DNA from: Granulicella sp. S156
GTDB lineage: Bacteria; Acidobacteriota; Terriglobia; Terriglobales; Acidobacteriaceae
Length of the DNA stretch: 64,000 nucleotides
Direction: 5' to 3'
NCBI RefSeq assembly: GCF_009766105.1
Contig: NZ_LMUH01000020.1
Location: 90,033 to 154,032, forward strand
Part shown: piece after piece, positions 1 to 64,000 of the stretch
Layout of the letters: every line of letters starts with the position of its first letter
Numbering within the stretch: position 1 is the first letter of the stretch
Translations under genes and position numbers: made by a program
The notes under the pieces: generated by a model
The model's database searches: none
Told to the model about the DNA's origin: nothing
Seen by the model: the letters and a program-made list of their open reading frames with translations, nothing else

Positions 1-415
1 TTGATTGCTCGCCGCTCTCGGTGCTCAACAGCGGGATGTCGGTCGTGACGACAACGGAGTCCTTCGTCGAACCAATCTTAAGAGCTGCGTTGACTGTCGA
101 TATGCCCACCTGGAGTGAGACGGATGAACGTTCGAATGTTGCAAATCCATCTTTGGTAAAGGTGACCCTGTAATTGCCTACAACAATGGACGAGGTGTCA
201 TAAAGTCCTGATCCGTTGGTGGTAAAGGTGTTGGTAACGCCGGTATCGTTGTTCGTGACGATTACCGTCACACCAGGCAATAACGCACCAGTCGAGTCGG
301 TTACGGTACCGCGTATATCGCCGGAGTTGGTCGCCTGCGCATGGGCACTGCCCAGCCCCAGAATACAAAGCGCAACGAACGTGAAGGTCCTTACTGCTGA
401 CCTGAATATCTTCAT
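1..415 (-). CDS. TonB-dependent receptor (Oar-like), N-terminal fragment
   Basis: Partial gene: the start codon is ATG at 415-413 with a GGAGG ribosome-binding site four bases upstream, and the frame stays open to the left edge. The first ~28 residues form a Sec signal peptide ending in GSAHAQA. It is followed by a carboxypeptidase-regulatory beta-sandwich domain beginning GDIRGTVTDSTGALLPGV, the usual N-terminus of Oar-like outer-membrane receptors in Acidobacteriota and the same layout as the receptor at 59433-62669. The plug and barrel lie outside the window, so the substrate cannot be inferred. The receptor identity is inferred from this domain order; a different secreted protein with the same domain is possible. 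Confidence 0.75.
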   Translation of the reverse strand, partial: MKIFRSAVRTFTFVALCILGLGSAHAQATNSGDIRGTVTDSTGALLPGVTVIVTNNDTGVTNTFTTNGSGLYDTSSIVVGNYRVTFTKDGFATFERSSVSLQVGISTVNAALKIGSTKDSVVVTTDIPLLSTESGEQS

Positions 416-532
416 AATGCCTCCAAAAAACCGCTTTACTAAGGTGTTCAGTAGTGTTTTCCATCTAAAGACAAGCGTTTGTCTTAGCTGTTTTTAAAGT
501 CCGCCAACGATACTGCCGGAGCCAGATATCCA

Positions 533-3199
533 TTGTCAAGCGGCGGCCCAAGGCCGATTCGATGGGTTTACCTTTGGATCGGTCACTATGATGGAGGTGT
601 GCGCGCCCATCTGGCCAGCCTCGTGGAGGTGTATCGCCAGCACTCCGCGGAGACGGCGGTGGTGGTTCATCGCGGCAACAGGCGCTATAGAACGACTTAT
701 GGCGAACTGGCGCAGTTTGCAGGCCGGTTTGCTGCCGAGCTTGAGCGTCGCGGCGTTACGGCGGGAGAACGAGTGGTGCTGTGGGGTGAGAACTCCGCAG
801 CATGGGTGAGTGTTTTCTTCGGCTGCCTGATGCGTGGTGTGATCGCAGTGCCGTTGGATGCGGCTGGTTCCAGCGAGTTTGTCGAACGCGTGGTGAAGGA
901 TGTCGCGCCAAAACTGATTGTGGGCGACCAGAATCTCCTGAACACCATACAAACGGATGTGCCACGGCTGCTGTTCTCCGAACTGGCGACTCAGTTACCC
1001 GCGGAACCGATATTCGACGTGAGTGAGACTGTCAACGCGCAGACGCCCTTTCAGATCGTCTTCACCTCCGGTACGACTTCGGCTCCCAAAGGGATCGTCC
1101 ACACGCACCGCAACGTGCTCGCGAGCCTACAGCCCATCGAGAATGAGATCGCGAAGTACCGAAGATATGAACGCTGGGTCCATCCCCTGCGATTTCTGCA
1201 TACGTTGCCGCTAAGCCATGTCTTCGGGCAGTTCATGGGGTTGTGGGTTCCTCCTCTTCTGGCTGCTGAGATCCACTTCGTGGATCAGTTCGAAGCAAGG
1301 CGGATAACGGGGATTCTTCGGCGCGAACGCATCTCCGTGCTTGTAGCGGTGCCGCGCGTACTGCAGTTGCTGCGTGCCCATCTGCTGGAGCGCTTTGATT
1401 CGCTGGAACAAGAGTTGGAGCCTGCGAAGAGACTGTCGATCTGGAAGCGGTGGTGGAGGTTTCGACAGGTACATCGCGCGTTGGGATGGAAGTTCTGGGC
1501 AGTGATCTCGGGTGGAGCGACCTTACCAGCGGAGCTGGAAGGTTTCTGGAGCCGTCTCGGGTTTGCGCTGATCCAGGGCTATGGGATGACAGAGACGGCC
1601 GCGCTGGTGACTCTGAATCACCCCTTCAAGATTGGGCAGGGGACGATAGGGAAGGCACTTCCTGGGCGCGAGGTGCGCATCAGCGGAGACGGCGAGATCC
1701 TGGTTCGCGGTGACATGCTGTCTGCAGCGACATGGCAAGGTGGCCAGATGCGGCCGCGTGAGGACGAGTGGTTGGCGACTGGGGATCTGGCAGCGGAGAA
1801 CGAATCCGGTGAGTTGCGATTTCTCGGCAGAAAAGGCGATGTAATCGTCACGGGCGCAGGGATGAACGTGCATCCCGTCGATCTGGAAGAAGCGATGAGC
1901 AGGCAGCCCGGCGTATGTGGATGTGTGGTGGTTCCGTACAAGACGATAGGTGGGGCAGAACCGGTTGCAGCCGTGATCTTCTCTGGCGACGATGAGGCTC
2001 TTCAGGCAGCAGTCCGTCGTGCGAATGGGGAGCTGGCGGGCTATCAGCAGATTCGCCGAGTGCTGAAGTGGCCTGAGTTGCAGTTTCCGTTTACCTCGAC
2101 TGGAAAGCTGCTAAGAAGAAAGGTCGAGCGGTGGGTTGGCGAGACACTGACGAACCAGCAGTGGGAGTCGCAATCCACTTCGCCAGAGCAAGACATGTTA
2201 GCGAGCTTAATCGAGGAGGTGACAGGAGAGCCTGTCTCCAGCTCCGACGACCAGCGCTTATCGGAAGATTTGCATCTGGACAGCCTGGGGCGGGTTCAAC
2301 TGCAGTCGGCACTGGAACAGCGGCTTGGTCTGGAGTTGGAGGATGATGCCATTGCCACTGTGGAAACGCTGGGCGACCTGCGGGCACTCCTGACAAAGGA
2401 GTCCGGCGTAAATCTCCCTCATTCAATGACGCCCGAGCCAAAGCCAGAGGTAACTCGAATCGAGAGCGGAGCAACGCAGAAAAGGGAAGCTTCGGGACAC
2501 GTCTACCCACGGTGGCCATGGAGTTGGCCGATCAAGGTAGTGCGTATGGGATTTATCGAGCTCGTGATGCGGCCCCTGATTGCGATACTGGCAGCGCCGC
2601 GTGTGGTGCGCCCCACGGCCGAATTGCCGCGGGGACCGCTGCTGATCGTTGCCAATCATGTAACCGCCTACGATGGCGCGCTGGTTCTGCAGGCTCTGCC
2701 GGGGAGGTTGCGGCGTCGGATAGCGATTGCGATGTCGGGCGAGACATTGTTCGATCTCAAGCAAGGCCGAAATCAGCAGCGCGCGCTCTACAACTTGCTC
2801 GCACCTGCGGGGTATTGGCTGGTGACCGCGCTGTTCAACGTCTTTCCACTGCCTCGTCTGCGTGGTTTCCGAAGAAGCTTTGAGCACGCGGGCGAAGCCA
2901 TGGATCAGGGATACTCCGTGCTGATTTTTCCGGAAGGGACACGAAGCCACGATGGGAAGCTGCATTCGTTCCGGCCGGGAATCGGTCTTCTGGCACAGCA
3001 GTCACGTGTTCCGATCGTGCCGGTGGCACTGATCGGGCTGGATGAGATGAGAAAGACTCGCTGGTTCCGTTCTGGGCATCTGGAGATACATGTGGGCGCA
3101 GCCATTCCAGTCGATGAGAGTCTGACCCCAGCGGAGCTGACAGCGAGGCTCGAAGAGAGCGTCCGGCAACTAACCCTTTCAGCGCACCATTTATACTGA
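533..3199 (+). CDS. Acyl-CoA/ACP ligase - acyl carrier - PlsC acyltransferase fusion
   Basis: This 888-residue protein has three domains. An AMP-forming acyl ligase covers about residues 20-550, with the P-loop FTSGTTSAPKG near 177, QGYGMTE near 345 and GDLAAENESGELRFLGRKGD near 425. An acyl-carrier domain follows with phosphopantetheine serine motif DSLGRVQL near 583. A membrane-proximal PlsC-type acyltransferase ends the protein, with HX4D (NHVTAYD) near 708 and FPEGTRS near 802. The likely role is to activate a fatty acid, load it on its own carrier and pass it to a lysophospholipid. E. coli Aas combines ligase and acyltransferase in the opposite order and, as far as I recall, without a carrier. 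The start is TTG with GGAG 11 bases upstream; no in-frame ATG precedes the ligase core, so the first ~30 residues are uncertain. Confidence 0.85.
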   Translation: MSSGGPRPIRWVYLWIGHYDGGVRAHLASLVEVYRQHSAETAVVVHRGNRRYRTTYGELAQFAGRFAAELERRGVTAGERVVLWGENSAAWVSVFFGCLMRGVIAVPLDAAGSSEFVERVVKDVAPKLIVGDQNLLNTIQTDVPRLLFSELATQLPAEPIFDVSETVNAQTPFQIVFTSGTTSAPKGIVHTHRNVLASLQPIENEIAKYRRYERWVHPLRFLHTLPLSHVFGQFMGLWVPPLLAAEIHFVDQFEARRITGILRRERISVLVAVPRVLQLLRAHLLERFDSLEQELEPAKRLSIWKRWWRFRQVHRALGWKFWAVISGGATLPAELEGFWSRLGFALIQGYGMTETAALVTLNHPFKIGQGTIGKALPGREVRISGDGEILVRGDMLSAATWQGGQMRPREDEWLATGDLAAENESGELRFLGRKGDVIVTGAGMNVHPVDLEEAMSRQPGVCGCVVVPYKTIGGAEPVAAVIFSGDDEALQAAVRRANGELAGYQQIRRVLKWPELQFPFTSTGKLLRRKVERWVGETLTNQQWESQSTSPEQDMLASLIEEVTGEPVSSSDDQRLSEDLHLDSLGRVQLQSALEQRLGLELEDDAIATVETLGDLRALLTKESGVNLPHSMTPEPKPEVTRIESGATQKREASGHVYPRWPWSWPIKVVRMGFIELVMRPLIAILAAPRVVRPTAELPRGPLLIVANHVTAYDGALVLQALPGRLRRRIAIAMSGETLFDLKQGRNQQRALYNLLAPAGYWLVTALFNVFPLPRLRGFRRSFEHAGEAMDQGYSVLIFPEGTRSHDGKLHSFRPGIGLLAQQSRVPIVPVALIGLDEMRKTRWFRSGHLEIHVGAAIPVDESLTPAELTARLEESVRQLTLSAHHLY

Positions 3200-3237
3200 T
3201 ATGTGGGATAACGGCTTACTCCTCCTAGGAACTCAGT

Positions 3238-4614
3238 TTGAAAACTTTCTACATCGAAACCTTTGGCTGTCAGATGAACGCGCACGACTCCGAGAAAGTT
3301 GTCGGCACACTGCTGCGCGAAGGCTACAGCCAGGTCGTCGACGAGGCTGACGCGGGCCTCATCCTCTACAACACCTGTTCCATCCGCGATAAGGCCGAGC
3401 AGAAGGTCTTCCACCGCCTGAACGAGTACAAGCGCATGCAGGGTGAAGGCAAGAAGTTTGCCGTCCTTGGCTGTGTCGCCCAGCAGGAGGGCAACAAGAT
3501 CTTCGAGCGAGCGCCGTATGTCTCGCTGGTTGCCGGGTCAGCGTCCTATCGCAACCTGCCGGATATGCTCGCCCGCCTTGAGGCCGGCGAAACCCGCATC
3601 ACCGGCCTGGACGATCGGCAGACCGACGAGACCTTCGACACCGAGTTCACCGCTCGCACCAACCCGCATCGCGGCTATATCACCATCATCGAAGGCTGCG
3701 ACAAGTTCTGCTCCTACTGCGTGGTTCCGTACACGCGCGGCAAGGAACGTTCGCGAACCTCCGCGTCGGTACTGGCTGAAGCCCAGCGCATCGCGCAGAT
3801 GGGTTTCACCGAGATTCAGCTGCTCGGCCAGAACGTCAATAGCTATCGCGATCCGAGCAGCAAACGCAGCTTTGCCGAGCTTCTGGCTGCCGTTGGCGAG
3901 GTCAATGGCATCAAGCGCGTGCGCTTCACTACCTCGCACCCGCGCGACTTCACAAAAGATATCGTGGACGCCATCGATGCCGTCCCGACACTTTGCGATC
4001 ACGTTCATCTGCCCGTTCAATCGGGTTCTACCGACGTTCTGCGCGCCATGCAGCGTGACTACACGCGCGACTGGTATCTGGAGCGTATCGCCTGGACCAA
4101 AGCTGCCCAGCGCGATATCTCATTGACCTCCGACATCATCGTCGGCTTCCCGGGGGAGACAGACCGCGACTTCGAGGACACCATTACGCTGTTGGAAGGG
4201 GTCGGTTACGACGCGATCTACGGCTTCAAGTACTCGCCACGGCCGAATACGCCTGCGATCCACATGCACGACTCCATCTCCGAGGAAGTCAAGGTTCAGC
4301 GGCTGGCGATTCTGAACGCTCGCCAGCGCGAGATCCAGCGCGAAAACTATGGCCGCCACCTCGACCAGACTGTTGAAGTCATGGTGGAGCACGGCGCCAA
4401 CTCGCGCGGCCAGATTACAGGGCGCTCTACCCAAAATAAGACGGTTAACTTCATGTGCGACACAACACCGCCGCCCGGAAGCTACATCGACGTGCGCATC
4501 ACACAGGTCTTTCCCAGCTCGCTTGTCGGCGAAGCGATCTCGGTTCCCACAGCACCGTCAGCAGCGCTGATGGCACAACAGGCGCTGAATGCACGCCTGC
4601 CGGCAGTAAGCTGA
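3238..4614 (+). CDS. miaB: tRNA-2-methylthio-N6-dimethylallyladenosine synthase MiaB
   Basis: Radical-SAM methylthiotransferase that adds the methylthio group to i6A37 of tRNAs reading UNN codons. It has the three UPF0004 cluster cysteines (Cys11 in FGCQMN, Cys47 in NTCSIRD, Cys79 in LGCVAQ), the radical-SAM triad CDKFCSYC (Cys154/158/161) and a C-terminal TRAM region (about 380-440) that binds tRNA. The length of 458 aa is normal. The start is a TTG at 3238 with an AGGA-type site upstream; the residues directly after it (KTFYIETFGCQMN) match the conserved beginning of the family, so this start is convincing. It follows the acyl ligase by 38 bases on the same strand. Confidence 0.95.
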   Translation: MKTFYIETFGCQMNAHDSEKVVGTLLREGYSQVVDEADAGLILYNTCSIRDKAEQKVFHRLNEYKRMQGEGKKFAVLGCVAQQEGNKIFERAPYVSLVAGSASYRNLPDMLARLEAGETRITGLDDRQTDETFDTEFTARTNPHRGYITIIEGCDKFCSYCVVPYTRGKERSRTSASVLAEAQRIAQMGFTEIQLLGQNVNSYRDPSSKRSFAELLAAVGEVNGIKRVRFTTSHPRDFTKDIVDAIDAVPTLCDHVHLPVQSGSTDVLRAMQRDYTRDWYLERIAWTKAAQRDISLTSDIIVGFPGETDRDFEDTITLLEGVGYDAIYGFKYSPRPNTPAIHMHDSISEEVKVQRLAILNARQREIQRENYGRHLDQTVEVMVEHGANSRGQITGRSTQNKTVNFMCDTTPPPGSYIDVRITQVFPSSLVGEAISVPTAPSAALMAQQALNARLPAVS

Positions 4615-4644
4615 CAACTTCTGGAACGCTGTACACTGGCATTC

Positions 4645-5181
4645 ATGCACCTGCCTGGCTTCAAACCCGAGCCCGACGCTCAAGAGACCTCGGAGTCTGA
4701 CGTCGAGGTCCGTATTCGCGGGCTCATGATGGACCCCTCGACGAAGATGCCTATCGTCGTGCTCAACGATCTCAGCGGTGAGGTAGTGCTTCCTATTTGG
4801 GTCGGACTGTTTGAGGCCAACGCCATTGCGCTGGAGATCGAAAAGGCCACAACACCGCGACCGATGACGCACGATCTACTGCGCAATACCATCCACGGCC
4901 TGAATGCGCGGGTGACCCGTGTTGTCGTCGGCTCGCTGCGCGAGGACACCTTCCACGCAACCATTTGGATGGACCAGGGCGGGGAAGTCGTTGCGCTGGA
5001 TGCGCGTCCCTCCGATGCCATTGCGCTAGCGCTACGCTCCGATTGCCCCATCTTTGTCAGCAGGCAGCTGCTGGAGCATGCTCGAATCGCCTCGGGAGGG
5101 TCGACCTCGCTCGCACCTGACGATCTCCGTCGCTGGTTGGAAAATCTGAACGACGATGAGATGGGCCGCTACAAGATGTAG
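4645..5181 (+). CDS. Bifunctional nuclease family protein (DUF151)
   Basis: A 178-aa protein of the DUF151/BFN family. The core runs from about residue 22 (VEVRIRGLMMDPSTKMPIVV) through LPIWVGLFEANAIALE and ends in the conserved VALDARPSDAIALALR near residue 115-130. Plant members were reported to have DNase and RNase activity; the bacterial function is poorly defined. About 20 less-conserved residues precede the domain. It lies 30 bases after miaB on the same strand, so co-transcription is likely, and its stop is only six bases from the convergent glycosyltransferase stop. Confidence 0.85.
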   Translation: MHLPGFKPEPDAQETSESDVEVRIRGLMMDPSTKMPIVVLNDLSGEVVLPIWVGLFEANAIALEIEKATTPRPMTHDLLRNTIHGLNARVTRVVVGSLREDTFHATIWMDQGGEVVALDARPSDAIALALRSDCPIFVSRQLLEHARIASGGSTSLAPDDLRRWLENLNDDEMGRYKM

Positions 5182-5187
5182 CCTGTC

Positions 5188-6300
5188 CTAAAGCCAATTA
5201 CAAAGAGTTGCCACGCGCTCTGCCCATGTGTCCTCAGTTGGGAGCGGTGGCAGCGGAACGTTGAGCTGTATCCCTTCGACAACTCTGTCGATAGCCCCTC
5301 GAAGTCCCGGCAGCATACCTTCTTCGCCGCCTTCGATGACTGTAGCCCACGGCGTCGTACCCAAAATATCGCTTACGCCAGACTCGCGATGCAGCAGCAC
5401 CGGTAACCCGCGCTGCAACGCTTCAATCGCGGGGATGCCGTACCCTTGAACGGCTGGCATAAGAAACAGGTGAGCCTGGGCATAGATCTGTTGCAGCTCG
5501 GCGTCGCTTACATAGCCCCAAAAGTGGACACGATCCTTCAACCCGAGTTCGGACGCGAGCGCCTGCATAGCTTCTATCTGTGAACCTCGTCCGGCAATAT
5601 CAAGCATCCAATCCAAGCGGGCAGACAAAGGTACAGCATCCCGTTCCAACGCTGCCAAAGCGCGTAGTATCCAGTCGATTCGCTTGTTGGCTTCGATGCG
5701 CGATACGCTCAACAACCGCAGGGTGTTGCTCACCGGTCGCAAGCGAAAGGCCTCAGGATCGCTCAGCCCTCCCATGCGCGCAATATCGGCTTCGACGCCA
5801 AAGACGCGTCTCGTCTCATCCCGAAGATATTCGCTGGTAACGATGGTGTGCCCACCGCTGCGCAGGCCGCGTGCAGCGATCTTGTCCGAAATCCAGCGTG
5901 CGAGGCGACGTTTCGCCGTGAGCGTGTTCGGATCTTCAAAGAGGCTCGGAGTGTCGTGCATCAGGCAGTGGAAGCCGCGCATCCCCGCGAGCGAGGCATG
6001 CAGCGCCGGTTGAAAGCCCGACATCAGAGGTGCAGGCGCTTTGGGGCGCGAGGAGAAGTAGCGGCGCAACGCGGCTACTTTTTTTGTGGCACGCATCTGG
6101 GGCTTGAACTGTACAACTTCTATGGGATGGTCCGCATGCGCGGCCATGTCGATGTGATCGACATAGGTAACGAAGTGATGTGGAAGGTCGTGCTGCATCA
6201 GCCAGCGCGATAGCGCAAGGACGCTGCGTTCCGCGCCTCCCATCGCCTCAATCTCCGTCAGGACGATGGCACGCGAGTTCATCGATATCTCCCGGCTCAT
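5188..6300 (-). CDS. Glycosyltransferase family 4-type protein
   Basis: A 370-aa GT-B fold glycosyltransferase. The N-terminal glycine-rich loop is EAMGGAERSVLALSRWL (residues ~18-34). The C-terminal nucleotide-sugar half contains LLSVSRIEANKRIDWILRAL and the GT4-type acidic region PAVQGYGIPAIEALQRGLPVLL near residue 285-305. It probably transfers a sugar from a nucleotide donor to a cell-surface glycan or lipid; donor and acceptor cannot be read from the sequence. It starts 12 bases after the aroA stop, so it is likely cotranscribed with aroA. Two candidate starts (Met1 and Met7) are close together. Confidence 0.85.
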   Translation of the reverse strand: MSREISMNSRAIVLTEIEAMGGAERSVLALSRWLMQHDLPHHFVTYVDHIDMAAHADHPIEVVQFKPQMRATKKVAALRRYFSSRPKAPAPLMSGFQPALHASLAGMRGFHCLMHDTPSLFEDPNTLTAKRRLARWISDKIAARGLRSGGHTIVTSEYLRDETRRVFGVEADIARMGGLSDPEAFRLRPVSNTLRLLSVSRIEANKRIDWILRALAALERDAVPLSARLDWMLDIAGRGSQIEAMQALASELGLKDRVHFWGYVSDAELQQIYAQAHLFLMPAVQGYGIPAIEALQRGLPVLLHRESGVSDILGTTPWATVIEGGEEGMLPGLRGAIDRVVEGIQLNVPLPPLPTEDTWAERVATLCNWL

Positions 6301-6312
6301 CGTCCTCCCCCT

Positions 6313-7626
6313 CTAACGAACGGCTAACTCATCGAGATAGGTAAAGAACTCCGGAAACGAGATGCTCGCTGCCTCCGCACCGTGAATCTCCGTCTCTCCT
6401 TCAGCCCGCAGTGCCGCGATGGAGAAGGCCATTGCGATGCGATGGTCCTGGCCGGAGTCGACCACACCACCGCGCAAACGCTGGCCGCCGGGGATATCCA
6501 TCCCATCCTCATGCTCCGTGACCTCAGCGCCCATCGCGCGAAGATTCTTGACGACAAGGGCGATGCGGTCCGACTCCTTCACGCGCAGCTCCTTCGCATC
6601 ACGGATGCGGATGCCGTCCTTCGTATAGGGCCCTATGGCGGCGATGACAGGGAGTTCGTCGATCAACTGTGCGGAAAGAGAACCCGAAATATCGACTCCC
6701 TTCAGGCCCGCGTGTCCGCGATTCACCTGGATAGTTCCAGCCATCTCTCCATACTGCTCCTGCACGTCCAGCACCTTGATGGTGCCGCCCAGTGAGGTGA
6801 TGACATCCAGCAGCGCCGAGCGTGTCGGATTCATGCCCAGCGCGTCGAGCACGAGATTGGAGTCCTCAAAGAGCAGTGCTGCACACAGAAAGAATGCAGC
6901 TGAAGACATATCGCCCGGCACCGTTGCGTCGATGGCCTGTAGCTGTTGGCCGCCGCGGATAAACACACGCTCTTCGCGCCGTTCGAGCTCCGCACCGAAG
7001 GCTCGCAACGCATGCTCGGTGTGATCACGAGTGCGCACAGACTCGGCAAACGACGTAACCCCCTGCGCCTGCAGGCCCGCGAACAGCACAGCCGTCTTGA
7101 CCTGCGCACTGGCGATCGGGGCCTCAAAATCAATAGCCTTCAGGGCCGCACCGTGAACGGTCATCGGCGCGTGGCCTTCGGTCAGCTCGATACGCGCGCC
7201 CATAGCCTCCAGAGGCTTGCGAATGCGCTCCATCGGCCGCACCGTCAAAGACTCATCGCCGACAAACCTGTACACACCCTGCTGTGGGGCAACGAGTCCC
7301 GCGAGCATGCGCATCGTCGAGCCGGAGTTGCCGCAATCGAGATCGTGCTTCGGCTGATGCAGCACGCCGCCCGTACCGGTTACAGAAATGGCCCGGTCTT
7401 CGAGAGAGACCTTCGCTCCCATGCCCTTCATGCAGGCCAGTGAGCTGTGCGGATCGGCCCCTGTGGAAAAGTTCGTCAGCCGCGAGGTTCCGCTGGCGAA
7501 TCCGGCGAGCATGGCGTAGCGATGCGAGATCGATTTATCGCCAGGCAGGGTAAGGGAACCGCGCAGGCTGCGCGCCGGACGAACGATCTGAGTCGTAGAG
7601 GCTGAAGCGTGTGATGCAGAAGACAT
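6313..7626 (-). CDS. aroA: 3-phosphoshikimate 1-carboxyvinyltransferase (EPSP synthase)
   Basis: Sixth step of the shikimate pathway: transfer of enolpyruvate from PEP to shikimate-3-phosphate. The 437-aa protein has the substrate-binding LPGDKSISHR near residue 27, the PEP-site DCGNSGSTMRMLAG near residue 98 and KESDRI near residue 350. A polar ~15-residue N-terminal lead precedes the first beta strand. It is flanked upstream by hpt on the same strand; the gap contains an inverted repeat (7649-7730) that may act as an hpt terminator, so aroA may have its own promoter. Confidence 0.95.
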   Translation of the reverse strand: MSSASHASASTTQIVRPARSLRGSLTLPGDKSISHRYAMLAGFASGTSRLTNFSTGADPHSSLACMKGMGAKVSLEDRAISVTGTGGVLHQPKHDLDCGNSGSTMRMLAGLVAPQQGVYRFVGDESLTVRPMERIRKPLEAMGARIELTEGHAPMTVHGAALKAIDFEAPIASAQVKTAVLFAGLQAQGVTSFAESVRTRDHTEHALRAFGAELERREERVFIRGGQQLQAIDATVPGDMSSAAFFLCAALLFEDSNLVLDALGMNPTRSALLDVITSLGGTIKVLDVQEQYGEMAGTIQVNRGHAGLKGVDISGSLSAQLIDELPVIAAIGPYTKDGIRIRDAKELRVKESDRIALVVKNLRAMGAEVTEHEDGMDIPGGQRLRGGVVDSGQDHRIAMAFSIAALRAEGETEIHGAEAASISFPEFFTYLDELAVR

Positions 7627-7648
7627 ATGCTTCTATCTTAGAGCAGCA

Positions 7649-7730
7649 AGGAAACAGGAATCAGCAAACAGGAAACAGGAAAAGCGAAAGTTTGCCGTTC
7701 CTGTTTCCTGTTTCATGCTTCCTGTTTTTA
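7649..7730. repeat. Intergenic inverted repeat built from GGAAACAG units (copy 1)
   Basis: The left arm (about 7649-7681) contains AAACAGGAAACAGGAA and the right arm (about 7697-7730) its reverse complement TTCCTGTTTCCTGTTT. Only ~16 bases form the loop, and the arms pair over roughly 30 bases with a few mismatches. The right arm overlaps the hpt stop codon by a few bases. A similar but not identical hairpin from the same GGAAACAG/AACAGGAA words lies at 19108-19178. A transcript hairpin or terminator role downstream of hpt is plausible; the shared vocabulary suggests a dispersed repeat family. Confidence 0.75.
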
Positions 7731-8291
7731 GTGCCCGGGAGGGGTCTCCGGCATCAGGCGAATGTCTTCCACGCCGCGATAGCGCTCGGCATAGTCCATG
7801 CCATAGCCGATCACAAAGCGGTTGGGGATCTTGAAGCACACGTAGTCGGCTTCGATGGGCACCAGGCGACGCTCAGGCTTGTCCAGGCAGGTGGCGATCT
7901 TCAGGGAGGCAGGCTTGTGCTGCAGCATCAGGCCGCGCAGGTAGCTCAAGGTCAGGCCGGTATCGAGGATGTCCTCGACCAGAATGACGTGCTTGCCTTC
8001 AATGGGGTTATCAATGTCCTTGATCAGCTTGACGGCGCCTGACGACACGCGCGCACGGCCATAGCTGGAGACAGCAACGAAATCGAAGGTATTGTCCACT
8101 TCGATAGACCTTGCGAGGTCGGCGAGAAAGATGGCGGCGCCCTTGAGCACCCCAATAAGCACAATCGATTGTCCGGCATACTCTTCGGAGATTTCCTTGC
8201 CCAGCGCGTGTACGCGCTCAGCTATCTGTTCTTTGGAGAAGAGGATATCCATGGTTCCAGGGGACACAAACTCGGGCACATTCGTAGACAT
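7728..8291 (-). CDS. hpt: Hypoxanthine phosphoribosyltransferase
   Basis: Purine salvage enzyme converting hypoxanthine or guanine plus PRPP to the nucleotide. At 187 aa it has the family's normal size, with GVLKGAAIFLADL at residues 47-59 and the PRPP-binding loop VILVEDILDTGLT at 102-114. The base-binding region is YVCFKIPNRFVIGYGMDYAERYR near the C-terminus. Met14 (MDILFSKEQIAERV) is where many homologues begin, so the true start could be 39 bases downstream. It is transcribed toward aroA. Confidence 0.93.
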   Translation of the reverse strand: MSTNVPEFVSPGTMDILFSKEQIAERVHALGKEISEEYAGQSIVLIGVLKGAAIFLADLARSIEVDNTFDFVAVSSYGRARVSSGAVKLIKDIDNPIEGKHVILVEDILDTGLTLSYLRGLMLQHKPASLKIATCLDKPERRLVPIEADYVCFKIPNRFVIGYGMDYAERYRGVEDIRLMPETPPGH

Positions 8292-8398
8292 GGGCGTAGG
8301 TTAGCGCGAAAGCACGCTGAGGAAAACATGTGACTATCTCCAGCTTGACGCTATCCGAACAAGGCTCCGGCGCTCCTCCCGATATACTCGAAGGAGAC

Positions 8399-9277
8399 AT
8401 GTACCCTTTTATCAATATTGGATCCCTGCACATCGGGACGTTTGGGCTGCTCCTTTGGCTGGCGGCCGTCTGTGCCACTGTGGTGTTGCATAAGAACTTC
8501 ATTCGCAACGGCGTAGACGCCGATGCGCTCACGATCGTTGCTGTCGTCACACTCTCCGGCGTGTTTGGCGCAAAGGCCTGGCACGAGCTGCAGAATCCGC
8601 GCGAGCTCGTCCTCGCCTGGCGTCAGATCATGCTCCCGGGATGGCATCATCCTCTAGGTATTATTTTCGGCTTCCTGCGTTGGTTCCAGGCGGGTTTTGC
8701 CTGGTTCGGAGGCTTGCTGGCCGGTGTGGCCATGCTGATCTATCAAGGCCATCTCGCCAGGCCGAACGGACTTCGCGGACTTCGCGCAGGCCTGAGGTTG
8801 ATGGACTTTGCTGCCCCGGCGGCAGCCATCGGTTACGGCGTTGGCCGCATCGGCTGCCTGACCTCGGGAGATGGAGACTATGGCATCAACACCACGTTGC
8901 CGTGGGGTGTCCATATGGCCTGGAACGCCCTGGTTCCAACGAATCCGCCGGATGCCCTGGTACAGCCAACCCCGGTCTATGAGTTGCTGTTTTCACTGGC
9001 CATCGGCTGGTGGCTGTGGAAGCAGGCCTCGAAGCCTCGTCCTCTTGGCTTCCTCACAGGGGAGTATCTCGTTCTCAGCGGAATCGGTCGTTTCCTGGTG
9101 GAGTTCGTCCGCATCAACCCGAAGCTCTACTTCGGGCACACCATGTCGAATGCGCAGCTCGCAGCGCTCGGAACCATCGTAGTGGGTGCTCTCCTCATGT
9201 TTGCGACACGCAACAACGAAGCGATTGTGTCCACGCCGTTGCCGAAAAAGGTTCAGGCCAGTCCGGCAGAGGCCTGA
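8399..9277 (+). CDS. lgt: Prolipoprotein diacylglyceryl transferase
   Basis: Inner-membrane enzyme that attaches diacylglycerol to the lipobox cysteine of prolipoproteins. The 292-aa protein has about seven hydrophobic segments. It has the Lgt signature GRIGCLTSGDGDYG near residue 152, PTPVYELLFSL near 190 and RFLVEFVRINP near 230. The frame is open from 8330, but the ATG at 8399 has an ideal AAGGAG site five bases upstream and begins MYPFINIGSLHIGTFG as in the family, so I place the start there. LspA, which acts on the same substrates, is encoded at 14498-15001. Convergent with the SprT-like gene. Confidence 0.93.
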   Translation: MYPFINIGSLHIGTFGLLLWLAAVCATVVLHKNFIRNGVDADALTIVAVVTLSGVFGAKAWHELQNPRELVLAWRQIMLPGWHHPLGIIFGFLRWFQAGFAWFGGLLAGVAMLIYQGHLARPNGLRGLRAGLRLMDFAAPAAAIGYGVGRIGCLTSGDGDYGINTTLPWGVHMAWNALVPTNPPDALVQPTPVYELLFSLAIGWWLWKQASKPRPLGFLTGEYLVLSGIGRFLVEFVRINPKLYFGHTMSNAQLAALGTIVVGALLMFATRNNEAIVSTPLPKKVQASPAEA

Positions 9278-9300
9278 AGCGGATACCGCTAGGTTCCTAA

Positions 9301-9370
9301 TTTGGAGGTCGCCATGGATTCCGTCGCGACCTCCGCGAAACCTCTGCGATCTCTGCGTTAAGGATTTTCT
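9301..9370. repeat. Dispersed GCAGAGG repeat, copy A
   Basis: In the gap between lgt and the convergent SprT-like gene, positions 9316-9368 read on the minus strand match 43660-43712 read on the plus strand at about 49 of 53 positions. The block contains TTAACGCAGAG, CGCAGAGGTTTCGCGGAGG and CGGAATCC. Copy A also carries its own short inverted repeat, with GGAGGTCGC (9304-9312) facing GCGACCTCC (9326-9334). Its end touches the SprT-like stop codon. Confidence 0.8.
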
Positions 9371-10081
9371 CTACAACCGCTTCAGATACTCACGCGCCAG
9401 CTCAAGCTCCGGAAACAGCCGTTCCTCAGCCTGAAACTCCTTGGAGTGCACACAGCGCCGTCCCGCACGCACCCGCACGGGATGCTTCAGGTGCAGCATC
9501 TCGTGGTACAGCAGGTATTCGATGGCGTAGCGTGGCGTCCCGGGCCTATCGAAGACACGGCTGACGACGATGGTGTTGTGCGCGGCGTCGTAGTGGCCGA
9601 GCATCCGCTTGGCGACATGCGCGCTCCACGTCAGGGTAGGGCGTCCCAACAGGCCGTGGAAGAAGCGCAGATTAACCGCCTCAAAGACCTCGTCAAGATT
9701 GTAGAGATGTCCCTGCGCCGTGCTGATACGCTTGCGTCCGCGGTCCTGCCGGATACGCTCCGCCTGTTTGGATACTGCTTCCGACTGCGTATAGCGGCGG
9801 TAGCGGTCGGCATAGATCGGTGCGATCGGCTTCCGGTACAGCTTGGCCAGCAGAATGTGCGCAATGGCATGGTGTATCGGCTCGGGCGCATACACCAGCA
9901 GGTCGGAGAGCCGGACAATCAACTTCCCGTCGCGCAGCCGAATCGTTGTATTCAGACTGGTAAAGCGACGAAACTTGATCTCCAGCAACGGCATAGGAGC
10001 CCGTGGACGAAGCTCACGATACTCCTGCTCGAAGATCGAGATGAGTTCGGACGAAACAGTTGGCAGAGCGGTAACAGACAC
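9371..10081 (-). CDS. SprT-like zinc metallopeptidase domain protein
   Basis: A 236-aa protein with the zinc motif HEMLH (in YLLYHEMLHLKHP, near residue 191) and a downstream histidine in RRCVHSKEFQAEERLFPEL. This arrangement fits SprT/YgjP-like metallopeptidases. The middle region LNLRFFHGLLGRPTLTWS-type sequence (EAVNLRFFHGLLGRP, ~130) is also typical of SprT-like proteins. The first ~110 residues look like a second, degenerate copy of the fold without the zinc ligands. The substrate is unknown. It is transcribed in the same direction as the TPR-uvrA block but separated from it by about 30 bases. Confidence 0.75.
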   Translation of the reverse strand: MSVTALPTVSSELISIFEQEYRELRPRAPMPLLEIKFRRFTSLNTTIRLRDGKLIVRLSDLLVYAPEPIHHAIAHILLAKLYRKPIAPIYADRYRRYTQSEAVSKQAERIRQDRGRKRISTAQGHLYNLDEVFEAVNLRFFHGLLGRPTLTWSAHVAKRMLGHYDAAHNTIVVSRVFDRPGTPRYAIEYLLYHEMLHLKHPVRVRAGRRCVHSKEFQAEERLFPELELAREYLKRL

Positions 10082-10112
10082 GGCTTTCGTCAGCCTAACA
10101 CGCTTGTCGGCG

Positions 10113-11456
10113 CTACTTCATATTCTGCAGAGCTACCAGACGATGGCGTGCCTGGAACTCCTGATCGGGAAACTTGCCATCGGCTACCGCAAGAAACGCG
10201 CGGTAGGCCTTTACAGCCTCTTTCGTCTCACGCAGGGTGTCATGGGCGGTTGCTTCCAGGAAAAGGGAAGATGGTGAGTTGGGCAGAACCGTTGCGCGTG
10301 ACGCGAGCGCCTGCAAGGTAGTATGTGGATCGTGGTTCTTCGAAGCTACAAACGCAAGATGTCCGGCCGCTTCGGCCCACTCTTCATCGCTGTCAAAGTC
10401 CGAGCGCATCGCAACCGCCTTCACCAGCAGCGGCTGAGCGTCGGCATAATGCTGTTCCTTGATGAAGGCATCGGCGAGATCGTCCAGCAGCGCCGGGTCG
10501 TCCTGATTGTCCGCGATCAAAGCCTTGTAGAGCTTCTCGCTCTCCGGGTATTGGCCGTTCATGCCGTATAGCCGGGCGAGCAGTATCGTTGTGTTGTCAT
10601 CATTGGCTAATTGAGGATCGGACGCGCGCATTTGCTCTACCAGCGGAATCGCCTGTTGCGCTTTGTCTTCGGAGGCATAGGCTGACGCCAGCTGTGCTAC
10701 GAGGCGCGGGTCATTGGGATGCGCCTTCAGGGCTTCGGCCAGAATCGGCTCGGCTTCCTGCTGTTTCTTGTCTTGTACCAAAGCATGCGCAAGCCCGGCG
10801 ATGGCGTCGACATTCTGCGGATCGGCAGCAAGGGCACGACGATATGCCGCCTCGGAGTCGGCATCGTCCCCTAACTGGGCAGCTAGGTCAGCCGACATCA
10901 TGATGTCGTTGGGGGTTTCACCCGTCAGCTTCACCGCAGCCAGTAATTCATCGCTGGCCAGAGCCGAATGTGGCGGATCACTGGCAGCATCCATGGTTGC
11001 CAGGGCTCGCAGCGCACGACCGCGTAGCTCAGGTGTCGCCGACGTTAGCGCGGCTGCACCCTGCAACTCCTGATGCGCCTTCTGAAAGCGGTTAGCACGC
11101 GCATCCAGAAGTCCCAGAGCCACTCGAGGCTCGCCCAGCGTCGCATCCGCGGCTATGGCGCTGGCATAGGCCTGTGCTGCGGCGTCTTCTTCGCCGGTTC
11201 GCTCTTCCGCAAAGCCAAGATCGTAGAGCACGCGCCCATCCTTAGGACGCTCCGTCGCCAGTACCTTGAGTTTGGCTTCGGCATTCTTGTAGTCCTGGTG
11301 TTCGAGCGCCGTCTCCGCCTCCTGAATGCGCCCGCTCGCGGCATCCGCTTGTGAGGGTGCGTCGGCTGCATGAGTCCCGGCCGGAAGTTGTTGCGCCTGG
11401 GCTGTACCCAATACCACGCAAAACGCTACTGCAAAGCGTACCGAAGGTCGAATCAT
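10113..11456 (-). CDS. Secreted TPR-repeat protein
   Basis: A 447-aa protein beginning with a Sec signal peptide ([21 protein letters not shown]) followed by consecutive tetratricopeptide repeats across nearly the whole length (about residues 40-430), with repeated A..L...P pattern helices. It is probably a periplasmic or outer-membrane-associated scaffold. The start ATG at 11456 overlaps the uvrA stop as ATGA, a classic translational-coupling junction, which is why I reject the longer reading from 11495. No enzymatic motif is visible; the partner is unknown. Confidence 0.8.
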   Translation of the reverse strand: MIRPSVRFAVAFCVVLGTAQAQQLPAGTHAADAPSQADAASGRIQEAETALEHQDYKNAEAKLKVLATERPKDGRVLYDLGFAEERTGEEDAAAQAYASAIAADATLGEPRVALGLLDARANRFQKAHQELQGAAALTSATPELRGRALRALATMDAASDPPHSALASDELLAAVKLTGETPNDIMMSADLAAQLGDDADSEAAYRRALAADPQNVDAIAGLAHALVQDKKQQEAEPILAEALKAHPNDPRLVAQLASAYASEDKAQQAIPLVEQMRASDPQLANDDNTTILLARLYGMNGQYPESEKLYKALIADNQDDPALLDDLADAFIKEQHYADAQPLLVKAVAMRSDFDSDEEWAEAAGHLAFVASKNHDPHTTLQALASRATVLPNSPSSLFLEATAHDTLRETKEAVKAYRAFLAVADGKFPDQEFQARHRLVALQNMK

Positions 11457-14400
11457 GCTTTCTCGTTTCCGTCGCCCAGCACTGTTGCGAGCCACTTTCC
11501 TGTGTGCGAACCCTTCACCCTGGCAATCTCCTCGGGGGTACCTGTCGCGACCACCTGTCCTCCACCCGAACCGCCCTCCGGCCCCATGTCGATCACCCAG
11601 TCCGCATTCTTGATGACATCGAGATTATGCTCGATGACCAGCAACGATCCACCGCCATCGATCAGCTTGCGAAACGCGGCTAGCAACGTGGCTACATCTT
11701 CGAAGTGCAGGCCAGTCGTCGGCTCGTCGAGAATGTAGAGAACGCGGCTCGCCGCTCGCTTGGCTTCGCCTTTGACGCTCCCCGCACCCCCGGAGGCACC
11801 AGAACGTGCCGATGCCAGATGCTGCGCCAGCTTCACGCGCTGGGCCTCACCGCCGCTGAGCGTCGTCGCACTTTGACCAAGCCGCACATAGCCCAACCCA
11901 ATCTCATCAAGCACAGCCAGCTTATCGACGATCTTGGGATTGCCTGCGAAGTACCCAAGCGCCTCCCTCACCGTCATGCCGAGCACATCGTGAATATTCT
12001 TGCCCTTGTATTTGACCTCAAGCAGAGAAGCCTTGTAACGCGTGCCGTTGCACTCCTCGCAGGGAAGCTCGACATCGGCCAGGAACTGCATCTCGACCGT
12101 GACTGTGCCGTCACCCTCGCAGACGTCGCAGCGTCCGCCAGGCACGTTGAAGGAGAACGACCCCGCTGACAAGCCTTTGCGTTTTGAATCCGGCTGCGCC
12201 GCGAAGAGTTCGCGAATGGCATCGAAGGCTTTGATATACGTCACTGGGTTCGAGCGTGGCGTCCGTCCGATCGGCGACTGATCTACCAGAACGACGTCGT
12301 TCAAATACTGCACGCCCGAAAGCTCACGATACAGGTTCGCCAGGCTGGATGAATTTGAAAGCCCACTGCCTTCGCCCTGGCCCAACGCCTGCATCAGTGC
12401 TTGGTACAGCACCTGATGCACAATGGTCGACTTTCCTGAGCCTGAGACACCTGTCACGCAGCACAGGAGACCTAGCGGGACCTCCAGATCGACGCCGCGC
12501 AGGTTATGAATGCGTGCGCCCTTCAACACGAGCTTCTCTCGGCCTGGTTCGCGGCGCAGCTTCGGTATCGCAATCTTCGCGCGGCCGCTCAAATACTTGC
12601 CCGTCAGCGATGCAGGGTTCTCACGAACCTCCGCAACCGTTCCCGCAGCCAGCAGCCGGCCGCCTAATTCTCCGGCTCCCGGTCCGAGATCAAGCAGGTA
12701 GTCGGCTGCGCGAATCACATCAGGATCGTGCTCTACCACCAGGATCGTGTTGCCGAGATCGCGGAGCTCTTCCATGATCGTCACCAGCTTCGCGGTATCG
12801 CGTGCATGCAAGCCGATCGAAGGCTCGTCGAGCACATACAGCGCGCCGACCAGCCGTGAGCCCAGGCTCGTCGCCAGTTGAATGCGCTGCGATTCACCAC
12901 CGCTCAACGTGGAACTCAGTCGATCGAGCGTCAGGTATTCAAGTCCCACCTGCTCGAGAAAGTGCACACGCTGCCGCACCTCTTCGAGGATCTTTCCGGC
13001 GATCTCGGTCTGTGCCGGAGTAAGCGTCAGCGTGTCGAAGAAATCTTCAGCCGCTGTGATCGTCAGCGAGCTGACCTCGCAGATGTTTCGGCCTTCCAGC
13101 AACACGGCGCGAGCTTCAGCGCGCAGCCGCTGGCCTCGGCAGTCGGGGCAGGTCGCGTAGCCGCGATACTTCGACAGGAAGACACGCACATGCAGCTTGT
13201 ACTTCTTGCGTTCGAGCTCGGCAAAGAAGCCGCGAATGCCGGGCCAGCTGCCTTGTCCGTCTTCGATAAAGCGCTGCTGCGCCTCTGTCAGGTCATACCA
13301 GGGAACATCGATTGGAACCCCGGCAGTCTTTGCCGCACGCTTCATCTCTCCGTGGAGCGCGCGATACTTCGGCTTGGTCCATGGATCGACGGCGCCCTGA
13401 TCGAGCGTCTTCGACTTGTCGGGAATGATGAGGCCTGGGTCGAAGTCGATGGTGTTGCCAAAACCCTGGCAGCGCGGGCAAGCGCCAAACGGATTGTTGA
13501 AGCTGAACAGCCTCGGCTCCGGTTCGCGATAGGCGCGATGACAGGTGGAGCACTCAAACGCGGCTGAAAACCGCAGAGATTCAGCTCGTTCGGATTCCTC
13601 TCGTGGAACCGTCCGAAAGACGATCTCGCCTGCCTCGCGATAGCCGGTCTCGATCGCGTCGACCAGACGGCTGCGTATATCGCTGGAGAGCGCAAGCCTG
13701 TCCGTGAGGACGTAGATAGGCCGCGTCTCGGGTGCTGCAAAGTCGAGTTCGAGCAAGGACTCGGGGGTAGAAAACTCAACGATACGGCCCGCATCGTTAC
13801 CCTCTGCCGAAGCCTGCCACAGCCTGTTGTAACCGCGCCGGCGAAGCTCGCCCAGCCGCTCCTTGATCGCGTCGGTCACATTGACCGCAACAGGCGCGGC
13901 TTCTTTCTTCGCTTTGGCGCTTTGCTTGGGAGCCTTCTTCGCGGGCGCGGCAACAACCGCTTCGGCATCCACGGACGGTCCCTGCATCGGCTCAAATTTG
14001 ATCTCGCGCCGCACGACAGGGAAGAGGGCATAGACGCGCGTACCCTCGGGTTGTGCGAGCACTCGGGCCACGATCTCATCGACGGTGTCGTGGCGAACGA
14101 TACCGCCGCAGTGCAGGCAGGTTACTGTTCCACAGCGGGCGTAGAGCAGGCGCAGATAGTCGTAGATCTCGGTGGCAGTCGCAACGGTCGAACGCGGATT
14201 GCGCGTCTGGTTCTTCTGCTTGATTGCAATCGCCGGCGCGAGGCCATCCATGTGATCGACATCGGGCTTCTCGATGCGCTCCAGAAACTGCCGCGCGTAC
14301 GCCGACAGGCTCTCGACATAGCGGCGCTGGCCTTCGGCATACACCGTGTCGAACGCGAGCGAAGATTTCCCCGAACCTGAAACGCCACTGACCACCGTCA

Positions 14401-14494
14401 GTGAGTTGTGCGGTATATCGACATCTATGCTCTTCAGATTGTGTGTTCGCGCGCCGCGAATCACGATCTTGTCGTTGACTGTTGGTGTTGCCAT
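11453..14494 (-). CDS. uvrA: Excinuclease ABC subunit A
   Basis: DNA-damage recognition ATPase of nucleotide excision repair. Two ABC modules are visible: Walker [21 protein letters not shown] near residue 36 and [13 protein letters not shown] near 690, with signature [13 protein letters not shown] and [13 protein letters not shown]. Zinc-finger cysteines are present ([16 protein letters not shown]...CEEC). At 1013 aa it is longer than the usual ~940. Part of the excess is a Lys/Ala-rich low-complexity insert at about residues 183-206 ([20 protein letters not shown]), and a Ser/Gly-rich loop near residue 925 adds more. It lies between lspA (three-base gap) and the TPR gene (ATGA overlap). Confidence 0.96.
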
Positions 14495-14497
14495 AGA

Positions 14498-15001
14498 TCA
14501 GTTTGCCTTCTGCGGTCGCAAGATCTCAAGCAGCAACAGGCACGCGCCTACCACGATCGCTGAATCGGCCACATTGAAATCTGGCCAGTGATAGTGAACG
14601 ATGCGGACCTCGAGAAAATCCACAACGTGAGCGTAACGAATACGGTCGTAGAGGTTCCCGGTGGCACCACCGAGGATTAGCGCCAACGCAAACGCCGTAA
14701 GGGTAAAGGCACGTCCCATGCGCCACAAAAGCACGATGACAACCAGGATCGCGAGAACAGAAAAACCGACGAGCATGTTCCGCACCAACAGCGGAGACTT
14801 GATGCTTTCAAACAGGCTGAAAGCCGCGCCCGTATTCAACACATGCGTCAACCGAAAGACCCTAGGGATAACCACGATCGCATGGCCTGCCTTGATATGC
14901 GCCACGATCCAGAGCTTTGACAAGCGATCGAGAACAATCACAATCGCCGCAATCACAAACATCAGCCAGCGCCAATCGCGCCCTGCACTACGAGCCGCCA
15001 T
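14498..15001 (-). CDS. lspA: Lipoprotein signal peptidase (signal peptidase II)
   Basis: Aspartic protease of the inner membrane that cleaves prolipoproteins after Lgt modification. The 167-aa protein has four hydrophobic segments, and the two catalytic aspartates are at Asp128 (HVVDFLEV) and Asp146 (FNVADSAI), with the conserved [11 protein letters not shown] at 111-121. Its ATG overlaps the ileS stop as TAATG, so translation is probably coupled. The ileS-lspA pairing is common in bacteria and supports both calls. Confidence 0.95.
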
Positions 15002-17877
15002 TACGCTGCCTCTTCTTTCATGGGTGGAAATCCAATTGCTTCAAGCGCTTCAGCACAGCGCGTGCATACCGCAGGCCAGCGGGCATCGGCACCCACATCG
15101 GGAACCACACGCCAGCAGCGGCCACACTTGCTGCCTTCGGCAACGGTGGCGCGTATCAGAAATGCGGAGCTCTCGTTCGTCGCTCCCACAACCTGCACGC
15201 TCGCCTGCGAAACATTGAAGAACTCTGCCAAAGCCGTCTCGTATTTCACCAGCAGTGCAGCGTCCGCGGAGCCCTCTGTCGCAATCACCTGTATGCTCGC
15301 CTCGAGCGACTTGCCGATAGTCTTCGACAGTCTTAAAGCTTCGAGTTCGATCATCACGGTCGAGCGAATGGCCAGCAGCCGCTCCCAATCGTCTTCCAGA
15401 CCGGAGACGGTGCCAGGAACAATCTCCTGCATGGCAGGGAACAGCGCCAGATGAACACTGGCCGCACGATCCTCGACCTTCGGCAGATGCTCCCAGACCT
15501 CATCGGCGGTAAATGAAAGGATTGGCGCGATGAGCCGCGTCAAAGCTTCAGCGATACGCCACTGGGCAGTCTGCGCACTCCGTCGCGCAGGGCTGTTCGG
15601 CGCCAGCGTATATAGCCGGTCTTTGATCACATCCAGATAAAGCGCACTCAGGTCGGTATTGATGAACTCATTCAGTGCCTGATACGCCCGATGGAATTCA
15701 AAGTCGTCATAGGCATTGCGGATCTTCGCGTCGAGTTCCGCTGTGCGTGCCAGGATGTACTGGTCGAGCGGCTGCAGCGCTGCCCACTCCACCGCGTCCT
15801 TCGCAGGCTCGAAGTCGGACAGGTTGGAAAGCAGGAAGCGCAGCGTGTTGCGCAGCTTGCGATAGTTCTCGCTTACGCGCTGCATGATGTTTTCGCTGGC
15901 GACTACGTCTTCGCGGAAGTCGACGCTCGCGACCCACAGACGAATGATCTCGCCACCGAGCCGCTTGGCCACATCTACCGGATCGACGCCGTTGCCCAGA
16001 GACTTCGAGAGAGCACTTCCGTCTTCCCCGAGCGTCCAGCCAATGGTGGTGGCCCTGCGGAAAGGCGACATGTCGCGCAGCCCTACAGCGTTGAGAAGGG
16101 ACGACTGGAACCATCCGCGGTGCTGGTCTCCGCCTTCAGCGTAGAGGTCGCATGGAAACGCCAGCTCAGGCTCATGTTCGAGCACTGCCTTCCAGCTCGA
16201 GCCGCTCTCGAACCACACATCGAGAATGTCCATCTCCTTGCGGAACTGCATGATCGCATTGCAGTTCCGGCAAGTCGTTCCAACCGGGAGCAACTGGTCG
16301 ACCGAGCGTGTATACCAGGCATCGGCGCCTTCGCGTGTAAATACCTTGACCACGCTCGCGTTGATCTTTGGGTCATTCAGCGGCTCGTGGCATTTTTCGC
16401 ACAGAAACACGGCGATGGGCACGCCCCAAATGCGTTGCCGCGAGATGCACCAGTCGGGCCGTGTCGCGATCATGTTGGAGATACGCTCTTCGCCCCATGC
16501 CGGGTCCCACGTGACGCGCTTGACCTCTTCCAGCGTGCGTTCACGGAACGTCGTGCCTTCTCCTGGCGAGAGTACGGGCGTCTCCATGCGGATGAACCAC
16601 TGCTCCGTAGCGCGGAAGATCAGCGGGTTGTGGCAACGCCAGCAGTGCGGATACTTGTGCTCCAGGTTGTGACGGCCCATCAGCGCGTTCTTTGTCGCCA
16701 GCAACTCGATGATAGGAGCGTTGGCTTTATGCACATACAGGCCGTCGTACTCCGGCAAACCGTTGCGCAGTTTGCCCTGGGCATCGACATCGCAGGTCAA
16801 CCGCAGATCGTAACGCTGGCCTGTGGCGAAATCATCCGGCCCATGCGCTGGAGCGGTATGCACCGCACCCGTTCCTTGCTCGATGGTGACATAGTCCGCG
16901 TTGACCCCAAGAATCTCGCGATCAAGAAAGGGATGCGCGAAGGTCACACGGTCGAGCTTCGATCCGGGGAAGCTGGCAATCTCAACCGCCGCCTTCAGGT
17001 CGCCGATGAGGTTGCAGGCCTCGCGGACCTGCTGAACCAGCTCCTTGGCGACGATATATACAACAGCACCATCTTCGAGAGCGACGTACTCAATCTCAGG
17101 ATTGAACGCGACTGCCATGGACGCAGGCATCGTCCACGGTGTCGTCGTCCAGATGATGGTGTAAACCTCTTTGCCCGCAAGCCGAGAATCGATCTTTTCC
17201 GGATCACTCGTCAGCTTGTAGCGCACATAGATGCTGGGCGAGGTGTGCATCTCGTACTCCACCTCAGCCTCAGCCAGCGCCGTGTGGTCGTGCGAACACC
17301 AGTAGACCGGCTTCAGCCCTTTGTAGACGAAACCTTTTTCGTAAAATCCGTAGAATGTCTCAAGGATGCTGGCTTCATAGGGGAAGTCCATGGTGGCATA
17401 GGGTTTATCCCAACGCCCGAAGACGCCCAGCCGCTTGAACTGCGAGCGCTGCAGGTCGATAAACTTCGCCGCATACTCGCGGCAGGCCCTGCGGACCGTT
17501 ACGGCATCCATCTGCAGCTTCTTGCCGCCCAGCTTCTCGTCAACCTTGATCTCGATCGGCAGGCCGTGGCAGTCCCAGCCGGGAACATACGGAGCATCGA
17601 AGCCCGCCATCGTCTTGGTCTTTACGACGAAGTCTTTGATGCACTTATTGAGCGCATGGCCCAGGTGAATCGCACCATTGGCGTAGGGAGGGCCATCGTG
17701 CAGGATGTACTTGGGCGACCCCTTACGGGCGGCCCGGATCTTCGCATACAGGTCACTGGCATCCCACTGTGCCAGCCGTGTTGGCTCATTCTGTGGCAGG
17801 TTCGCCTTCATGGCGAACTCTGTCTTGGGCAGGTTGAGCGTGCTCTTCAAGGTCTTCGCTTCAGGAACTTCCGGCAT
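15001..17877 (-). CDS. ileS: Isoleucyl-tRNA synthetase
   Basis: Class I synthetase charging tRNA-Ile, about 958 aa from the start chosen here. The HIGH motif is GAIHLGHALNK, the editing domain lies in the middle, and a C-terminal zinc ribbon carries CGRCWRV...CTRC. The catalytic loop reads SALSKSLGN, with Ala-Leu where KMSKS-type enzymes have Lys-Met; the key second lysine and serines are kept. The frame is open to 17943, but the ATG at 17877 has GGAG six bases upstream and begins a few residues before the conserved KSTLNLPKTEFAMKANLPQ, so I prefer it. It is first in the ileS-lspA-uvrA-TPR block. Confidence 0.95.
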   Translation of the reverse strand: MPEVPEAKTLKSTLNLPKTEFAMKANLPQNEPTRLAQWDASDLYAKIRAARKGSPKYILHDGPPYANGAIHLGHALNKCIKDFVVKTKTMAGFDAPYVPGWDCHGLPIEIKVDEKLGGKKLQMDAVTVRRACREYAAKFIDLQRSQFKRLGVFGRWDKPYATMDFPYEASILETFYGFYEKGFVYKGLKPVYWCSHDHTALAEAEVEYEMHTSPSIYVRYKLTSDPEKIDSRLAGKEVYTIIWTTTPWTMPASMAVAFNPEIEYVALEDGAVVYIVAKELVQQVREACNLIGDLKAAVEIASFPGSKLDRVTFAHPFLDREILGVNADYVTIEQGTGAVHTAPAHGPDDFATGQRYDLRLTCDVDAQGKLRNGLPEYDGLYVHKANAPIIELLATKNALMGRHNLEHKYPHCWRCHNPLIFRATEQWFIRMETPVLSPGEGTTFRERTLEEVKRVTWDPAWGEERISNMIATRPDWCISRQRIWGVPIAVFLCEKCHEPLNDPKINASVVKVFTREGADAWYTRSVDQLLPVGTTCRNCNAIMQFRKEMDILDVWFESGSSWKAVLEHEPELAFPCDLYAEGGDQHRGWFQSSLLNAVGLRDMSPFRRATTIGWTLGEDGSALSKSLGNGVDPVDVAKRLGGEIIRLWVASVDFREDVVASENIMQRVSENYRKLRNTLRFLLSNLSDFEPAKDAVEWAALQPLDQYILARTAELDAKIRNAYDDFEFHRAYQALNEFINTDLSALYLDVIKDRLYTLAPNSPARRSAQTAQWRIAEALTRLIAPILSFTADEVWEHLPKVEDRAASVHLALFPAMQEIVPGTVSGLEDDWERLLAIRSTVMIELEALRLSKTIGKSLEASIQVIATEGSADAALLVKYETALAEFFNVSQASVQVVGATNESSAFLIRATVAEGSKCGRCWRVVPDVGADARWPAVCTRCAEALEAIGFPPMKEEAA

Positions 17878-18132
17878 CCAGCTCTCCATCATTCGCGCAT
17901 TCCGAGGCAACCACAGAACAGAACCGTGGAACCCAAGGCGCAAACCCTTATTGTAAAGTCAGAAGAGGGTGGTTATCTCAGACGAGACCTCTTGCCGTTA
18001 CTTTGCGTCTAAAAGAGAGCACGAACGGGAACAGAGTTTGTAGAATGATTCCCGGAGCACAGAACACCTTTTCGGTGCGGTGTGGCTGACCGCAGTACAG
18101 CACGCTATCACTTCAGTTCTCGTTTGTTATCT

Positions 18133-19107
18133 ATGGCCGATACCCACATCCTCCCCCCCGATGACCCACAACACGTTGCTGCGGCGTTTCGTCCAGCCGA
18201 TGAAGAGCCGCATATTACCGGCGAGATTCAGGAAGAGGGTGTCTTTACCTCCCTCTGGTCCAGCTTTCGCGACGTGTTTTTCCCGGTCAAACTCCCTCCG
18301 CTGGTCTTGGAGTCCACGCCGATTGCCGTGCCGGACCCCATGGCGACCAAGCGCAGCCCAGCCTCGACCGCATTTGCGGTGGGCCTTCATGTGCTCGTTA
18401 TCTTGTTGATTGTGTTCCTGATAGCACATCATGTTCAGGTTGCGCAGCCGGTAAAAAAGACCATGGTGTTGACCGATGTGATCCCACCGCCTCCCCCTGT
18501 CGCGCCGAAACAGACCGCGATCGGTGGCGGTGGCGGGCAGCACGATCTCGCTCCGGTCACGCAGGGGCATCTGCCCAAGCTGGCTCAGCAGCAGATCGTT
18601 CCTCCCAAAGCTCCGCCGACGATCGCTCCTAAACTTGCCATCGAACCGACCGTCGTCGTCCAGCCGGACCTGAAGATGGCCAACAACACGATGCCGAACA
18701 TCGGCGCGCCCAACTCGTCCCTCAAGGGCTTCTCGATGGGGAACGGCAACGGCACAGGCATTGGTTCAGGCAACGGGAGTGGTATCGGACCTGGTTCCGG
18801 TGGCAATACCGGCGGCGGGGTGATGCATGTCGGCGGCGCAGTAAAGCCTCCCGTGCCGATCTTTACCCCCGATCCTGAGTTCTCGGAGGAGGCCCGCAAG
18901 GCCAAATTCTCCGGCAACGTCGAGGTCTATCTGTGGGTCGACGAGCAGGGAAACCCCTCGCATATCAAGGTCGCTCGTGGGGTAGGCATGGGATTGGATG
19001 AGAAAGCCGTCGAGGCTGTTCGCCAGTACAAGTTCAAACCCGCGATGCAGAATGGCAAACCCGTTAAGGTCGATCTCTATATCGAAGTAAACTTCCAGAT
19101 CTTCTAA
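18133..19107 (+). CDS. TonB-family energy transducer
   Basis: About 324 residues. A cytoplasmic N-terminus of ~80 residues is followed by one transmembrane segment (AFAVGLHVLVILLIVFLIA). A proline-rich stretch (PPPPPVAP), a long Gly/Asn-rich linker (GNGNGTGIGSGNGSGIGPG) and a TonB C-terminal domain ending KPVKVDLYIEVNFQIF follow. It should couple the proton-motive force to outer-membrane TonB-dependent receptors such as those at both ends of this window. The cytoplasmic extension is longer than in classic TonB. An in-frame GTG at 18082 is possible; I prefer the ATG at 18133. Confidence 0.88.
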   Translation: MADTHILPPDDPQHVAAAFRPADEEPHITGEIQEEGVFTSLWSSFRDVFFPVKLPPLVLESTPIAVPDPMATKRSPASTAFAVGLHVLVILLIVFLIAHHVQVAQPVKKTMVLTDVIPPPPPVAPKQTAIGGGGGQHDLAPVTQGHLPKLAQQQIVPPKAPPTIAPKLAIEPTVVVQPDLKMANNTMPNIGAPNSSLKGFSMGNGNGTGIGSGNGSGIGPGSGGNTGGGVMHVGGAVKPPVPIFTPDPEFSEEARKAKFSGNVEVYLWVDEQGNPSHIKVARGVGMGLDEKAVEAVRQYKFKPAMQNGKPVKVDLYIEVNFQIF

Positions 19108-19178
19108 AGGCAGGAAACAGGAAGTAGGAAACAGCAAACAGCGCTGTTATTCCTACTTCCTGTTTGCTGTTTCCTGCT
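19108..19178. repeat. Intergenic hairpin built from GGAAACAG units (copy 2)
   Basis: Between two convergent genes, GCAGGAAACAG and GGAAGTAGGAA on the left are mirrored by TTCCTACTTCC and CTGTTTCCTGC on the right. CAAACAGCGCTGTT lies near the centre. The gap contains essentially nothing else, so it may serve both genes as a transcript hairpin. It is related in word content to the repeat at 7649-7730. Confidence 0.7.
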
Positions 19179-19180
19179 CT

Positions 19181-19768
19181 TTAATGCGCTGCCAGCGCGT
19201 CTGCTTCCGCAAAGGTCAGATTCGCAGCGGGACTGCCCGTCGCGGCTTTCCACTCCGTGAAGAGCGTGCCATAGCTTGCGGTTGAGCAGGATTCCGGGGC
19301 AACACCCAGTTGCTTCAGCATGGCGTCAATCCAGGCCGGCTCACCTTCCAGTTCGGCCCACACGCCAATTGGCGTTTCGTCGAGCACAAGATGCCCGCCG
19401 TTTTCAGCGACCCACTCGGTTCGGTACTTCTCATAACGAAACACCGGAACGAAGCCCAGTTGGGTGAAGATCTCTGCAAGCGCTTCGGCGTCTTCAACGA
19501 TGCTCTCGGTTTCGATCCGCGTCTTGTAGCGTGCTCCCGCGTCGACATCCGTCGCCTGTCGTTTGTGCGTCACAGTGCTGCGTGTGCCGTACTGTCGTAG
19601 CCGCAGAAGCTGTTTGCTCGCGCGCAATCGGCGCTCTGGCGTGTCGTAGAGGGTATTGCTTTCGAAGGTGCGTTCTGTCTCGAGCCGAAAGCCTAGTTCG
19701 CTCGCCAGAGACCGGAACGTCCGCTCATCCGTCACAGGAAACTTCAGTTCGATTTCCGCACCGTGCAT
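19181..19768 (-). CDS. CYTH domain protein (class IV adenylate cyclase / triphosphatase type)
   Basis: The protein begins MHGAEIELKFPV, where EIELK is the ExExK signature of the CYTH (CyaB/thiamine-triphosphatase) tunnel fold. Charged strand residues follow (LLRLRQYG, VTHKRQ, YKTRIETE, EKYRTEW, HLVLDETPIGVWAELEGE). Members hydrolyse triphosphate compounds or make cAMP; which one applies cannot be told here. The length of 195 aa is normal. The frame is open upstream to 20110 but the signature must be at the N-terminus, so the ATG at 19768 is the real start. Convergent with the TonB-like gene. Confidence 0.85.
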   Translation of the reverse strand: MHGAEIELKFPVTDERTFRSLASELGFRLETERTFESNTLYDTPERRLRASKQLLRLRQYGTRSTVTHKRQATDVDAGARYKTRIETESIVEDAEALAEIFTQLGFVPVFRYEKYRTEWVAENGGHLVLDETPIGVWAELEGEPAWIDAMLKQLGVAPESCSTASYGTLFTEWKAATGSPAANLTFAEADALAAH

Positions 19769-19942
19769 GCGGCAAGTATACGTTCGACAGACGCCTCTCT
19801 CCTCTTTTTTGCAACTGAGATAACTCTCCGCATGTCTTTTCCTGAGGAAAAACGGTGCGAATGCCCCGAGGCTCTGGATATACCTGGGAAAAGAACGGTA
19901 TAGAGGAACTGCCTCAGGCCCGATACGATAACAAGAGCCCTC

Positions 19943-20977
19943 ATGCCGACGACGCTTCATCTCGACGCGGGAAAACTCGAAGATATCTCTCGTGCCGCCG
20001 ATCTCCTGCGTTCCGGCGGAACGGTCGCCTTCGCCACGGAGACGGTCTACGGCCTCGGCGCCAATGCGCTCTCCGAAACTGCTGTGGCAAAGATCTTCGA
20101 GGCCAAACAACGTCCTTCATGGGACCCGCTGATCGTGCACCTCGCGTCGCCAGCCGAGATCGGTTCCATCACCAGCGTAGAGGGGGAACTGAAGCGTCGC
20201 GTAGAGCTCCTTGCCGCGTCCTTCTGGCCCGGCCCGCTAACGCTCCTGCTGCCACGCAATATGTCCGTACCGAGCGTCGTCACCGCAGGCCGTCCGCTTG
20301 TAGGGGTTCGTGTTCCGTCACATCCTGCGGCCCTCGCCCTGCTGCGAGCCGTCGCGCTGCCGATTGCTGCGCCTAGTGCTAACACCTTTGGACACACCAG
20401 TCCCACCACCGCAGCCCATGTCCTCGCCGATCTTGCTGGCCGCATCGATGCTGTACTCGATGCCGGTCCCACGACGGTGGGCCTGGAATCTACCGTGCTC
20501 GATCCGGCTCAGACGCCGATGATGCTCTATCGTCCTGGCGCCGTTACGGCAGAACAGATCACTGCCGCTACCGGCGTAGCTGTCGAAGTCTTCCGCCCGT
20601 CAGAAGCATCTACAGGCCTGCCACAGGAATCGTTGCCATCTCCAGGCGTCGGCATCCGCCACTACGCCCCGCGAGCTCGTCTGGTGCTCGTCGAAGGCTC
20701 TGAGCAAGCACTGAATCAGTCGCTGCGCGACATGCTCGCCAAAGGGACAAAACAGATCGGCGTTCTTCTGCCCAGCGACTGGCATCTCGATGAGTTAGTT
20801 TTGGTTGAACCGTGGGCTGCTTGGAACGATCACGTCGCGCTGGCAGCGGCGCTCTTTGCCGGTTTACGCGCGCTCGATGATCGCGGCGTCAACCTCATTC
20901 TCTGCCCGATGCCGCCATCTGGCGGTCTCAATGACGCCATTCGCGATCGGCTTGAGAAAGCCGCCAGGCCGTCCTGA
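19943..20977 (+). CDS. L-threonylcarbamoyladenylate synthase (Sua5/TsaC family)
   Basis: First enzyme of t6A37 tRNA modification, forming threonylcarbamoyl-AMP from threonine, bicarbonate and ATP. The YrdC domain occupies residues ~15-205, with TETVYGLGANAL, KQRPSWDPLIVHL and APSANTFGHTSPTTA. A linker contains PSPGVGIRHYAPRARLVLVEG and a Sua5 C-terminal domain ends the 344-aa protein, so it is the long Sua5 form rather than the short TsaC form. The ATG follows the CYTH promoter region on the opposite strand; its stop is three bases from the convergent Hfq-like gene. Confidence 0.93.
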   Translation: MPTTLHLDAGKLEDISRAADLLRSGGTVAFATETVYGLGANALSETAVAKIFEAKQRPSWDPLIVHLASPAEIGSITSVEGELKRRVELLAASFWPGPLTLLLPRNMSVPSVVTAGRPLVGVRVPSHPAALALLRAVALPIAAPSANTFGHTSPTTAAHVLADLAGRIDAVLDAGPTTVGLESTVLDPAQTPMMLYRPGAVTAEQITAATGVAVEVFRPSEASTGLPQESLPSPGVGIRHYAPRARLVLVEGSEQALNQSLRDMLAKGTKQIGVLLPSDWHLDELVLVEPWAAWNDHVALAAALFAGLRALDDRGVNLILCPMPPSGGLNDAIRDRLEKAARPS

Positions 20978-20980
20978 AGC

Positions 20981-21373
20981 TTACTTCATAACGCTTTTGC
21001 CAGCTGCAGCTTCGCTGGCTTTGTACATGTACTTGATGCCGGTTTTGTAGATCATTACCCGCCGCCGTCCAGCCTTTAACTTCACAACACACTTGTCATA
21101 CCACTCGATGACACCGTTGATCTCTTCGCCGTCTTCGAGCACCACAGTCATCTCTGTGTGCTGCTGTACCTGTTTCTGAAAGTAGAAGACCTCAGCATGT
21201 GAACTCTCTGGAACGGTGTGGGTCTCAGACATCGCGTGGGTCAACGGATCATCGTTGTGCAACGTATCGCGCCGGCGGTCGCTGGCGGGTAGATGGGGTC
21301 GAACCAGCTTGCGTGTTCCATTGAAGGCATTTGCATCAGCCTTGCGTGCGATCTCGGTCAATTCGTTCAACAT
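20981..21373 (-). CDS. Hfq-like RNA chaperone with long N-terminal tail
   Basis: The C-terminal ~60 residues form an Sm fold: FYFQKQVQQHTEMTVVLEDG is the Sm1-like half and VKLKAGRRRVMIYKTGIKYMYK the Sm2-like half, with the Hfq-type YKTGIKY ending. A ~65-residue polar tail precedes it and contains GTRKLVRPHLP, a basic motif that could contact RNA. The start is taken at the ATG 21373, where GGAG stands about eight bases upstream; the frame is open to 21520. E. coli Hfq has its disordered tail at the C-terminus, so the layout is reversed. A hexameric small-RNA-binding role is inferred from the fold. Confidence 0.8.
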   Translation of the reverse strand: MLNELTEIARKADANAFNGTRKLVRPHLPASDRRRDTLHNDDPLTHAMSETHTVPESSHAEVFYFQKQVQQHTEMTVVLEDGEEINGVIEWYDKCVVKLKAGRRRVMIYKTGIKYMYKASEAAAGKSVMK

Positions 21374-21541
21374 CCTCTCCGCTCCAAGGCCTTCCGCCGC
21401 CTGAAGAGGCGTGAGGAGGCATATCTCATGTACGGCTGATGACCGTCCAAAATAACGTTGTAGTGCAAGCGTTGCAAAAGAGACGCTCTGCGACAGCGAT
21501 TGGTTGCTAGAAAACTGCACAGGCGATGCAGAACCGTTCTA

Positions 21542-22672
21542 TTACCGGGCAGCGGTTCCAAGTTCTGCTGCAAACGCATCCAGGCTCAGGCTTCGCAGCA
21601 GATTTCGCCGCAGTCCGCTCTGCACCGCATCCAGGCCTCGAACAGCCGCTTCAAGCCATGCAAAATCAACGCTCTCGGCGAACTGCCGCAATTCTTTGTC
21701 GATATCTGCATTTCGCACCCGATCGGGAGCGCCACCCTGCAACAGCAGGATGTCCTCCAGTACGCTCGCCAATGCCCGCAAAAGCGCTGTCGTCTTCGCC
21801 TGTCCCTCAGCCCCAGCGCGGTAGGTCTCGGTCATACGGAACAGTACAGAATGATCTCCAGACTGCATGGCACTGCGCAGGATTACCAGAGCATCCGCAC
21901 GCGCAGTAACGTACTCGGCAAGATTGAACCCCAGTGCGCGTCCAACCGCACCCTCGCTCAACCGCGCCAGCAACGCACGCTCCGTCTTGTTGCTCTCTGG
22001 CCGAAGCCGCGTCAGCAGAGCTTCGATCTCTTCCGACGGAAGCGCTCCCAGCCGCACAACAGCGCAGCGTGACCGGATCGTCGGGAGCAACTCGCCAAGA
22101 TTCTCCGCCAGAATCAGAATGTGTACATAGGTCGGCGGCTCTTCCAGAACCTTCAGCAGGGAATTCGCCGCCTCCTTCATGAACGCAGCTGAAGTGATGA
22201 CAAAGACCTTCGCCGGAGCCTCGGAAGGTGTGCGCTGGGAGCGCCCGATCAGCGTTCTTACTTGTCCCAGCTTGATGAGCAACTGCGGTGGATCCGGCGG
22301 CAGAATCAATACATCCGGATGCGTCTGCACGAGTACACGCGTGTCTTTTTTGTCGGTCTCGCGCATCTCTTCGCGCGCAGCAACCGCCTCTTCGACCTTC
22401 GTCTCAAGCTCCGCGCTCTCCGCGATGCGGGTGCAGTTCCGGCAGATACTGCAGAAGCTTGCCAACGAACGGCCATCGGCTGCAATCTCACGAGGCTGTC
22501 GCTCGCACTGCAGCGCCATCGTCAGCATGAGTGCAAGGGTGTATTTGCCCGCTCCGCGCGGTCCGGCCACAATCATCGAGTGCGGCAGCCGCCCGGCTGC
22601 AATCGCCGCACGCAGGCTTTCGACCGTCGATGGATTGCCGAGAAACTCCGCGAAGCTGGAAGGAAGTGCCAT
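21542..22672 (-). CDS. holB: DNA polymerase III subunit delta' (clamp loader)
   Basis: AAA+ clamp-loader subunit of 376 aa. It has a P-loop (GPRGAGKYTLAL, residues ~38-49), the zinc cysteines CSICRNC near 75, the sensor-1 region FMKEAANSLLKVLEEPP and the arginine-finger SRC motif (TIRSRCAVV). It normally loads the sliding clamp with the delta and tau/gamma subunits. It begins nine bases after the P450 stop and thus belongs to the tmk-P450-holB run; tmk and holB are neighbours in many bacteria, and the P450 sits between them here. Confidence 0.9.
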   Translation of the reverse strand: MALPSSFAEFLGNPSTVESLRAAIAAGRLPHSMIVAGPRGAGKYTLALMLTMALQCERQPREIAADGRSLASFCSICRNCTRIAESAELETKVEEAVAAREEMRETDKKDTRVLVQTHPDVLILPPDPPQLLIKLGQVRTLIGRSQRTPSEAPAKVFVITSAAFMKEAANSLLKVLEEPPTYVHILILAENLGELLPTIRSRCAVVRLGALPSEEIEALLTRLRPESNKTERALLARLSEGAVGRALGFNLAEYVTARADALVILRSAMQSGDHSVLFRMTETYRAGAEGQAKTTALLRALASVLEDILLLQGGAPDRVRNADIDKELRQFAESVDFAWLEAAVRGLDAVQSGLRRNLLRSLSLDAFAAELGTAAR

Positions 22673-22681
22673 CTCCTCAGC

Positions 22682-24127
22682 CTATCGCACCCGGCTCATG
22701 GGGTCTTGCTCACCCCGTGGAAACCGCGCGCGCGGGATCATCATCATGGGAAATTTGGGCCGCAACGTGATCTTTGCCTGGGCCACAACGGGATAGCGCG
22801 GTACAAACTCCAGTCGCCACTTTTGCGCAATGGTCGCTAGAGAAAATACTCCCTCCATCCACGCAAAGCTTTCTCCGATGCATTGCCGCCGACCGCCACC
22901 AAACGGAAAATAGACGAATCGTGGCCGTTCCGCCTTCGCTTCCGGGGTATGACGTTCAGGCCGAAATGCTTCCGGTTCCTCCCAAAACTCAGCAGAGCGG
23001 TGCAGGACATACTGGCTGAAGAAAAAATGCGCTCCCGGAGGAATCCTGTACTCGCCAAGTTCAACAGCCTTCGTCGATCTTCGTCCCATCGCCCAGGCAG
23101 GCGGGTAGAGTCGCATGGACTCCGCAAAGACCATCTCCGTAAAGCGCAGGTTGGGGTAATCCTGCAGCGTTGCAGCGCGGCCGCCAAGTACCTCATCGAC
23201 CTCTGCCTCCATGCGAGCGGCGGCGTCGGGATTCTGGCTCAGCAGATACCAGGTCCAACTCAACGCATTGGCAACGGTTTCATATCCGGCAAGAAAGATC
23301 GTCAGCGTCTCATCCCGGAGTTGCTTATCGCTCATCCCGTCGGGATCGCCTTCAGCAGCCGCCTCGTCCCGCGCAGCTACCAGCTCCGAAAGCAGATCGC
23401 CTCGGCTTTCCAGCTCTTCTCGCGACAACGCTCTGCGACTGGCGATCATTCGCTCAACGATCACATCCAACCGTGCCCTGGAGCGGCGAAACTTCATGAC
23501 ACCTGGAATCGGCCAGTGCAGTACGCTCTCTAGTTTTGGAAAGGCAACAAGGTAGTTGTAGAGTCCCATGATCGTATTGACCTCGTCGGCTACGGACAGG
23601 ACCTCTGGCGTTACCTCTGTATCGAACAGAGTCCGCGCCACGATACGCAGGCTGAGCTGCATCATCGCATCGGCAACGTCGAACTCCACGTCTTTCGTCC
23701 ACGCTTCACGCGTAGCAGCCGCGCTGGCGGTAATTTGTTCGGCATAGCCTGCAATGCGTTGACGATGAAAGGCCGGCGCTGCTATTCGCCGCTGTCGCAT
23801 ATGGATCGGATCGTCGGATGTGATCAGTCCTTCACCCAGCAGAATCTTCATCCGCTGCAGCGTTCGTTCCTTGATGAAGCTGCCCGCCTGGTTGATGAGG
23901 ATCTCCTGAATCCAGGCAGGATCATTCACAAAGACGATCAAGGTTCCCATAAACCGGTAGTGCGCGATCGGTCCGAAGGTCTTGTGCAAGTGCTCGAACA
24001 GAGGAATGGGCTCGCCAAAACTAACCCAGGCTCGCCGCATATAGAAGGGAAGCACCTTGCGCAGGCCGGGGGGCAGACGCCAACCGCCCACCTCCTTCGC
24101 CTGAACGTAGTCACCCTTTTCAGACAT
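22682..24127 (-). CDS. Cytochrome P450
   Basis: A 481-aa P450 with the I-helix [12 protein letters not shown], the [11 protein letters not shown]-helix ExxR and the heme-ligand loop [12 protein letters not shown] (cysteine near residue 416). There is no clear N-terminal membrane anchor, so it is likely soluble. The sequence resembles the CYP102/CYP4-like fatty-acid hydroxylase branch in general style, but the substrate is not determinable. Its ATG overlaps the tmk stop as TAATG and its stop is nine bases before holB, so it is translationally coupled between two replication genes. No ferredoxin or reductase gene is adjacent. Confidence 0.93.
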
Positions 24128-24792
24128 TAATCTGCCATGCGTTCGTGAACGATTGTAAGGATGCGTTCTGCGATAGCTTCAATGCTGGCCTCGTCTTCAA
24201 TCGCAACCACTCGTGTCGAGTCTCGCCGTGCAATCTCGCGGTACTGCTCATAGACTCGCCCATAAAATTCGTCGCCTTCGCGTTCGAAGCGACTTTCATC
24301 TGTGCCGCGAGTTTTGGTATGGCGTTCATTGCGGCGTCTCGCCCGGATCAAGGAGCCTTCCAGTGGCGGCAGCAGAAGAATCGTCAGGCCAGGCTGGAAA
24401 CCATTGCAGACCGCTGCGTGCATCGCCCGCACTCGCTCGCTTCCCAGGCCTCGGCCTGCGCCTTGATAGGCCTCGGAAGAGTCCGTATAGCGGTCGCAGA
24501 GAACGACTGCGCCTTCCGCCAGCGCAGGATGAATTACATGCTCGAGCGATTGCGCGCGATCGGCGAACATCAGCGCCATCTCGGCTGCCGGAGCAATCCC
24601 GCCTAGCTCGGCTTCCGTGCGCGAGTCCAGCAGGACGCCGCGGATGCGGTCGCCCAGGGGCGTTCCACCCGGCTGACGCAATGTAACGATGCGCAAACCC
24701 TCTGCCTCTAGTGCTGTTGCTAAACGACGTAGCTGAGTCGTTTTTCCCGACCCATCAAGACCCTCGAACGTAATGAAAAAACCTCGGCTCAC
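24127..24792 (-). CDS. tmk: Thymidylate kinase
   Basis: Phosphorylates dTMP to dTDP. The 221-aa protein has the P-loop FEGLDGSGKTTQ at residues ~8-19, the substrate-binding DRYTDSSEAYQGAGRGLG near 100, and a lid region rich in arginine (RARRRNERHTKTRG). The lid is somewhat longer than in E. coli Tmk. It is the first gene of the tmk-P450-holB run. Confidence 0.95.
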   Translation of the reverse strand: MSRGFFITFEGLDGSGKTTQLRRLATALEAEGLRIVTLRQPGGTPLGDRIRGVLLDSRTEAELGGIAPAAEMALMFADRAQSLEHVIHPALAEGAVVLCDRYTDSSEAYQGAGRGLGSERVRAMHAAVCNGFQPGLTILLLPPLEGSLIRARRRNERHTKTRGTDESRFEREGDEFYGRVYEQYREIARRDSTRVVAIEDEASIEAIAERILTIVHERMAD

Positions 24793-24819
24793 GAAGCTGA
24801 GTCTACTGCACGAGGTGGC

Positions 24820-25197
24820 CTACCGCACTGGATGGATATTCACATCCCAGCTAGCGCTGCTGGAAGTCAGGGTCACGAGCAGGCGACCCTCTGCGCCCTC
24901 CTGCAGCGACGGTCCGGCAACGGTATGGTCGTGATGCGTCGCATCCGTCCACAGCACCTTTGTGGAGCCACTGCCTAGCACTTTGAACCGGTAGTGAAAG
25001 TCCGCACCATCCGCCAACGATTGCGTCCCAAAGCTCGCGCTCGGATAGTCCACTTCGACCACCGAAACCGGCCCTCCGGTGGAGTTATGCACGGTGGCTT
25101 CTATGTAGGCTGAGTGGCATCCTGCAAGGAGCAGCAGAGAGGACGCGACGAAGGTCAGGCCCAGAAACCGATGGCCGAAGAGAGTTGCTGACTTCAT
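24820..25197 (-). CDS. Small lipoprotein of unknown function
   Basis: A 125-aa protein with a lipoprotein signal: basic N-terminus, hydrophobic stretch LTFVASSLLLLAGC, and lipobox cysteine near residue 27. The mature part is a small beta-rich domain (IEATVHNSTGGPVSVVEVDYPSASFG and similar). No known family is recognised. It lies between lpxD and tmk on the same strand and would be processed by the Lgt and LspA encoded in this window. Confidence 0.7.
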   Translation of the reverse strand: MKSATLFGHRFLGLTFVASSLLLLAGCHSAYIEATVHNSTGGPVSVVEVDYPSASFGTQSLADGADFHYRFKVLGSGSTKVLWTDATHHDHTVAGPSLQEGAEGRLLVTLTSSSASWDVNIHPVR

Positions 25198-25209
25198 CCT
25201 GCAAGCCTA

Positions 25210-26217
25210 TCAGCGCTCGCGTAACTTCCGCAGCAGCTCCGGCAGGCGGTTCACTGCCGCAACGGTACGAAGCCATGCCCGGTTGTCCATCGCTGGGTAT
25301 CCGCTCACAACAGCTCCCGGTGCAACATCCGAGGGGATTCCGCTCTGAGCCGTTGCAATGGCGCCATCGCCTACCGTCAGATGCCCGGCAACGCCCACCT
25401 GGCCTGCAAGGATGACGTTTTTGCCCACCGTCGTTGATCCCGCCAGACCTACCTGCGAGCAGAGCAGGGTATTTTCTCCCACGGTCGAACCATGGCCAAC
25501 CTGCACCAGGTTGTCGACCTTCGCTCCGCGTGCAATTCGTGTCTCACCGATGGAGGCGCGGTCGATGCAGGCATTGGCCTGTACCTCGACGGCGTCTTCC
25601 AGTACGGCAGGTCCCGACTGCACAATCTTGACCCAGCGCCGGGTCGAATCCTTCGCGAACCCGAATCCATCAGCCCCGATGATCGCGCCGTTCTGGAGCA
25701 CAACGTCGTCGCCTAACCGGCAGCCCTCGCGAACGACTGCATGCGCGTGCGCAAAGAACCGGTCTCCAATCGTTACGCCCGGATAGAGCACGACGTGGGG
25801 AAGCACTACAGCATCATCGCCCACGACGCAGCTGGCCGAGATCACGACGTAAGCACCGACATGCGCTCCAGAGCCAATCCTGGCGCTGGGATCGATTACG
25901 GCTGTCGGATGAATGCCCGGCGCATATACCGGCGGCTGATAGAACACTTCAATGGCCCGGGCAAAGGCCAGATAGGGGTTTTTGACCCGCAGAGTGGGCA
26001 CGCCGATAGCCGCGAACTCGGGTTCCACGATGACTGCCGCAGCTCGGGTCGAGCGGGCCAATCCCGCATACTTCGGATTGGCGACAAAGGTCACGTGGCT
26101 AGAGCTGGCGTCTTCTATGCCTGCTACGCCCGTGATCTCCACGTCACCCAGCGTTTCCTGCCCATCGCCCGTTACTAGTTCCGCACCAAGGCGCTCTGCC
26201 AAGTCCTTCAGCTTCAT
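25210..26217 (-). CDS. lpxD: UDP-3-O-(3-hydroxyacyl)glucosamine N-acyltransferase
   Basis: Third step of lipid A biosynthesis: transfer of a hydroxyacyl chain from ACP to the 2-amino group. The 335-aa protein has an N-terminal LpxD domain, a left-handed beta helix of hexapeptide repeats from about residue 100 (such as IGSGAHVGAYVVI and VGENTLLCSQVGLAG), and the conserved VAGHLTVGDGA with its catalytic-type histidine. The presence of lpxD implies a lipopolysaccharide outer membrane. It stands alone among lipid A genes here. Confidence 0.95.
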   Translation of the reverse strand: MKLKDLAERLGAELVTGDGQETLGDVEITGVAGIEDASSSHVTFVANPKYAGLARSTRAAAVIVEPEFAAIGVPTLRVKNPYLAFARAIEVFYQPPVYAPGIHPTAVIDPSARIGSGAHVGAYVVISASCVVGDDAVVLPHVVLYPGVTIGDRFFAHAHAVVREGCRLGDDVVLQNGAIIGADGFGFAKDSTRRWVKIVQSGPAVLEDAVEVQANACIDRASIGETRIARGAKVDNLVQVGHGSTVGENTLLCSQVGLAGSTTVGKNVILAGQVGVAGHLTVGDGAIATAQSGIPSDVAPGAVVSGYPAMDNRAWLRTVAAVNRLPELLRKLRER

Positions 26218-26247
26218 GCTCGCGATTGTATCGAAGGTGGGACGGCT

Positions 26248-26757
26248 CTACTCGTCGAAGAGTTGGGTCTGGATGGTGGCCGAAGCGCGCTGTATGGTCT
26301 TCTGTTTGGGCGTGGAGCCGATAAAACCCAGCACCTGAACGGAAACGAGTGCTGCACGCGGAACGAAGATGCGCTGCGTGTTCGATCTGGCATCGGGAGG
26401 TGAAATGGAGAGCCCGCGGTCGTCCAGAAGGGACTCGATAAACCCGAGATCGAAGTTCGCTAAGCCTTCAAGGACATCGTTATCTCGAAATCCGAGCTTT
26501 AACCAGAGGCCATCGCTACGGGGTCTGCTCAGAAAGCTGCGGCGTCCAATCTGCTCAGGATCGACTGCCTGATCGAGATTGAAGTCCTTCACGTACGCGA
26601 TGGTTTTGATCTGGGTTAGAAGAAGAGGGATGACACGACCGGCAGGGTCGAGGACCTCGACCGTCTCGCCTGCAACAAAACCGCTCTGCGGCAGATATCC
26701 CCAGGTGAGCGAGCCATCAAACTGACGAACCACGGTTTTCTTCTGCGCGATTGCCAT
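26248..26757 (-). CDS. Conserved protein of unknown function
   Basis: About 169 aa, soluble, with no signal peptide. It opens with KKTVVRQFDGSLTWGYLP, then VEVLDPAGRVIPLLLTQIKTIAYVKDFN and SRPRSDGLWLKLGFRDNDVLEGLAN. This pattern recalls a small beta-barrel domain family that I have seen in other Acidobacteriota, but I cannot name a function. The frame is open to an ATG at 26790; the ATG at 26757 lies closer to the conserved core and is preferred, without strong ribosome-site support for either. Confidence 0.6.
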   Translation of the reverse strand: MAIAQKKTVVRQFDGSLTWGYLPQSGFVAGETVEVLDPAGRVIPLLLTQIKTIAYVKDFNLDQAVDPEQIGRRSFLSRPRSDGLWLKLGFRDNDVLEGLANFDLGFIESLLDDRGLSISPPDARSNTQRIFVPRAALVSVQVLGFIGSTPKQKTIQRASATIQTQLFDE

Positions 26758-26923
26758 AGGCGGTATTGCTGGTTGGTCGGATTGTCGCATAAGCGCTGCA
26801 AACGGACAAAAACGTGGCGTCTTCCAGCAGCGCTAATAGCTGATCGACGTGAAAGGAGGATGACCCGTTTACGAAACGTTGCAAAAGTAGTGCAAAAAAC
26901 TGGTAAAAGTAATATTGCTCGTG

Positions 26924-26929
26924 TACAAT
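26924..26929 (+). promoter_or_regulatory. Candidate -10 box upstream of the CCA-adding-type gene
   Basis: TACAAT lies about 105 bases before the start at 27036, in an unusually A-rich stretch with two TGCAAAA words (26879-26900). No good -35 hexamer stands at the right distance, so this is a weak call. Confidence 0.35.
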
Positions 26930-27035
26930 CTAGCTTTGCGTCGAGCCTCCGGGGCTCTCCAAATAGTTGATTCGCCGCAAGTTACACCACGGTTCAGAAG
27001 CGCCTCAGAACCGTCCGGAGCGAGAGCACAAACCG

Positions 27036-28823
27036 ATGGCTGACTACATCTATCTGCTGCAAACCCGATTGACAGGCGCACAACGACAAGCACTGACAAA
27101 GGTACGTGACGCCGCGCGTGCGCATGGCATGACCGTCTTTCTCGTTGGAGGGGCCGTTCGCGACCTCACCAGCGGTTCACCGATCCGCGATCTTGATGTC
27201 ACGGTTCAAGGAAATGCGCTAAAGCTAAGAAAAGACTTGCAGCATGCTGGCGGTACGCTAGTCGGCGAGTCCGACCTGATGCAGGCCCTTTACTTCACGT
27301 TTCCGGGGGGTATCCGTATTGAGGTCGGTTCGACTCTGTCCGTCTCCTTCCCGAAGCCAGGCAAGCCGGTGGTTAGGCCAGCCACCATTCTTGACGACCT
27401 GCGCCGCCGCGACTTTACCGCGAATGCCATGGCCATCTCACTGAATGAGGGGTCTTACGGTCTGTTGATGGATCCGCTCAACGGCGTCGCCGACATCGAT
27501 AACCGCGAGTTGCGGCTGGTATCCAACTACGGATTTATCGAAGACCCGGCCCGCATGATCCGGGCAGCCCGATTTGGCGCACGTCTGGGCTGGCACATGG
27601 AAGAGAAGACCCAGCAGCGTTACGACACGGGCAAGACCGAAGGCTATATCTCTGCCTTGGGCGACACCGAGCGCGGTTATGAGACGGAGGAGATCTTTCA
27701 CGAAGAGGACCCGCTCCGCGTGCTGCGCCGTTTGGAATCTGAGGGTTGGAACAAATTCCTGTTCCCGGCATGGACCTCGGCAAAGGCCAATGAGGCTGAA
27801 CTGAACCGCCTCCGCGATACCGTCGGCCAGCTCGAGTCGATGGGCATCCATCCTGATCCCTCGGCTGCATACTTCCCGTTGTTGACCGCAAAGCTTGCGC
27901 CCAAGGAAGTCGATGCTCTCAAAAAGAGCTTCGCGCGGCCGGGATTCGTCGAGCAGATCGCGGCGCTTGATGGGGAGACGAAGACTTTTGCCGCGCAGTT
28001 TACGAGCAAGGCTGCAGCTGCTCCGTCCGACGCCTGGAAGATGCTGCTATCTGCGGTGCCCGAACAGGTGCTGTGGCTGGCTCACACTGCCAAGGGTTCT
28101 TCGGTCCAGGCACGCTTCAAGGCTTTCTTTGAAGAATGGCCGCAAGCTCGTCAGCGCATTCCTTATCAGCTGATGCAGGAGATGCGCATTACTCCCGACC
28201 TGCCGGGCTACAATGACCTACTCGAGGAGCTCTTCTTTGCCATCATGGATGGCAAGCTCGACACCCCTGAGACGGCGAAGGCCTATCTGGAGCCGTTCTC
28301 TCCTCCAGCACCTCCGCCGCCGGTACATGTGCGCCGCCGCGCGGTAAAGCGCGAGACGAAGCCACCCAAGTCGCGCAGCAAGAAGGCGGCAGTCAGCTCG
28401 GATGATTCCGTCGATACAGAAGCTGAGACCACAGCCGTCGCTACAAAAGACTCGGCGGCTGTTCCGGCAAAGGGAAAGCCCCTGGCTCCGAAAGTCGAAG
28501 CTCCGAAGGCTGCAGCTGCCAAGGCTCCGAGCAAAGCTCCGGCGAAGAAGGTTGAAGCTAAAGCTGTCGTCGCTAAAAAAGCTGTCTCGAAGTCCGTTCC
28601 TGCTAAGAAAGCGGTCAAGACGGCTTCGAAGCCGGCCGCCAAGACCTCCAAGCCCAAACCGAAGGCCGTGAAAGCTCCTGCTAAGAAGGTGGTCAAAGCT
28701 CCAGTAAAGAAGGTCGCGCCGAAGAAGGCAGCCCCCAAGCCAAAAGCCAAGACTCCTGTGAAAGCCAAGGTTCCGGTGCGGAAGGCTCCTGCTAAGGCTG
28801 CGAAGAAAAAGTCTCGGCGCTAA
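27036..28823 (+). CDS. CCA-adding/poly(A) polymerase-type nucleotidyltransferase with histone-H1-like tail
   Basis: A 595-aa protein. The head has the class II nucleotidyltransferase signature VGGAVRDLTSGSPIRDLDV (residues ~32-50), RRRDFTANAMAI near 122 and the RNA-binding-helix motif EDPARMIRAARFGARLGW near 167. It should add nucleotides to RNA 3' ends (tRNA CCA or poly(A)). From about residue 418 the sequence becomes proline-, then Lys/Ala-rich, with repeated AKK, PKPKA and APAKKV words to the end (~175 residues), resembling eukaryotic histone H1 and bacterial H1-like tails. The tail is in frame and shows no break. The ATG at 27036 is chosen over 26967 because the following MADYIYLLQ begins the conserved part. 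Confidence 0.88.
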   Translation: MADYIYLLQTRLTGAQRQALTKVRDAARAHGMTVFLVGGAVRDLTSGSPIRDLDVTVQGNALKLRKDLQHAGGTLVGESDLMQALYFTFPGGIRIEVGSTLSVSFPKPGKPVVRPATILDDLRRRDFTANAMAISLNEGSYGLLMDPLNGVADIDNRELRLVSNYGFIEDPARMIRAARFGARLGWHMEEKTQQRYDTGKTEGYISALGDTERGYETEEIFHEEDPLRVLRRLESEGWNKFLFPAWTSAKANEAELNRLRDTVGQLESMGIHPDPSAAYFPLLTAKLAPKEVDALKKSFARPGFVEQIAALDGETKTFAAQFTSKAAAAPSDAWKMLLSAVPEQVLWLAHTAKGSSVQARFKAFFEEWPQARQRIPYQLMQEMRITPDLPGYNDLLEELFFAIMDGKLDTPETAKAYLEPFSPPAPPPPVHVRRRAVKRETKPPKSRSKKAAVSSDDSVDTEAETTAVATKDSAAVPAKGKPLAPKVEAPKAAAAKAPSKAPAKKVEAKAVVAKKAVSKSVPAKKAVKTASKPAAKTSKPKPKAVKAPAKKVVKAPVKKVAPKKAAPKPKAKTPVKAKVPVRKAPAKAAKKKSRR

Positions 28824-28913
28824 ACGAGTAGCTATCAAGGGAAAGACCGACAGGAGAATGCCTGCGGACATTTTTGTCTGCTGATCTCCGCTGCACCGAT
28901 CCCGAGGCAGTGT

Positions 28914-29657
28914 CTATGCTGCCGAGTCCTGTACGTCCTCCAATAGTTTTTTCCCCTCCACCACCGCATTCAGCAAAATACGTGACGTAGCCTCCAGATG
29001 GGTTGTGAGCAGCTGCACCGCGAGTGCCGCATCGCGCGCAAGTGTCGCGGCTACGATGGCCCGGTGTTCCTCGTTTACGTTGCGTCCTGTGATCGCGAAC
29101 GGTACAGATAGCCGCCGGTAGCGTTCGCTCTGCGCGTAGAGAAGAGTGTGCAGATGAAGCAGCCAATGGCTATCGCACCCCTGCACGAGAGCGAGATGAA
29201 ACGCGGCATGTGCTTCAGCCCAGTCTTCGTTGGAGCGCGCAGGATCATCGGGAACTCGTTCGGGCGTCCGCTCCAGCCGGTGTGCTGCTGCGACCAGTTG
29301 AGTCTCCCAGTCCACATCGCCGTAGGAGATGGCGCGCGTGAGACAGAGGCTGTCGACCTCAATGCGCACCATCGTCAGATCCACGAGATCAGACGCCGAG
29401 ATGGGGGCTGCACGAAAGCCCCGCTGTGGTTCGGCTACCACCAGGCCTTCGGAAGTAAGGCGTGACAAAGCCTCGCGAATGGCTCCCAGGCTCACTGAAA
29501 ACCGCTCGCAGAGCTCGTTGATCTTCAACTTTTTCCCTGGCAGAATGCGGCAAGCGAGCAGATCGGCGCGCAAGCCCTCATAGGCTCCCTGGGTCATGTT
29601 CGCGGACAACCCTTTGCTCATCAGTGCTTTTCCAATCCCAAGCTGCCCAGCTTTCAA
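28914..29657 (-). CDS. GntR-family regulator, FCD type
   Basis: A 247-aa regulator. The winged helix lies near residues 20-90 (LPGKKLKINELCERFSVSLGAIREALSRLTSEGLV), followed by an all-helical FCD ligand domain with the typical metal-binding histidine context (AHAAFHLALVQGC, EEHRAIVAA). It diverges from the FAH-family gene at 29807, so it very likely controls the three-gene catabolic operon in response to its substrate. Start alternatives at Met13 and Met21 exist; the HTH is intact in all. Confidence 0.88.
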   Translation of the reverse strand: MKAGQLGIGKALMSKGLSANMTQGAYEGLRADLLACRILPGKKLKINELCERFSVSLGAIREALSRLTSEGLVVAEPQRGFRAAPISASDLVDLTMVRIEVDSLCLTRAISYGDVDWETQLVAAAHRLERTPERVPDDPARSNEDWAEAHAAFHLALVQGCDSHWLLHLHTLLYAQSERYRRLSVPFAITGRNVNEEHRAIVAATLARDAALAVQLLTTHLEATSRILLNAVVEGKKLLEDVQDSAA

Positions 29658-29689
29658 ATACTCACCCTGCTAGGATACCCGCAATGCCT

Positions 29690-29735
29690 ATAAAATATAT
29701 TATCCGTTGACAAATATAAATTACTAAGCGATGTT
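29690..29735. promoter_or_regulatory. AT-rich divergent promoter/operator region
   Basis: The 150-base gap between the GntR gene and the FAH-family gene contains an AT-rich core: a run of TATAAAATATATTAT followed by TTGACA at 29717-29722 on the plus strand and TTGTCA on the minus strand. A TTGACA -35 is visible for the plus-strand operon but the matching -10 is poor. A GntR operator probably lies here; no clean palindrome was found. Confidence 0.4.
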
Positions 29736-29806
29736 GGAGGGAGCGGGGACATCGACGCCAACTCGATCACCTCCACCCCGCTGCCAAACAAAGAAAGGCG
29801 ACACTC

Positions 29807-30694
29807 ATGAGATTTGCTGCATTCAGCAGCGGAGAACAGGAAGGGCTGGCAGTTGCAGCTCCGAATGGAGACTTCCACGGCTTGTTGAGCGGAGACCCAG
29901 GTTTCCCAGGATCTCTGGATATTCTTGTCCGGAAGGGCAGCCACGCTCTCGATGAGGCAGCGGCTGTACTGGAGAAGGGACCTGTCGTCGATCTCGATCG
30001 GGTTACGCTAAACCCGCCACTGTCGGCTCCTGGAAAGATCATCTGCGTAGGACTTAACTACGTCGATCATTCGATTGAGAGCGGCTTCGTCGTTCCGGAC
30101 TATCCCACCATCTTCACGCGTTTTACGTCCAGCCTGATCGGAGCCGGTGCATCGATCATTCGTCCCACCGTCTCGACCCAGCTGGATTATGAAGGGGAGA
30201 TGGTTGCCGTCATCGGCGTTGGCGGACGACACATTGCCGAGCAGGATGCGCTGAACCATGTCATTGGCTATTCCATCTTCAACGATGCCTCCGTTCGCGA
30301 CTTTCAGAAAAAATCTCCGCAATGGACCATCGGAAAGAATTTCGACGATACCGGCGCGTTCGGCCCGTATCTGGTAACAGCCGATGAGCTTTCGCCCGGC
30401 GCGAAAGGATTGAGCCTCCAGACTCGCCTCAACGGTGTCGTCGTCCAGAATGGCTCGACGGATGACATGGTGTTCAGCGTGGCGCGGCTGATCTCGATTC
30501 TGAGCGAGGCGATCACACTCTCTCCCGGTGACATCCTTGTGACAGGCACCCCGTCCGGTGTTGGCGCAGCGAGAAAACCACCGCTGTTCATGAAGCATGG
30601 CGACGTGTGCGAGGTTGAGATCGAAGGAATCGGCATACTGCGCAATAAAATCGAAGACGAATGGTCCCCCCGCAGCGAAGCCAGCGCTGCATAA
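29807..30694 (+). CDS. Fumarylacetoacetate hydrolase-family enzyme
   Basis: A 295-aa FAH-fold enzyme. Metal-ligand motifs are QLDYEGEMVAVIG near residue 125 and FNDASVRDFQ near 157; the C-terminus has PGDILVTGTPSGVGAARKPP, a family hallmark. Members hydrolyse or decarboxylate acylpyruvates and related beta-diketo acids with Mg2+. It is first of a three-gene operon (permease and amidohydrolase follow), so it probably processes a product of the amidohydrolase reaction. GAAAGG precedes the ATG. Confidence 0.9.
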   Translation: MRFAAFSSGEQEGLAVAAPNGDFHGLLSGDPGFPGSLDILVRKGSHALDEAAAVLEKGPVVDLDRVTLNPPLSAPGKIICVGLNYVDHSIESGFVVPDYPTIFTRFTSSLIGAGASIIRPTVSTQLDYEGEMVAVIGVGGRHIAEQDALNHVIGYSIFNDASVRDFQKKSPQWTIGKNFDDTGAFGPYLVTADELSPGAKGLSLQTRLNGVVVQNGSTDDMVFSVARLISILSEAITLSPGDILVTGTPSGVGAARKPPLFMKHGDVCEVEIEGIGILRNKIEDEWSPRSEASAA

Positions 30695-30721
30695 ACGCCA
30701 ACCACCTAGTCAAGGGGCACT

Positions 30722-32155
30722 ATGTCGGTTAGTGAAACGGTATCTACCCTACAAGTCGGTGACGAGACGCGGCTCAGGCGCAATACTCTTTCCCTGAGCC
30801 ACATCGTGGCAACCACCCTTGCCGGCATCGCGCCTGCGATGAGCTTCTTCTTCGGCTTTGCGGTGATCGTGCAAGGAGCCGGACTTGCAGCGCCGCTGAC
30901 TATCCTTACCGCTATGGTGGGGATTCTGTTTCTAACCAACACCATCGCGCAGTTCTCCCAATTCATCCCCTCCGCGGGATCGTTCGTCACCTTTACCGGG
31001 AAGGCGTTTGGTCCTTCGATTGGCGCTGCTGTCTCGGTGTTCGTCATATTCGGCTATATCGTAGCCGCATCGACGATCGTCTCCGTTGCCGGCGTCTGGA
31101 TCTCCGAGACGCTGAGGCTCTTTCTTCACCTATCGGTCAACTGGGCCATTCTTACCGTGTCTCTATCGGCTGCAACGGGTTGGTTGGTCATGCGGGGCAT
31201 TGGTCTCTCAACGCGCTGGTCCGGCATTTTTTTCTACTTCGAGGCTGGCCTTCTGGTCTTGGGGAGCGTGCTTATGATGGTTGCCCATCCCCACTCCCTG
31301 ACCTTCGCGCCCTTCAGGCTTTCAAGCCTGACCGGAGGTCTCGCGGGTCTTGGAGCGGGATTCCCGCTGGCCATCTATCTCTTCATCGGTTGGGAGAACT
31401 CTGCCTCCCTCGCGGAAGAGACGGAGAACCCACGTCGCAACATTCCGCGGGCCTTGGTTACCGGTACATTGTCGATCGGCCTGTTTTATATCTTCCTCGC
31501 CTATGCAACAGCGGTCGGATTCAAAATGGATGCGCATGCCCTTGGCGCCTCGCAACTGCCCTTTATTGATGGGCTAAAAACGTCCGCGCCGGCCTTGCTG
31601 GCAGTGGCCTATCTCGCTGGTGTCACCAGTATTCTGGGTTCACTGATTGGCCTTGTGAACTCCCAGGCGCGTATTCTTTTCAACTCCGGCCGCGAAGGCC
31701 TGCTGCCAGAGTTTCTTGGCAAGATTCATCCGCGGCATCAGACGCCACATAGTGCGATGTGGGTGTTCCTCATCCTCGCTGTTGCTCTTATTCTCGGCTT
31801 TGGCTTATTGGGCGGAGTCGCACCCATGGAATATTTCGGCTTCGCCGGCACGCTCGGCATGATCCCGGTCATCCTCACCTACATGCTCACCAACCTCGCG
31901 CTTCCGGTCTACATCGTGCGGTATCGCCGGAGCGAACTCAATGTTGTTCGCCATATCGTTATGCCGATCGTCGGTACGCTGGTCATGTTGTTTCCGCTCT
32001 GGGGCTTTGTCCAGCCCGGCCAGGCGTGGCCTTTCAATGTCTTGCCCTGGATCGTATTGGGAGTTCTCGCGCTCTCCCTCATCTATGGCCTGGTGATCGC
32101 ACGGCTATCACCGGGCCTCGCACATCGTATCGGCGCTTATGTCGCAGATCAGTAA
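30722..32155 (+). CDS. APC-superfamily amino acid/amine permease
   Basis: A 477-aa integral membrane transporter with about 12-14 hydrophobic segments. The first is the APC-type LSHIVATTLAGIAPAMSFFFGFAV, and the middle carries the conserved FIGWENSASLAEETENPRRNIPRAL. It should import the substrate of the operon by cation symport or exchange. Start ATG with an AAGGGG site, 27 bases after the FAH-family gene. Confidence 0.9.
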   Translation: MSVSETVSTLQVGDETRLRRNTLSLSHIVATTLAGIAPAMSFFFGFAVIVQGAGLAAPLTILTAMVGILFLTNTIAQFSQFIPSAGSFVTFTGKAFGPSIGAAVSVFVIFGYIVAASTIVSVAGVWISETLRLFLHLSVNWAILTVSLSAATGWLVMRGIGLSTRWSGIFFYFEAGLLVLGSVLMMVAHPHSLTFAPFRLSSLTGGLAGLGAGFPLAIYLFIGWENSASLAEETENPRRNIPRALVTGTLSIGLFYIFLAYATAVGFKMDAHALGASQLPFIDGLKTSAPALLAVAYLAGVTSILGSLIGLVNSQARILFNSGREGLLPEFLGKIHPRHQTPHSAMWVFLILAVALILGFGLLGGVAPMEYFGFAGTLGMIPVILTYMLTNLALPVYIVRYRRSELNVVRHIVMPIVGTLVMLFPLWGFVQPGQAWPFNVLPWIVLGVLALSLIYGLVIARLSPGLAHRIGAYVADQ

Positions 32156-32188
32156 CGTCAATCATCACAGTCGCAGGAGGTACATAGT

Positions 32189-33469
32189 ATGAATCGAGTT
32201 CTTTTTCGCGGTGCCAGTGTATGGGATGGGAGCGGCGCTCCCGCATTTCTGGCAGACGTCCTTGTTGAAGGTTCCAGGATCAAGACCATCGCCCGCGCGC
32301 CTGAGCGGCTTGCCACAGATGGCGCTACCGTGATCGAAGCTCGCGGCAGAACGCTGATGCCAGGCCTCGTCGAAGGCCATGCGCACATCTCATTCGGCGG
32401 CGCTGTGAATGATTCCGATCTGGGGAACATCCCGCCGGAAGAGCATATGCTGCTGACGGCACGGAATGCGAAGACCCTGCTGGACCATGGCTTTACCAGC
32501 GCCTATAGCGCGGCTACCTCAAAGCTGCGGCTTGATGTCGTCATCCGCAATGCCGTCAATGCGGGAGAGTTTCCTGGCCCACGCATCCGCGCGGGAAGCC
32601 CGGAGATCACCGTCACCGGAGGCTTAGGCGACGAACGCAAAGCGCATATGTACTACGAAAGCTTTGGCATGATCGCCGACGGCGTCGAAGACATCAAGAA
32701 GGTCGTTCGCCTGTGTTGTCGTGAGGGAGTAGACAACATCAAGGTGAACATCTCAGGGGACGATCTCAGTCCAGCAGCGCATGGCGGCCTTACCGTGATG
32801 CGCGAAGACGAGATACAAATGGCCGTCGATGTGGCACGCGACTTCGGCAAGAAGGTGAACTGCCATGCGCGGTCGGCGGAATCCGTGAAGCGTGCCGTTC
32901 GCTGCGGCGTGGACGTGATCTATCACTGCGAGTCGGCGGACAAGGAAGCGATCGACCTGTTGGAGTCTGCGAAGGATAGGATCTTCGTGGGACCGGCGAT
33001 AGGGATTATCTACAGCACGCTCTATGAGGGCGAGAAGTTCGGCTTCCACCGCGACTCCGAAGTTGGCCGGCAGATGCAGCGCGTAATCGACACCACGGCG
33101 GAAGTTTATACGGAACTCCGCAAGCGGGGAGTGCGCATTCTCATCGGAGGCGACTATGGATTCGCGCAGTCACCGCAGGGCGACAATGCGCGAGACCTCA
33201 AGCATTTCGTCGATCTGCTCGGCTTCTCCCCCAACGAAGCTCTGCAGTGCGGCACGCGCATCGGTGGGCAGGTAATGGGCCTGGGCAAAGAGCTCGGTGA
33301 GGTGAAGGAAGGCTATATCGCCGATCTGCTTCTGCTCGATGGCGACCCGCTAAAGGATATCGATCTTGTGGTGCATACAAAAAACCTCCACGTGATCATG
33401 AAGGAAGGATCACTCTACAAGAACGACTCCGCTACAGCCGTCCTCGAGCATACGGTGGCAACCTCATAG
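32189..33469 (+). CDS. Amidohydrolase-family metal-dependent hydrolase
   Basis: A 426-aa TIM-barrel amidohydrolase. Metal-binding residues are visible in order: HxH in VEGHAHISFGG (residues ~62-64), a lysine strand DNIKVNISGDD near 190, histidines in NCHARS and IYHCES, and the aspartate in GGDYGFAQSP near 318. The C-terminus returns to the composite beta-sandwich (GEVKEGYIADLLLLDGDPL). This branch resembles imidazolonepropionase/prolidase-like enzymes; it probably opens a cyclic amide or cleaves an N-acyl amino acid taken up by the neighbouring permease. A strong AGGAGGT site precedes the ATG. Confidence 0.88.
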   Translation: MNRVLFRGASVWDGSGAPAFLADVLVEGSRIKTIARAPERLATDGATVIEARGRTLMPGLVEGHAHISFGGAVNDSDLGNIPPEEHMLLTARNAKTLLDHGFTSAYSAATSKLRLDVVIRNAVNAGEFPGPRIRAGSPEITVTGGLGDERKAHMYYESFGMIADGVEDIKKVVRLCCREGVDNIKVNISGDDLSPAAHGGLTVMREDEIQMAVDVARDFGKKVNCHARSAESVKRAVRCGVDVIYHCESADKEAIDLLESAKDRIFVGPAIGIIYSTLYEGEKFGFHRDSEVGRQMQRVIDTTAEVYTELRKRGVRILIGGDYGFAQSPQGDNARDLKHFVDLLGFSPNEALQCGTRIGGQVMGLGKELGEVKEGYIADLLLLDGDPLKDIDLVVHTKNLHVIMKEGSLYKNDSATAVLEHTVATS

Positions 33470-33510
33470 CAGAAGAGCCGGTGGCCTTACCAAAAGCTTT
33501 GACCAATACG

Positions 33511-33565
33511 GATGCCCTCTCAGGAGTCTGGCGCATAGACAGACTTCTGAAGGGGCATCTTTTTT
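33511..33565 (+). terminator. Rho-independent terminator of the catabolic operon
   Basis: Outer stem GATGCCC (33511-33517) with GGGCATC (33553-33559), continued by an inner stem TCAGGAGTCT/AGACTTCTGA (one G-T wobble), then TTTTTT (33560-33565). It lies 41 bases after the amidohydrolase stop and just before the left end of the transposon-like element. Confidence 0.88.
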
Positions 33566-33607
33566 GCAGCAGCTTACAGTGCTAGCCATAGAGTGTTTGT
33601 GAGGTGG

Positions 33608-33612
33608 TCCTA
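33608..33612. repeat. Target-site duplication, left copy (TCCTA)
   Basis: TCCTA lies directly outside the left terminal inverted repeat and is repeated exactly outside the right one (35211-35215). Tn3-family transposition produces 5-bp duplications. Confidence 0.9.
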
Positions 33613-33649
33613 GGGGGCACCACAACAAACGTCAAAAATCGTACGCTAA
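33613..33649 (+). repeat. Left terminal inverted repeat, Tn3 type
   Basis: Begins GGGGGCACCACAAC and continues AAACGTCAAAAATCGTACGC then TAA. It differs from the right repeat only at positions 5, 9 and 13. Confidence 0.92.
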
Positions 33650-33681
33650 CCCTTCGGTTGAACTGAGCACATCCCCGACAG

Positions 33682-33711
33682 TTGACAGCTGTAAGTCTAC
33701 ATATGTAGAGT
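33682..33711 (+). promoter_or_regulatory. Promoter of the padR operon, probably leaderless transcript
   Basis: TTGACA (33682-33687), an 18-base spacer and TAGAGT (33706-33711) place the likely transcription start at or within a base or two of the padR ATG (33719). There is no ribosome-binding site before that ATG. Together these suggest a leaderless mRNA. Confidence 0.6.
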
Positions 33712-33716
33712 TACAG
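33689..33716. promoter_or_regulatory. PadR operator palindrome
   Basis: A 28-bp palindrome with a single mismatched pair, centred on the perfect 14-bp core TCTACATATGTAGA (33696-33709). It covers the spacer and -10 region of the padR promoter, the place where an autoregulating PadR repressor would bind; PadR-type operators often contain ATGT...ACAT-like arms. Confidence 0.8.
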
Positions 33717-33718
33717 TT

Positions 33719-34024
33719 ATGAAGATACGCAAGTCACCACAGACGTTGATCGTCTTGAGTGGTTTTCTGGAAGATCCTCGGGGCTGGAAATACGGCTACG
33801 ACATCAGCCGGAACACCGGATTGAAGTCCGGCACCTTATATCCCATCCTGATGCGATTGGCGGACCATGGACTATTGCAAACGAGCTGGGAGATGGCAGA
33901 GACTGGCAAACCTCCTCGTCATCTCTACAAGCTCACAGAAGACGGTTTGCGCTATGCGCAAGAGCAGATAATTTCTCAGGGTGCTCCTGGGCGTGATCTG
34001 GGGTACAACGAGGTAATAGCCTAA
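33719..34024 (+). CDS. PadR-family transcriptional regulator (transposon cargo)
   Basis: A 101-aa short PadR protein: winged helix GWKYGYDISRNTGLKSGTLYPILMRLADHGLL and the wing TGKPPRHLYKLTEDG, with little beyond the DNA-binding core. It probably represses its own operon through the palindrome at 33689-33716 and responds to an inducer or to the partner membrane protein. Its stop overlaps the next start as TAATG. It lies wholly inside the Tn3-derived element. Confidence 0.9.
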   Translation: MKIRKSPQTLIVLSGFLEDPRGWKYGYDISRNTGLKSGTLYPILMRLADHGLLQTSWEMAETGKPPRHLYKLTEDGLRYAQEQIISQGAPGRDLGYNEVIA

Positions 34025-34722
34025 TGACCATTCTTCGACGGCTGGCTGTGAACACGCTAAGAACTGTGGTCTGGCTATCTTCACCCGCTACGCAGAGCTG
34101 GGCGAAGGCAATGCTAGCCGAACTGGATTCCATTAGCAGTGAGTGGAAAGCGTTCTTTTGGGCAATCGGAAGTGTACGAGTGCTCTTTGTACGCCAGACG
34201 ATTCGACCTGCAAGTCTTTCCGATATTCCTGCTGCGGCAAAGGTGCTTGCCGACAGAATGAATCAGAGAACTCGGTTAGGCTGCGTAATGGTTGTGGGGA
34301 TGGCGCTCTTCTTCGGGAGGTTTTTCCTACATGCACCAAATGCTCTGCAGCAAACAGGGTGCGCTCTGCTCGTTGTCGCTATGCTCTACATGCTGTTTCA
34401 GCTTGTGACCGGGAGGCCGAAGCACATCGCACCGAATGCGGACCTGGCCGCTCAAACCAACCTTTACAGGTCCGAGCTAAAGCGCGAGCGTGACTTTCAT
34501 CGCGGTCGTTCATTCTGGTCACGTCTAGCCGTCGTAATGCCTGGCTTTATCCTACTTTGCATCGGTGGCATGGTTGCTGACCCATCCGCAATTCGCAGCC
34601 AGACCATTCAGCTAGCGCTCTTTTTCTTCTTCGCCCTGCTCGCAATACCGAATAATTTGCGCTTTGCGAAACGGTATGCACATCAACTGCAGGAGCTAGA
34701 ACACCTGGAACTGAAAGGCTAG
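34024..34722 (+). CDS. Membrane protein, partner of PadR (transposon cargo)
   Basis: A 232-aa protein with an ~80-residue N-terminal soluble part and four predicted membrane segments: [52 protein letters not shown] and [15 protein letters not shown]. Charged residues ([16 protein letters not shown]) lie between the second and third segments. The family is unknown to me. It is coupled to padR by a one-base overlap. Similar PadR-membrane pairs are common in Acidobacteriota, but here the pair is inside a mobile element. Confidence 0.75.
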
Positions 34723-34805
34723 CCACAGGAATACATCCCGGGTGTTGCGCAAACGATCATTTACGCAATGATCTCAGGGCAGGCTCAAAGCCCAACATTT
34801 CGAGT

Positions 34806-35163
34806 TGCAGGCGTGTCCAGGTTGGCCTCAACAAGGGCGAGGCGAGGGATGCGCTTGCCCGCGCGGTTTTCTTTAATCGCCAAGGCGACCTGCGCGACCG
34901 CAGCTTCGAGAACCAGCGCTATCGGGCGAGTGGACTCAATCTAATGGTCGCTGCCATCATCCTCTGGAACACGGTCTATCTGGAACGCGCTATTGCAGCC
35001 CTGAAAGGCCATGGGATTGCCATCGACGAGGCCCTGGCCCATCTCTCACCCATCGGCTGGGAGCACGTCCAACCTGATCGGTGACTACACCTGGCAGGCT
35101 ACAGGACGGCTCAGGAAAGGTGCCTTCAGACCGTTGCGACCCTTTGCAGCCTCCAACGAGTGA
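34806..35163 (+). pseudogene. tnpA: Tn3-family transposase, decayed 3' end
   Basis: From 34806 one frame reads [20 protein letters not shown], then [20 protein letters not shown], then [20 protein letters not shown] and ending SPIGWEHV. These are the conserved C-terminal blocks of Tn3-family TnpA. One extra base at about 35067-35071 shifts the frame. After it the sequence continues [24 protein letters not shown] to a TGA at 35161-35163, ten bases short of the right repeat. Upstream of 34806 the match is already disturbed, apparently by a small deletion. Well over 800 residues of the normal protein are absent, so it cannot work. Confidence 0.88.
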
Positions 35164-35173
35164 TCCGATTTCC

Positions 35174-35210
35174 TTAGCGTACGATTTTTGACGTTTGGTG
35201 TAGTGACCCC
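35174..35210 (-). repeat. Right terminal inverted repeat, Tn3 type
   Basis: On the minus strand it begins GGGGTCACTACACC and then shares the 23-base inner part with the left repeat without a mismatch. It is followed directly by TCCTA. Confidence 0.92.
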
Positions 35211-35215
35211 TCCTA
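35211..35215. repeat. Target-site duplication, right copy (TCCTA)
   Basis: Exact copy of 33608-33612, directly adjoining the right inverted repeat. Confidence 0.9.
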
Positions 35216-35357
35216 CAGCAATACAGTACACATGCCCTATTGTCAGTGGCGAAATCGCGGCGTTAACTTGTCAGGTCAAAGTAGGCGCTCCCAGTAATGC
35301 ATCCTGAATTCTTTTGAGGGCTGCGAGCGCTTCGGACATTTTGAACCCGGAGAGACG

Positions 35358-36926
35358 ATGCCGACCATGGGACACAACGCTTGTACCAGCTTCTTAAAAA
35401 CCTTGTTTGCTGTAATCCTCTTCAGTCTGCTTCCAATGAAGCTGGCGCATGCTCAGGCTGCAACAGGAACTTTCCTTCCGAACAGCACTTTGTATCCTCG
35501 ATTGGTGCGATTGGCGCATGGCTCTCCCGCTGTGAACGGTGAGATTGTGGCTAGCACCAACGGAAATATCTTCCTGAGTACGAACGGGGGAAGTAGTTTC
35601 AATTTCCTGGGAACTGTGCCCACGCAGAGCGGTAGCACGGAACGATGCTGCGGAACTCTATATGAGGTGCCGCAAACCGTGGGAAGCCTGCAGGCAGGAA
35701 CGCTGCTGTATGCAGCCTCTTATTTTGCGGGCTCAACACCGGCAATTGAGGTGTACACCAGCACCGACCAGGGAAATAGCTGGGCCTATTCCTCTATGCC
35801 TGTTGAAGGCGGTGACTCTTCCCATGGATTGTGGGAGCCGCAGTTCGAGATTGCGGATGATGGTGCCCTGGCGATGTTCTGGTCCGACGAAACAGATAGC
35901 TGCTGCAGTCAGAAGCTGGCCCAGATTCGTACGTATAACGGTACCTCGTGGCAAGATCAAACAAACACAGTTGCAAGCACCGTATCGTCCGACCGGCCAG
36001 GAATGGCAGTTGTGACGAAGCTGCCAAGTGGCACCTACTTTATGAGCTATGAACTATGCGGCCCGGCGGCATGCACGGTCTTCTATCGAACTTCGACAGA
36101 TGGCTGGAACTTTGGGACAGCTTCAAACACAGGAACGAAGGTCCAGACAGCTTCAGGCCAGTACTTCGAACACGCGCCCACAAATGCATGGAGCCCATCC
36201 GTCATTTCAAGCAATGGGGCACTCCTGCTGGTGGGCCAGGTAATGTTTGAGTCAACTGGCGCCCAGTCTGCTGAAAATGGCCAGGTACTGTTTGCAAATC
36301 TCAGCAGTGATGGCTCGGGCCCCTGGTATACGATTGCTGCGCCGGTCCAGGTTCCTAACGCTTACGACAACTATTGCCCGAACTACTCCTCAGCTCTTCT
36401 GCCGGCTACCGACGGATCAAGCATCCTCGAGTTGGCAAGCGCCTACAACAGCAGCAACCAGTGCGTAAGTTATTTCGGTAGCGAAGCCTGGAATCAACAG
36501 CCGGTTGACGGTTCTACTCATTCCTTTGTGAACCAGCAGGCAGGCTTATGCCTCGATGACTATGGATGGGGCACGACAAACAACACATCGGCTGACCTCT
36601 GGACATGCACAGGTTCAACCATCCAGAACTGGGTTGTGCATGCCCAAGGTAACGGCTACTTCAGCATTCAGAACCAGTACACAGGTTTGTGCGTGGACGA
36701 TACGGGTGGCAGTACTACGCCCGGCAATCTGGTCAGCTTGTGGGGTTGCGTGGGGAACAATAATCAAAGCTGGTTATTCATGGATCTCGGAGACGGCCAG
36801 TACAAGCTCCAGAACAGCGCAGGCGGTTTGCCCCTGGACGACACAGGCGGCTCGTCCACTCCAGGAACACAGTTAGAGATATGGACTGATAATGGATTGG
36901 CACCACAGCATTGGGTATTGAACTAG
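35358..36926 (+). CDS. Secreted sialidase-like (BNR) protein with ricin-type lectin domain
   Basis: A 522-aa exported protein with a signal peptide (LLPMKLAHAQA end, ~33 residues). Residues ~45-370 form a beta-propeller-like region with Asp-box repeats (STNGGSSF, STDQGNSWAY) as in sialidases. Residues ~378-522 form a ricin B/CBM13 lectin domain with Q-x-W words (QNW, QSW, QHW) and repeated LCLDD/LCVDDTGGSTTPG. It may bind and perhaps cleave polysaccharide. No catalytic arginine triad was identified, so enzymatic activity is not assured. Its composition is richer in A+T than the housekeeping genes nearby. GGAGAG precedes the ATG. Confidence 0.8.
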   Translation: MPTMGHNACTSFLKTLFAVILFSLLPMKLAHAQAATGTFLPNSTLYPRLVRLAHGSPAVNGEIVASTNGNIFLSTNGGSSFNFLGTVPTQSGSTERCCGTLYEVPQTVGSLQAGTLLYAASYFAGSTPAIEVYTSTDQGNSWAYSSMPVEGGDSSHGLWEPQFEIADDGALAMFWSDETDSCCSQKLAQIRTYNGTSWQDQTNTVASTVSSDRPGMAVVTKLPSGTYFMSYELCGPAACTVFYRTSTDGWNFGTASNTGTKVQTASGQYFEHAPTNAWSPSVISSNGALLLVGQVMFESTGAQSAENGQVLFANLSSDGSGPWYTIAAPVQVPNAYDNYCPNYSSALLPATDGSSILELASAYNSSNQCVSYFGSEAWNQQPVDGSTHSFVNQQAGLCLDDYGWGTTNNTSADLWTCTGSTIQNWVVHAQGNGYFSIQNQYTGLCVDDTGGSTTPGNLVSLWGCVGNNNQSWLFMDLGDGQYKLQNSAGGLPLDDTGGSSTPGTQLEIWTDNGLAPQHWVLN

Positions 36927-37040
36927 AGCAGAATCCCTATTCCTATCCCCTCGGAAAGAGCTTAGAAGTGGCACTTTCCGAGGGGAAAAGTGCCCATCAA
37001 ATGATCGTCACTGGGTACATCTATAGGGATTCCGCTCTAG
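36923..37040. repeat. Nested palindrome, MITE-like
   Basis: Outer arms CTAGAGCAGAATCCCTAT (36923-36940) and its inverse at 37023-37040 match at 17 of 18 positions. Inside, CCCCTCGGAAAG (36947-36958) pairs perfectly with 36974-36985; an alternative stem pairs GGCACTTT (36970-36977) with AAAGTGCC (36987-36994), which would exclude the first. It overlaps the stop codon of the sialidase-like gene and separates it from the convergent regulator gene. It may be a small inverted-repeat element or a complex bidirectional terminator. Confidence 0.7.
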
Positions 37041-37067
37041 CGGTGCGTCATCGAGTGCAGCCCACCA

Positions 37068-38513
37068 TTAATCCCGGACGCGCTTCTTGACCTCTACATT
37101 GAGTCGCTTGATCTTCTGGTTCAACGTCGAGAGTGGAATGCGGAAGTACTCCGCTGCCTCGGTCTGGTTCCAGTTACAGCGCTCAAGACGGTCGGCAATA
37201 ATGCGACGCTCGATCTCTTCCATCACATCGAACAGCGATGTGTCGGGCTTCTGTTCCAGCAGGCTCGTCGAGTAGCTTGTGCCGCGGAGTTGTGCGGGCA
37301 ACAGCTCTGGCGTGATCTCTGTGCTGCTCGAGAGCACGACCCCACGCTCCATTGCGTTCTCTAGTTCGCGCACATTGCCGGGCCATTCGTAGTCCATCAT
37401 CACGCGCAGAGCTTCAGGCGAAAGCACGCGTGCAGGGAAGCCGTTCTCTTCCGCATAGAACTTCAGGTAGTGCACCGCGAGCAAAGGGATGTCTTCTTTC
37501 CGAGCGCGAAGTGGCGGTAGGTCAAGACAGATGACGTTCAAGCGATAGAAGAGGTCTTCGCGGAAACGGCCTTCCTTTACCGCGTTCTGCAGGTTCACGT
37601 TCGTGGCAGCGACGATGCGAACGTCCACCTGTATCTCATGCGTTCCGCCCAGATGCATGAAGCGGCGGTCCTGGAGCACACGCAGCAGTTTGGCCTGCAT
37701 GTCCATGCTCATCGTGCCGATCTCGTCGAGGAAGAGCGTTCCACCATCGGCGACTTCGAAGAGGCCCTTCTTCGCGGCGACCGCGGAGGTGAAGGCTCCA
37801 CGCTCATGGCCGAACAACGTGGACTCCAACAGGTCCGATGGCACAGAACCTGTGTTGACCGGAATAAAAGCGTGATCGCGGCGTGGCGAATTCGCATGAA
37901 TGGCCTTCGCGATAAGCTCTTTGCCCGTACCGCTCTCGCCTTGGATTAGCACAGTAGAACGGCTGGGGGCCACCTGCGCCACCATGTCGAAGAGTCGCAG
38001 CATGACATCACTTTTGCCGACAATGTTCTGGAAGGAGTAGCGCTGCTTCAGCGTGCGCTTGAGTTGTACTACCTCCTGCTCGGCAACGTTGCGGCCGATC
38101 GCAGCACGAATGTCGGCCAGCAGCTTCTCATTGTCCCAGGGCTTCTGGACGAAGTTGGAAGCTCCAGCACGGATGGCGTCAACGACATTGCCCACCGTGC
38201 CGTAGGCCGTAATCATGATGACCGGGAGCTCTGGCACCAGGGACTTGATGCGTGGCAGCAGGTCGATGCCACTATCGCCGGGCAAGGCAAGGTCTAATAG
38301 CAACAGGTCATACGCGTGGCGCGCCAGAAGATCGAGTCCCGAAGGACCGTCTGGGGCGAGTTCGACCGTAAAACCTTCCAGCGTCAGAAGGGTCTCCAGC
38401 GAGTCGCGAATACCCGCTTCGTCATCGATGATGAGAATCCGCTGACTGCGCGCACCACCTCCTGCATAAGTAGACTCAGGTGCGATTCGTTCTGGTACAG
38501 CGGCATTAGACAT
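37068..38513 (-). CDS. NtrC-type sigma-54-dependent response regulator
   Basis: A 481-aa regulator. The receiver domain has Asp74 as phospho-acceptor (DLLLLDLALPG), DD at 30-31 and Lys124 (VQKPW). An AAA+ domain follows with Walker A GESGTGKE (192-199), and a Fis-type HTH ends the protein (WNQTEAAEYFRIPLSTLNQKIKRL). The sigma-54-contacting loop reads GAFTSA (239-244) rather than the near-universal GAFTGA. It overlaps the upstream kinase gene by eight bases, so the two form a two-component pair. Confidence 0.94.
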   Translation of the reverse strand: MSNAAVPERIAPESTYAGGGARSQRILIIDDEAGIRDSLETLLTLEGFTVELAPDGPSGLDLLARHAYDLLLLDLALPGDSGIDLLPRIKSLVPELPVIMITAYGTVGNVVDAIRAGASNFVQKPWDNEKLLADIRAAIGRNVAEQEVVQLKRTLKQRYSFQNIVGKSDVMLRLFDMVAQVAPSRSTVLIQGESGTGKELIAKAIHANSPRRDHAFIPVNTGSVPSDLLESTLFGHERGAFTSAVAAKKGLFEVADGGTLFLDEIGTMSMDMQAKLLRVLQDRRFMHLGGTHEIQVDVRIVAATNVNLQNAVKEGRFREDLFYRLNVICLDLPPLRARKEDIPLLAVHYLKFYAEENGFPARVLSPEALRVMMDYEWPGNVRELENAMERGVVLSSSTEITPELLPAQLRGTSYSTSLLEQKPDTSLFDVMEEIERRIIADRLERCNWNQTEAAEYFRIPLSTLNQKIKRLNVEVKKRVRD

Positions 38514-41500
38514 GTACTATTTTTCCTTCCAGACCGGCGGTGGTCCCATTGGGGCGCGGACCCTCGTTATCGATGGCGGGAAACAACAACTTGAAGACCG
38601 TACCTTCGCCAACCGTGCTGACTGCTTCAATCGTTCCGCCATGCTCCTGCACAATGCCATAGGTCACTGCGAGTCCAAGTCCTGTGCCTTTGCGCTGGCC
38701 TTCCTTGGGATTGTTCTTGGTGGTGAAGAACGGATCGTAGATCTTGCGCAATACCTCAGGAGGCATCCCCGGGCCGTCGTCCTCAAAGAGGACTTCTATT
38801 CCATCAGACGTTCGCGCGGTAGAAATCTTGATGCGGCCCGCGCCTTTGTCCTGCAGGGCATCCTTCGCGTTCATGATCATGTTGACGGCGACCTGCTGCA
38901 GCTTACCCAGATTGCCGGAGATGGCCGGCAGCTGCGGGTCGAGGTTCATCTCGACGACAACGCGGCTTGAGCGCAACTGGTGCTCAAGCAGTAGCGACGT
39001 ATCGCGCAGCATGGCATTGAGATCGACACGCGCGAAGTCCACGGTCCCCATGCGTGCGAAGTTCAATAGACCATTCACGATCTCGGAGGCACGGAAGGTC
39101 TGTTGCGTAATCTTCTCCAGCACCGGCTGTAAGCGAGCATGGTTGGCTTCGTCGCCGCGAAGCTGCTTGCCGAGCATCTGGGTGTAGCTGGAGATAACCG
39201 CCAAGGGCGTATTCACTTCGTGCGCGACACCCGCCGCCAGCAGGCCAATGGAGGACAACTTCTCCGACTGCGTGAGCTGCTTCTCCATGTTGATGGAGTC
39301 GGTGATGTCATCGATGATGATGATGCGGCCTACGGCATGGAAGTCGCGATTGAGCAGTGGAGCGATCGTAATGTTCGCTGTGCGGGACTCGCCGGTTGGT
39401 GTTGGAAGCCGAAACTTGTAGAGCGTACAGACGCCCTGCTCGGCCCGCAGACGATCGAACTCCTGCAGGAACTCGGCAGGGAAGACATCGTTCAGCGGCC
39501 GGCGCAACGCATCGGCCCGTGGCGTTGCGTACATCACTTCCATCTGCGCGTTCCAGCTCTCGATCCGGTCCTCCAGATCGACGGCAAACACACCGATGTT
39601 GATGGATTCGACGATGTTCTCGTTGAAGTCGCGCAGGCGTTCAAAGTCAAAGATCTTCTGTTCCAGCCGCCGGTAGAGCTGCGCGTTCTGAATCGCGATA
39701 CCGATGTAGCCGGCCAGCGATTCGAGCAGTTCAACATCCTCGCTGGAAAGAAAATCACCTTCGCCCGTACGCCCCAGGCCAAGCACTGCGATGGTGCTGA
39801 GTCCGCTGCCTTCGTGCCTCGCGGCCCGACAGGGAACGTAGTAATTGAGATCGAGCGTCGCTGCGGTCTGGCGTTGTGTCTCGGGCAGCCGGAGTACCGC
39901 CTGCGGGCTCTCAAAGAAGATGTGACTGTCCGCGTCACGACGATCGAAGTCAAGAAACTCCAGGTCGAACTGGCCGCTGGCGCCACGGATTGCGGTCGAC
40001 AGACCGTGCGAGGCAATCAGCTTGAAGTTCGTACGTATTCCCGGCAGATCGTCGTCGGCCAGGAATACGGCGACTCTCGTCAGCAGTAGTGTCTGCGGCA
40101 GACGCTCGACGATGGACCCTACGAGCGTACCGAGATCTGTCTGGGCGTTCAATTCGCGGCCAAACGCAACCAGTGTCTCGCGGTAATCAAGACGCTTCTG
40201 GTCGAAGATGCGGTCGACATGCCCCTGGATGGCCCGCTTGAGTGGATCGAAGATCAACGCTGCGATGATGATGGCAGCCACGAGACCCCATTCCCGAAGG
40301 CTCTGCGGGATACGATCGGCTGCCATGGCGGACGCCATCTTCGCCGTAATGCCCACGACCCCGAAGTAAAGGCCTACCAGCGCGGCGGTCGCCAGCGTAT
40401 AGGTGACGCCGCGCTTGAAGATCAGGTCAACGTCCATCAAGCGATACCGCACGATCGCCCAGCTGAACGTCAGCGGCAGCAGGATGATCGACAGCATCGC
40501 GACCTTCGCGAGCGCGCTGGGAACATTCGCATTCCACAGGAACGGAATCACGTAGAAGGCGGTGAAGGGAACCACCATCATCAAGGTTCCACGGGAGAGC
40601 CACTTCAGCTGCTGCCGCGACAGTGGCTGCTGTTCACGCCGATAGCGTATCCAGAAAACGAAGGCCGCAATGATGTAATAGGCGGCAAGGTAGCCGTAAT
40701 CGATCTGGTCGAGACGATGCTGTAATTGCTCGGTCGCCGACCACCTGTAAAAGGACAGGTAGCGCAACACCAACAACGCTGCACCCGGCAGATAGAGCAG
40801 CGCATAGAAAAGCCGCCACTTTCTTCGCCGTGAACCCTCCCCCGTAAAACTGACTGCGAAATGCAGGAATAGCGCTGGCTGCAGCGCCGTGGCCAGATAC
40901 TTCGTCCACAAAATCACATGGTCCAGGCCATCAAAAACGCCGCTGTACTGGAAGGCGTAAAGGATGAATGAGACCAGGCAGAAGACATAAAAATGAGTGG
41001 ACTTCGGAGCTGTCCAGCGCCGGAACAGAACGTAAAGACCAATAGCGAGATACACCAGCGCGATAAACCGTAGAACATAACCGTCGATTTGATCGGTTGG
41101 TTCTAGGGTGAAGGTCAAAGCAATCGTTTGGATCACCGGCCTGCCGTCTTTGCTCGTCTTTCTCAGCAGAGAGTAGGTCGCATTTCTCCAGACGCCTATG
41201 TGCTCGATCTCTCGCTCATAGGGGGCAAGCCTGGGGGTAGGCACGTCGGCTTCGGTAGGAAGAACATCGCCGCCGCGAAAGCTGCCAAGTTTGGGGGTAG
41301 GAAGGTCAGTCCCGCTAGTAGCAGTGATGTCCTCACCATGACGAAAGCTGGTGCCAAATCTTGGTAGAGGAAGATTGGTTCCTGGGGCGTTGGTGGGGAC
41401 ATCGTCACCACGAATGGAGACAAGCATATCTCCCTTGCGGATACCAGCACGGTCTCCCGGTGTGCCGGTCGGAACAATGTATGCCCGCAAACCGCCGTCT

Positions 41501-41640
41501 GTCTCTGTCCAGTGAACCCCATCTGTGGGCGGATCGTAGCTGCGCCACTGCATCAGATTGGCAACTGACAGCCCAATCGCGGCGAGCGTAACCACCGCGA
41601 GCAGTATGGCCAACAGACGAGTTTGGGACCCACTTTTCAC
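38506..41640 (-). CDS. PDZ-membrane-GAF-PAS sensor histidine kinase
   Basis: About 1044 aa. Order of domains: one N-terminal membrane segment (LLAILLAVVTLAAIGLSVANL), a periplasmic PDZ-like domain (about 35-175), and a multi-helix membrane region (about 185-460). A GAF domain (about 490-650), PAS (about 675-790), HisKA with GVAHEVNTPLAVISS (histidine near 803) and a HATPase with GTGLGLAVTYGIV near 995 follow. The PDZ region is interrupted by a degenerate tandem repeat (see findings). It phosphorylates the NtrC-type regulator encoded just downstream. The start is taken as GTG 41640, which has AAGAG seven bases upstream; a TTG at 41661 is also in frame. Confidence 0.93.
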   Translation of the reverse strand: MKSGSQTRLLAILLAVVTLAAIGLSVANLMQWRSYDPPTDGVHWTETDGGLRAYIVPTGTPGDRAGIRKGDMLVSIRGDDVPTNAPGTNLPLPRFGTSFRHGEDITATSGTDLPTPKLGSFRGGDVLPTEADVPTPRLAPYEREIEHIGVWRNATYSLLRKTSKDGRPVIQTIALTFTLEPTDQIDGYVLRFIALVYLAIGLYVLFRRWTAPKSTHFYVFCLVSFILYAFQYSGVFDGLDHVILWTKYLATALQPALFLHFAVSFTGEGSRRRKWRLFYALLYLPGAALLVLRYLSFYRWSATEQLQHRLDQIDYGYLAAYYIIAAFVFWIRYRREQQPLSRQQLKWLSRGTLMMVVPFTAFYVIPFLWNANVPSALAKVAMLSIILLPLTFSWAIVRYRLMDVDLIFKRGVTYTLATAALVGLYFGVVGITAKMASAMAADRIPQSLREWGLVAAIIIAALIFDPLKRAIQGHVDRIFDQKRLDYRETLVAFGRELNAQTDLGTLVGSIVERLPQTLLLTRVAVFLADDDLPGIRTNFKLIASHGLSTAIRGASGQFDLEFLDFDRRDADSHIFFESPQAVLRLPETQRQTAATLDLNYYVPCRAARHEGSGLSTIAVLGLGRTGEGDFLSSEDVELLESLAGYIGIAIQNAQLYRRLEQKIFDFERLRDFNENIVESINIGVFAVDLEDRIESWNAQMEVMYATPRADALRRPLNDVFPAEFLQEFDRLRAEQGVCTLYKFRLPTPTGESRTANITIAPLLNRDFHAVGRIIIIDDITDSINMEKQLTQSEKLSSIGLLAAGVAHEVNTPLAVISSYTQMLGKQLRGDEANHARLQPVLEKITQQTFRASEIVNGLLNFARMGTVDFARVDLNAMLRDTSLLLEHQLRSSRVVVEMNLDPQLPAISGNLGKLQQVAVNMIMNAKDALQDKGAGRIKISTARTSDGIEVLFEDDGPGMPPEVLRKIYDPFFTTKNNPKEGQRKGTGLGLAVTYGIVQEHGGTIEAVSTVGEGTVFKLLFPAIDNEGPRPNGTTAGLEGKIVHV

Positions 41641-41680
41641 ACGGACACTCTTAACCGACAACGAACATCAATTTCTTTAT

Positions 41681-41697
41681 AGCAACCAAGGGGCCAA
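41681..41697 (-). promoter_or_regulatory. Candidate sigma-54 (-24/-12) promoter of the kinase-regulator operon
   Basis: On the minus strand the site reads TTGGCCCCTTGGTTGCT, with the invariant GG and GC separated by exactly the -24/-12 distance, and 12 of the 14 fixed positions close to the sigma-54 consensus in my reading. Transcription would begin near 41671, about 30 bases before the GTG start of the kinase gene. This would make the NtrC-type regulator autoregulatory. Confidence 0.5.
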
Positions 41698-42060
41698 ATG
41701 CCTTTTTGTTGCAATGGCGAATACTTACGAGGTTTTTGAATAACGATATTCGTGGATTCATAAGCAAATACGGTTTTCGGTAGCCTAAGTTCCACTTCTT
41801 CTTCTATTTTGCCGTATTTTGTCGTCTTTATTTTGCAGAATCCGATGTGATTCTGCACCTCCCAAAACCGCTTGACCCCAACTCCGCTCTCCTGCTGCAT
41901 CGGAAGGGTGAATATATGTACTTGGCGACTGAATTAATTTCACGTATTCTTAACATAACGAGCGATGGAAATTTACATTCGCCGTCTGCGCAGAAACAAA
42001 GTACGGCCAACGCCGAAGTGCTGGTTCCCGTCGCAGTTCAATCCAAAGATCGTAAGCCGC
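41698..42060. other. A+T-rich divergent intergenic region
   Basis: The gap between the kinase gene and the hydrolase gene is markedly richer in A+T than the rest of the window (for example TTCTTCTATTTTGCCGTATTT near 41800). It probably holds promoters for both genes. Apart from the candidate sigma-54 site no repeat, RNA or clear hexamer pair was recognised. The hydrolase frame is open back to an ATG at 41965. Confidence 0.5.
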
Positions 42061-42990
42061 ATGCTGGAACGCCGCCATCTACATCTGGACGGCCTACGTC
42101 TTTCGTACCTCGAACAGGGTGCAGCGACGGAGGGGACGCAGACCTTTGTCCTCTTGCATGGGCTTATGGGGTCGGCCGAAACCTTCCAGCCATTGCTCGC
42201 CGAAATGCCGCGTGACTGGCACGTTATCGCGCTCGATATGCCCGGCTCCGGGCTCTCCGAACGCCGCGACGACCTTGCTGCCAGCATGCCTGCAACAGCC
42301 GCCTTCATCGAAAGATTTCTCGATGCGCTCGACCTCAAGAAGCCCTGCCTGGTAGGACATTCACACGGTGGAGCCGTCGCGCTGCGCCTCGCACGCACGT
42401 CTCCTAATCGGGTTCAGTCGCTGGTCCTTCTCGGCCCGGCGCATCCGTACTTCGAAGACGCCAACCCATTGATTCGGTTTTATCTCACGCTTCCGGGCAA
42501 ACTCTTTGCCTACACCATGCCCTGGTTCCCAGAGTGGTTCCAGATGATGGGCCTGCGCCGCATGGCGGGACCGCAGAGCTGGGATACTCCCGAGCGCCTG
42601 AAGCCCTATCGCGAAAACCTGCGCACCCGCGGCACCATGTCGCATCTACTGCGCCTCCTCGGTACGTGGCAGGAAGATATGGCAGACCTTCGCCGTTTGC
42701 TGCACAAGCCGGTCAAGCAACCCACGCTTATTCTTTGGGGGGACTGCGACCGGGCTGTTCCGGTGGGCACAGCTTCAAAGCTCCGTGAGCACTTGCGGCA
42801 GTCGGAGCTGCATGTCATGCCGGGAGTCGGACATCGTCCCGCCGAAGAGCAGCCCGAGCTTACCGCAGGCTTGATTGCCGCCTGGATGTCGCGGACCGAA
42901 ACACCGGCCCCGCACTACAAGCCAAACTCCTCCGCGAGCCAGAGCCGGATTCCGGCGTTCATGGTGCCCAGCTTGGAAGCTGGCGACTGA
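42061..42990 (+). CDS. Alpha/beta-fold hydrolase
   Basis: About 309 aa from the ATG chosen here. Features: oxyanion region LLHGLMGSAETFQ, nucleophile elbow GHSHGGAVAL (serine in GHSHG), acid strand TLILWGDCDRAVP and catalytic histidine PGVGHRPAEEQ. A cap domain lies between. It hydrolyses an ester or amide of unknown identity. In-frame upstream residues (from 41965) are basic and atypical, so I start at MLERRHLHLDGLRLSYLEQ. The last ~25 codons overlap the 3' end of the convergent hydrolase gene. Confidence 0.85.
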   Translation: MLERRHLHLDGLRLSYLEQGAATEGTQTFVLLHGLMGSAETFQPLLAEMPRDWHVIALDMPGSGLSERRDDLAASMPATAAFIERFLDALDLKKPCLVGHSHGGAVALRLARTSPNRVQSLVLLGPAHPYFEDANPLIRFYLTLPGKLFAYTMPWFPEWFQMMGLRRMAGPQSWDTPERLKPYRENLRTRGTMSHLLRLLGTWQEDMADLRRLLHKPVKQPTLILWGDCDRAVPVGTASKLREHLRQSELHVMPGVGHRPAEEQPELTAGLIAAWMSRTETPAPHYKPNSSASQSRIPAFMVPSLEAGD

Positions 42991-43607
42991 GCAGTCCCCG
43001 CAAAGAAGTGGTCCGCCCCCTCTACCCAAATCACACGCTTAGGTTCCTGCGCCGAGGCTAATACCGATTCCAGCACGTCTTTAGGGCCGTATTCATCGTG
43101 GTCGCCGCTGATGAAGAGCTTCGGCGCGGCGCCGCACGCGGGTAAAAAACCATAGCTATAATCACGCCCTTCCGCTCTTACCGGAAGCCCCAGGCCTACC
43201 AGCCCGTGAACACGCGCATCCCCGCAGCAGGCGCGAAAGCCGACGTTCGACCCAAAAGAAAAACCCGCAAACAGTATGGGTAGCCGATATCTATCGACCA
43301 TCCAGTCGAGCGCTGCGCGCACATCGTCGACTTCACCACGCCCCTCGTCATGCACCCCTTCGCTGAGGCCAGTCCCACGAAAGTTGAACCGCAGCACAGG
43401 CAAACCGAAGCTGGAGAACGCCTTTGCGGCGTGGTAAACAACTTTGTTGTGCATCGTACCGCCGCCCAGTGGATGCGGATGAGCCACGACTGCGGCATAC
43501 AGCGCGTTCTCGCTACCTGTGTTGAGGATGGCTTCAAGCCGACCTGCTGGTCCGCGCAGGTCTTCGACAGCTTTCACATGGGATTGGAACGGAACGGCTT
43601 CAGACAT
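42915..43607 (-). CDS. Alpha/beta hydrolase, short (HPHPLGGG type)
   Basis: A 230-aa single-domain hydrolase with AHPHPLGGGTMHNKVVYHAA near residue 42, nucleophile elbow GFSFGSNVGF near 120, acid strand ISGDHDEYGP near 170 and histidine EGADHFFAGT near 200. This group is annotated as alpha/beta hydrolases with unknown substrates and resembles a C-terminal esterase/peptidase module. It shares 76 bases with the convergent hydrolase gene at 42061-42990. Confidence 0.85.
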   Translation of the reverse strand: MSEAVPFQSHVKAVEDLRGPAGRLEAILNTGSENALYAAVVAHPHPLGGGTMHNKVVYHAAKAFSSFGLPVLRFNFRGTGLSEGVHDEGRGEVDDVRAALDWMVDRYRLPILFAGFSFGSNVGFRACCGDARVHGLVGLGLPVRAEGRDYSYGFLPACGAAPKLFISGDHDEYGPKDVLESVLASAQEPKRVIWVEGADHFFAGTAQSPASKLGTMNAGIRLWLAEEFGL

Positions 43608-43659
43608 ACGACTAGTTTATCGGGCGTCCACGCAAACACGAACGAAGAACAAGCAACCG

Positions 43660-43757
43660 CAAAATCCTTAACGCAGAGGGCGCAGAGGTTTCGCGGAGGC
43701 CGCCACGGAATCCTCTGAGTCCTTTGCGTTTTCCTCCGCGCCCTCTGCGTTAGAAAA
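43660..43757. repeat. Dispersed GCAGAGG repeat, copy B (full inverted-repeat form)
   Basis: TAACGCAGAGGGCGC (43669-43683) and its exact inverse (43738-43752) bound about 85 bases. The left half (43660-43712) matches copy A near 9301-9370. It lies between the divergent hydrolase and M20 peptidase genes. Arms and spacing suggest a small inverted-repeat element. Confidence 0.8.
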
Positions 43758-43835
43758 AGGTGCTGGCAGCAGCATTGCAGCCCATCCCCGCCGCATTCAC
43801 TTTCATTTACGCCGCCTCGGGTATTCTGAACTCGC

Positions 43836-44870
43836 ATGGCAATCGATCCTATCCAACTTACGCGGCAACTCGTCGACATCGAATCGACCACCTATTATGA
43901 GTCTCCGGCGGGCGAATTCCTCGCCGATTTCCTGGCGAAGCCGGGCTACGCAGTTGAACGCCAACCCGTTCCCCAGCCCGACCCTGCAAAAACTCCCGGG
44001 GGTGGCAATGGCCCGCGTTTCAACGTCTACGCCGTTGAGCAGGGAATTACCCCGGATATCGTGCTTTCGACCCACATGGACACCGTCCCGCCATTCCTCG
44101 GCCCCTGCCGTGAGGACGCCGACTTTCTCTATGGCCGTGGCACCTGTGATGCTAAGGGAATCATCGCCGCGCAGGTTGCCGCTGCCGAGAAGCTCCGTGC
44201 CGCGGGTGTCCGCGTGGGTCTACTCTTCGTCGTCGGCGAAGAGCGCGACTCAGCCGGCGCGAAGATCGCCAACGAGAATCCGCGCGGTTCGCGCTTCCTC
44301 ATCAACGGCGAGCCCACTGACAACCGTCTCGCCGTTGCGTCCAAGGGCTGCCTGCGCGTCGAGCTCTATGCTCACGGCAAGATGGCGCACTCCGCCTACC
44401 CGGAGCTCGGCGATTCCGCCATCGACAAGCTGCTTGCGGCGCTGCACGACATTCAGGCGCTTCCGCTGCCCGTGATCGAGGGCATTGGTGACTCGACGAT
44501 GAATGTCGGCATTATCAAAGGCGGCGTAGCTCCCAACGTCATTGCCGACAAAGCCGAAGCGCACCTGCTGATCCGTCTTGTCGGTCCAGCGGAAGAGACT
44601 CAGGCTGCAATCCTCAAGGCTGCTGCTGGCCGCTGCGAGGTGAACTTCTCACTGAAGCTGCCGTTCATCCAGATGCGTACCCTCGAAGGCTTCGAGACAA
44701 TGGTCGCGAAGTTCACCACTGACATCCCCTCGTTGACCAACTGGGGTGAGCCGTTCCTGTTGGGGCCGGGAAGCATCCATGTCGCGCATACGCCGGACGA
44801 GAAGATCAGCAAGAAAGAGCTATTGGAATGCGTGGATCTTTATGTCCAGCTTGCGAAACGCCTTGTCTAG
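43836..44870 (+). CDS. M20-family metallopeptidase (ArgE/DapE type)
   Basis: A 344-aa di-zinc hydrolase of amide bonds. Metal-binding motifs: LSTHMDTVPP (histidine and aspartate, near residue 80), GRGTCDAKG (aspartate near 105), VGEERDSAG (glutamates near 134) and the dimerisation-domain ASKGCLRVELYAHGKMAHSA. It could be an acetylornithine or succinyl-diaminopimelate deacylase or a peptidase; the sequence does not distinguish them, and no arginine or lysine genes are adjacent. Confidence 0.88.
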   Translation: MAIDPIQLTRQLVDIESTTYYESPAGEFLADFLAKPGYAVERQPVPQPDPAKTPGGGNGPRFNVYAVEQGITPDIVLSTHMDTVPPFLGPCREDADFLYGRGTCDAKGIIAAQVAAAEKLRAAGVRVGLLFVVGEERDSAGAKIANENPRGSRFLINGEPTDNRLAVASKGCLRVELYAHGKMAHSAYPELGDSAIDKLLAALHDIQALPLPVIEGIGDSTMNVGIIKGGVAPNVIADKAEAHLLIRLVGPAEETQAAILKAAAGRCEVNFSLKLPFIQMRTLEGFETMVAKFTTDIPSLTNWGEPFLLGPGSIHVAHTPDEKISKKELLECVDLYVQLAKRLV

Positions 44871-44914
44871 CTAAAGTACGGCAATACCCAAGCTGCTTAG
44901 GTTAGGATATATTC

Positions 44915-45175
44915 ATGGGTTCCACCAAGTTTGGCGGTGTCCTCTTCGTGGCATATCCAAACGACCATCTGCCACGCCACGTGCATGGATTTACGGGTGG
45001 GATTGAGGTAATCGTAGACTTGTTGCTCGATGGGAATGCGGCATTGGCGGAGCGTGCAGACGCGGTTCGCCCGCCAAATGCTAAGCGCTCGGATGTGAAA
45101 AAGATATTGTCCGCAGCAGCAGCATACTTTGACGAGTTGGTGGAACTCTGGGAGAAGAATCATGACAACGCATAG
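44915..45175 (+). CDS. DUF4160 protein
   Basis: An 86-aa protein with the family motif PNDHLPRHVHGF (residues ~15-26) and EVIVDLLLDGNAAL. DUF4160 proteins usually precede DUF2442 proteins, and the pair has been proposed as a toxin-antitoxin-like module; the molecular role is unproven. Its 3' end overlaps the DUF2442 gene by 14 bases. Confidence 0.8.
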   Translation: MGSTKFGGVLFVAYPNDHLPRHVHGFTGGIEVIVDLLLDGNAALAERADAVRPPNAKRSDVKKILSAAAAYFDELVELWEKNHDNA

Positions 45176-45605
45176 GGTAGTTACCACGGACACTCAAATC
45201 GATCAGGCGATCTCGCGCGCGAAAGCGTTGGCGAATGAACCGCGAGTAATCAGTGTGGTTTATCGGCCAGGGCCAGGACTCGATCTGTTGATACTGCAGA
45301 TGAGTGACGGGCATCGCTGCGTTCTCCCGCGCGAAGACCTGCAAGGATTGCAGGGAGCGACACGACAGCAGCTTTCGCAGATTGAGATTCTCGGTAATGG
45401 CACGGGGCTGCATTGGTCGGCTCTCGATGTAGACCTCTATGTTCCCGCACTTCTGCAAGGCATCTATGGAACCCGAAAGTGGATGGCAGAAATTGGGGCC
45501 AAAGGGGGCGCCGCAACTAGCATCGCAAAGAGGAGGTCTTCACGCGCGAACGGTCGCAAGGGAGGCCGTCCGAAACATCAAGAATCTTCCGCTATTGCTG
45601 CTTGA
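45162..45605 (+). CDS. DUF2442 protein with AT-hook-like C-terminus
   Basis: A 147-aa protein beginning MTTHRVVTTDTQIDQAISRAK, with DUF2442 features LILQMSDGHRCVLPREDL and LHWSALDVDLYVPALLQGI. The last ~25 residues are basic and contain GRKGGRPK, an AT-hook-like DNA-binding word. GGGAG precedes the ATG at 45162. The pair with DUF4160 suggests regulation or toxin neutralisation, and the hook suggests that the second protein binds DNA. Confidence 0.78.
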   Translation: MTTHRVVTTDTQIDQAISRAKALANEPRVISVVYRPGPGLDLLILQMSDGHRCVLPREDLQGLQGATRQQLSQIEILGNGTGLHWSALDVDLYVPALLQGIYGTRKWMAEIGAKGGAATSIAKRRSSRANGRKGGRPKHQESSAIAA

Positions 45606-45700
45606 AACTTGCTGTCATAACGAAGCTCGATAACCTCTTGAAAGAATTGGCTACCTTTTCCTCAGTTAGCTGGGCATTGACTAAGCAGTAAACTAGCCCT

Positions 45701-48700
45701 ATGGCCGCTGAGTTTACGCACCTCCACCTTCATACCGATTACTCCCTCCTCGATGGAGCCTGCGACGTCGACAAGCTGGCCAAACACCTCACTAAGATCG
45801 GCCAAACGTCGGCTGCCATGACCGACCACGGCAACATCTATGGCGCGGTTCACTTCTTCGACGCGATGAAGAAGAAGAACCTCAAGCCTATCCTCGGCTG
45901 TGAACTCTACGTCTGCAAAGAAGAGGACCATCGCCGCGAGTTCGCCGATCCCAATTCCAAGTACAACCACCTGCTGATCCTGGCGGAAAACGAAGCTGGC
46001 TACCGCAACCTCGTCCGCTTGACCAGTGAAGCCGCGCTGCATGGCTTCTACAAGAAGCCGCGCGTCAGCAAAAACTTCCTCGCCAAACATACGGAAGGCC
46101 TTATCGGCTTCTCCGGCTGCCTCGCCGGCGAGGTCAGCCAGCACCTGATGGAAGGGGACTACGAGAAGGCCAAGAAGGCCGCCGGCGACTACGAGACGAT
46201 GTTCGGTCGCGGCAACTTCTTCCTTGAGATCCAGGACCACGGTCTCGAACCCGACAAGGCTGTCACCGAGGCCATGTTCCGTCTCGAAAAAGACCTCGAC
46301 ATCCCACTCATTGCGACCAACGACTCGCACTACATCGAGGACCAGGACTCGCGCGCCCACGAGGTGCTGCTCTGCGTGCAGACCGCTGGATCCATGAACG
46401 ATCCCAAGCGGTTCAAGTTCGACACGCAGGAGTTCTACATCAAGTCGGCCGACGAGATGCACCGTCTCTTCGCGCACGCTCCTGAGGTTTGCACCCGGAC
46501 GATGCAGTTTCCGGAACGCTGCCAGCTTGAGCTCAAGGCCGTTAAGAACCCGTTCCCGAAGTTCGACGTTCCTGAAGGCGAAGATCTTGACAGCTACTTC
46601 GAGCAGGTCTGCCGCGCCGGCTGGCGCCATCGTCGTGATACGGCCATCAAGCACCTTGAAAACACCGGCAAGCTGCGCAAGACATTGGCCGAGTATGAAG
46701 AGCGCCTGAATCGCGAGATTGACTGCATCAAGCAGATGAAGTTTCCCGGCTACTTCATGATCGTCTGGGACTTTATCCGTTATGCCAAGCAGCAGGGCAT
46801 CCCTGTAGGCCCTGGCCGTGGTTCCGCTGCAGGGTCGCTGGTCGCTTACGTGATGGAGATCACCGACATCGACCCTCTGCAGAACGATCTGCTCTTCGAG
46901 CGCTTCCTTAATCCCGAACGCATCTCCATGCCTGACGTCGATATCGACTTCTGCATGAATCGCCGCGGCGAGGTCATCAAGTACGTACGTGAGAAGTACG
47001 GCGAAGGCCAGGTCGCGCAGATCATCACGTTCAACACGATGGCGGCGAAGGCCGCCATCAAGGACGTCGGTCGCGCACTCGACATGCCCTACGGCGAAGT
47101 CGATCGCATCGCCAAGCTGATCCCCGCCACCATCGGCATCACCATCGAGCAGGCGCTGAAGGACTCGCCTCCTCTGGCACAGGCCTATGAAGATCCCAAG
47201 ATCAAGGAGTTGATCGACACCGCCCTGCGCCTCGAAGGCCTCGTGCGCGGAGCGGGCGTTCACGCTGCCGGTGTTGTGATCGCGCCCCAGCCGCTCACCG
47301 AACTCGTCCCCGTTACGCGCACCAAGGACGACGCCATCGTCACCAGCTACGACATGAAGGCCGTCGAGAAAATGGGCCTGCTGAAGATGGACTTCCTCGG
47401 CCTGACGACGCTCACCGTCATCGACGACGCGCTCAAGCTGATCAAATCCAACCGCGGCGTCGATGTCGATATGGCGACCATAGCGCTGGACGACGTCGAG
47501 ACCTACGAGAAGGTCTTCCATCGCGCACTCACCAGCGGCGTCTTCCAGTTTGAATCGGGCGGCATGCGCGACGTTCTGCGCCGCTACAAGCCCACCACGG
47601 TCGAAGATCTCACCGCGCTCAACGCCCTCTATCGTCCCGGCCCTATCCAGGGCGGCATGATTGACGACTTCATCGAACGCAAGTGGGGCCGCCGCGCAGT
47701 TGAGTACCTTCTGCCGGAGCTTGAGCCTCTGCTGCGCGAGACGCTGGGCGTCATCGTGTATCAGGAGCAGGTCATGCAGATCTCCAGCGTCATCGCCGGC
47801 TACTCGCTGGGCGGCGCCGATCTGCTGCGCCGCGCCATGGGTAAGAAGAACGCCGAGGAGATGGCCAAGCAGCGCGACTTATTCATGGCCGGCGCTGCTC
47901 AGCGCAAGTTCCCCAAGGATCGTGCCGGTCAGCTCTTCGACCTGATGGAGCAGTTCGCAGGCTACGGCTTCAACAAGTCGCACTCCGCGGCCTACGCCTT
48001 GCTCGCGTATCACACGGCCTGGCTCAAGACTCACTATCCGGTTGAGTTCATGGCTGCGCTGTTGACCTCGGAAACCTCTAAGCCGGAGAACGTAGTCAAG
48101 TACATCGGCGAGTGCCGCGAGATCAACATCCCGGTCGTTCCGCCTGACGTGCAGATCTCCGCCGCTAACTTCACTCCTGCAGGCGACAGCATCCGCTTCG
48201 GCCTCGCCGCGATCAAGAACGTCGGCCACAACGCCATCGATTCGATCATCAAGGCTCGCGAAGAGCTGCAGGCGGCAGGGAATCAGGGCTTCGCGTCGTT
48301 GTGGGAGTTCTGCGCCAAGGTCGACCTGCGCCTGATGAACAAGCGTGTTCTGGAGTCGCTATGCAAAGCGGGAGCGCTGGACACCTTTGGCCCTCGTGCC
48401 CGGGTCTACGCCGCGATCGACAAAGCCATGGAGCGCGCGCAGAAGTCGCAGCGTGATGCTGCTGCCGGACAGTCCGGTCTCTTCGGCATGTTCGACGACC
48501 CCGGCCCCGCCTCCGCCGCTGGTGGCGAAGACGCGCTTCCGCCCGCACCCGACTGGGATGAGCACACTCGCCTGCAGAATGAGAAGGATGTACTCGGCTT
48601 CTTCGTCTCCGGTCACCCCATGGACAAGTACCGCGAGAAGCTCCGCAACATGAAGGTCGTCGACACCGCGACCGCTTGCGAGATGAAGCCTGAACCCCAA

Positions 48701-49231
48701 GTCTTCCGCCGCGGACAGGCGGAGCAGGGAAACGAGATACAGATTGCCGGCGTCATTACCGGGCTGAAGGTCGCAAAGTCCAAACGCTCTGGCGAGATGT
48801 ATGCGCAGGCCTTCCTAGAAGACACTGTCGGCAAGATCGACCTCATCGCTTTCCCGCAGAGCTACGAGAAGCTCGCAGAAAAACTCCGCATCGACGTCCC
48901 GGTCCTCGTCCGCGGCTCGCTGCGCGGCGAAGAGGACTCTGCGCCGAAGCTAGCCATCTCCAGCATCCAGGCGCTTGAAGACGTCAAGATCAAGCTCCCG
49001 GATGCTCTTCGCATCCGGATTCCTCTGCACAGCCACGATGAGACTCTGTTGGACAAGCTCCACACGCTCTTTCTTAGTTCTCCGGGCAACGGAAAGCTGT
49101 TGCTCAACCTGGAAGAGCCCGGCCAGTTCTGTGCTGTGCTCGAACCGGGTGGTTTCCATGTCGCCGCTGACGTGGCCTTTATTGAAGGCGTCGAAGCGCT
49201 CGTCGGCCGCGGCGCGGTACAGGTAATCTGA
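45701..49231 (+). CDS. dnaE: DNA polymerase III subunit alpha
   Basis: Main replicative polymerase, 1176 aa. The N-terminal PHP domain starts at HLHLHTDYSLLDGA (7-20). The palm carries PGRGSAAGSLVAY and PDVDIDFCMNRRGEVI with catalytic aspartates, then the helix-hairpin-helix/OB region (VAKSKRSGEMYAQAFLEDTVG near 1030). The tail region is normal in length. It is the only DnaE in the window; holB for the same holoenzyme lies at 21542-22672. Confidence 0.96.
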   Translation: MAAEFTHLHLHTDYSLLDGACDVDKLAKHLTKIGQTSAAMTDHGNIYGAVHFFDAMKKKNLKPILGCELYVCKEEDHRREFADPNSKYNHLLILAENEAGYRNLVRLTSEAALHGFYKKPRVSKNFLAKHTEGLIGFSGCLAGEVSQHLMEGDYEKAKKAAGDYETMFGRGNFFLEIQDHGLEPDKAVTEAMFRLEKDLDIPLIATNDSHYIEDQDSRAHEVLLCVQTAGSMNDPKRFKFDTQEFYIKSADEMHRLFAHAPEVCTRTMQFPERCQLELKAVKNPFPKFDVPEGEDLDSYFEQVCRAGWRHRRDTAIKHLENTGKLRKTLAEYEERLNREIDCIKQMKFPGYFMIVWDFIRYAKQQGIPVGPGRGSAAGSLVAYVMEITDIDPLQNDLLFERFLNPERISMPDVDIDFCMNRRGEVIKYVREKYGEGQVAQIITFNTMAAKAAIKDVGRALDMPYGEVDRIAKLIPATIGITIEQALKDSPPLAQAYEDPKIKELIDTALRLEGLVRGAGVHAAGVVIAPQPLTELVPVTRTKDDAIVTSYDMKAVEKMGLLKMDFLGLTTLTVIDDALKLIKSNRGVDVDMATIALDDVETYEKVFHRALTSGVFQFESGGMRDVLRRYKPTTVEDLTALNALYRPGPIQGGMIDDFIERKWGRRAVEYLLPELEPLLRETLGVIVYQEQVMQISSVIAGYSLGGADLLRRAMGKKNAEEMAKQRDLFMAGAAQRKFPKDRAGQLFDLMEQFAGYGFNKSHSAAYALLAYHTAWLKTHYPVEFMAALLTSETSKPENVVKYIGECREINIPVVPPDVQISAANFTPAGDSIRFGLAAIKNVGHNAIDSIIKAREELQAAGNQGFASLWEFCAKVDLRLMNKRVLESLCKAGALDTFGPRARVYAAIDKAMERAQKSQRDAAAGQSGLFGMFDDPGPASAAGGEDALPPAPDWDEHTRLQNEKDVLGFFVSGHPMDKYREKLRNMKVVDTATACEMKPEPQVFRRGQAEQGNEIQIAGVITGLKVAKSKRSGEMYAQAFLEDTVGKIDLIAFPQSYEKLAEKLRIDVPVLVRGSLRGEEDSAPKLAISSIQALEDVKIKLPDALRIRIPLHSHDETLLDKLHTLFLSSPGNGKLLLNLEEPGQFCAVLEPGGFHVAADVAFIEGVEALVGRGAVQVI

Positions 49232-49917
49232 TGAAGATGAAGATACTGACGTCCCTCACAGCGTGTCTGGTCGTCAGTAGTGGGTTCGCGCAGACTCAGT
49301 CCCTGCCGCCAAACTACAAGACGACCTTTGAGAATCCCGACATCATCGTGATGCACGTGCACTACGCACCGCACGAGTTCGTGCCGATGCATGACCACTC
49401 TGCCTATCCGACGGTATATGTGTATCTGAACGACTCCGGAGTAGTCGATCTTAAGCACGAGGGGGCAGATGGTTTCACGGCTCATCGTCCGCCCACGCAC
49501 ACGGGAGCCTTTCGCATTAGCCCTGGCATGGCGGAGCGCCATAGTGTCACCAACCAGGGCGATGTCCCCTCCGACTTTCTGCGCATCGAGCTGAAACGCA
49601 TTCCATCGGACGATCTCAAAGAGGTCTTTCGCAGCGAAGCTCCAGCTCAACCCTCAACACCCGGCACTAAAGCCGAGTTTCAGGACGCTGCTCTGAAGAT
49701 CGAGCGGACACAGTGTCCTGCGACCGCGCCTTGCACGATACCGGCCTCCAGCCAGCGCTCGCTGCTGGTCTCCATTGGAACGACCAAGGTCCAGACTCCC
49801 GGGAACGAACACACCCTTGCTTCGGGAGACACGATCTGGCTGCCTGCCAATGAGAATGGCTCAGTGCAGCTGAGTGCAGGAGCACAGTGCCTGCGTGTGA
49901 TCCTGCAATATCCGTAG
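49231..49917 (+). CDS. Secreted cupin-like protein
   Basis: A 228-aa exported protein: signal peptide ending SSGFAQ, then a cupin-like beta-barrel with MHVHYAPHEFVPMHDHSAYPTV (histidine cluster near residue 46-58) and PPTHTGAFRISPGMAERHSVTN. A second half (about 150-228) may be another barrel. It probably binds a metal. Function unknown. Its ATG overlaps the dnaE stop as TGATG, suggesting coupled translation with the polymerase. Confidence 0.7.
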   Translation: MKMKILTSLTACLVVSSGFAQTQSLPPNYKTTFENPDIIVMHVHYAPHEFVPMHDHSAYPTVYVYLNDSGVVDLKHEGADGFTAHRPPTHTGAFRISPGMAERHSVTNQGDVPSDFLRIELKRIPSDDLKEVFRSEAPAQPSTPGTKAEFQDAALKIERTQCPATAPCTIPASSQRSLLVSIGTTKVQTPGNEHTLASGDTIWLPANENGSVQLSAGAQCLRVILQYP

Positions 49918-49960
49918 AAGTTGTAGTATCCCGGATCAGTAATTCATCGTCCAACCATTC

Positions 49961-50398
49961 ATGAACGATCCGGCTGTAACTCGCGAACAACATCAGGCAT
50001 ACGTCCTCTTCCGTCTTCTCACGGGCCTGGATTTCTTCGGCCACGGGTTTGCGCGAATCTTCACCGGTTCGCACCTCCCGGGCTTCGCACAGGGCATGGT
50101 CAAAAACATGGCCTCGACCCCGCTGCCGGCCTCGCTCACTCTCGCCACTGGCTATGTTGTTCCATGTGTTGAACTGGTCATCGGAGTCTTGCTTCTGCTG
50201 GGCCTCTTCACCCGCTTGGCTCTTACACTCGCTTTTCTGCTCATGTTCGTGTTGTTGTTCGGGATCACCCTCAAGCAGGACTGGAATGTGGCGACGCAAC
50301 AACTGATGTACGGCCTCGTGCTTTTCATCCTGCTCTTTGCTCGAGAGCGCTACGATCTTTCCTGGCCTGCGCTTCTCAGTCGCCGGAACAGCTCCTAG
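49961..50398 (+). CDS. DoxX-family membrane protein
   Basis: A 145-aa protein with four hydrophobic segments (YVLFRLLTGLDFFGHGFARI, LATGYVVPCVELVIGVLLLLG, LALTLAFLLMFVLLFG, LMYGLVLFILLFA), as in DoxX-like proteins. These are often linked to redox processes or sulfur metabolism; no partner is adjacent here. It lies 43 bases after the cupin-like gene on the same strand. Confidence 0.75.
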   Translation: MNDPAVTREQHQAYVLFRLLTGLDFFGHGFARIFTGSHLPGFAQGMVKNMASTPLPASLTLATGYVVPCVELVIGVLLLLGLFTRLALTLAFLLMFVLLFGITLKQDWNVATQQLMYGLVLFILLFARERYDLSWPALLSRRNSS

Positions 50399-50440
50399 TT
50401 CTAACGGCGCGCCATCGCATACAATCGATAAGGTACAAAG

Positions 50441-51289
50441 ATGGCCGAAAATATTCAGCAGAAGTCTGTCAGTACATCCACACCACCGCCCGAGGCCTGG
50501 ATCAAGACCGAGCTCGCGCGGCACCCACAGCGTCCTTATCCCATGGACTATATCGAAGCGCTCTTCACCGATTTCAGTGAGATCCACGGCGACCGGCAGT
50601 TCGCCGACGACGCCGCGATGACTGCGGGCATGGCCCGCTTCCACGGCGAACCTGTGCTGGTGGTCGGCAATCTCAAGGGCCGAACCCTCAAAGAGCGCAC
50701 CGCTCGCAAATTCGGCATGCCCGACCCTGAGGGATACCGTAAGGCCTTGCGCGCCATGAAGATAGCGGAAAAGTTTGGTCACCCCGTCTTCACCTTCATC
50801 GATCTTGCCGGCGCCTATCCTGGTCTCAGCGCCGAGGAGCGCGGACAGGGCGAAGCCATCGCGCGCAACATCCGCGAGATGTCCCGCCTTCGGGTCCCCA
50901 CCATCGCCACGATCACCGGCGAAGGAGGCTCCGGCGGAGCTCTGGCTCTGGCCGTCGCCGACCGCGTGTTGATGCTGGAAAACGCGATCTACAGTGTCAT
51001 CACGCCGGAGAGCTGTGCCGCCATCACCTGGAAAGATTCCAGCAAGAAACAGCTGGCCGCTGAAGCTCTCCGATACACCGCCGATAGCGTCCAACGGCTA
51101 GGCTGCGTGGATGATGTGATCCGTGAGCCTGAAGGTGGCACCCAGAACGATCCGGCCTATGCGATGGAACTGGTCAATGAACGGTTGGAGCGGCATCTCG
51201 CCGACCTGAAACGTCTTTCGATCGACGATCTACTCGCTGCACGGTACACAAAGTTCCGCAATATCGCGCAGTTTTACACGACCGCCTGA
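50441..51289 (+). CDS. accA: Acetyl-CoA carboxylase carboxyltransferase subunit alpha
   Basis: Part of the committed step of fatty-acid synthesis, moving carboxyl from biotin to acetyl-CoA. The 282-aa protein has the crotonase-type core PMDYIEALFTDFSEIHGDR, FTFIDLAGAYPGLSAEERGQGEAIARN and the oxyanion-hole GEGGSGGALALAVADRV. It is shorter than E. coli AccA (319) because the N-terminal helical region is reduced. No accD is in the window. Confidence 0.93.
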   Translation: MAENIQQKSVSTSTPPPEAWIKTELARHPQRPYPMDYIEALFTDFSEIHGDRQFADDAAMTAGMARFHGEPVLVVGNLKGRTLKERTARKFGMPDPEGYRKALRAMKIAEKFGHPVFTFIDLAGAYPGLSAEERGQGEAIARNIREMSRLRVPTIATITGEGGSGGALALAVADRVLMLENAIYSVITPESCAAITWKDSSKKQLAAEALRYTADSVQRLGCVDDVIREPEGGTQNDPAYAMELVNERLERHLADLKRLSIDDLLAARYTKFRNIAQFYTTA

Positions 51290-51319
51290 ACGCGGCCGTT
51301 CAGAAGGAGCCCGTCTCTG

Positions 51320-52381
51320 TTGCAGTCCACCCAACCTCAGCGTCCGCTTCCGCGCTCCATGCAATTCGTTCTCTTCATTACAGGACTGCTCTGGCTCCTG
51401 GCCTCGCACTCGGTCGCGGAACATTCTGCGCAGGGAATTGCGAATCGCCTGAACCTCCCTTCGATTGAATCGCTTCTGAGCGAAGTTTTTTGCCTGTTTC
51501 TGCTGCTGGTTGGGTTCACAACGCTGAGCTGGATCGCCACGCGAAGCGGAAACCTCCGCGAAGATAACGCTCTGCCGAAGCGAGCGACAGCTCTTCGCGA
51601 AGGTCAACTGGGCGTGGCGCTAGGCTGGGCCATGCTGCTCGTCGCTGTGCTTCCCATGGTGATCGCCGGCGAGCTGCATCCGCAGTTCTGGTTTGCCCCG
51701 AGAGCCTGGGGTCTTACGCTGCTTTCGCTCGCCGCTCTCGCCGCAGGTGCTCTCGTCCTGGAGGTCGCATTCCGTGGCTACCTCTATATCAAACTCATCG
51801 CCGCCATCGGGCCGGTGCTGGCAACGCTCCTGCTGTCTTTGATCTACGCCGTGCTTTCGAGCTTCCATCCCAACGCAACGGGCCTCAGCTTCTGCATCAC
51901 CTTCCTCCTGGGCATTCTGTTCTCGCTCGCCTATCTCCGCACGCATGCCGTATGGCTGGGCTGGGGGCTGCACTTCGCCTGGAATGCAGCGACGGCCGTT
52001 CTTCTGGGGCTGCCTGTTGCCGGGCTGGCAACCTACACGAGTTTCGTAACCACGGACAGCAGCGGGCCGAACTGGCTGACCGGCGGAGCCTACGGCCCTG
52101 AAGGTGCCTTGTTCACCGTTGTCGTCCTGGCAGTTGGAATGGCCGTACTCTATCGCATGACCCGCGACTATGCCTGGGAGTACACGCATGCGCCCATTGT
52201 TCCCGCAGCCTATGCGGTAGTGGTCGCACCACCTGCAGCACACACCGCGATGGAAGAGGCTGCCGCAGCCAAGCCCGCTCCGCTGGTGCAGATACTCGGT
52301 GCAACCCCAACCAGCGCGTCTACCCTACCAGTCATCGACGAACACCTCAGGACCAGCACGAACTCTGACAAAACGGAGTAG
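51320..52381 (+). CDS. CPBP-like intramembrane protease family protein
   Basis: A 353-aa membrane protein with about eight hydrophobic segments. The CPBP (Rce1/Abi-like) signature is present in altered form: LEVAFRGYLY replaces the usual EExxxR with only the second glutamate kept; SSFHPNATG and LHFAWNAATA supply the histidine motifs. A long Ala/Pro-rich soluble C-terminal tail follows. It may be a protease or an inactive relative. Start TTG at 51320 with AAGGAG ten bases upstream; an ATG at 51359 is an alternative. Confidence 0.7.
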   Translation: MQSTQPQRPLPRSMQFVLFITGLLWLLASHSVAEHSAQGIANRLNLPSIESLLSEVFCLFLLLVGFTTLSWIATRSGNLREDNALPKRATALREGQLGVALGWAMLLVAVLPMVIAGELHPQFWFAPRAWGLTLLSLAALAAGALVLEVAFRGYLYIKLIAAIGPVLATLLLSLIYAVLSSFHPNATGLSFCITFLLGILFSLAYLRTHAVWLGWGLHFAWNAATAVLLGLPVAGLATYTSFVTTDSSGPNWLTGGAYGPEGALFTVVVLAVGMAVLYRMTRDYAWEYTHAPIVPAAYAVVVAPPAAHTAMEEAAAAKPAPLVQILGATPTSASTLPVIDEHLRTSTNSDKTE

Positions 52382-52504
52382 TGCCGAAGCATTGGCTGAG
52401 GGTGAGTTTTTCAACGCTCACGCCGGATGATGGACAACTGCGATTCAACTTCCGATTTGCCCGTCATTCATCCGTAATGACGCCTGTCATAAGACGTCTT
52501 GCTA

Positions 52505-52520
52505 AGCGGAGTCAGCTCCG
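52505..52520. terminator. Weak hairpin between convergent genes
   Basis: GCGGAG and CTCCGC pair across a four-base loop between the CPBP-like and M3 peptidase genes. There is no T-run, so this is at most a processing or rho-assisted signal. The rest of 52382-52529 shows nothing notable. Confidence 0.3.
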
Positions 52521-52529
52521 CCCGAGCCT

Positions 52530-54419
52530 TTATTGGGACGGTTGGCCTTCGGCCTGGTAAAGCCGCTGTAGTTCGTCCGTCTTCGTCTGTAGGAGCCGGG
52601 CTGCTGCTTTGACCAGCGACGGATCATCGAGCTGGATACCCATTCGCGCAAGCATCGCTTGCGGGTCTGCATCGAATCCTCGACGGAGCAGAGCTTCGTA
52701 CTTTGAAGCGAAATCCGGGTCGGTGTGCGCTCGATCGTACAGCGCGACTGCGACCACTGCCGCATATAGATAGTTGACGAGGTAAAGCGGATCGTCAAAT
52801 AGGAGGGATTTGCGCATCCACTCGCGTGATATCCCTACCTCTTCGATGGGCCAATACTCGTACGGTGCGATGGACTTTCGGTAAATCGTGTCGATGCTGT
52901 CTCTGTCGAGTAAAGGATGTCCGTTAGCTTGTGTATAAAGACTTTTCTCAAACGTAGTCTCCTCAGCCGACATAAAAAGTTCAGCTGAGAGTTTCCATAG
53001 CAATCGCTCCAGAGCATACTCGTGTTCTGTGGGTGTCTTTGCGATTTGGATCGCGTGGTCCAGGAGAAGCAATTCGTTGAAGATAGCGAAGCCCTCAAAG
53101 AGATAATGCGGGCCCGTCCGTTCATAAACAGGAATGCCGCTCACATTCATTAGTTCACGGTGAATAGCGTGGCCGCCCTCATGAGCGAGCGTGCTGGTAC
53201 CCATCAGCGATCCGTCGTAATGACCAAAGTAGAGTGCAACCGGAGCGTCGTAGGCGGAGATGGAGGTGCCAGTGCGGGATCGGTGTGTTCCGCCTGACAG
53301 GTCCAGTCTGCCGTTGCCGGTATCGAGCAATGCGGCGAAGCGACTGACGTAGTCCTTGCCCAGGGGGCGCAAGGCATCGAGGATTAGATCTCTGCTTTGC
53401 GCGAAAGACATAGGCGGGGAAGTGGTGTAGCCCAAATTCAACTCGTCTGGGAAAACGGAAGAAAGTCCGAGCTTCCGCGCGGTGTGTTCCGCCAGCACCT
53501 GCTGATAGTGGCGATATACCGGAGCTTCGGCCGCAACCGCTGTGAGTGTCTGATCGATGAGTTTGGAGCTAAGGCCAAGAGACTGGTATTTGCGGTCGGC
53601 AGCGTTCTCGTACCCTTGAGCGACGGCGTCTCGGTTTTCAATATCCACCAGGCTGCCCAGTAGAGCCGCTGTCAGGGGCGCGGCTTGATTGTAGATATCG
53701 TTCCAGTGGCCGATCGCGGCGCGGCGTACGGTTGGGTCAGTCGACGAAACGTCTTTGCCGCCTCCCAACGTCTCAGACAAACGATCATAGGTGTTCTCGA
53801 TATCGTTTTCGAACGACGCGGTGACAACCCCTCGATAGTGTTCTGTGTCGGGTGAGAAGTCATGAGCTGCTTCCTGTTTGGCTTCCTGTGCGAGCAAAGC
53901 ATAAGGACCGAGCGTAGCGATCTGATCCTGAGGCACTAGCCCTAGACGGCCTCTGACCGCGGCTTCCAGAACGGACTGGTCCGTGCCTACGGTTTCGCGT
54001 GCGTCTATCGCCACCTGGTCCTGCGTGTTCTCAAGAGCCTGCACTTTTAAATATGCGGCGTGGCGCTGAAGGTCGATCAATATCTGATCGGCCACTTTAA
54101 GGGTTCCTGGTAACGCTGCTGTGTCGGTGCGAGCCAAATCTTTGACGAAGTCTGTAACACGTATGTGTAGAGCGTTGCGGCTCGTCATCTCCTCAGAAGG
54201 AGAAGAGAAATAGAGTGTTGGGGATATGTGGGCAGCAGAAAAGTCCGGCGTCTGCGTGGTCCCCTGAGCGAACGTCGCGTCGGCTGAGCCTGTGACGAGG
54301 GCGAGAGCAGCGAGGATCAGAAGAGTATTGAATGGGTTGGTTGTTCGTCCGGCCGCATGACCTTTCAGAGGATGCTTCGAATCTCCGAAGCTTGTTCGCC
54401 TTCTCCGTGGATATCGCAT
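52530..54419 (-). CDS. M3-family zinc oligopeptidase (PepF-like), exported
   Basis: A 629-aa protein with a hydrophobic N-terminal export segment (LLILAALALVTGSADATFA) after a basic 30-residue lead. The M3 active site STLAHEGGHAIHREL (HEGGH near residue 412) and the third-ligand region FEGFAIFNELLL downstream identify a thimet/oligoendopeptidase fold. It probably degrades small peptides in the periplasm. Divergent from an AraC-type regulator that may control it. Confidence 0.88.
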   Translation of the reverse strand: MRYPRRRRTSFGDSKHPLKGHAAGRTTNPFNTLLILAALALVTGSADATFAQGTTQTPDFSAAHISPTLYFSSPSEEMTSRNALHIRVTDFVKDLARTDTAALPGTLKVADQILIDLQRHAAYLKVQALENTQDQVAIDARETVGTDQSVLEAAVRGRLGLVPQDQIATLGPYALLAQEAKQEAAHDFSPDTEHYRGVVTASFENDIENTYDRLSETLGGGKDVSSTDPTVRRAAIGHWNDIYNQAAPLTAALLGSLVDIENRDAVAQGYENAADRKYQSLGLSSKLIDQTLTAVAAEAPVYRHYQQVLAEHTARKLGLSSVFPDELNLGYTTSPPMSFAQSRDLILDALRPLGKDYVSRFAALLDTGNGRLDLSGGTHRSRTGTSISAYDAPVALYFGHYDGSLMGTSTLAHEGGHAIHRELMNVSGIPVYERTGPHYLFEGFAIFNELLLLDHAIQIAKTPTEHEYALERLLWKLSAELFMSAEETTFEKSLYTQANGHPLLDRDSIDTIYRKSIAPYEYWPIEEVGISREWMRKSLLFDDPLYLVNYLYAAVVAVALYDRAHTDPDFASKYEALLRRGFDADPQAMLARMGIQLDDPSLVKAAARLLQTKTDELQRLYQAEGQPSQ

Positions 54420-54515
54420 ACTTGGTATGGTGACAGAACAGGTCAGAAAGAGTCTTTCCCTGAATTAGCCCGGTTGCACCCGATTAGCATCGACTCGTGA
54501 CTTCGGAGAAGCATC

Positions 54516-55274
54516 ATGACTGCGCTTCGGCTTTCCTCGTATGCGGCAAATAATCGTATGAGCCCTCATCTGCACGAGGACTGCACCTTCACTGTTGTCG
54601 TCCGCGGTGACTACCAGGAGACCATTCGAAGTGAAGATACGGAACATTGCCCAGGGAGCATGTTGTTCTACCCGGCAGGCGAAGTTCACTCCCAGCAATT
54701 CGGCTCATCCGGTTCAAGCAAGCTCATCTTCGTTCCAACAGCAGCCTCTCTGGAGTTTCTTTCGGAACGGGGTGTGGCCCTGGCCCAGGCACCGCATGTC
54801 CGGAGTCCCGCGATAACTCAACTCGCGCGTAGAGTCATTGCCGAGAAACGCCATGATGACAGCTTCTCGGAACTGACCGTGACTGGTCTGCTTTTGGAAC
54901 TCATAGCCGAATTTGGCCGTTTGGAAAAGAATGATGGCCACCACATTAAGCCGATTCCCGCATGGCTGCGCCAAATTCGCGAGCAACTGCAGGATGAGCC
55001 TGAGCAGAGTAAAACGAACGAGGAGCTAGCAGCTTCCGTCGGCAAACATCCCGTCCATCTTGCGAAGGCGTTTCGCGGTCATTTCGGCGAGACGATGGGT
55101 GAATACCAGCGCCGCCTCCGCCTACAGAAGGCGGAGGTGCTGCTGCGCAAGAGCAAGGTCACCCTTGTCGAGGTTGCACTGGCGTGCGGATTCGCAAGCC
55201 ACTCCCATATGTCCCGCTCATTTAGAGCGGCGTATGGGATCTCACCCTCACGGTTCCGCAGCGAACGGCTCTGA
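54516..55274 (+). CDS. AraC-family transcriptional regulator
   Basis: A 252-aa regulator. The N-terminal cupin-like sensor has SPHLHEDCTFTVVVRGDY and LFYPAGEVHSQQF. The C-terminal pair of helix-turn-helices includes NEELAASVGKHPVHLAKAFRGHF and LVEVALACGFASHSHMSRSFRAAYGISPSRFR. It is divergent from the M3 peptidase with a 96-base gap, so it may regulate that gene or the downstream oxidoreductase. GGAG precedes the ATG. Confidence 0.9.
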   Translation: MTALRLSSYAANNRMSPHLHEDCTFTVVVRGDYQETIRSEDTEHCPGSMLFYPAGEVHSQQFGSSGSSKLIFVPTAASLEFLSERGVALAQAPHVRSPAITQLARRVIAEKRHDDSFSELTVTGLLLELIAEFGRLEKNDGHHIKPIPAWLRQIREQLQDEPEQSKTNEELAASVGKHPVHLAKAFRGHFGETMGEYQRRLRLQKAEVLLRKSKVTLVEVALACGFASHSHMSRSFRAAYGISPSRFRSERL

Positions 55275-55334
55275 TAGTACCGCTTCCAGTGACCCAGCTT
55301 GGTCGACCCTAAACCTTAGACCGTAGGAGACAGC

Positions 55335-56705
55335 ATGGCTACCGATAACGGCATGACCGCTCTCGCAGGCTGGGGTGCCAACCTCCGGGTCAAGTGTTTC
55401 TTGAACGAGCCTGGGTTCTGCTCGGAGGTCGCGGCGGTGCTAGACCGCTCGGGAACCATTGCCCGAGGCCTTGGGCGCAGTTATGGGGATTGCGCCATCA
55501 ACGCCGATGGTCAGGTAATCTGCACGACACACATGGGGCGGTTCCTCTTCTTTGACGAGCTTACCGGGGTTCTTACCTGCGAAGCAGGAGCGAGTCTGGA
55601 GAGCATTATCAAAATCTTCGCTCCACGCGGATGGTTTCCAATGATTACGCCGGGAACAAAGTTTGTGACCGTCGCTGGCTGCATTGCGAACGACATTCAC
55701 GGCAAGGCTCACCATGCCCAGGGCTGCTTCAGCAACTGTGTCGATTCCATAACGGTCCTGCTCGCCAGCGGCGAAGTTGTAAGCGCCAGCCGCCACGAAA
55801 ATGCGGAGCTCTTCTGGGCCACGTTCGGCGGCATGGGACTGTTGGGTTTTATCCTCACCGTCACCATCCGGCTGCGCAAAATCGAAACCACCTATTTCCA
55901 CCAGAAATCGATTCGTGCAAATGACCTTGAGGAGATGCTGGCTGCACTGGATGAGCACGATCACACCTTTCCGTACTCAGTGGCTACGCTCGATGTCTTG
56001 GCAACCGGTGCACGATTAGGTCGCGGCGTTCTGACCGTTGGCGACCACGCGAAGACGAGCGATCTACCGCCGTTGCTTGCGGCGAATCCGCTGCGAGTAT
56101 CAGGGCCTCCAAAGCTCACCGTGCCATTCGACCTTCCCGAATCCAGCCTGAATCCCCTCAGCATCCGAGTCGTGAATGCTGTGATCCAGCGCATACAGGC
56201 GAGCGCGAAACCGCTCGGCCACTATGAAGCTTTTTTCTATCCGCTGGACAAAATCGCTCATTGGAACCGCAGCTATGGACGGCGCGGTTTTACCCAATAT
56301 CAATTCGTCATTCCCTTCGAGAATGGCCTTGCAGAGATGCGTAAGATCCTGACGGCGATCCTCTCTTCCGGCGAGCTACCGTTTCTCAACGTCCTGAAAC
56401 GCCTGGGTAAGGAAAGCGGAGGTGTTCTCTCCTTTCCACGCGAGGGTTACACCTTCGCCATTGATTTTCCCGTCCGGGAGAAAACCCCAGCTCTGTTGCG
56501 CCGCCTCGATGCGATGGTGATCGAGGCGGGCGGCCGCATCTATCTTGGCAAAGACTCCTATACGGACGCGGCTAACTTCCGCACAATGTATCCCGAGGTG
56601 GAGGGCTGGCTCCGAACAAAGGCTAAATACGATCCCGATTGTGTTTTTACCTCGAATCTGGGCCGAAGAGTAGGTCTGGCTCGTCCGATTACAACTAAAG
56701 CGTAG
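55335..56705 (+). CDS. FAD-binding oxidoreductase, DprE1/ALO type
   Basis: A 456-aa flavoprotein. The FAD-binding half has ARGLGRSYGDCAINADG near residue 36, PMITPGTKFVTVAGCIANDIHGKAHH near 95 and FGGMGLLGFILTVTIRL. The sequence follows the decaprenylphosphoryl-ribose 2-oxidase (DprE1) pattern. In mycobacteria DprE1 works with DprE2 in arabinan synthesis; no DprE2-type short-chain dehydrogenase is next to this gene. The substrate is therefore open: a polyprenyl-sugar or a sugar lactone is plausible. Confidence 0.85.
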   Translation: MATDNGMTALAGWGANLRVKCFLNEPGFCSEVAAVLDRSGTIARGLGRSYGDCAINADGQVICTTHMGRFLFFDELTGVLTCEAGASLESIIKIFAPRGWFPMITPGTKFVTVAGCIANDIHGKAHHAQGCFSNCVDSITVLLASGEVVSASRHENAELFWATFGGMGLLGFILTVTIRLRKIETTYFHQKSIRANDLEEMLAALDEHDHTFPYSVATLDVLATGARLGRGVLTVGDHAKTSDLPPLLAANPLRVSGPPKLTVPFDLPESSLNPLSIRVVNAVIQRIQASAKPLGHYEAFFYPLDKIAHWNRSYGRRGFTQYQFVIPFENGLAEMRKILTAILSSGELPFLNVLKRLGKESGGVLSFPREGYTFAIDFPVREKTPALLRRLDAMVIEAGGRIYLGKDSYTDAANFRTMYPEVEGWLRTKAKYDPDCVFTSNLGRRVGLARPITTKA

Positions 56706-56733
56706 GATTTGTGTCCTATCAATCGGTCACCCC

Positions 56734-58581
56734 TCAATACGCCAGCGCCACCCCGTCCGCGCGCATCTCGGTAGCAGCCGCATACACGCGATCTCCACCC
56801 TGGCTGCGGTTCTCAATGCACTCATAACGGCCATAACCACCGTCGCTCTCGCCCATCGGCCAGCCCATGGCGGCCAGAGCTTTGCGCGTAGCAACAGGAA
56901 CCCCACTCTCCAGGCGAAGAATTCCAAGAGATGTAAGGTGCGGCGGGTCTTCGCCCATGGTCTGCGAGGAGCCTTCATGGTGCCAGCGCGGACTGTCTCC
57001 CGCAGCCTGCACATCGATCCCATAGTCGACGCGATTGATGATGATCTGGCTCTGTCCCTGGGGCTGCATATCTCCACCCATCACTCCAAACGCAAGCCAC
57101 GGCACACCGTCTTTGGCCGCAAAACCGGGGATGATCGTCTGGAAGGGACGCTTACCGGGCGCGTAGATATTCGGGTGGCCATCCTGCAGAGAGAACAACT
57201 GACCGCGGTCCTGGAACATAAAGCCAAGGCCGTCGGCAACCAGACCCGACCCCATGCCGCGGAAGTTCGACTGGATCATCGACACCATCATCCCGTCCTT
57301 GTCGGCAGTAGAGAAGTAGGTGGTGTCCCCATGGCTGGGAGCCTGGCCAGGATAGACAGGATCGAGGATGCGACCGAACTGGATCAGTTTGGCACGATCT
57401 TTGGCATACTCCTTCGAGTTGAGCCAATCGATTGGAATCTTCGAAAAGCGAGGGTCTGCGTAGAACTGCGCACGGTCCTCGTAGGCGAGGCGCTTGGCCT
57501 CAATCTGTACATGGATCGACTCCGGCGACTGGAAGCCAAAGCCCCGCAGATCGAACTGCTCGATGATGTTGAGCATCTGCAGGGTTGCGAGCCCCTGCGT
57601 GTTGGCGCCCATCGCATACACGTCCACTCCACGGTACTGCGTCACCAGCGGGTCAACCCACTCGGCATGATGATCGCGGAGATCGTCCGCTGATAGCCAG
57701 CCGCCGATCCGCTTGAAGTAGGCGTCGATGGTCTTCGCAATCGGGCCATCGTAGAAGACATCGCGGCCACCCTGCGCAATCATCCGATAGGTCCTCGCAA
57801 GATCAAAATTTCGCCGCACGTCGTATTCATTCGGAGAGACTCCACCTGGGCTATAGGTACGTACCGCATTCGCGGTCTCCTCCACACCCGAGTGCGGCCG
57901 CAAAAACGCTGCCATATTCCGTTTGATATACCAGCCGATGATCTGCGGTGCAGGATCGCCGGCTTCGCAATAGTGAATGGCCGGCTCGAAGAGCTCTGCC
58001 CACTTGAGCTTGCCGTAGCGCTGGTGCAGCATCCACCAGCCGTCCAGCGCACCAGGCGTGGAGACCGTGACAGCGCCCAGCGCGGGCAAAGCTCCGTTGA
58101 TCGCACGGGATCGTGCCGTCGCGAGCGAAAGCGACTTCGGAGAACTTCCCGAGCTCGCCATCCCCGCGAGCTTGCCCACCTTCGGGTCCCAGACGAACGC
58201 ATAGCAGTCGCCTCCAAGGCCTGAGCTGGTCGGCTCGACAAAGCCCAGCAGGGCATTGGCCGCAATAGCCGCATCGACCGCCGACCCGCCGCGCTTGAGC
58301 ATCTCAATGGCTGCCTGCGTGGCCAGCGGATGCGCCGTTCCCGCAGCTCCCGAACAACCCAGCGCAGGCGAGCGAGAAGCAAAGCTGGCGCCGGCAGGCC
58401 GATCTCCGGCGTGCACATCGGGCCGGAGAAACCGCTCCTCTCCAGGCGCTTGAAACTTGGGTAGCTTCAATACCTCTTCCGCGCCGTCACCGGATGCAGG
58501 CTCGTGATTACCATTCGTGGCAGCAACGAGAGAACCTGCGGCTGTCAGGGGAATCGCTGCAAGAAACGTTCTACGGAGCAT
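56734..58581 (-). CDS. ggt: Gamma-glutamyltransferase, exported
   Basis: A 615-aa enzyme that cleaves or transfers gamma-glutamyl groups, e.g. of glutathione. It begins with a Tat-like signal (RRTFLAAIPLTAAGSLVA). The self-cleavage/catalytic threonine is in HGDTTYFSTADKDGMMVS near residue 419, and ATQAAIEMLKRGGSAVDAAIAANALLGFVEP marks the large-subunit fold. It lies 38 bases after a GntR-type regulator on the same strand and near a TonB-dependent receptor, suggesting peptide or glutathione use. Confidence 0.92.
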   Translation of the reverse strand: MLRRTFLAAIPLTAAGSLVAATNGNHEPASGDGAEEVLKLPKFQAPGEERFLRPDVHAGDRPAGASFASRSPALGCSGAAGTAHPLATQAAIEMLKRGGSAVDAAIAANALLGFVEPTSSGLGGDCYAFVWDPKVGKLAGMASSGSSPKSLSLATARSRAINGALPALGAVTVSTPGALDGWWMLHQRYGKLKWAELFEPAIHYCEAGDPAPQIIGWYIKRNMAAFLRPHSGVEETANAVRTYSPGGVSPNEYDVRRNFDLARTYRMIAQGGRDVFYDGPIAKTIDAYFKRIGGWLSADDLRDHHAEWVDPLVTQYRGVDVYAMGANTQGLATLQMLNIIEQFDLRGFGFQSPESIHVQIEAKRLAYEDRAQFYADPRFSKIPIDWLNSKEYAKDRAKLIQFGRILDPVYPGQAPSHGDTTYFSTADKDGMMVSMIQSNFRGMGSGLVADGLGFMFQDRGQLFSLQDGHPNIYAPGKRPFQTIIPGFAAKDGVPWLAFGVMGGDMQPQGQSQIIINRVDYGIDVQAAGDSPRWHHEGSSQTMGEDPPHLTSLGILRLESGVPVATRKALAAMGWPMGESDGGYGRYECIENRSQGGDRVYAAATEMRADGVALAY

Positions 58582-58619
58582 TGGCTCTCCTTTACCTCAT
58601 AACGGCGGTTGAACGGTGG

Positions 58620-59312
58620 CTAGCTTGAAACAACGACACCGGCATCTTCTTCCGAAACAACCTTCGACTCGCTACCGCCCAGCGAGCGCAGCAGCGAGTC
58701 GCGAACGAATTGGATGTGATCTCTCATGGCCTTTTGGGCCAGCCCACGATCACCCTCTTTCAAGGCAAGGTAGATTCTGCTGTGGCTTACCGGCGCCGTT
58801 GTTGCGGAGAGCCCAAAGGTCTTCGACCGGCATAGAAGACTCTTGTGATTCAAATTCTCAAGAATGCGACGAAGCTCTTCGTTCCCTGTAGCCGTGGAGA
58901 TGAGGTTATGAAAACGAATATCTTCCTCGACGTGCGCCATCCTATCGCCGGCCTGAAGATGTATCTGGGTACGCTCGATGCTCTCCGCCAGCTCAAGTAG
59001 AAACACGGGTGTAATCACCGCCAGCCCTACTGCATGGACCTCCAGCAACTCTCGGAGCTCATACAGATCGCTGACGTCTTTGCCGCTGAACATACGGACA
59101 TACGCACCACGCCTGGCTTCGATGCAGAGCAGGCCTTCGCTTTCCAGGCGGGTGAGCGCCTCGCGTATAGGAGACTTGCTGATGCCCAGTTGGGTCGCTA
59201 GTGATTCCTCTGTCAGTCTCTCCCCCTCGCCCAGTGAACCATCGACGAGGGACTGCCTGACGCTCAGATAAGCGAGCTCGGTAAGGTTTGGCGGTTTAGC
59301 TATCTTGAGCAT
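58620..59312 (-). CDS. GntR-family regulator, FCD type
   Basis: A 230-aa regulator with winged helix EGERLTEESLATQLGISKSPIREALTRLESEGLL (residues ~29-63) and an FCD domain with RFHNLISTATGNEELRRIL and MRDHIQFVRDSLL. It probably controls the downstream gamma-glutamyltransferase gene, with which it is likely cotranscribed, and possibly the TonB-dependent receptor upstream. The ligand is not known. Confidence 0.88.
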   Translation of the reverse strand: MLKIAKPPNLTELAYLSVRQSLVDGSLGEGERLTEESLATQLGISKSPIREALTRLESEGLLCIEARRGAYVRMFSGKDVSDLYELRELLEVHAVGLAVITPVFLLELAESIERTQIHLQAGDRMAHVEEDIRFHNLISTATGNEELRRILENLNHKSLLCRSKTFGLSATTAPVSHSRIYLALKEGDRGLAQKAMRDHIQFVRDSLLRSLGGSESKVVSEEDAGVVVSS

Positions 59313-59432
59313 TTCATATTCACGGAATCCACAGTTCGTTCGTGTTCCGCCCTCGGACGCTATGGTAACGGTTCGAACGCGCTAAGGGTGCGCCCTGCCA
59401 AAGAGACCTTTCGGCAGAGCCCACACAATCGG

Positions 59433-62400
59433 TTAGAAGGTGAACTTACCGCTGATCTGGAGTTGACGAGACGAGCCGCCATCGCTGGTGGCAAAGCGAG
59501 TTGAGCTGATCTGACCGAAGGTCGACGATTGGACGTTGCCCGACGGCTGACCGAAGTTGGGATGGTTGAGGATGTCGAATGCGTCAACGCGCAGAATAAA
59601 CGCCACCCCAGCAAAGAGCTTCGTCTCTTTCTGTCCGGACAGATCGACATCCGCAAACCCGGGGCCGGTCACTGCATTACGCTGCATGTTGCCGATGCCG
59701 GTGTAGTTACTCGGCGCGGTGGCTGTGGCTGAACTGGCTTGGGTCCCCTGGATCTCGAAGACGCAGGCTGGGGTGTACGTTGTCACATCGCAGACCGTAC
59801 CGCCAGGGCTTAAGCCCCCAGTATTTTGGATGAAGGTAACGTTTGTGAACGAACTCGTCGAACCAGCAACGGGAGTCTGCGATTTATGCGTGATGATGTG
59901 GCCAACCTGCGAGGGGCGCACCACGCCAGTAAGACCGTTGTAGCTCGAGCTGCCTGCCGTGATGTTGACTGGATTACCGGTCTGGTACTGCACGATCGTT
60001 GAGAGTTGATAACCCGAGACCAGTCGGTTGCCCTTGAAGGGCAGTGCGTAGATCGCGGTTCCGGCCACATGATTGCGCGTATCGAAGTCCGACAGACCAT
60101 AGTTCCCGCTGGGATTGTTGCTGTCCTGCAGCGCTCCGCCTGCCGCCGTGAGGCCGCCCTCCGACCCCAGCGAGTTGATGTCCATCGACTTCGACCACTC
60201 GTAGTTCATATTGATCTCGAGTCCGTGGCTCATGTTCTTGCTGAGCACAGCCCACATGGCGTTGTAGTTCGAGGTGCCGATGCTATTCACCTCGCTGATA
60301 TTGGAGGCAATGCTCACCCCGGGATCGATAGGGCTGTTGGCCGAAAGGTTGGAGTAAAGATGCGGAGACCCTACTGGGCCGCTAGCCTGGTTCTCATTGG
60401 TCGTAATGCGCAGGTGGCGTCCGACCGAGCCGTAGTAGCCCAGCGACGCGACGATGCCGTCGGGTAGAGCTTGCTGCACGTTCAGATTGAAGCTCTCGAT
60501 GTAGGCATTCTTGAAGTTGGGGTTGATAGAGCTGATTCCAATACCGGCGGCCTTTGCGGAGGCATACAGAGATGAGAGTGGAATGGCGGCCCCATTATAG
60601 GAAACCGCGGTGCTGAAAGGAGGATTGGAGGCCAGTCCCGTCACAGCGTCGGAAACCGGTTGGTCCACCAGGTACGCATAGCCGCCGCGGATCACGGTCT
60701 TGCCGGTGCCGAAGAGGTCTTCCGCAAATCCCACGCGTGGCTCGTAGTTATAGTTCTGGCCATAAGCCGAGTTGGCCGCGAGTCCGTTGGTGCCAACCTG
60801 TGTCAGCGTTGGGCCGCCAACACCGGCGGGGTTGAAGAGCACAAAGCGGTTTGCACCCTCTACCGGAGTTCCATTCCACTCGAAGCGCAGGCCGTACTCC
60901 AGCGTCAACCTCTGCGTGATCTTGAAGTTGTCCTGCACAAACGCTCCCGCAGCATCGGCGTAGACGCGGCTGGAGACGGTATTGGGCTGGATGCTGAAGA
61001 CGGTGGCGTTATCCATCTCGAAGTTATTGGGTGTGCTCACAAAGGTGAGGGTGCCGATGTTCGCCGCAAAGCTGGCACTGAGGTAGCGTCGGAACTCACC
61101 GCCAAATTTGATCGTGTGTTTACCCCGTAGCAGCGTTGCCGTATCCGACAGGATCCCAAGCGTGTCGTTGCGTCCTTGCGGAAAACCCGAGGGCCCACCA
61201 AAGACCAGACCGATATCCGAGAGTGTGGTCTGGGGCAGACCCACGTTGCCTGAGAGCCCATCGCCAAGGCCTACGCTGGTCGGGTCGGTGAGATTGGCCG
61301 GATTGAAGGCGATAGAAATGCGGTTGAAGCCCAGACGAGCTTCGTTGACGAAGTTCGGATTGAAGATGTGCGTCTCGCTTAAGGTGAGGATCTGCCGATG
61401 CGCGGCGCGATGGTCTCCCCAACCGGGGACTGTGTCGCCCTGTAACGCAGGCTCTGTCCGAACGTCCTTCTGGAAGGCATAGAAACCGTGCAGGGAATCG
61501 TTGCTGCTGAACTGATGCAGCACATCGCCCGTGTATTGGTCGATGTTGACCGGGCCCGGGGTGAAGGCAACATAGTTGTTTCCACTATTGGGCAGCGGAA
61601 TGAGCTTGGCCAGCGCAGCGGCAACAGGGAAAGTAGCGGCATTGGCGGCTATCGTCGCTTGCTGGGCTGGAGTGAGTACGGTGCTGTTCTGCAGGATGCC
61701 CTGGTGCTGACGCAGGCCCTCGTAGCTGGCATAGAAGAAGGTCTTGCCCTTCCATATGGGACCGCCCACAGAACCGCCGAAGTTATTGCGCTTGAGCGGC
61801 GCCTTTTCGCCTGGCAGGCCCGCGAGTGGAAGTCCGGTAGTCGGACTGAAGTTCCGGTTGAAGTAGTTGCGCGCATCCAGCGCCTCATTGCGGAAGTAGT
61901 CGAAGGCCTCGCCATGAAACTGGTTGGTACCGGATCTCGTGGCAACGGTCACAATCGAGCCATCGCTACGGCCATACTCCGCGCTGAAGGTGGAGTTGTT
62001 GATCTTGAACTCGGAGGTCGTGCTGATCGATGGCTGGAAGGTGATCTGGTTCTGGCTTATATCGTTGAGGTTGACGCCGTTGATCTGAAAGTTCACCGAG
62101 TCTTCCCGATTACCAGCCGTAATGAACGAGTTGGCCCCCAGCCCACGACTGGGAGAGGTGAGGCTTCCTGATGTCGGAGCGACCACGCCGCCCGGCGTCA
62201 GTACCGTCAGGTCGAGGAAGTGACGTCCATTGAGCGGAATATCCTGCACCGTTTTTCTGTCGATGACCTGTCCGACCGTCATCGTCTGCGTCTCGATCTG
62301 CTGTGCCGTGCTCTCCACCTGTACTGTCTCGCCTGCGGACGCGACAGCGAGGTGCATGTTGACCGCAACCGTCTGGGCCACGTCCACGGTGACCTTTTGC

Positions 62401-62669
62401 ACAGAGTAGCTGCTGAACCCCGATGCCGTGGCCTGAACCGAGTAATCACCGGGTTGTAGCGAGGGGACAACGTAAAGTCCGTCGGAGTTGGTATCAATGA
62501 CGCGGTCAAGCCCGGTCGCCAGGCTATGCACCTTTACATGCGCCCCAGGCACGACTGCGCCGCTTGGATCCGTTACGGTCCCTGAAAGTGTGGCAGTCGA
62601 CTGGCCCCAGGCTCCAAGGGTGCCAACGCTAAACAGGACAGAAACAGAAAACCAATTTAAGAGCTTCAT
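59433..62669 (-). CDS. TonB-dependent receptor, Oar-like
   Basis: A 1078-aa outer-membrane protein: signal peptide ending GTLGAWGQS, carboxypeptidase-regulatory domain (TATLSGTVTDPSGAVVPGAHV) near residues 25-105, then plug (VIDRKTVQDIPLNGRHFLDL) and a large beta barrel. The C-terminus ends LQISGKFTF, with the terminal phenylalanine used for barrel assembly. It should import a substrate with TonB energy. Its neighbours are a GntR regulator and a gamma-glutamyltransferase, hinting at peptide or oligosaccharide uptake, though Oar-like receptors are numerous and mostly unassigned. Confidence 0.9.
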   Translation of the reverse strand: MKLLNWFSVSVLFSVGTLGAWGQSTATLSGTVTDPSGAVVPGAHVKVHSLATGLDRVIDTNSDGLYVVPSLQPGDYSVQATASGFSSYSVQKVTVDVAQTVAVNMHLAVASAGETVQVESTAQQIETQTMTVGQVIDRKTVQDIPLNGRHFLDLTVLTPGGVVAPTSGSLTSPSRGLGANSFITAGNREDSVNFQINGVNLNDISQNQITFQPSISTTSEFKINNSTFSAEYGRSDGSIVTVATRSGTNQFHGEAFDYFRNEALDARNYFNRNFSPTTGLPLAGLPGEKAPLKRNNFGGSVGGPIWKGKTFFYASYEGLRQHQGILQNSTVLTPAQQATIAANAATFPVAAALAKLIPLPNSGNNYVAFTPGPVNIDQYTGDVLHQFSSNDSLHGFYAFQKDVRTEPALQGDTVPGWGDHRAAHRQILTLSETHIFNPNFVNEARLGFNRISIAFNPANLTDPTSVGLGDGLSGNVGLPQTTLSDIGLVFGGPSGFPQGRNDTLGILSDTATLLRGKHTIKFGGEFRRYLSASFAANIGTLTFVSTPNNFEMDNATVFSIQPNTVSSRVYADAAGAFVQDNFKITQRLTLEYGLRFEWNGTPVEGANRFVLFNPAGVGGPTLTQVGTNGLAANSAYGQNYNYEPRVGFAEDLFGTGKTVIRGGYAYLVDQPVSDAVTGLASNPPFSTAVSYNGAAIPLSSLYASAKAAGIGISSINPNFKNAYIESFNLNVQQALPDGIVASLGYYGSVGRHLRITTNENQASGPVGSPHLYSNLSANSPIDPGVSIASNISEVNSIGTSNYNAMWAVLSKNMSHGLEINMNYEWSKSMDINSLGSEGGLTAAGGALQDSNNPSGNYGLSDFDTRNHVAGTAIYALPFKGNRLVSGYQLSTIVQYQTGNPVNITAGSSSYNGLTGVVRPSQVGHIITHKSQTPVAGSTSSFTNVTFIQNTGGLSPGGTVCDVTTYTPACVFEIQGTQASSATATAPSNYTGIGNMQRNAVTGPGFADVDLSGQKETKLFAGVAFILRVDAFDILNHPNFGQPSGNVQSSTFGQISSTRFATSDGGSSRQLQISGKFTF

Positions 62670-63019
62670 CTACGACCTCCAGAAGGTGCTGTGAATGGAG
62701 TGGGCCCGCGGCTAACCAAAAATGTACTAAATGTCAGGGAACATATATCAGATATCACATTTAATGCCCCGTGAAAACAAAATTCATCTTCCGTACGCAG
62801 AATCTTTACCGCAGTGTCAGCAGTACCGGGCAAATTTATGATCCCGATCTGGGAGAAGAAGCCTGAACCAGACGTAAGCTTTCAACCTGACGAATCGCTT
62901 TCGTTGCCTTTGTATTTGAGACACCCAGGGAACATTTCGAGAAAGCGTCGCGTATAGCTCTCCTGTGGACATTGCAAAGGAGGGGTGGTAGCTTCTATGC
63001 AATATCCAAAGGAGAAAGC
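62670..63019. other. Intergenic region between TonB receptor and padR
   Basis: About 350 bases without a gene. An A+T-rich patch with two ATATCA words (62746-62756, ATATCAGATATCA) upstream of the receptor gene might be a regulator site. An AAAGGAG site at 63008-63014 serves the padR ATG. No terminator or RNA gene was seen. Confidence 0.5.
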
Positions 63020-63364
63020 ATGGCAGCGGACAAATCCGAGGTTTTACAGGGAACGCTGGATCTGATGATCCTCAAGACGCTGCAGGCCCTGGGCCCGTTG
63101 CATGGTTTTGGCATTGCGAGGCGCATCGAGCAGTTGAGCGAAGACGTGCTGACGTTGAACGAGGGCACCGTGTACACATCGCTCCTGCGTCTGCAGCAGA
63201 AGAGCTGGATTGCGAGCGAGTGGGGCGTCTCCGAGAACAATCGGCGAGCGCGGTTTTACAGCATTACCCAACGCGGTCTCAATCAGTTGGCGGTCGAGAC
63301 AGAAAACTGGGAGCGCATCGCCGCGGTGATTGGCCGTGTACTGGCGCTCGAGGCAAAGGCTTAG
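63020..63364 (+). CDS. PadR-family transcriptional regulator
   Basis: A 114-aa PadR protein with [33 protein letters not shown] and the wing [17 protein letters not shown]. The ATG at 63020 has GGAG five bases upstream; the longer reading from 62972 is not supported. It ends two bases before the permease gene, with which it surely forms an operon. PadR-ADOP pairs are characteristic of Acidobacteriota. Confidence 0.9.
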
Positions 63365-63366
63365 TT

Positions 63367-64000
63367 ATGTTCGATCGCGCGCTTACCTTCCTCGCAAAAA
63401 TCAAGGGACTCGTCGGGCAGAGACGAGCCGACGTTGCCTTCGACGAAGAGATGAACACCCACCTGGAGATGCTCGCGGAGAAGTATCAGCGGGAAGGGAT
63501 GACCGCCAGGGAAGCCATCCGAGCGGCAAAACGGCAGTTTGGCAATACGACGCTGCTCCGGCAGAGGCAGAGAGAATCGAGGACGACGATGTTCTTTTCG
63601 AAGGTGTGGCGCGATGTGCGTTACGGTACGCGGCAATTGGCCAGAACTCCGGTATTCACGATCGTCTGCGTACTCACGCTCGCGCTTGGCGTCGGAGCCA
63701 ACACAGCCGTCTTCAGCGTGATGCATGCGGTGCTGAGAAAGATGTTGCCGGTGCAGGACTCTTCGCATGTCTTCTACCTACACACAACGGGGTATCCTGA
63801 CGGAGCCTCTCAGACTGGCGACTCTGATACGTCCTTTGCGTACCCCATGTATCAAGCGTTACGCGAGCAGCATGGCGTGCTGGAGGTAATGACCTTCATT
63901 CCCATGTCTTCGAGCGGCAAGACCTCCATACGGGTCGGCACAGTGCCGGAGGAAGCCGCGGGTGACATGGTGGGCGGTAACTACTTCAGTGGGCTGGGAG
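63367..64000 (+). CDS. ADOP-type ABC permease, N-terminal fragment
   Basis: The frame begins with ATG at 63367, two bases after padR, and runs off the right edge (about 211 codons visible). A soluble N-terminal helix region ([27 protein letters not shown]) precedes the MacB/FtsX-like membrane start [20 protein letters not shown] and [20 protein letters not shown], followed by a periplasmic domain. The order matches acidobacterial duplicated orphan permeases (ADOP), whose substrates are unknown. Regulation by the adjacent PadR is likely. Confidence 0.85.

Follow-up and report, generated by a model that had tools for sequence, protein, structure and literature searches.

Introduction

That DNA can be moved by transposon ends whose transposase is supplied from elsewhere is a principle already known from two kinds of element, mobile insertion cassettes and TIMEs. 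The closest described systems are the TnXax1-related mobile insertion cassettes of Xanthomonas, which belong to the Tn3 family (PMC6304161), and the mic-qnrS2 cassette of Aeromonas, which has 22-bp repeats and a 5-bp duplication (PMC2600179); as far as the consulted parts of these reports go, both consist of cargo within transposon-type repeats, lack a transposase and depend for their movement on a transposase acting in trans. TIMEs, in the portions of their literature drawn on here, are also transposase-less, with ~38-bp repeats and 5-bp duplications; a putative res has been noted in TIME244, and a functional one is reported for IS101. Simple TIMEs are described there as 244-262 bp long, cargo-free and mobilising DNA as pairs of copies. 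The cargo of published non-autonomous Tn3 cassettes, within the same partial coverage, consists mostly of resistance and plant-pathogen genes. In the literature searched, mostly outside subscription journals, no earlier description in Acidobacteria was found, but one may exist; in the available text, the body of a paper on acidobacterial genomes (PMC5900883) does not contain the term Tn3, and an article on G. tundricola (PMC4148992) mentions many mobile elements and uses no word starting with "transpos".

Here we describe a cassette of 1,598 bp within the window, by which we mean the whole stretch of 64,000 nucleotides from Granulicella sp. S156 that was analysed. It resembles the Xanthomonas and Aeromonas cassettes, as partly documented, in having cargo within transposon-type repeats and no transposase, and any movement would have to rely on a transposase in trans; it differs from them in its PadR-membrane protein cargo, its Acidobacteriaceae host and the persistence of the 3' end of tnpA together with half of a res-like site. 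Its sister cassettes in this family keep a res-like site by one repeat, for which the consulted parts of the Xanthomonas and Aeromonas reports contain no mention. Compared with TIMEs, as far as these are covered by the same sources, the Acidobacteriaceae cassettes are single units with the cargo between two ends.

Results

The cassette is bounded by inverted terminal repeats of 37 bp, IRL at 33613-33649 (minus strand, GGGG outermost) and IRR at 35174-35210 (plus strand), identical at 34 of 37 positions (3 mismatches). The unstranded 5-bp sequence TCCTA directly outside IRL (33608-33612) recurs perfectly outside IRR (35211-35215). An earlier, sequence-only reading had seen here a compact element derived from Tn3 with no intact transposase but intact ends, repeats of this length and identity, a perfect TCCTA duplication at both outer edges and a PadR-membrane protein operon inside, all of which is borne out; the perfect inner run that it had put at 23 bases does exist, at a length of 24, the next base inward being different.

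The cargo comprises padR (33719-34024, plus strand; 101 aa, PF03551, E 4.3e-12) and a gene for a 232-aa membrane protein (34024-34722, plus strand), which overlap at TAATG. The latter protein has no above-cut-off Pfam match and about four hydrophobic segments by Kyte-Doolittle analysis only, in agreement with the previously noticed pair of intact, coupled genes for PadR and a four-helix membrane protein. PadR systems in general suggest membrane stress or efflux as the default guess for its function. Upstream of padR lie, at 33682-33715 on the plus strand, a putative promoter (TTGACA at 33682) and a putative PadR operator palindrome, TGTAAGTCTACATATGTAGAGTTACA, at 33690-33715; the palindrome regarded as the putative PadR target is TCTACATATGTAGA. 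All nine of the upstream regions of related padR genes that were examined contain a TTGAC box together with a TCTA-6-TAGA palindrome near the start codon, which supports autoregulation of padR; PadR would probably repress its own operon through the operator palindrome.

Relatives of both genes were collected by tblastn (E <= 1e-4) within the loci assembled for this study. Outside the window, padR relatives occur at 12 places, 11 of them at 54-74% identity and one at 33%, and 7 of the 12 adjoin a relative of the membrane protein (28-51% identity, 4 of the 7 aligning over 53-78 residues only). Judged from these loci, padR and the membrane gene downstream are a recurrent native pair. No terminal repeat at <=13 mismatches was found around any of the 11 padR relatives at 54-74% identity, all 11 of which were scanned. 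A pattern search for close homologues of the membrane protein yielded 55 stretches in genome contigs, 0 of them confirmed, and none in plasmids. In another genome, a PadR-like gene (33% identical) lies ~200 bp inside a single repeat (L177 7810-8229).

A relative with a full transposase, of the kind that the sequence-only reading had proposed looking for, was found in Granulicella sp. dw_53 (L163): a full Tn3-family element of 6,835 bp in the order IRL-cargo-res-tnpR-tnpA-IRR, with a TnpA of 990 aa (PF01526, E 3e-157) and a TnpR of 190 aa (PF00239, E 1.2e-47). The terminal repeats, the 3' end of tnpA and the res-like site of L163 are homologous to those of the window and stand in the same order; unlike the window, it has intact tnpR and tnpA and other cargo. 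An erythromycin-esterase-family gene (PF05139) belongs to that cargo (6631-9555), as do two thioredoxin/DsbA-like genes. The flanks of L163 show no matching duplication (TTATC/ATATT), so this reference element may itself be rearranged.

The tnpA remnant of the window (34807-35163, plus strand) matches PF01526 positions 296-385 (E 2.3e-26) and corresponds, in two frames, to residues 873-960 and 961-990 of the L163 TnpA, with 89% identity over residues 873-960. It is frameshifted near its end, and its stop lies 10 bp before IRR. That a frameshifted Tn3-type tnpA 3' end sits where full elements carry it, as had been recognised from the sequence, is confirmed by the same order in L163. The last 404 bases of the cassette (34807-35210) are 79.6% identical to the 3' end of L163, and the two IRR sequences are identical. 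The earlier reading had not included what precedes the remnant: a half res-like site at 34742-34810 (minus strand), comprising site I, the spacer and the start of site II (HMM positions 50-118 only, E 1.4e-8) and distant from the repeat, and, from the res/tnpA comparison with L163, an unstranded junction at 34807-34809, where GAGTTGCA of res passes directly into GGCGTGTCC of tnpA. The GCA at the junction is common to both parent sequences, res and tnpA of L163. Because res abuts tnpA at this shared GCA, tnpR and approximately the first 872 tnpA codons appear to have been lost together; it looks like one internal deletion at a 3-bp microhomology, which would have extended over half of res, the whole of tnpR and the part of tnpA that encodes residues 1-872. 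Another deletion derivative occurs at L259 5206-6572 (= L074), where TnpA residues 1-192 stand beside 851-990 in two pieces and the terminal repeat abuts tnpR at about residue 83.

The res HMM was built from 11 cassette ends, using 120 bases inside the repeat and excluding L163 and the window. In L163 it matches 9655-9768 (E 3.8e-17), directly upstream of tnpR, which starts at 9770; the site III end thus lies beside tnpR, the order that has been described, as far as the consulted part of that source shows (PMC7157771). Six further ends outside the training set match at E < 1e-4, 2-6 bp inside the repeat and in the same direction, nearly complete in L254, L261 and L258 and truncated in L160, L119 and L122, which brings to 17 the ends whose repeat is followed, 2-6 bp further in, by a res-like site. 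In these res-bearing cassettes, the repeat occupies the position at which tnpR starts in the full element. Two candidates were not counted: L171 (E 7.7e-5), which lies in the opposite direction beside a repeat with 12 mismatches, and L046 (E only 0.021). Eleven further stretches match at E < 0.001 away from or without a repeat, those of the window and L163 included. In the own genome, at the end of contig C25, a single repeat (L009 6217-6290) lies ~200 bp from the contig end, and ~6 bp inside it TTGCGCAATCGTTCGTTTGCGCAA forms a lone palindrome like res site I (E 0.004).

The exact repeat core was found in 19 stretches of genome contigs, 18 with Acidobacteria names (Granulicella, Edaphobacter, Acidobacterium, Acidobacteriaceae and Bryobacterales) and one labelled Fibrobacteres, and in 0 viral contigs. 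At <=3 mismatches, a family-wide scan gave at least 104 matches in 49 of 398 genomes; since the reversed pattern also gave at least 22 matches in 19 of the same 398, some of the 3-mismatch matches are due to chance. Several of the loci retrieved are without a good repeat, and the long regions examined leave out the matches from 8 of the 49 genomes. Pairs were counted among repeats with <=10 mismatches over the 37 bases, 95 repeats in 93 loci chosen for holding one, and L175 was excluded, having been found only via the duplication criterion and having an indel in its right repeat. Most ends are single; there are 13 inward pairs against 3 outward and 2 same-direction pairs. Six of the 13 have a perfect 5-bp duplication, one matches at 4 of 5 positions and six have none (L117, L122, L129, L161, L163 and L168), to be compared with controls in which displaced outer 5-mers were identical in 2 of 728 cases and those of swapped partners in 0 of 156.

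The search for repeat pairs and their cargo elsewhere in Acidobacteriota, another proposal of the sequence-only reading, thus returned inward pairs with varied contents. Beside the window cassette (1,598 bp, PadR and membrane protein, TCCTA), they include a 3,090-bp cassette of Granulicella aggregans (L158, CTTTA) with a cargo of four proteins (a GntR regulator, an ABC ATPase, a protein just below the ABC-2 cut-off and one without Pfam match); one of 2,752 bp in Edaphobacter modestus (L254 = L081, ACCTA) with an SDR fragment and an unrelated transposase; one of 982 bp with a single SDR gene on the G. tundricola plasmid pACIX902 (L167 = L086, TTACT in the orientation of L086); and three others, of 855 bp with DUF6438 (L133, TTAGA), of 1,044 bp with a GDSL-type lipase/acylhydrolase (L256, TATTT) and of 837 bp with a 191-aa protein without Pfam match (L155, TAATG/TAGTG, 4 of 5). 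The PadR-membrane protein cargo, which had been thought unusual, is not exceptional in a family whose other members carry SDR, GntR-ABC, DUF6438 and GDSL-type hydrolase genes. One of the pairs without duplication (L129 7075-10224) surrounds a gene for a TetR regulator together with one resembling FAD-binding monooxygenases (PF01494).

Evidence for movement of transposase-less members comes from the tnpA-less SDR cassette, which is present on the plasmid of G338 and in G275, a genome with a different genus label, at 85.4% identity over 988 bp. The match starts 2 bp inside the cassette and stops 8 bp outside it; the flanks do not match (about 0.5 kb per side compared), and the outer 5-mers are TTACT and TTCTA, respectively. 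Three further genomes (G390, G416 and G360) have the SDR gene with no repeats around it, at 84-85% identity, the matches spanning 159-170 to 933-943 of the 982-bp cassette, approximately the interval between res and the opposite repeat; weaker relatives without repeats are found in G187 (79%, 170-900) and G309 (75%, 110-524, reaching the res part). L256 and L123 (G158) have in common 792 bp of cargo and one end at 81.7%. For L155 there is a nearly exact empty site: the flanks stand 88 bp apart in the relative G184, where the cassette is absent, and 935 bp apart in G380, an alignment that is close, not base-perfect. For L133, no adjacent flank pair was present among the matches listed from 62 genomes. 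The SDR cassette at unrelated sites, the nearly exact empty site of L155 and the res-bearing ends support the existence of trans-mobilised Tn3 cassettes in Acidobacteriaceae, and the comparison of the two SDR copies supports that cassette having moved as a unit by a transposase in trans. Beside the L155 cassette, a short repeat (8742-8818) that resembles a dispersed element recurs many times in that genus.

The own genome contains no second copy of the window cassette, four further copies of the repeat, as single ends only, and no intact Tn3-type transposase, the remnant being its sole PF01526 match. Among 150 relatives, in which each genome's best candidates were scored, there was no second window cassette; 18 of the 150 genomes, the own included, match single ends, padR, res or tnpA pieces, and PF01526 is present in 9, again with the own included. 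The L163 TnpA has relatives (E <= 1e-10) in 26 of 398 genomes. A full-length match above 70% exists only in G410, which is the source of L163 itself; those in G450, at 85-95%, are pieces truncated by the start of a contig, and near-full matches in other genomes are 26-62% identical. No such relative occurs in four of the genomes that bear cassettes (G402, G380, G338 and G275); in a fifth, G419, there are distant relatives only (26-31%), and the cassette-bearing G459 and G464 were left out of this search. If there is a trans-acting source of transposase, it would be absent today, unassembled or elsewhere. On plasmids, TnShfr1-like Tn3 transposons, compared at the repeat only, have a repeat 84% identical over 38 bases, TnShfr1-family features lying under the repeat match in at least 3 plasmid records; the 85-aa TnpA piece of the window is 75-77% identical to the 25 plasmid matches listed, which come from many plasmid kinds.

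An empty site for the window cassette was not found in the two nearest relatives, G002 and G022, chosen by a 96-97% identical amidohydrolase among 15 genomes searched: what they have in common with the window here is the left flank only, as far as about 33,458; the right neighbour is a different one, and the genes that follow in the window from 37,067 onward are located elsewhere in them. Synteny with them is thus broken over 33459-37067 of the window, the genes to the left and right being at separate places.

Discussion

We are highly confident that the window cassette, 1,598 bp long, is a non-autonomous transposon of the Tn3 family and belongs to the mobile-insertion-cassette type. Its ~38-bp repeats beginning with GGGG (34/37), its 5-bp duplication and its DDE transposase, present as a remnant only, place it in the Tn3 family, and its cargo lies between transposon ends in a unit from which a functional transposase gene is absent. 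It has no intact tnpA, as an autonomous Tn3 transposon would, and between its ends there is a half res-like site and no tnpR; at 1,598 bp and with two genes it falls outside the TIMEs, which are gene-free and about 0.05-0.5 kb long. An integron gene cassette is unlikely because the ends are of Tn3 type and the duplication is 5 bp. Counted against our assignment are the six of 13 pairs without duplication, the lack of a second copy and of an empty site in the genomes compared, the absence of an intact Tn3-type transposase from the own genome, and the unduplicated L163.

The progenitor would have had the order IRL - padR - membrane gene - res - tnpR - tnpA - IRR. A single deletion at the GCA microhomology would have eliminated tnpR entirely, along with half of res and roughly the first 872 tnpA codons; both ends would have stayed, with a self-contained operon that is probably under PadR control. 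Arrival at the site would have been by Tn3-type replicative transposition with its 5-bp duplication. Any further movement would require a related TnpA from elsewhere to act on the repeats, and with half a res, cointegrate resolution would probably depend on homologous recombination. We infer that the cassette could be mobilised at present and that a TnpA of the L163 type would recognise its ends.

The order of deletion and arrival gives two timing variants of this explanation. The sequence-only reading took the intact ends and the duplication to imply movement after the transposase had decayed; transposase-less relatives did move, as the SDR cassette and L155 suggest, but for the window copy a deletion in place fits equally, because a full element that inserted and was then deleted in place would look alike, and intact ends and duplication therefore do not date the deletion. 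We give an even chance to decay in place, in which the element that inserted here was a full Tn3 transposon with padR and the membrane gene as cargo, and tnpR and most of tnpA were deleted afterwards. One deletion at a microhomology is enough to explain the structure, a comparable internal deletion exists in the relative L259/L074, no second copy was seen in the own genome or among the best candidates of 150 relatives, and the window has lost half of res, which sister cassettes retain. What speaks against it is that other family members moved without tnpA; nothing specific to this locus does. Slightly below an even chance stands the reverse order, in which the deletion preceded arrival and a transposase acting in trans brought the compact cassette to this site. 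It would account for the retention of both ends and a perfect duplication, it has precedents in transposase-less sisters at different sites, one with an empty site (L155), and the four single ends point to past activity of the family in the own genome; yet no second copy carrying the GCA junction is present in the own genome or the best candidates of 150 relatives, and the own genome has no intact related TnpA. A further reading takes the repeats for chance or regulatory sequences that flank a native operon; in its favour, padR and the membrane gene do form a native pair elsewhere in these genomes. We reject it as extremely improbable given the 34/37 repeats, the exact duplication with its controls (2/728, 0/156), the half res-like site and the 3' end of tnpA standing in the L163 order and the repeat-free loci of other close padR relatives.

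Beyond this locus, we tentatively consider, at somewhat less than even probability, that Acidobacteriaceae harbour a long-lived lineage of transposase-less cassettes with a fixed repeat-plus-res end and exchangeable genes, dependent on both TnpA and TnpR in trans, which would amount to an integron-like sharing of genes. The fixed end would comprise the repeat and res, 2-6 bp apart and together ~155 bp, and ordinary genes or operons would lie nearly flush with the ends; there would be no integrase, helper full transposons would be rare, and the lineage would have the padR cassette as a side branch. The cargo in these cassettes consists of everyday regulators, transporters and enzymes of soil bacteria, and one cassette has reached two genera. 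If true, this would be a modest, concrete route of gene flow in Acidobacteriota, and the ends, the res-like site and the full relative make transposition in trans directly testable.

The end of the transposon is also the site of a different element. In four genomes, a group II intron (Rfam RF02005) starts with TGCGCCGGGAG exactly at the inner edge of the Tn3 repeat (L117 7503, L128 7325 on the minus strand, L136 7402 and L263 128), and this intron may target the transposon end or ride on it.
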